Assembly (NCBI GenBank): GCA_017414845.1
Contig: JAFQJY010000135.1
Span: forward strand, 1 to 5,922
Length of the DNA stretch: 5,922 nucleotides
Reading direction: 5' to 3'
Source of the DNA: Alphaproteobacteria bacterium
GTDB taxonomy: Bacteria; Pseudomonadota; Alphaproteobacteria; RF32; UBA3637
The notes beneath the pieces were generated by a model, which saw nothing but the letters and a program-made list of their open reading frames with translations, was not told the origin of the DNA and ran no database searches. Both the position numbers and the translations under genes were made by a program. Positions 1 to 5,922 of this stretch are shown one piece after another. Each line of letters starts with the position of its first letter. The stretch's first letter is position 1.

Positions 1-323
1 GCATCTAAGAAAGCCTGTATATCTTGCGGAGGGATTCTGCGCAAGCATTGAGGATTCATATTAGCACCTGAGATTTCAAGAAGTTTATAGGCTTTATAAT
101 CCTTATGAATGATGGCATAACAAACATGCCCCATACCGTTTTCATCAACCCCGTCAAGATTGTATCCCTTATTTAATATCCGGTAAAAAGAGGACATATC
201 TTTCCTTTGAAGTGCCATACTGACAGCCTGAAATGCTGTTATACGTTGTGCATTTGCAGGTGCAGGAATACAGCCCAGACCGATTAAAAAACTGATGATA
301 ACGGATTTAAATAAAACTCTCAC
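1..323 (-). CDS. Exported ankyrin-like repeat protein, C-terminus cut by window edge
   Basis: About 107 codons are visible before the frame runs off the left edge. It starts with GTG at 323-321, preceded by a GAGGGA Shine-Dalgarno (330-335) six bases away. No in-frame ATG lies between this GTG and an upstream stop. The first ~25 residues form a type I signal peptide: Arg/Lys, a hydrophobic run (VIISFLIGLGC), then an ANA|QR cleavage site. The mature part (ALQRKDMSSFYRILNKGYN, DENGMGHVCYAII, YKLLEISGANMN) has the helix-turn-helix spacing and G-A/V-N ends of ankyrin repeats, with roughly two repeats visible. Ankyrin proteins bind other proteins, and an exported one would act in the periplasm or outside. 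The partner is unknown. The repeats are divergent, so the fold is an inference; the gene and its export signal are well supported. A TATAAA -10-like element lies upstream, but I found no convincing -35. Confidence 0.8.
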   Translation of the reverse strand, partial: MRVLFKSVIISFLIGLGCIPAPANAQRITAFQAVSMALQRKDMSSFYRILNKGYNLDGVDENGMGHVCYAIIHKDYKAYKLLEISGANMNPQCLRRIPPQDIQAFLD

Positions 324-427
324 GGTTGTTCCCTCGTTTTTTTTAGATACAAAAATGTCTTTATACTATATTTGTTTATGAGTAAATAAAGGGTTAATTC
401 TTGTCTTAAAAGATAATTAAAAATGAC

Positions 428-456
428 TTGTTTTTATGAATAAAAGTTTTTAAAAT
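428..456 (+). promoter_or_regulatory. Probable sigma-70 promoter of the P-loop ATPase gene
   Basis: A TTGTTT (428-433) and TAAAAT (451-456) pair is separated by exactly 17 bp. Transcription would begin near 463, giving a leader of about 15 nt that carries the Shine-Dalgarno at 466-472. The -35 is weak (three of six consensus bases) and the background is AT-rich, so this is moderate. It agrees with the start at 478, because the upstream ATG at 460 would fall at or before the transcription start. Confidence 0.5.
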
Positions 457-477
457 CAGATGAAGAAGGGGAAAATA

Positions 478-993
478 ATGTCAGAAGTAACGATACATTT
501 AATTTGTGGTTTTATGGGCTTTGGCAAAACGACTTATGCTAAAAAATTGTCTGCAAGGAACGGTGCTGTTCGTCTGACACCGGATGAGTGGATACATCGT
601 CTTTACGGTCCTAATCCCGATCATTTTGATGAAAAAATGAAAGCCGTAGATAGTTTGATTTGGTCTATGACGGAAGAGTTTGTTCGTTCAGGTCGTTCCG
701 TTATTTTAGATTATGGTTTTTGGACAAAAAAAGTACGGGAGGATGTAACGGAAAAAGCACTTTCTTTAACAAACAGGGTTATATGGCACAAATTGGAATG
801 TCCGATGGCAGTTGCTAAAACAAGGGTTTTATCCCGTTCAAAAGAAGATAAGGAAAGCCTTTTTATAGATGAAAATTGTTTTAATGAAAAAGTAGGACTA
901 TACGAGCCTGTTTCAGCAGATGAAACATATTTCAAACAAACAGGGGTTGACTTGTTTGTTTGTCATGATGCTTTTGTTCAATCGGATACTTAG
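478..993 (+). CDS. P-loop ATP-binding protein, AAA/zeta-toxin-type kinase fold
   Basis: This is a 171-aa predicted cytoplasmic P-loop protein. Residues 11-19 (GFMGFGKTT) are a Walker A loop directly after a beta strand (VTIHLIC). A DEW motif (36-38) follows where small kinases of this type bind substrate. A Walker B-like strand VILDYGFW ends at Asp78. Arg116 and Arg120 (TRVLSR) sit in the lid region expected to contact phosphates. The length and motif order match the small predicted kinases grouped as AAA_33 or zeta-toxin/chloramphenicol-phosphotransferase-like; the substrate cannot be read from sequence. I chose ATG 478 because AAGGGGA (466-472) lies six bases before it. The in-frame ATG at 460 has no ribosome site and would place that Shine-Dalgarno inside the gene. 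It stands alone on the plus strand, and its TAG stop overlaps the stop of the convergent gene. Confidence 0.85.
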   Translation: MSEVTIHLICGFMGFGKTTYAKKLSARNGAVRLTPDEWIHRLYGPNPDHFDEKMKAVDSLIWSMTEEFVRSGRSVILDYGFWTKKVREDVTEKALSLTNRVIWHKLECPMAVAKTRVLSRSKEDKESLFIDENCFNEKVGLYEPVSADETYFKQTGVDLFVCHDAFVQSDT

Positions 994-1793
994 CGACCGC
1001 CTGTTTTACGATACATTTGCATCAGATTTTGATGACCACACTGTTTATCCATCAGACGTTGTATCAAGGGACAAAGTTCTTTTTTCTTTTCGGGGTTCTC
1101 GGAAAAAAGAGTTGTTTCTTTGTAGGAACCGTCCTTTTGAAGTTCTACGAGAATGATTTCTGCAATCGGCAGTTCTTTTTGTCCTGTATATTTAAGAGCG
1201 TATGAATCTCCGCTTGAAACAGTGCGTTGCAGATGTTCATTATAGATTTTTCTGTATTCCGGAGATTGAACGTACAGTTCGTCGCTGAGTGCCTGAGAAA
1301 TACCGGTATGATCACTTCTGTCACCAAAATCGGCATCGGAATAAATAAAAGTTTTTTCCTTGTCCTCCCAGCGCATTTCATAGTCAAGCGCAATGGCTTT
1401 TATCTGTCGGCTGTCTTTTGTCGGATAAATTCGGGTAATCGTACCGGAACCGTCGTTGATACGAAAGTCAATATGAACGCGCTTATTGCATAGGGTTTTG
1501 GTTGCCGCATCCACAATTTCCCGTTTCATAGACGCATTACGTTCAAAGTCATGTTGCCATCCGTGTTCACGGGTAATGCTTTCCTGAGGTTGCCTGACAC
1601 GAATGATTAGGCTTTTTTCAAGATGATGAAAGTCGGCATAACGAAAAGTCTCTTCCTTTGTAGTAAAGAAATAACAGCCTTCTTCTTGCCCGCCGGCAGG
1701 ACGTTTGCCTACATCTGTTCGGATACCGTTCTTTAAAAATGAATCGAGTGATTCGTCAGTCTTTGTCATATGCCATACGTTGATATCAGCCAT
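990..1793 (-). CDS. Unrecognised protein with ADP-ribosyltransferase-like N-terminus
   Basis: A 267-aa soluble protein with no signal peptide or membrane segment. I do not recognise the whole protein. The N-terminus is VWHMT (His8), a helix ending LKNGI, then GGQEEGCYFFTT (34-45), FRYADF (50-55) and a strand LIIRV. That layout (His on the first strand, G-x-YF-TT, a helix with YA, then a strand) is typical of the ADP-ribosyltransferase/RNA 2'-phosphotransferase fold. The assignment is inference, and the third catalytic residue is not assigned. The C-terminal half is charged and resembles nothing I know. ATG 1793 is preferred over ATG 1826: a good promoter has its -10 at 1817-1822, which leaves 1826 upstream of the message, and AGAGGA (1797-1802) lies just before 1793. 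The gene is convergent with the P-loop gene and its TAA overlaps that gene's TAG. Confidence 0.75.
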   Translation of the reverse strand: MADINVWHMTKTDESLDSFLKNGIRTDVGKRPAGGQEEGCYFFTTKEETFRYADFHHLEKSLIIRVRQPQESITREHGWQHDFERNASMKREIVDAATKTLCNKRVHIDFRINDGSGTITRIYPTKDSRQIKAIALDYEMRWEDKEKTFIYSDADFGDRSDHTGISQALSDELYVQSPEYRKIYNEHLQRTVSSGDSYALKYTGQKELPIAEIILVELQKDGSYKETTLFSENPEKKKELCPLIQRLMDKQCGHQNLMQMYRKTGGR

Positions 1794-1816
1794 AGTTCCT
1801 CTCTTTTCTGAGAAAC

Positions 1817-1845
1817 AGTATACCAAAGTTTTTTCTTTTTTTCAA
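1817..1845 (-). promoter_or_regulatory. Sigma-70 promoter of the 267-aa gene
   Basis: On the minus strand, TTGAAA (1840-1845) is followed after exactly 17 bp by TATACT (1817-1822). Transcription would start near 1810, leaving a leader of about 17 nt before ATG 1793. The spacer begins with a long A-rich run like that of the lysozyme-gene promoter at 3142-3170. This promoter decides the start codon, since the longer alternative at 1826 would lie upstream of the -10 box. Confidence 0.75.
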
Positions 1846-1937
1846 GATGTAAAAAGTTTTCTGTTATGTCAAAATACATCATATTCTATTCAATAAAATG
1901 AGACGAATATAAATATTGATAAGTAATACTGCCACAA

Positions 1938-1977
1938 CAAAAAGATTAAATGCTTACTCTTTTTTTGGGGATAAGCA
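1938..1977 (-). terminator. Possible weak terminator, minus strand
   Basis: On the minus strand TGCTTA (1977-1972) pairs with TAAGCA (1956-1951), followed by a T-rich tail TTTAATCTTTTTG (1950-1938). The stem is only 6 bp, AT-rich and has a 15-base loop, so termination would be weak. It would serve as a second stop for transcripts leaving the tRNA region. Confidence 0.25.
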
Positions 1978-1981
1978 ATGA

Positions 1982-2025
1982 GACACGGCGAAGCAAGGGC
2001 AAAAGCCCGTAGGTGAGCCGATGTC
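1982..2025. repeat. Nested imperfect inverted repeat, possible RNA stem
   Basis: GACACGGC (1982-1989) pairs with GCCGATGTC (2017-2025) as 8 bp with one bulged A at 2021. Inside it GGGC (1997-2000) pairs with GCCC (2005-2008) around an AAAA loop. Two nested helices in 44 bases, GC-rich within an AT-rich gap, suggest a folded RNA or a mobile repeat unit. No promoter for it was found on either strand. Confidence 0.45.
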
Positions 2026-2102
2026 GGAATTGAAAAAACGAGAAATAAGATGCTGAGTTGTCGTTTGTATTTGATTGTTAGTCAGAATTGAAACCCGACG
2101 AG
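2023..2102. repeat. Pair of imperfect direct repeats
   Basis: The segments 2023-2042 and 2081-2102 both read GTC(G/A)GAATTGAAA, then a short variable part, then CGAG. Their starts are 58 bases apart. The shared 13-base core has one mismatch. Function is unknown; on the minus strand the second copy can fold as GTCGG/CTGAC around a 9-base loop. They may be a duplicated binding site or part of a larger repeat unit. Confidence 0.45.
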
Positions 2103-2108
2103 CGCCAT

Positions 2109-2138
2109 AAAAAAACCACCTCTTACAAGGTGGTTTTT
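2109..2138 (-). terminator. Rho-independent terminator of tRNA-Met
   Basis: On the minus strand AAAAACCACCT (2138-2128) pairs perfectly with AGGTGGTTTTT (2121-2111) around a 6-base loop, and the T run continues to 2109. It begins only 5 bases after the tRNA CCA end. The A-rich 5' side means it could also stop plus-strand transcripts, but nothing on that strand needs it. Confidence 0.85.
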
Positions 2139-2142
2139 GAAA

Positions 2143-2219
2143 TGGTAGCAAAGGAGGGATTTGAACCCCCGACACGCGGATTATGATTCCGCTGCTCTAA
2201 CCAACTGAGCTACTTTGCC
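2143..2219 (-). tRNA. tRNA-Met (CAT), elongator type
   Basis: A complete 77-nt cloverleaf with encoded CCA. The acceptor is GGCAAAG/CTTTGCT with a G1-U72 wobble and discriminator A. The D stem is GCTC/GAGC, the anticodon stem GCGGA/TCCGC, and the T stem GGGGG/CCCTC with loop TTCAAAT. The loop ATCATAA places anticodon CAT at 2185-2183. The anticodon stem lacks the three stacked G-C pairs of initiator tRNA and there is no 1-72 C-A mismatch, so it is not tRNA-fMet. From memory the sequence matches the alphaproteobacterial elongator Met tRNA better than the CAT-anticodon Ile2 tRNA. It has its own promoter and terminator and is therefore probably a single-gene transcript. Confidence 0.93.
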
Positions 2220-2222
2220 ATC

Positions 2223-2270
2223 AAAGTCGTACTACTTATACACAAAACTTTTTGGCTTGTCAACGACTTT
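2223..2270. repeat. Inverted repeat bracketing the tRNA promoter
   Basis: AAAGTCGT (2223-2230) and ACGACTTT (2263-2270) are a perfect 8-bp inverted repeat, separated by 32 bp that contain the tRNA -35 and -10 boxes. The right arm abuts the -35 and the left arm overlaps the expected transcription start. It could be a protein-binding pair. On the plus strand the right arm runs into a T tract, but the loop is long for a terminator. Confidence 0.4.
2235..2263 (-). promoter_or_regulatory. Sigma-70 promoter of tRNA-Met
   Basis: On the minus strand a consensus TTGACA (2258-2263) is followed after 17 bp by TATAAG (2235-2240). Transcription should start near 2228, giving a leader of about nine bases before the tRNA. 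The near-consensus boxes fit the strong expression expected of a tRNA gene. Confidence 0.85.
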
Positions 2271-2278
2271 TTTTTATT

Positions 2279-3109
2279 TTATCGTGTTTTTTTTGCTTGT
2301 TGCATTCGTGCAGTTGTTTTTATTTGTTGTTCCAGTTCATTTGCACCCTCAATAAACAGAACACGAATAAGGTCATTTCTTTTCTTTGAAACTTGTCCTC
2401 GTCTGGTTTCTAATGCGGCTTGATGATAACCTCTCGGATTGCCTTTTGCACCTGCTTGCAATCCGGCATAACATTTTTTCCAACGATTTTTTGTGAAATT
2501 ACCGGTGTTGTACTGAATATCCATAGAACCGACAACAATAACAAAAGGCACTTTTTCAACATCAATACCGGCAGAACGGAAATTGCGTTTCAAGGCATCA
2601 AATGTTTGCCCTAAATCTTTTCGGCAAAGTTGTTCTGCCGATTCTCTTGTTACAAAAAGATCAAATTTTCGGTAGGTGTCGGCTTTATAGTTATAAACAG
2701 GGCGTCCTCTACTGTCTACGCCTGTCTCCATTCCGGGTTTGGCATCAGCAATAGCTTGAAACCTTGCTTCTACCTCTTTCTGTGATAGGCGGCGACCTTC
2801 TGAGTCGGTGAAGACTAACTGCGCTCTTCTGTCAGGATCTTCAATGTTGGAACCATAACCACAAGTCAACTTTCCTGCTGTACACAGATAAACAAAACCT
2901 TTGTAATTTTCGTGTGCTTTGACAATCGTAAAAAGTCCGTCGCAAGCTCTGTCTTTTAAAGGACGATGCGTCTGACGACCGATAGATTTAACCGTATTGA
3001 CAATTTCTTGTGTTTCTTTTGTTTCTCCGGCACATCCTGTTAAAGACATCAAAGTAGCGGCGGCTACGGACAAAAAAGTCAAGCATTTAGGTTTTTTGAT
3101 AAAACTCAT
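2279..3109 (-). CDS. Lipoprotein with phage-type (GH24) lysozyme domain
   Basis: A 276-aa envelope protein predicted to cleave peptidoglycan as a T4-type lysozyme. The N-terminus is a lipoprotein signal: KKPK, a hydrophobic stretch, then lipobox LTGC with lipidated Cys26. The lysozyme core follows. HENYKG carries catalytic Glu67, YLCTAGKLTCGYG spans 74-86, and MDIQYNTGNF (196-205) matches the family's later D-x-x-[FY]-N-x-G motif. Cys76 sits exactly where T4 lysozyme has Asp20, and Thr82 matches Thr26, so the triad is Glu-8-Cys-5-Thr, a known variant among phage endolysins. Insertions near 90-145 make it longer than phage lysozymes. ATG 3109 is chosen because AAAGGA (3116-3121) lies six bases before it; ATG 3124 has no such site. 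No holin or phage genes adjoin it, so a cellular role is likelier than prophage lysis. Confidence 0.88.
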   Translation of the reverse strand: MSFIKKPKCLTFLSVAAATLMSLTGCAGETKETQEIVNTVKSIGRQTHRPLKDRACDGLFTIVKAHENYKGFVYLCTAGKLTCGYGSNIEDPDRRAQLVFTDSEGRRLSQKEVEARFQAIADAKPGMETGVDSRGRPVYNYKADTYRKFDLFVTRESAEQLCRKDLGQTFDALKRNFRSAGIDVEKVPFVIVVGSMDIQYNTGNFTKNRWKKCYAGLQAGAKGNPRGYHQAALETRRGQVSKKRNDLIRVLFIEGANELEQQIKTTARMQQAKKTR

Positions 3110-3141
3110 CTGTGTTCCTTTCATTATTTTAAATAAAGAGG

Positions 3142-3170
3142 ATTATAACATACTTTTTCTTTTTTTTCAA
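3142..3170 (-). promoter_or_regulatory. Sigma-70 promoter of the lysozyme lipoprotein gene
   Basis: On the minus strand TTGAAA (3165-3170) is followed after exactly 17 bp by a consensus TATAAT (3142-3147). The spacer opens with an A-rich run nearly identical to that at 1824-1839. Transcription would start near 3135, giving a leader of about 26 nt to ATG 3109. Confidence 0.8.
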
Positions 3171-3178
3171 GTTTTTTC

Positions 3179-3207
3179 TTGATTTTGACAAAAACGGGCA
3201 TTATGAT
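3179..3207 (+). promoter_or_regulatory. Probable promoter of the alpha/beta hydrolase gene
   Basis: TTGATT (3179-3184) and TATGAT (3202-3207) are 17 bp apart, giving a leader of about 14 nt that holds the Shine-Dalgarno AAGGAG (3217-3222). A better -35 match, TTGACA at 3185-3190, has no -10 at a normal distance. The -35 lies eight bases from the -35 of the divergent lysozyme promoter, so the two promoters are back to back. Confidence 0.55.
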
Positions 3208-3227
3208 GAGGAAGGAAAGGAGACAAT

Positions 3228-3923
3228 ATGAAAGAGATTTTTATCAATGGCCCTGCCGGTAAAATAGAAGGTCGTTATTTTGCCAGTCGCTTACCTGATG
3301 CCCCTTTGGCTGTTATCTTGCATCCTAATCCGCAACTTGACGGAAATATGAATAACAAGGTTGTTTATGCTATGTATCAGGCTTTCGCAAAACTTGGTTT
3401 TTCTGTTGTCAGGTTTAATTTAAGAGGCGTTGGAAAATCTCAAGGGACAGATGACGGAGATCCGAATAATGCTGTCAATGATGCACTCGCTGTTGTGGAC
3501 TGGCTTAAAAGCATTCATCCTGCATCTACGGAATGTTGGGTCGGTGGGTATTCTTTCGGTGCTTGGGTTGCCGCACAGGCAATGATGCGTCGTCCGGATA
3601 TCAATGGGTTCGCTTTTGTTTCTCCTCCGGCAGATGAGTGTGATTTTTCTTTCCTTGCTCCTTGTCCTGCCTCCGGTTTAATTGTTCAGGGAGGGGCAGA
3701 TATTTTAGTTTCGGAACCTTCGGTTGCAGTGTTAGCTGAACGTTTGGATGTGTACAGACGTGTTTGTGTGGACTATTTGTTGTTGCCGAATGCTGATCAT
3801 CTTTATACAAAACAACTGAAAGAGTTGTTTGACGGAATTGTTAAAAAAATACCGGAAGTTCGTTCTAAACGGGATCGTCTGCTTGTCAGAAAGAAAAGGA
3901 AAGTTGTTCCTGTCAGTGAATAA
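3228..3923 (+). CDS. Alpha/beta hydrolase, COG2945-like
   Basis: A 231-aa cytoplasmic serine hydrolase. After strand LAVILHPNPQ (27-36, oxyanion-hole region) come MNNKVVYAMY, FSVVRFNLRGVGKS and the nucleophile elbow GYSFG with Ser109 (107-111). The acid is probably Asp158 (GGADILV) and the base His191 (NADHLYT), completing a Ser-Asp-His triad in the usual order. The HPxPQ...G.MNNKV pattern is typical of the COG2945 group of small predicted esterases, which are common in Alphaproteobacteria; the physiological substrate is not known. AAGGAG (3217-3222) lies five bases before the ATG. The last ~20 residues are a basic tail (RSKRDRLLVRKKRK) that looks like an extension beyond the catalytic domain. 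Its end overlaps the convergent membrane-protein gene by 11 bp, with no terminator between them. Confidence 0.92.
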   Translation: MKEIFINGPAGKIEGRYFASRLPDAPLAVILHPNPQLDGNMNNKVVYAMYQAFAKLGFSVVRFNLRGVGKSQGTDDGDPNNAVNDALAVVDWLKSIHPASTECWVGGYSFGAWVAAQAMMRRPDINGFAFVSPPADECDFSFLAPCPASGLIVQGGADILVSEPSVAVLAERLDVYRRVCVDYLLLPNADHLYTKQLKELFDGIVKKIPEVRSKRDRLLVRKKRKVVPVSE

Positions 3924-4416
3924 TAGGTGTGTTTTCCGTTGTTTCGGTATCGGATATAACCTCTGTTTCAAGGGATGTTTCTGTTTGTAGGTCTGAAACA
4001 GGTATTTCCTGTTGCTGAACAATTTCCTGCTTTATTTTTAAAAGTTCATCTATATTTGCTCTGATTGTTGCAGAGACTTGTTCCGGCGAAAAAAAGAAAG
4101 ATGATAAGGACATAACAGTTTGAATAAGACAAGATATTGTAAACAGCTCTGCCAGAAAGCTCCAAAATTTCTTTCCTGTCTGTGTCGTATGTTTTTCAGC
4201 AGAACGCCAAATGCCGACAGTTTGCCAAACGGCAAGAAAAACAGCAATAACAGCATAATTGAAAAATAAACGAATAATAGTTTCTTTCTCGGAAAGAGAT
4301 GAAAGAATTATGAACGAAAAAGTAATTGTAGAAATAATATCAATTAAAATAAAATTTATCCAAAATGAACGCCATAACGGATATTCGCCTTTCCAATGTT
4401 TCTGTATAAAATTCAT
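3913..4416 (-). CDS. Small membrane protein, three predicted helices
   Basis: A 167-aa inner-membrane protein whose family I cannot name. Hydrophobic segments lie at about 18-40, 49-70 and 84-109. They are followed by a soluble tail of ~55 residues that is amphipathic (IRANIDELLKIKQEIVQQQ) and then rich in Glu and Thr. The N-terminus HWKGEYPLW and the WQTVGIWRSAEKH end of helix 2 look like conserved family motifs. It is the last gene of the minus-strand cluster: its ATG follows directly on the stop of the SUKH-like gene, and its Shine-Dalgarno AAAGGA (4423-4428) lies inside that gene, implying translational coupling. A role beside a nuclease/immunity pair is possible, for instance in protecting the membrane or in export, but this is only position-based inference. 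Its 3' end overlaps the hydrolase gene. Confidence 0.85.
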   Translation of the reverse strand: MNFIQKHWKGEYPLWRSFWINFILIDIISTITFSFIILSSLSEKETIIRLFFNYAVIAVFLAVWQTVGIWRSAEKHTTQTGKKFWSFLAELFTISCLIQTVMSLSSFFFSPEQVSATIRANIDELLKIKQEIVQQQEIPVSDLQTETSLETEVISDTETTENTPIIH

Positions 4417-4866
4417 TTAAGGTCCTTTCAATAATTCTTCTCCGTAAAAATAAAGAATATCATAAAAACGGGGAAGAGAAACTTCTGCCACTAAATCCAT
4501 CTTGTCAACAATCTGATAGTTTTTGTCCTTAGTATGATAGATAATCAAATCCTCGTTGTTTTCTCCCAGAATAATCATATCATGCGTGCGTTTTCTTTCT
4601 AAAAAAGCAACATTGACCTCTAAAAGGGAGGGAAATGTGTAATTTTTTTCTTCTCGTTGATGTGTTCGTATGCCATAAAATTTTAAACCGTTAAAGATAA
4701 CGGCATCAGTTACGGTTAAAAACTTGAAATAATCAGGCGCCGGCTGAGGTATTTTGTGTCGTGCTAAGGTCATCCGAAACGGAGAAACAACTTCTTCCGG
4801 TGCGGGGGCAAGGATAGTTGCTCCTTTATCCTGATATTCTTTAAGCAGGTTTTTTAAAACATCCAT
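4417..4866 (-). CDS. SMI1/KNR4 (SUKH)-like protein, probable immunity protein
   Basis: A 149-aa soluble protein with the layout of the SUKH (SMI1/KNR4, including YrhA-like) superfamily. An N-terminal helix is followed by PAPDYFKFL (42-50), FNGLKFYG (58-65), LLEVN (81-85), a strand pair MIILGENNEDLIIYH (97-111), then IVDKMDLV and a final SLPRFYDILYFY helix (130-141). Many bacterial SUKH proteins neutralise nuclease toxins encoded just upstream, and here the gene starts one base after the stop of an HNH-like nuclease gene. The Shine-Dalgarno GGGGGGA (4874-4880) lies within the nuclease gene's last codons, so the two should be translated together. The fold assignment rests on motif pattern alone; YrhA-like versus other SUKH groups is undecided. 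Confidence 0.8.
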   Translation of the reverse strand: MDVLKNLLKEYQDKGATILAPAPEEVVSPFRMTLARHKIPQPAPDYFKFLTVTDAVIFNGLKFYGIRTHQREEKNYTFPSLLEVNVAFLERKRTHDMIILGENNEDLIIYHTKDKNYQIVDKMDLVAEVSLPRFYDILYFYGEELLKGP

Positions 4867-4867
4867 A

Positions 4868-5473
4868 TCAACGTCCCCCCATCATGGTTCGCCGTTGCAG
4901 ACTTTTAAGTGATTCGGCAGAAAAACCGGCTTGTACACTACGGTCCTGTTTGTTCTTTCCACCACTGCCGTTAAAGGTTGTCAAAGGGATATAAACACGA
5001 CCGATAGGAACGGGAATATAGAGTTTTCTCGGACGAATATTGAGAGGCATTCCTTCCATTTGCATATCCATAAACTTATGAATATCCTCATGATAAGGGA
5101 ATGTTTGCATCAAAACAAGGTTAGAAAAGTCAACTTCTCCGGTATAATCAAAAGGAATTTTGACATGGATATTAAAATTTTCAGGTAGAATGCCCTTTTT
5201 AAAATAGAAGATACTCTCTTCATCTAATCCGGCGTTTCTAAGGTCGTTTAATGAGTTATAGGCAACATAGCGAATAAAATCACGTTTGACACGGGCAAAC
5301 TGTTTTTTCTTAGCGATTCTTTCCCATGGAGAAAGAGGATATGCCGTTGCTTCTACCAAATCCATCCCCGGAAAATTCATCTGCTGAAATGTCATTTCCC
5401 AAAAAGTCAGGTCATTGATCATTTCATCAGTAACAAGAGGTATTTCTCCGGTTATGTTTTGTTCCTCAATCAT
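4868..5473 (-). CDS. HNH-superfamily nuclease-like protein, probable polymorphic toxin tip
   Basis: A 201-aa protein without signal peptide or membrane segment. Residues 77-139 follow the pattern of toxin-type HNH/EndoVII nucleases: helix LRNAGLDEESIFYFKKGILP, then NIHVKIPFDYTGEVDF, SNLVLMQ, and PYHEDIH. His103, Asn118 and His128 take the usual metal and catalytic positions. The HH of the family's 'HHKxPL' reads His103-Val104, so activity may be altered or lost. It overlaps the upstream gene by ATGA (5470-5473). The frame cannot extend upstream, because TGA at 5477-5479 is in frame. A SUKH-like gene follows after one base, which supports a nuclease and immunity pair. The flanking ~75 N-terminal and ~60 C-terminal residues (RPRKLYIPVPIGRVYIPL) are unassigned. 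The Shine-Dalgarno is weak (GGAG 11 bases away), so expression probably depends on coupling. Confidence 0.8.
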   Translation of the reverse strand: MIEEQNITGEIPLVTDEMINDLTFWEMTFQQMNFPGMDLVEATAYPLSPWERIAKKKQFARVKRDFIRYVAYNSLNDLRNAGLDEESIFYFKKGILPENFNIHVKIPFDYTGEVDFSNLVLMQTFPYHEDIHKFMDMQMEGMPLNIRPRKLYIPVPIGRVYIPLTTFNGSGGKNKQDRSVQAGFSAESLKSLQRRTMMGGR

Positions 5474-5922
5474 GCTTCATCAAGCTCCGCAATTTCTTCC
5501 TGTAAAGAAGATGCCAGTGCATCCAAACTCTGAGTTTCACGTTGTGCCACAATCCATTTAGGAACAAAAGGAGCAGACGGAAGAGAACATTTACGTTTCA
5601 TTCCTTTATCTAAGTAATAACGGGGCGCATCTGCCAAAATCGGACGGTTTAGGAAACCTTGCATCAAAACATACTGTTTCATGGAATCCAAACTCATCAT
5701 TTCAGAAGCCCCGACAACATTAGAACTTTGAAGCGATTTGGAAACATTTGAGGACATTTTCATATTGAACCCCATAAGAGCCTCATTAGCGCTGACGCTT
5801 CGAGTTTGAATTGTTTTTGAACCAATCATTTTAGAGAAACGTTCGGCTGTTTTTTCATTGTTCTGTGCTAAAACAACCTTAGCAGCAGTTGTCGTAATGA
5901 TTGTTTCTAAGTCGTCAGCACC
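5470..5922 (-). CDS. C-terminal part of unrecognised protein, first gene seen of the cluster
   Basis: The frame is open from the window edge to TGA 5472-5470, so 150 residues are visible and the true start lies beyond 5922. The first in-frame ATG (5829) has no Shine-Dalgarno and is preceded by 31 open, protein-like codons (ADDLETIITTTAAKVVLAQ), so it is very probably internal. The visible part is helical and low in complexity: a Ser/Asn/Met-rich middle (NMKMSSNVSKSLQSSNVVG), a more ordered ADAPRYYLDKGMKRK segment, and an acidic C-terminal helix (SLDALASSLQEEIAELDEA). I recognise no domain. The 4-bp ATGA overlap with the nuclease gene suggests that it is a functional partner, perhaps a carrier or structural protein for it, but this is inference. 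Confidence 0.75.
   Translation of the reverse strand, partial: GADDLETIITTTAAKVVLAQNNEKTAERFSKMIGSKTIQTRSVSANEALMGFNMKMSSNVSKSLQSSNVVGASEMMSLDSMKQYVLMQGFLNRPILADAPRYYLDKGMKRKCSLPSAPFVPKWIVAQRETQSLDALASSLQEEIAELDEA

Follow-up and report, generated by a model that had tools for sequence, protein, structure and literature searches.

The four closely packed genes on the minus strand at one end of the window (the whole stretch of DNA that was analysed, 5,922 nucleotides) are probably the 3' portion of an operon that encodes a type IV coupling complex, which would belong to a chromosomal, protein-exporting secretion system of the VirB type. On our best reading, this complex would be analogous to the DotL-DotM-DotN complex of Legionella and built from other folds. 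Sequence comparison across relatives establishes that an upstream membrane protein, a type IV coupling protein (T4CP), an HNH-type protein that appears to be inactive (pseudo-HNH) and a SUKH-like protein, together the quartet, are encoded in a fixed order and co-inherited. The window holds only the 3' part of this operon, and the remainder (the full T4CP and the upstream membrane protein) was read in relatives.

The initial annotation had described four minus-strand genes with junctions of -4, +1 and 0 bases and ribosome sites embedded in the preceding genes, and the coordinates of the open reading frames (ORFs) in the window bear this out. The T4CP and HNH genes share a 4-base ATGA overlap, a single base lies between the HNH and SUKH genes (4868 and 4866), and the SUKH and small membrane genes adjoin with 0 bases in between (4417 and 4416); by eye, purine-rich sites lie inside the preceding gene ahead of every internal start. 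Across the quartet the median gaps are 10, 4 and 1.5 bases, the latter two for the T4CP-HNH (55 loci) and HNH-SUKH (56 loci) neighbours, which lie on the same strand; large negative gaps in two loci (L079, L082) are an artefact of taking the longest ORF start. Since same-strand neighbours with short gaps recur across loci, the tight junctions are not due to chance.

The first gene (5470..5922, minus strand) is open at the window end and runs on beyond it, so that only the C-terminal 150 aa of its product are available. It had been annotated as unknown; by its family match it is in fact the C-terminus of a VirD4/TraG-family T4CP (Pfam PF02534, 48.8 bits against a cut-off of 20.1, E = 6.4e-13), with further matches to PF12696 and PF10412. 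The fragment is 62-70% identical to the coupling-protein C-terminus in 22/22 loci, and full-length relatives (L002, L004, L005) score 171-183 bits against the T4CP family profile. Walker motifs, which belong to a part of the gene beyond the window fragment, were scored in the relatives: among 52 near-full-length T4CPs, Walker A reads PPGTGKT in 47 and PPGAGKT in 5, and Walker B reads FVLDEF in 51 and FALDEF in one. With a family match over the cut-off and both motifs intact in relatives, these proteins are of the VirD4/TraG T4CP type, a family whose members transport DNA during conjugation. Their median length in relatives is 729 aa (range 716-809), and the C-terminus lies 76-78 residues past the TraG-D_C domain in the three coupling proteins scanned. 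Searches against PDB sequences gave no match for the window fragment, and with the full-length T4CP the matches were only weak (best E = 0.83). The earlier proposal of a delivery protein encoded apart was thus right in placing a separate gene upstream, and missed that this gene encodes a type IV coupling protein.

The second gene (4868..5473, minus strand) encodes 201 aa with an HNH-type core at residues 97-138 (5060..5185, minus strand), in which H103, N118, H128 and H132 are present, the predicted metal ligands being kept, and the general base is replaced by valine (V104). In colicin E9, the second histidine of the HH pair is the general base. Among the T4CP-linked copies with a residue at that position, 0/56 carry a histidine in our alignment (L in 43, I in 8, V in 3, M in 1 and Q in 1; one further row, a broken gene, is gapped). 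The first histidine and both histidines of HxxxH are kept in 55/56 of the linked copies and the core asparagine in 56/56; in one linked copy (L104) the metal ligands are lost too and the gene is still in place. The HH pair is present in 25/26 rows classed as unlinked paralogues, and the sole exception (L077, with L) is really a linked copy misclassed because its contig ends. These unlinked, HH-bearing paralogues occur in the same genomes as the linked copies and are found by the pseudo-HNH profile at E values of 8e-13 to 5e-4; all seven that were scanned with Pfam match HNH at E<=1, two of them passing a cut-off. The pseudo-HNH proteins themselves match no Pfam HNH family at E<=1 (0/22 members), nor do three distant members. 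A search of PDB sequences with the HNH profile aligned the motif of the pyocin AP41 DNase at only E = 1.4, and comparison of the predicted fold gave teneurin chains and structures of the colicin E9 His103Ala mutant among the matches listed. Motif and unlinked paralogues, and more weakly the predicted fold, support membership of the 201-aa protein in the HNH/beta-beta-alpha-metal superfamily. The T4CP-linked protein appears to be a pseudo-enzyme that has lost its cutting residue, and a nuclease toxin is very unlikely because the general-base histidine is missing in all 56 linked copies read. Of the HNH nuclease initially annotated, the HNH type stands and the active nuclease very probably does not; the Pfam check suggested for it gave no HNH family match in 22 members.

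Downstream of its core, the pseudo-HNH protein carries the tail motif GSGGKNKQD (residues 169-177; 4943..4969, minus strand), which all of the first 22 sequences share unchanged and which is altered or absent in more distant loci (L081, L083-L086, L092, L093, L104). The surrounding region (residues 166-184) has a pLDDT under 50 in the predicted structure and is probably disordered. The motif is a candidate for docking, and the flexible C-terminus often ends in R.

The third gene (4417..4866, minus strand) encodes a 149-aa protein that, by profile match, is SUKH-like, as had been proposed: it scores 71.6 bits for NCBIfam NF038335 (cut-off 55), the copy in L005 likewise exceeds the cut-off, and all 23 members match at E<=0.1. 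We take NF038335 (YrhA family) to belong to the SUKH superfamily. The Pfam models PF09346 and PF14568 are matched at E<=1 by 20/23 and 15/23 members, respectively (best E = 4.1e-4), the copy in the window matches no Pfam model, and the SUKH profile found nothing among PDB sequences. The protein diverges fast (mean identity 0.34). More than one SUKH match was found in none of the loci checked, and a SUKH gene was found beside none of 20 unlinked HNH paralogues (L047-L066).

The constant fourth member of the operon is a membrane protein encoded outside the window, upstream of the T4CP, which in relatives is mostly 316-440 aa long and diverges as fast as the SUKH protein (mean identity 0.33). It is predicted to carry a PD-(D/E)XK-like alpha/beta domain. 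No conserved (D/E)xK active site was seen by eye in 26 aligned proteins, one of three members scanned matches Pfam NERD below the cut-off (E = 0.0086), and there was no match to PDB sequences.

Conservation of gene order was assessed at several levels. A scan of contigs gave 22 loci, all from metagenome-assembled genomes of Alphaproteobacteria and nine with a ruminant gut site in their titles, and in 22/22 the T4CP gene is followed by the HNH-like gene and then by the SUKH gene (the HNH gene of L021 is split in two ORFs). Whole-genome searches found a strong HNH-like match in 42/43 genomes of one order; the exception (G025) has weak, paralogue-like HNH matches only. Nearly all members have one strong match per genome, and one (G045) has two. 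Searched at the class level, the upstream membrane protein is matched in 22/385 genomes, with 17 outside the 43 of the order, and a phylum-level draw gave 1/398, namely the starting genome. We compared 58 loci, 42 from the order and 16 from other genomes, leaving out four membrane-protein paralogues that have no T4CP neighbour (L105-L108). The order membrane protein, T4CP, pseudo-HNH, SUKH is found on one strand in 51/58 loci, confirming that the gene order expected of relatives recurs. In three of these 51 a copy is short or broken: L014, where the upstream ORF is short (196 aa) and preceded by a second ORF of 117 aa; L020, with an upstream ORF of 83 aa at the contig start; and L021, whose two HNH ORFs were read as separate pieces. 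Six incomplete loci end at a contig end (L001, L016, L071, L077, L080, L101). The remaining one (L096, genome G309) has retained the genes for the membrane protein and the T4CP and is missing HNH and SUKH; no HNH match was found in the whole G309 genome, so that the HNH gene can be lost. In L018 and L078, the membrane-protein and T4CP genes are separated by an additional ORF. By eye, the loci sit among housekeeping-like genes with no evident mobile element.

The quartet also shares its inheritance. For the 48/58 loci in which all four proteins are near full length, distance matrices correlate with r between 0.74 and 0.92 within the order (0.92 for T4CP-HNH), and 0/999 permutations reached values as high. 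These correlated distances argue against cassette swapping. We rejected them as evidence of contact between the proteins, since shared descent alone yields such a correlation.

Most genomes that carry the operon also encode components of a VirB-type system. VirB4 is present in 21/22 and 16/17 host genomes, VirB9 in 34/39 and VirB10 in 31/39. At the class level, VirB4 was found in 21/22 genomes with the upstream membrane protein vs 61/363 without it (Fisher's exact test, p = 1.5e-14), a test over 385 genomes that ignores shared ancestry and in which both searches apparently used the same genome draw. The operon is usually not seen beside virB genes. Close VirB9 and VirB10 genes occur in one genome only (L114, G003), where VirB9-, VirB10- and VirB11-type genes stand a short way upstream of the quartet in the same orientation. 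Two genes lie in between, one that by eye looks ribbon-helix-helix-like and one that is J-domain-like and on the opposite strand; the VirB10-type protein of this locus has 2282 aa. In G064, VirB9 and VirB10 lie on the operon's contig about 40 kb off, and VirB4 shares a contig with the operon in G011, G017 and G064. Because a second T4CP locus is present in 20/22 genomes (none was seen in G014 and G020), we only infer that the coupling protein of this operon, T4CP-1, pairs with the VirB channel. The relaxase family PF03432, the one relaxase family searched, was found in 0/22 genomes of the order and in 7/17 outside it.

To our knowledge, the most detailed account of protein-cargo recognition by coupling proteins comes from Legionella. 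The platform considered for comparison is DotL-DotM-DotN with IcmSW, LvgA, DotY and DotZ; as described in the consulted parts of PMC7280309, PMC5802825 and PMC7251119, DotL, DotM and DotN together with adaptors recruit cargo. Like that platform, the operon encodes a VirD4-family ATPase, a membrane partner (about 380 aa) and putative cytoplasmic adaptors. However, the same sources, as far as consulted, describe the cytoplasmic domain of DotM as all-helical with no known homologues and DotL as extended by about 200 residues at its C-terminus, whereas the upstream protein here is predicted to be PD-(D/E)XK-like and the three T4CPs scanned end 76-78 residues after TraG-D_C; in addition, the host genomes here have VirB9/VirB10-type genes. 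Homologues of DotM or DotN were found neither with Pfam and NCBIfam (which may lack such models) nor with PDB sequence profiles or fold searches, and DotN was not among the matches listed in the PDB and fold searches. Membership in the Dot/Icm family was accordingly rejected by the tests made, with DotM all-helical and neither DotM nor DotN matched by a profile. DotN itself may be HNH-like; no paper in the collection searched joins DotN, DotL, DotM and HNH. An HNH-SUKH pair is not known to us from any standard VirD4 system, and no T4CP with SUKH or HNH partners was described in the openly available literature, judged by title and start of abstract among the matches listed.

Under the coupling-complex reading, the T4CP hexamer would be the ATP-driven motor and the upstream protein would anchor the complex in the inner membrane. 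Bound to the T4CP, the pseudo-HNH and SUKH proteins would act as cytoplasmic adaptors and recruit effectors or pass them on, a role comparable to that of DotM, DotN and IcmSW at DotL. In this scheme the HNH fold would be a metal-stabilised, non-enzymatic scaffold for binding, and the flexible tail of the pseudo-HNH protein and its SUKH partner would be candidate docking surfaces. D4Aux is the name that a 2025 review suggests for proteins with a demonstrated role alongside T4CPs (PMC12857230, consulted in part), and the pseudo-HNH, SUKH and upstream proteins would be candidates for it.

The initial annotation had interpreted the cluster as a polymorphic-toxin module with a separately encoded delivery part. 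Applied to the genes as now identified, an HNH nuclease toxin would be exported through the T4CP and the type IV secretion system (T4SS) and the SUKH protein would confer immunity. HNH-type and SUKH genes are adjacent here, as in ColE7/E9-type toxins with SUKH immunity, the first H, the N and HxxxH are kept, and the T4CP would offer a delivery route; the part of PMC3482391 consulted tabulates ColE7-type HNH toxins with the pattern HH, H, H and lists Imm-SUKH partners for them. Unlike those toxins, every T4CP-linked copy read has lost the general-base histidine (56/56), and the genes form a conserved locus rather than variable cassettes, with the same HNH and SUKH families throughout and no more than one SUKH match in any locus checked. 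We rejected the toxin module because the general base is missing and because the locus is nearly universal (42/43 genomes of the order) and shares its inheritance with the T4CP, and regard it as very improbable. An HNH-SUKH neighbourhood alone is no evidence of a toxin.

Two other explanations deserve more weight, each of them still unlikely. The pseudo-HNH protein could be an effector that binds DNA or protein and is exported as T4SS cargo, with SUKH as its chaperone: its gene adjoins the T4CP gene, C-terminal signals are common in type IV cargo, and the flexible C-terminus is conserved and often ends in R. However, nearly all members have a single strong match that is conserved with the T4CP, and the tail is absent or different in the eight distant loci named above. 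It is similarly doubtful that the quartet is a DNA-handling module for conjugation or DNA uptake and release, with both nuclease-fold proteins binding DNA uncut. Members of this T4CP family mediate DNA transfer in conjugation, both partners have nuclease-type folds by prediction, and the relaxase family occurs in some genomes outside the order; yet it was found in none of the 22 genomes of the order, and the surroundings are housekeeping-like.

As to the origin of the coupling complex, we tentatively consider that a toxin-immunity pair was captured and domesticated as fixed T4CP adaptors, beside a second dead nuclease fold in the membrane anchor, with the general base of the HNH fold lost and its metal site kept. 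Animals offer a precedent in the GHH domain of teneurin, an HNH-type toxin domain that they have reused in a form devoid of catalysis (PMC3482391, consulted in part); teneurin, unlike the protein described here, is a eukaryotic cell-surface protein in an unrelated context. If true, this type IV coupling complex would represent a class of its own, composed of dead nucleases together with an immunity-type fold. As a second coupling complex with folds unlike those of Legionella, it would supply a comparison case and show that toxin and immunity folds can be reused as components of secretion systems. Conserved throughout a group of small-genome Alphaproteobacteria, with several hosts from animal guts, the complex would also indicate that animal microbiomes contain a secretion system yet to be characterised.

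The last gene of the window (3913..4416, minus strand) encodes a small membrane protein of 167 aa with about three hydrophobic segments. It had been put forward as a constant fourth member; relatives of the gene follow SUKH in only 8/58 loci (L067-L072, L089, L090) in addition to the window, and it is an optional, clade-restricted fifth gene, which in the proposed mechanism would be a lineage-specific addition. These small membrane proteins gave weak single matches only against Pfam, and 18 homologues were found in the protein database.

Besides the T4CP gene of the quartet (upstream membrane protein with a PD-(D/E)XK-like domain, T4CP, pseudo-HNH and SUKH proteins, all on one strand), 20 of 22 genomes carried an additional T4CP locus. 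Examples among the loci fetched from relatives are found at L034:7291-10567 and L039:522-4424, and in both a pentapeptide-repeat protein is encoded upstream of this second coupling protein. The VirB10-type domain, matched in 31 host genomes (G006, G017 and G064 among them), lies in very long open reading frames (ORFs), for example that at L114:8139-14987; in 27 of these genomes the frame spans 1,280-2,838 aa. By eye, the VirB10-type region of L117 appears to be divided between two ORFs.

Further genes in the loci of relatives were recognised by eye. Proteins with a pilin-like N-terminal motif resembling SGRSMVEMLG occur in L001, L002, L015, L033, L054, L085 and L114, sometimes directly 3' of the quartet. 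Directly 5' of the quartet, ten loci (L003, L010, L011, L067, L073, L082, L084-L086 and L089) encode a small ribbon-helix-helix-like protein of about 92-104 aa, accompanied in most of them by a divergent J-domain-like protein, for which the DnaJ match was checked in the L002 copy only.

Paralogues of quartet members are also present elsewhere. The HH is intact in the unlinked HNH proteins of L047-L066, some of which adjoin recG- or thrS-like genes (by eye) and which form tandem pairs in L055-L057. Paralogues of the upstream membrane protein (L105-L108) are solitary, with no adjoining coupling protein; those of L107 and L108 lie in what appear by eye to be ATP-synthase-like gene surroundings.

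The window itself contains further minus-strand genes. A 278-aa protein (990-1826) had no match in NCBIfam and only weak Pfam matches (E 0.08 and above), and a 281-aa protein (2279-3124), lipoprotein-like by eye, matched phage lysozyme weakly in Pfam, at E 0.0068 and short of the cut-off. Between them, the tRNA search placed a tRNA-Met gene with anticodon CAT (2143-2219).
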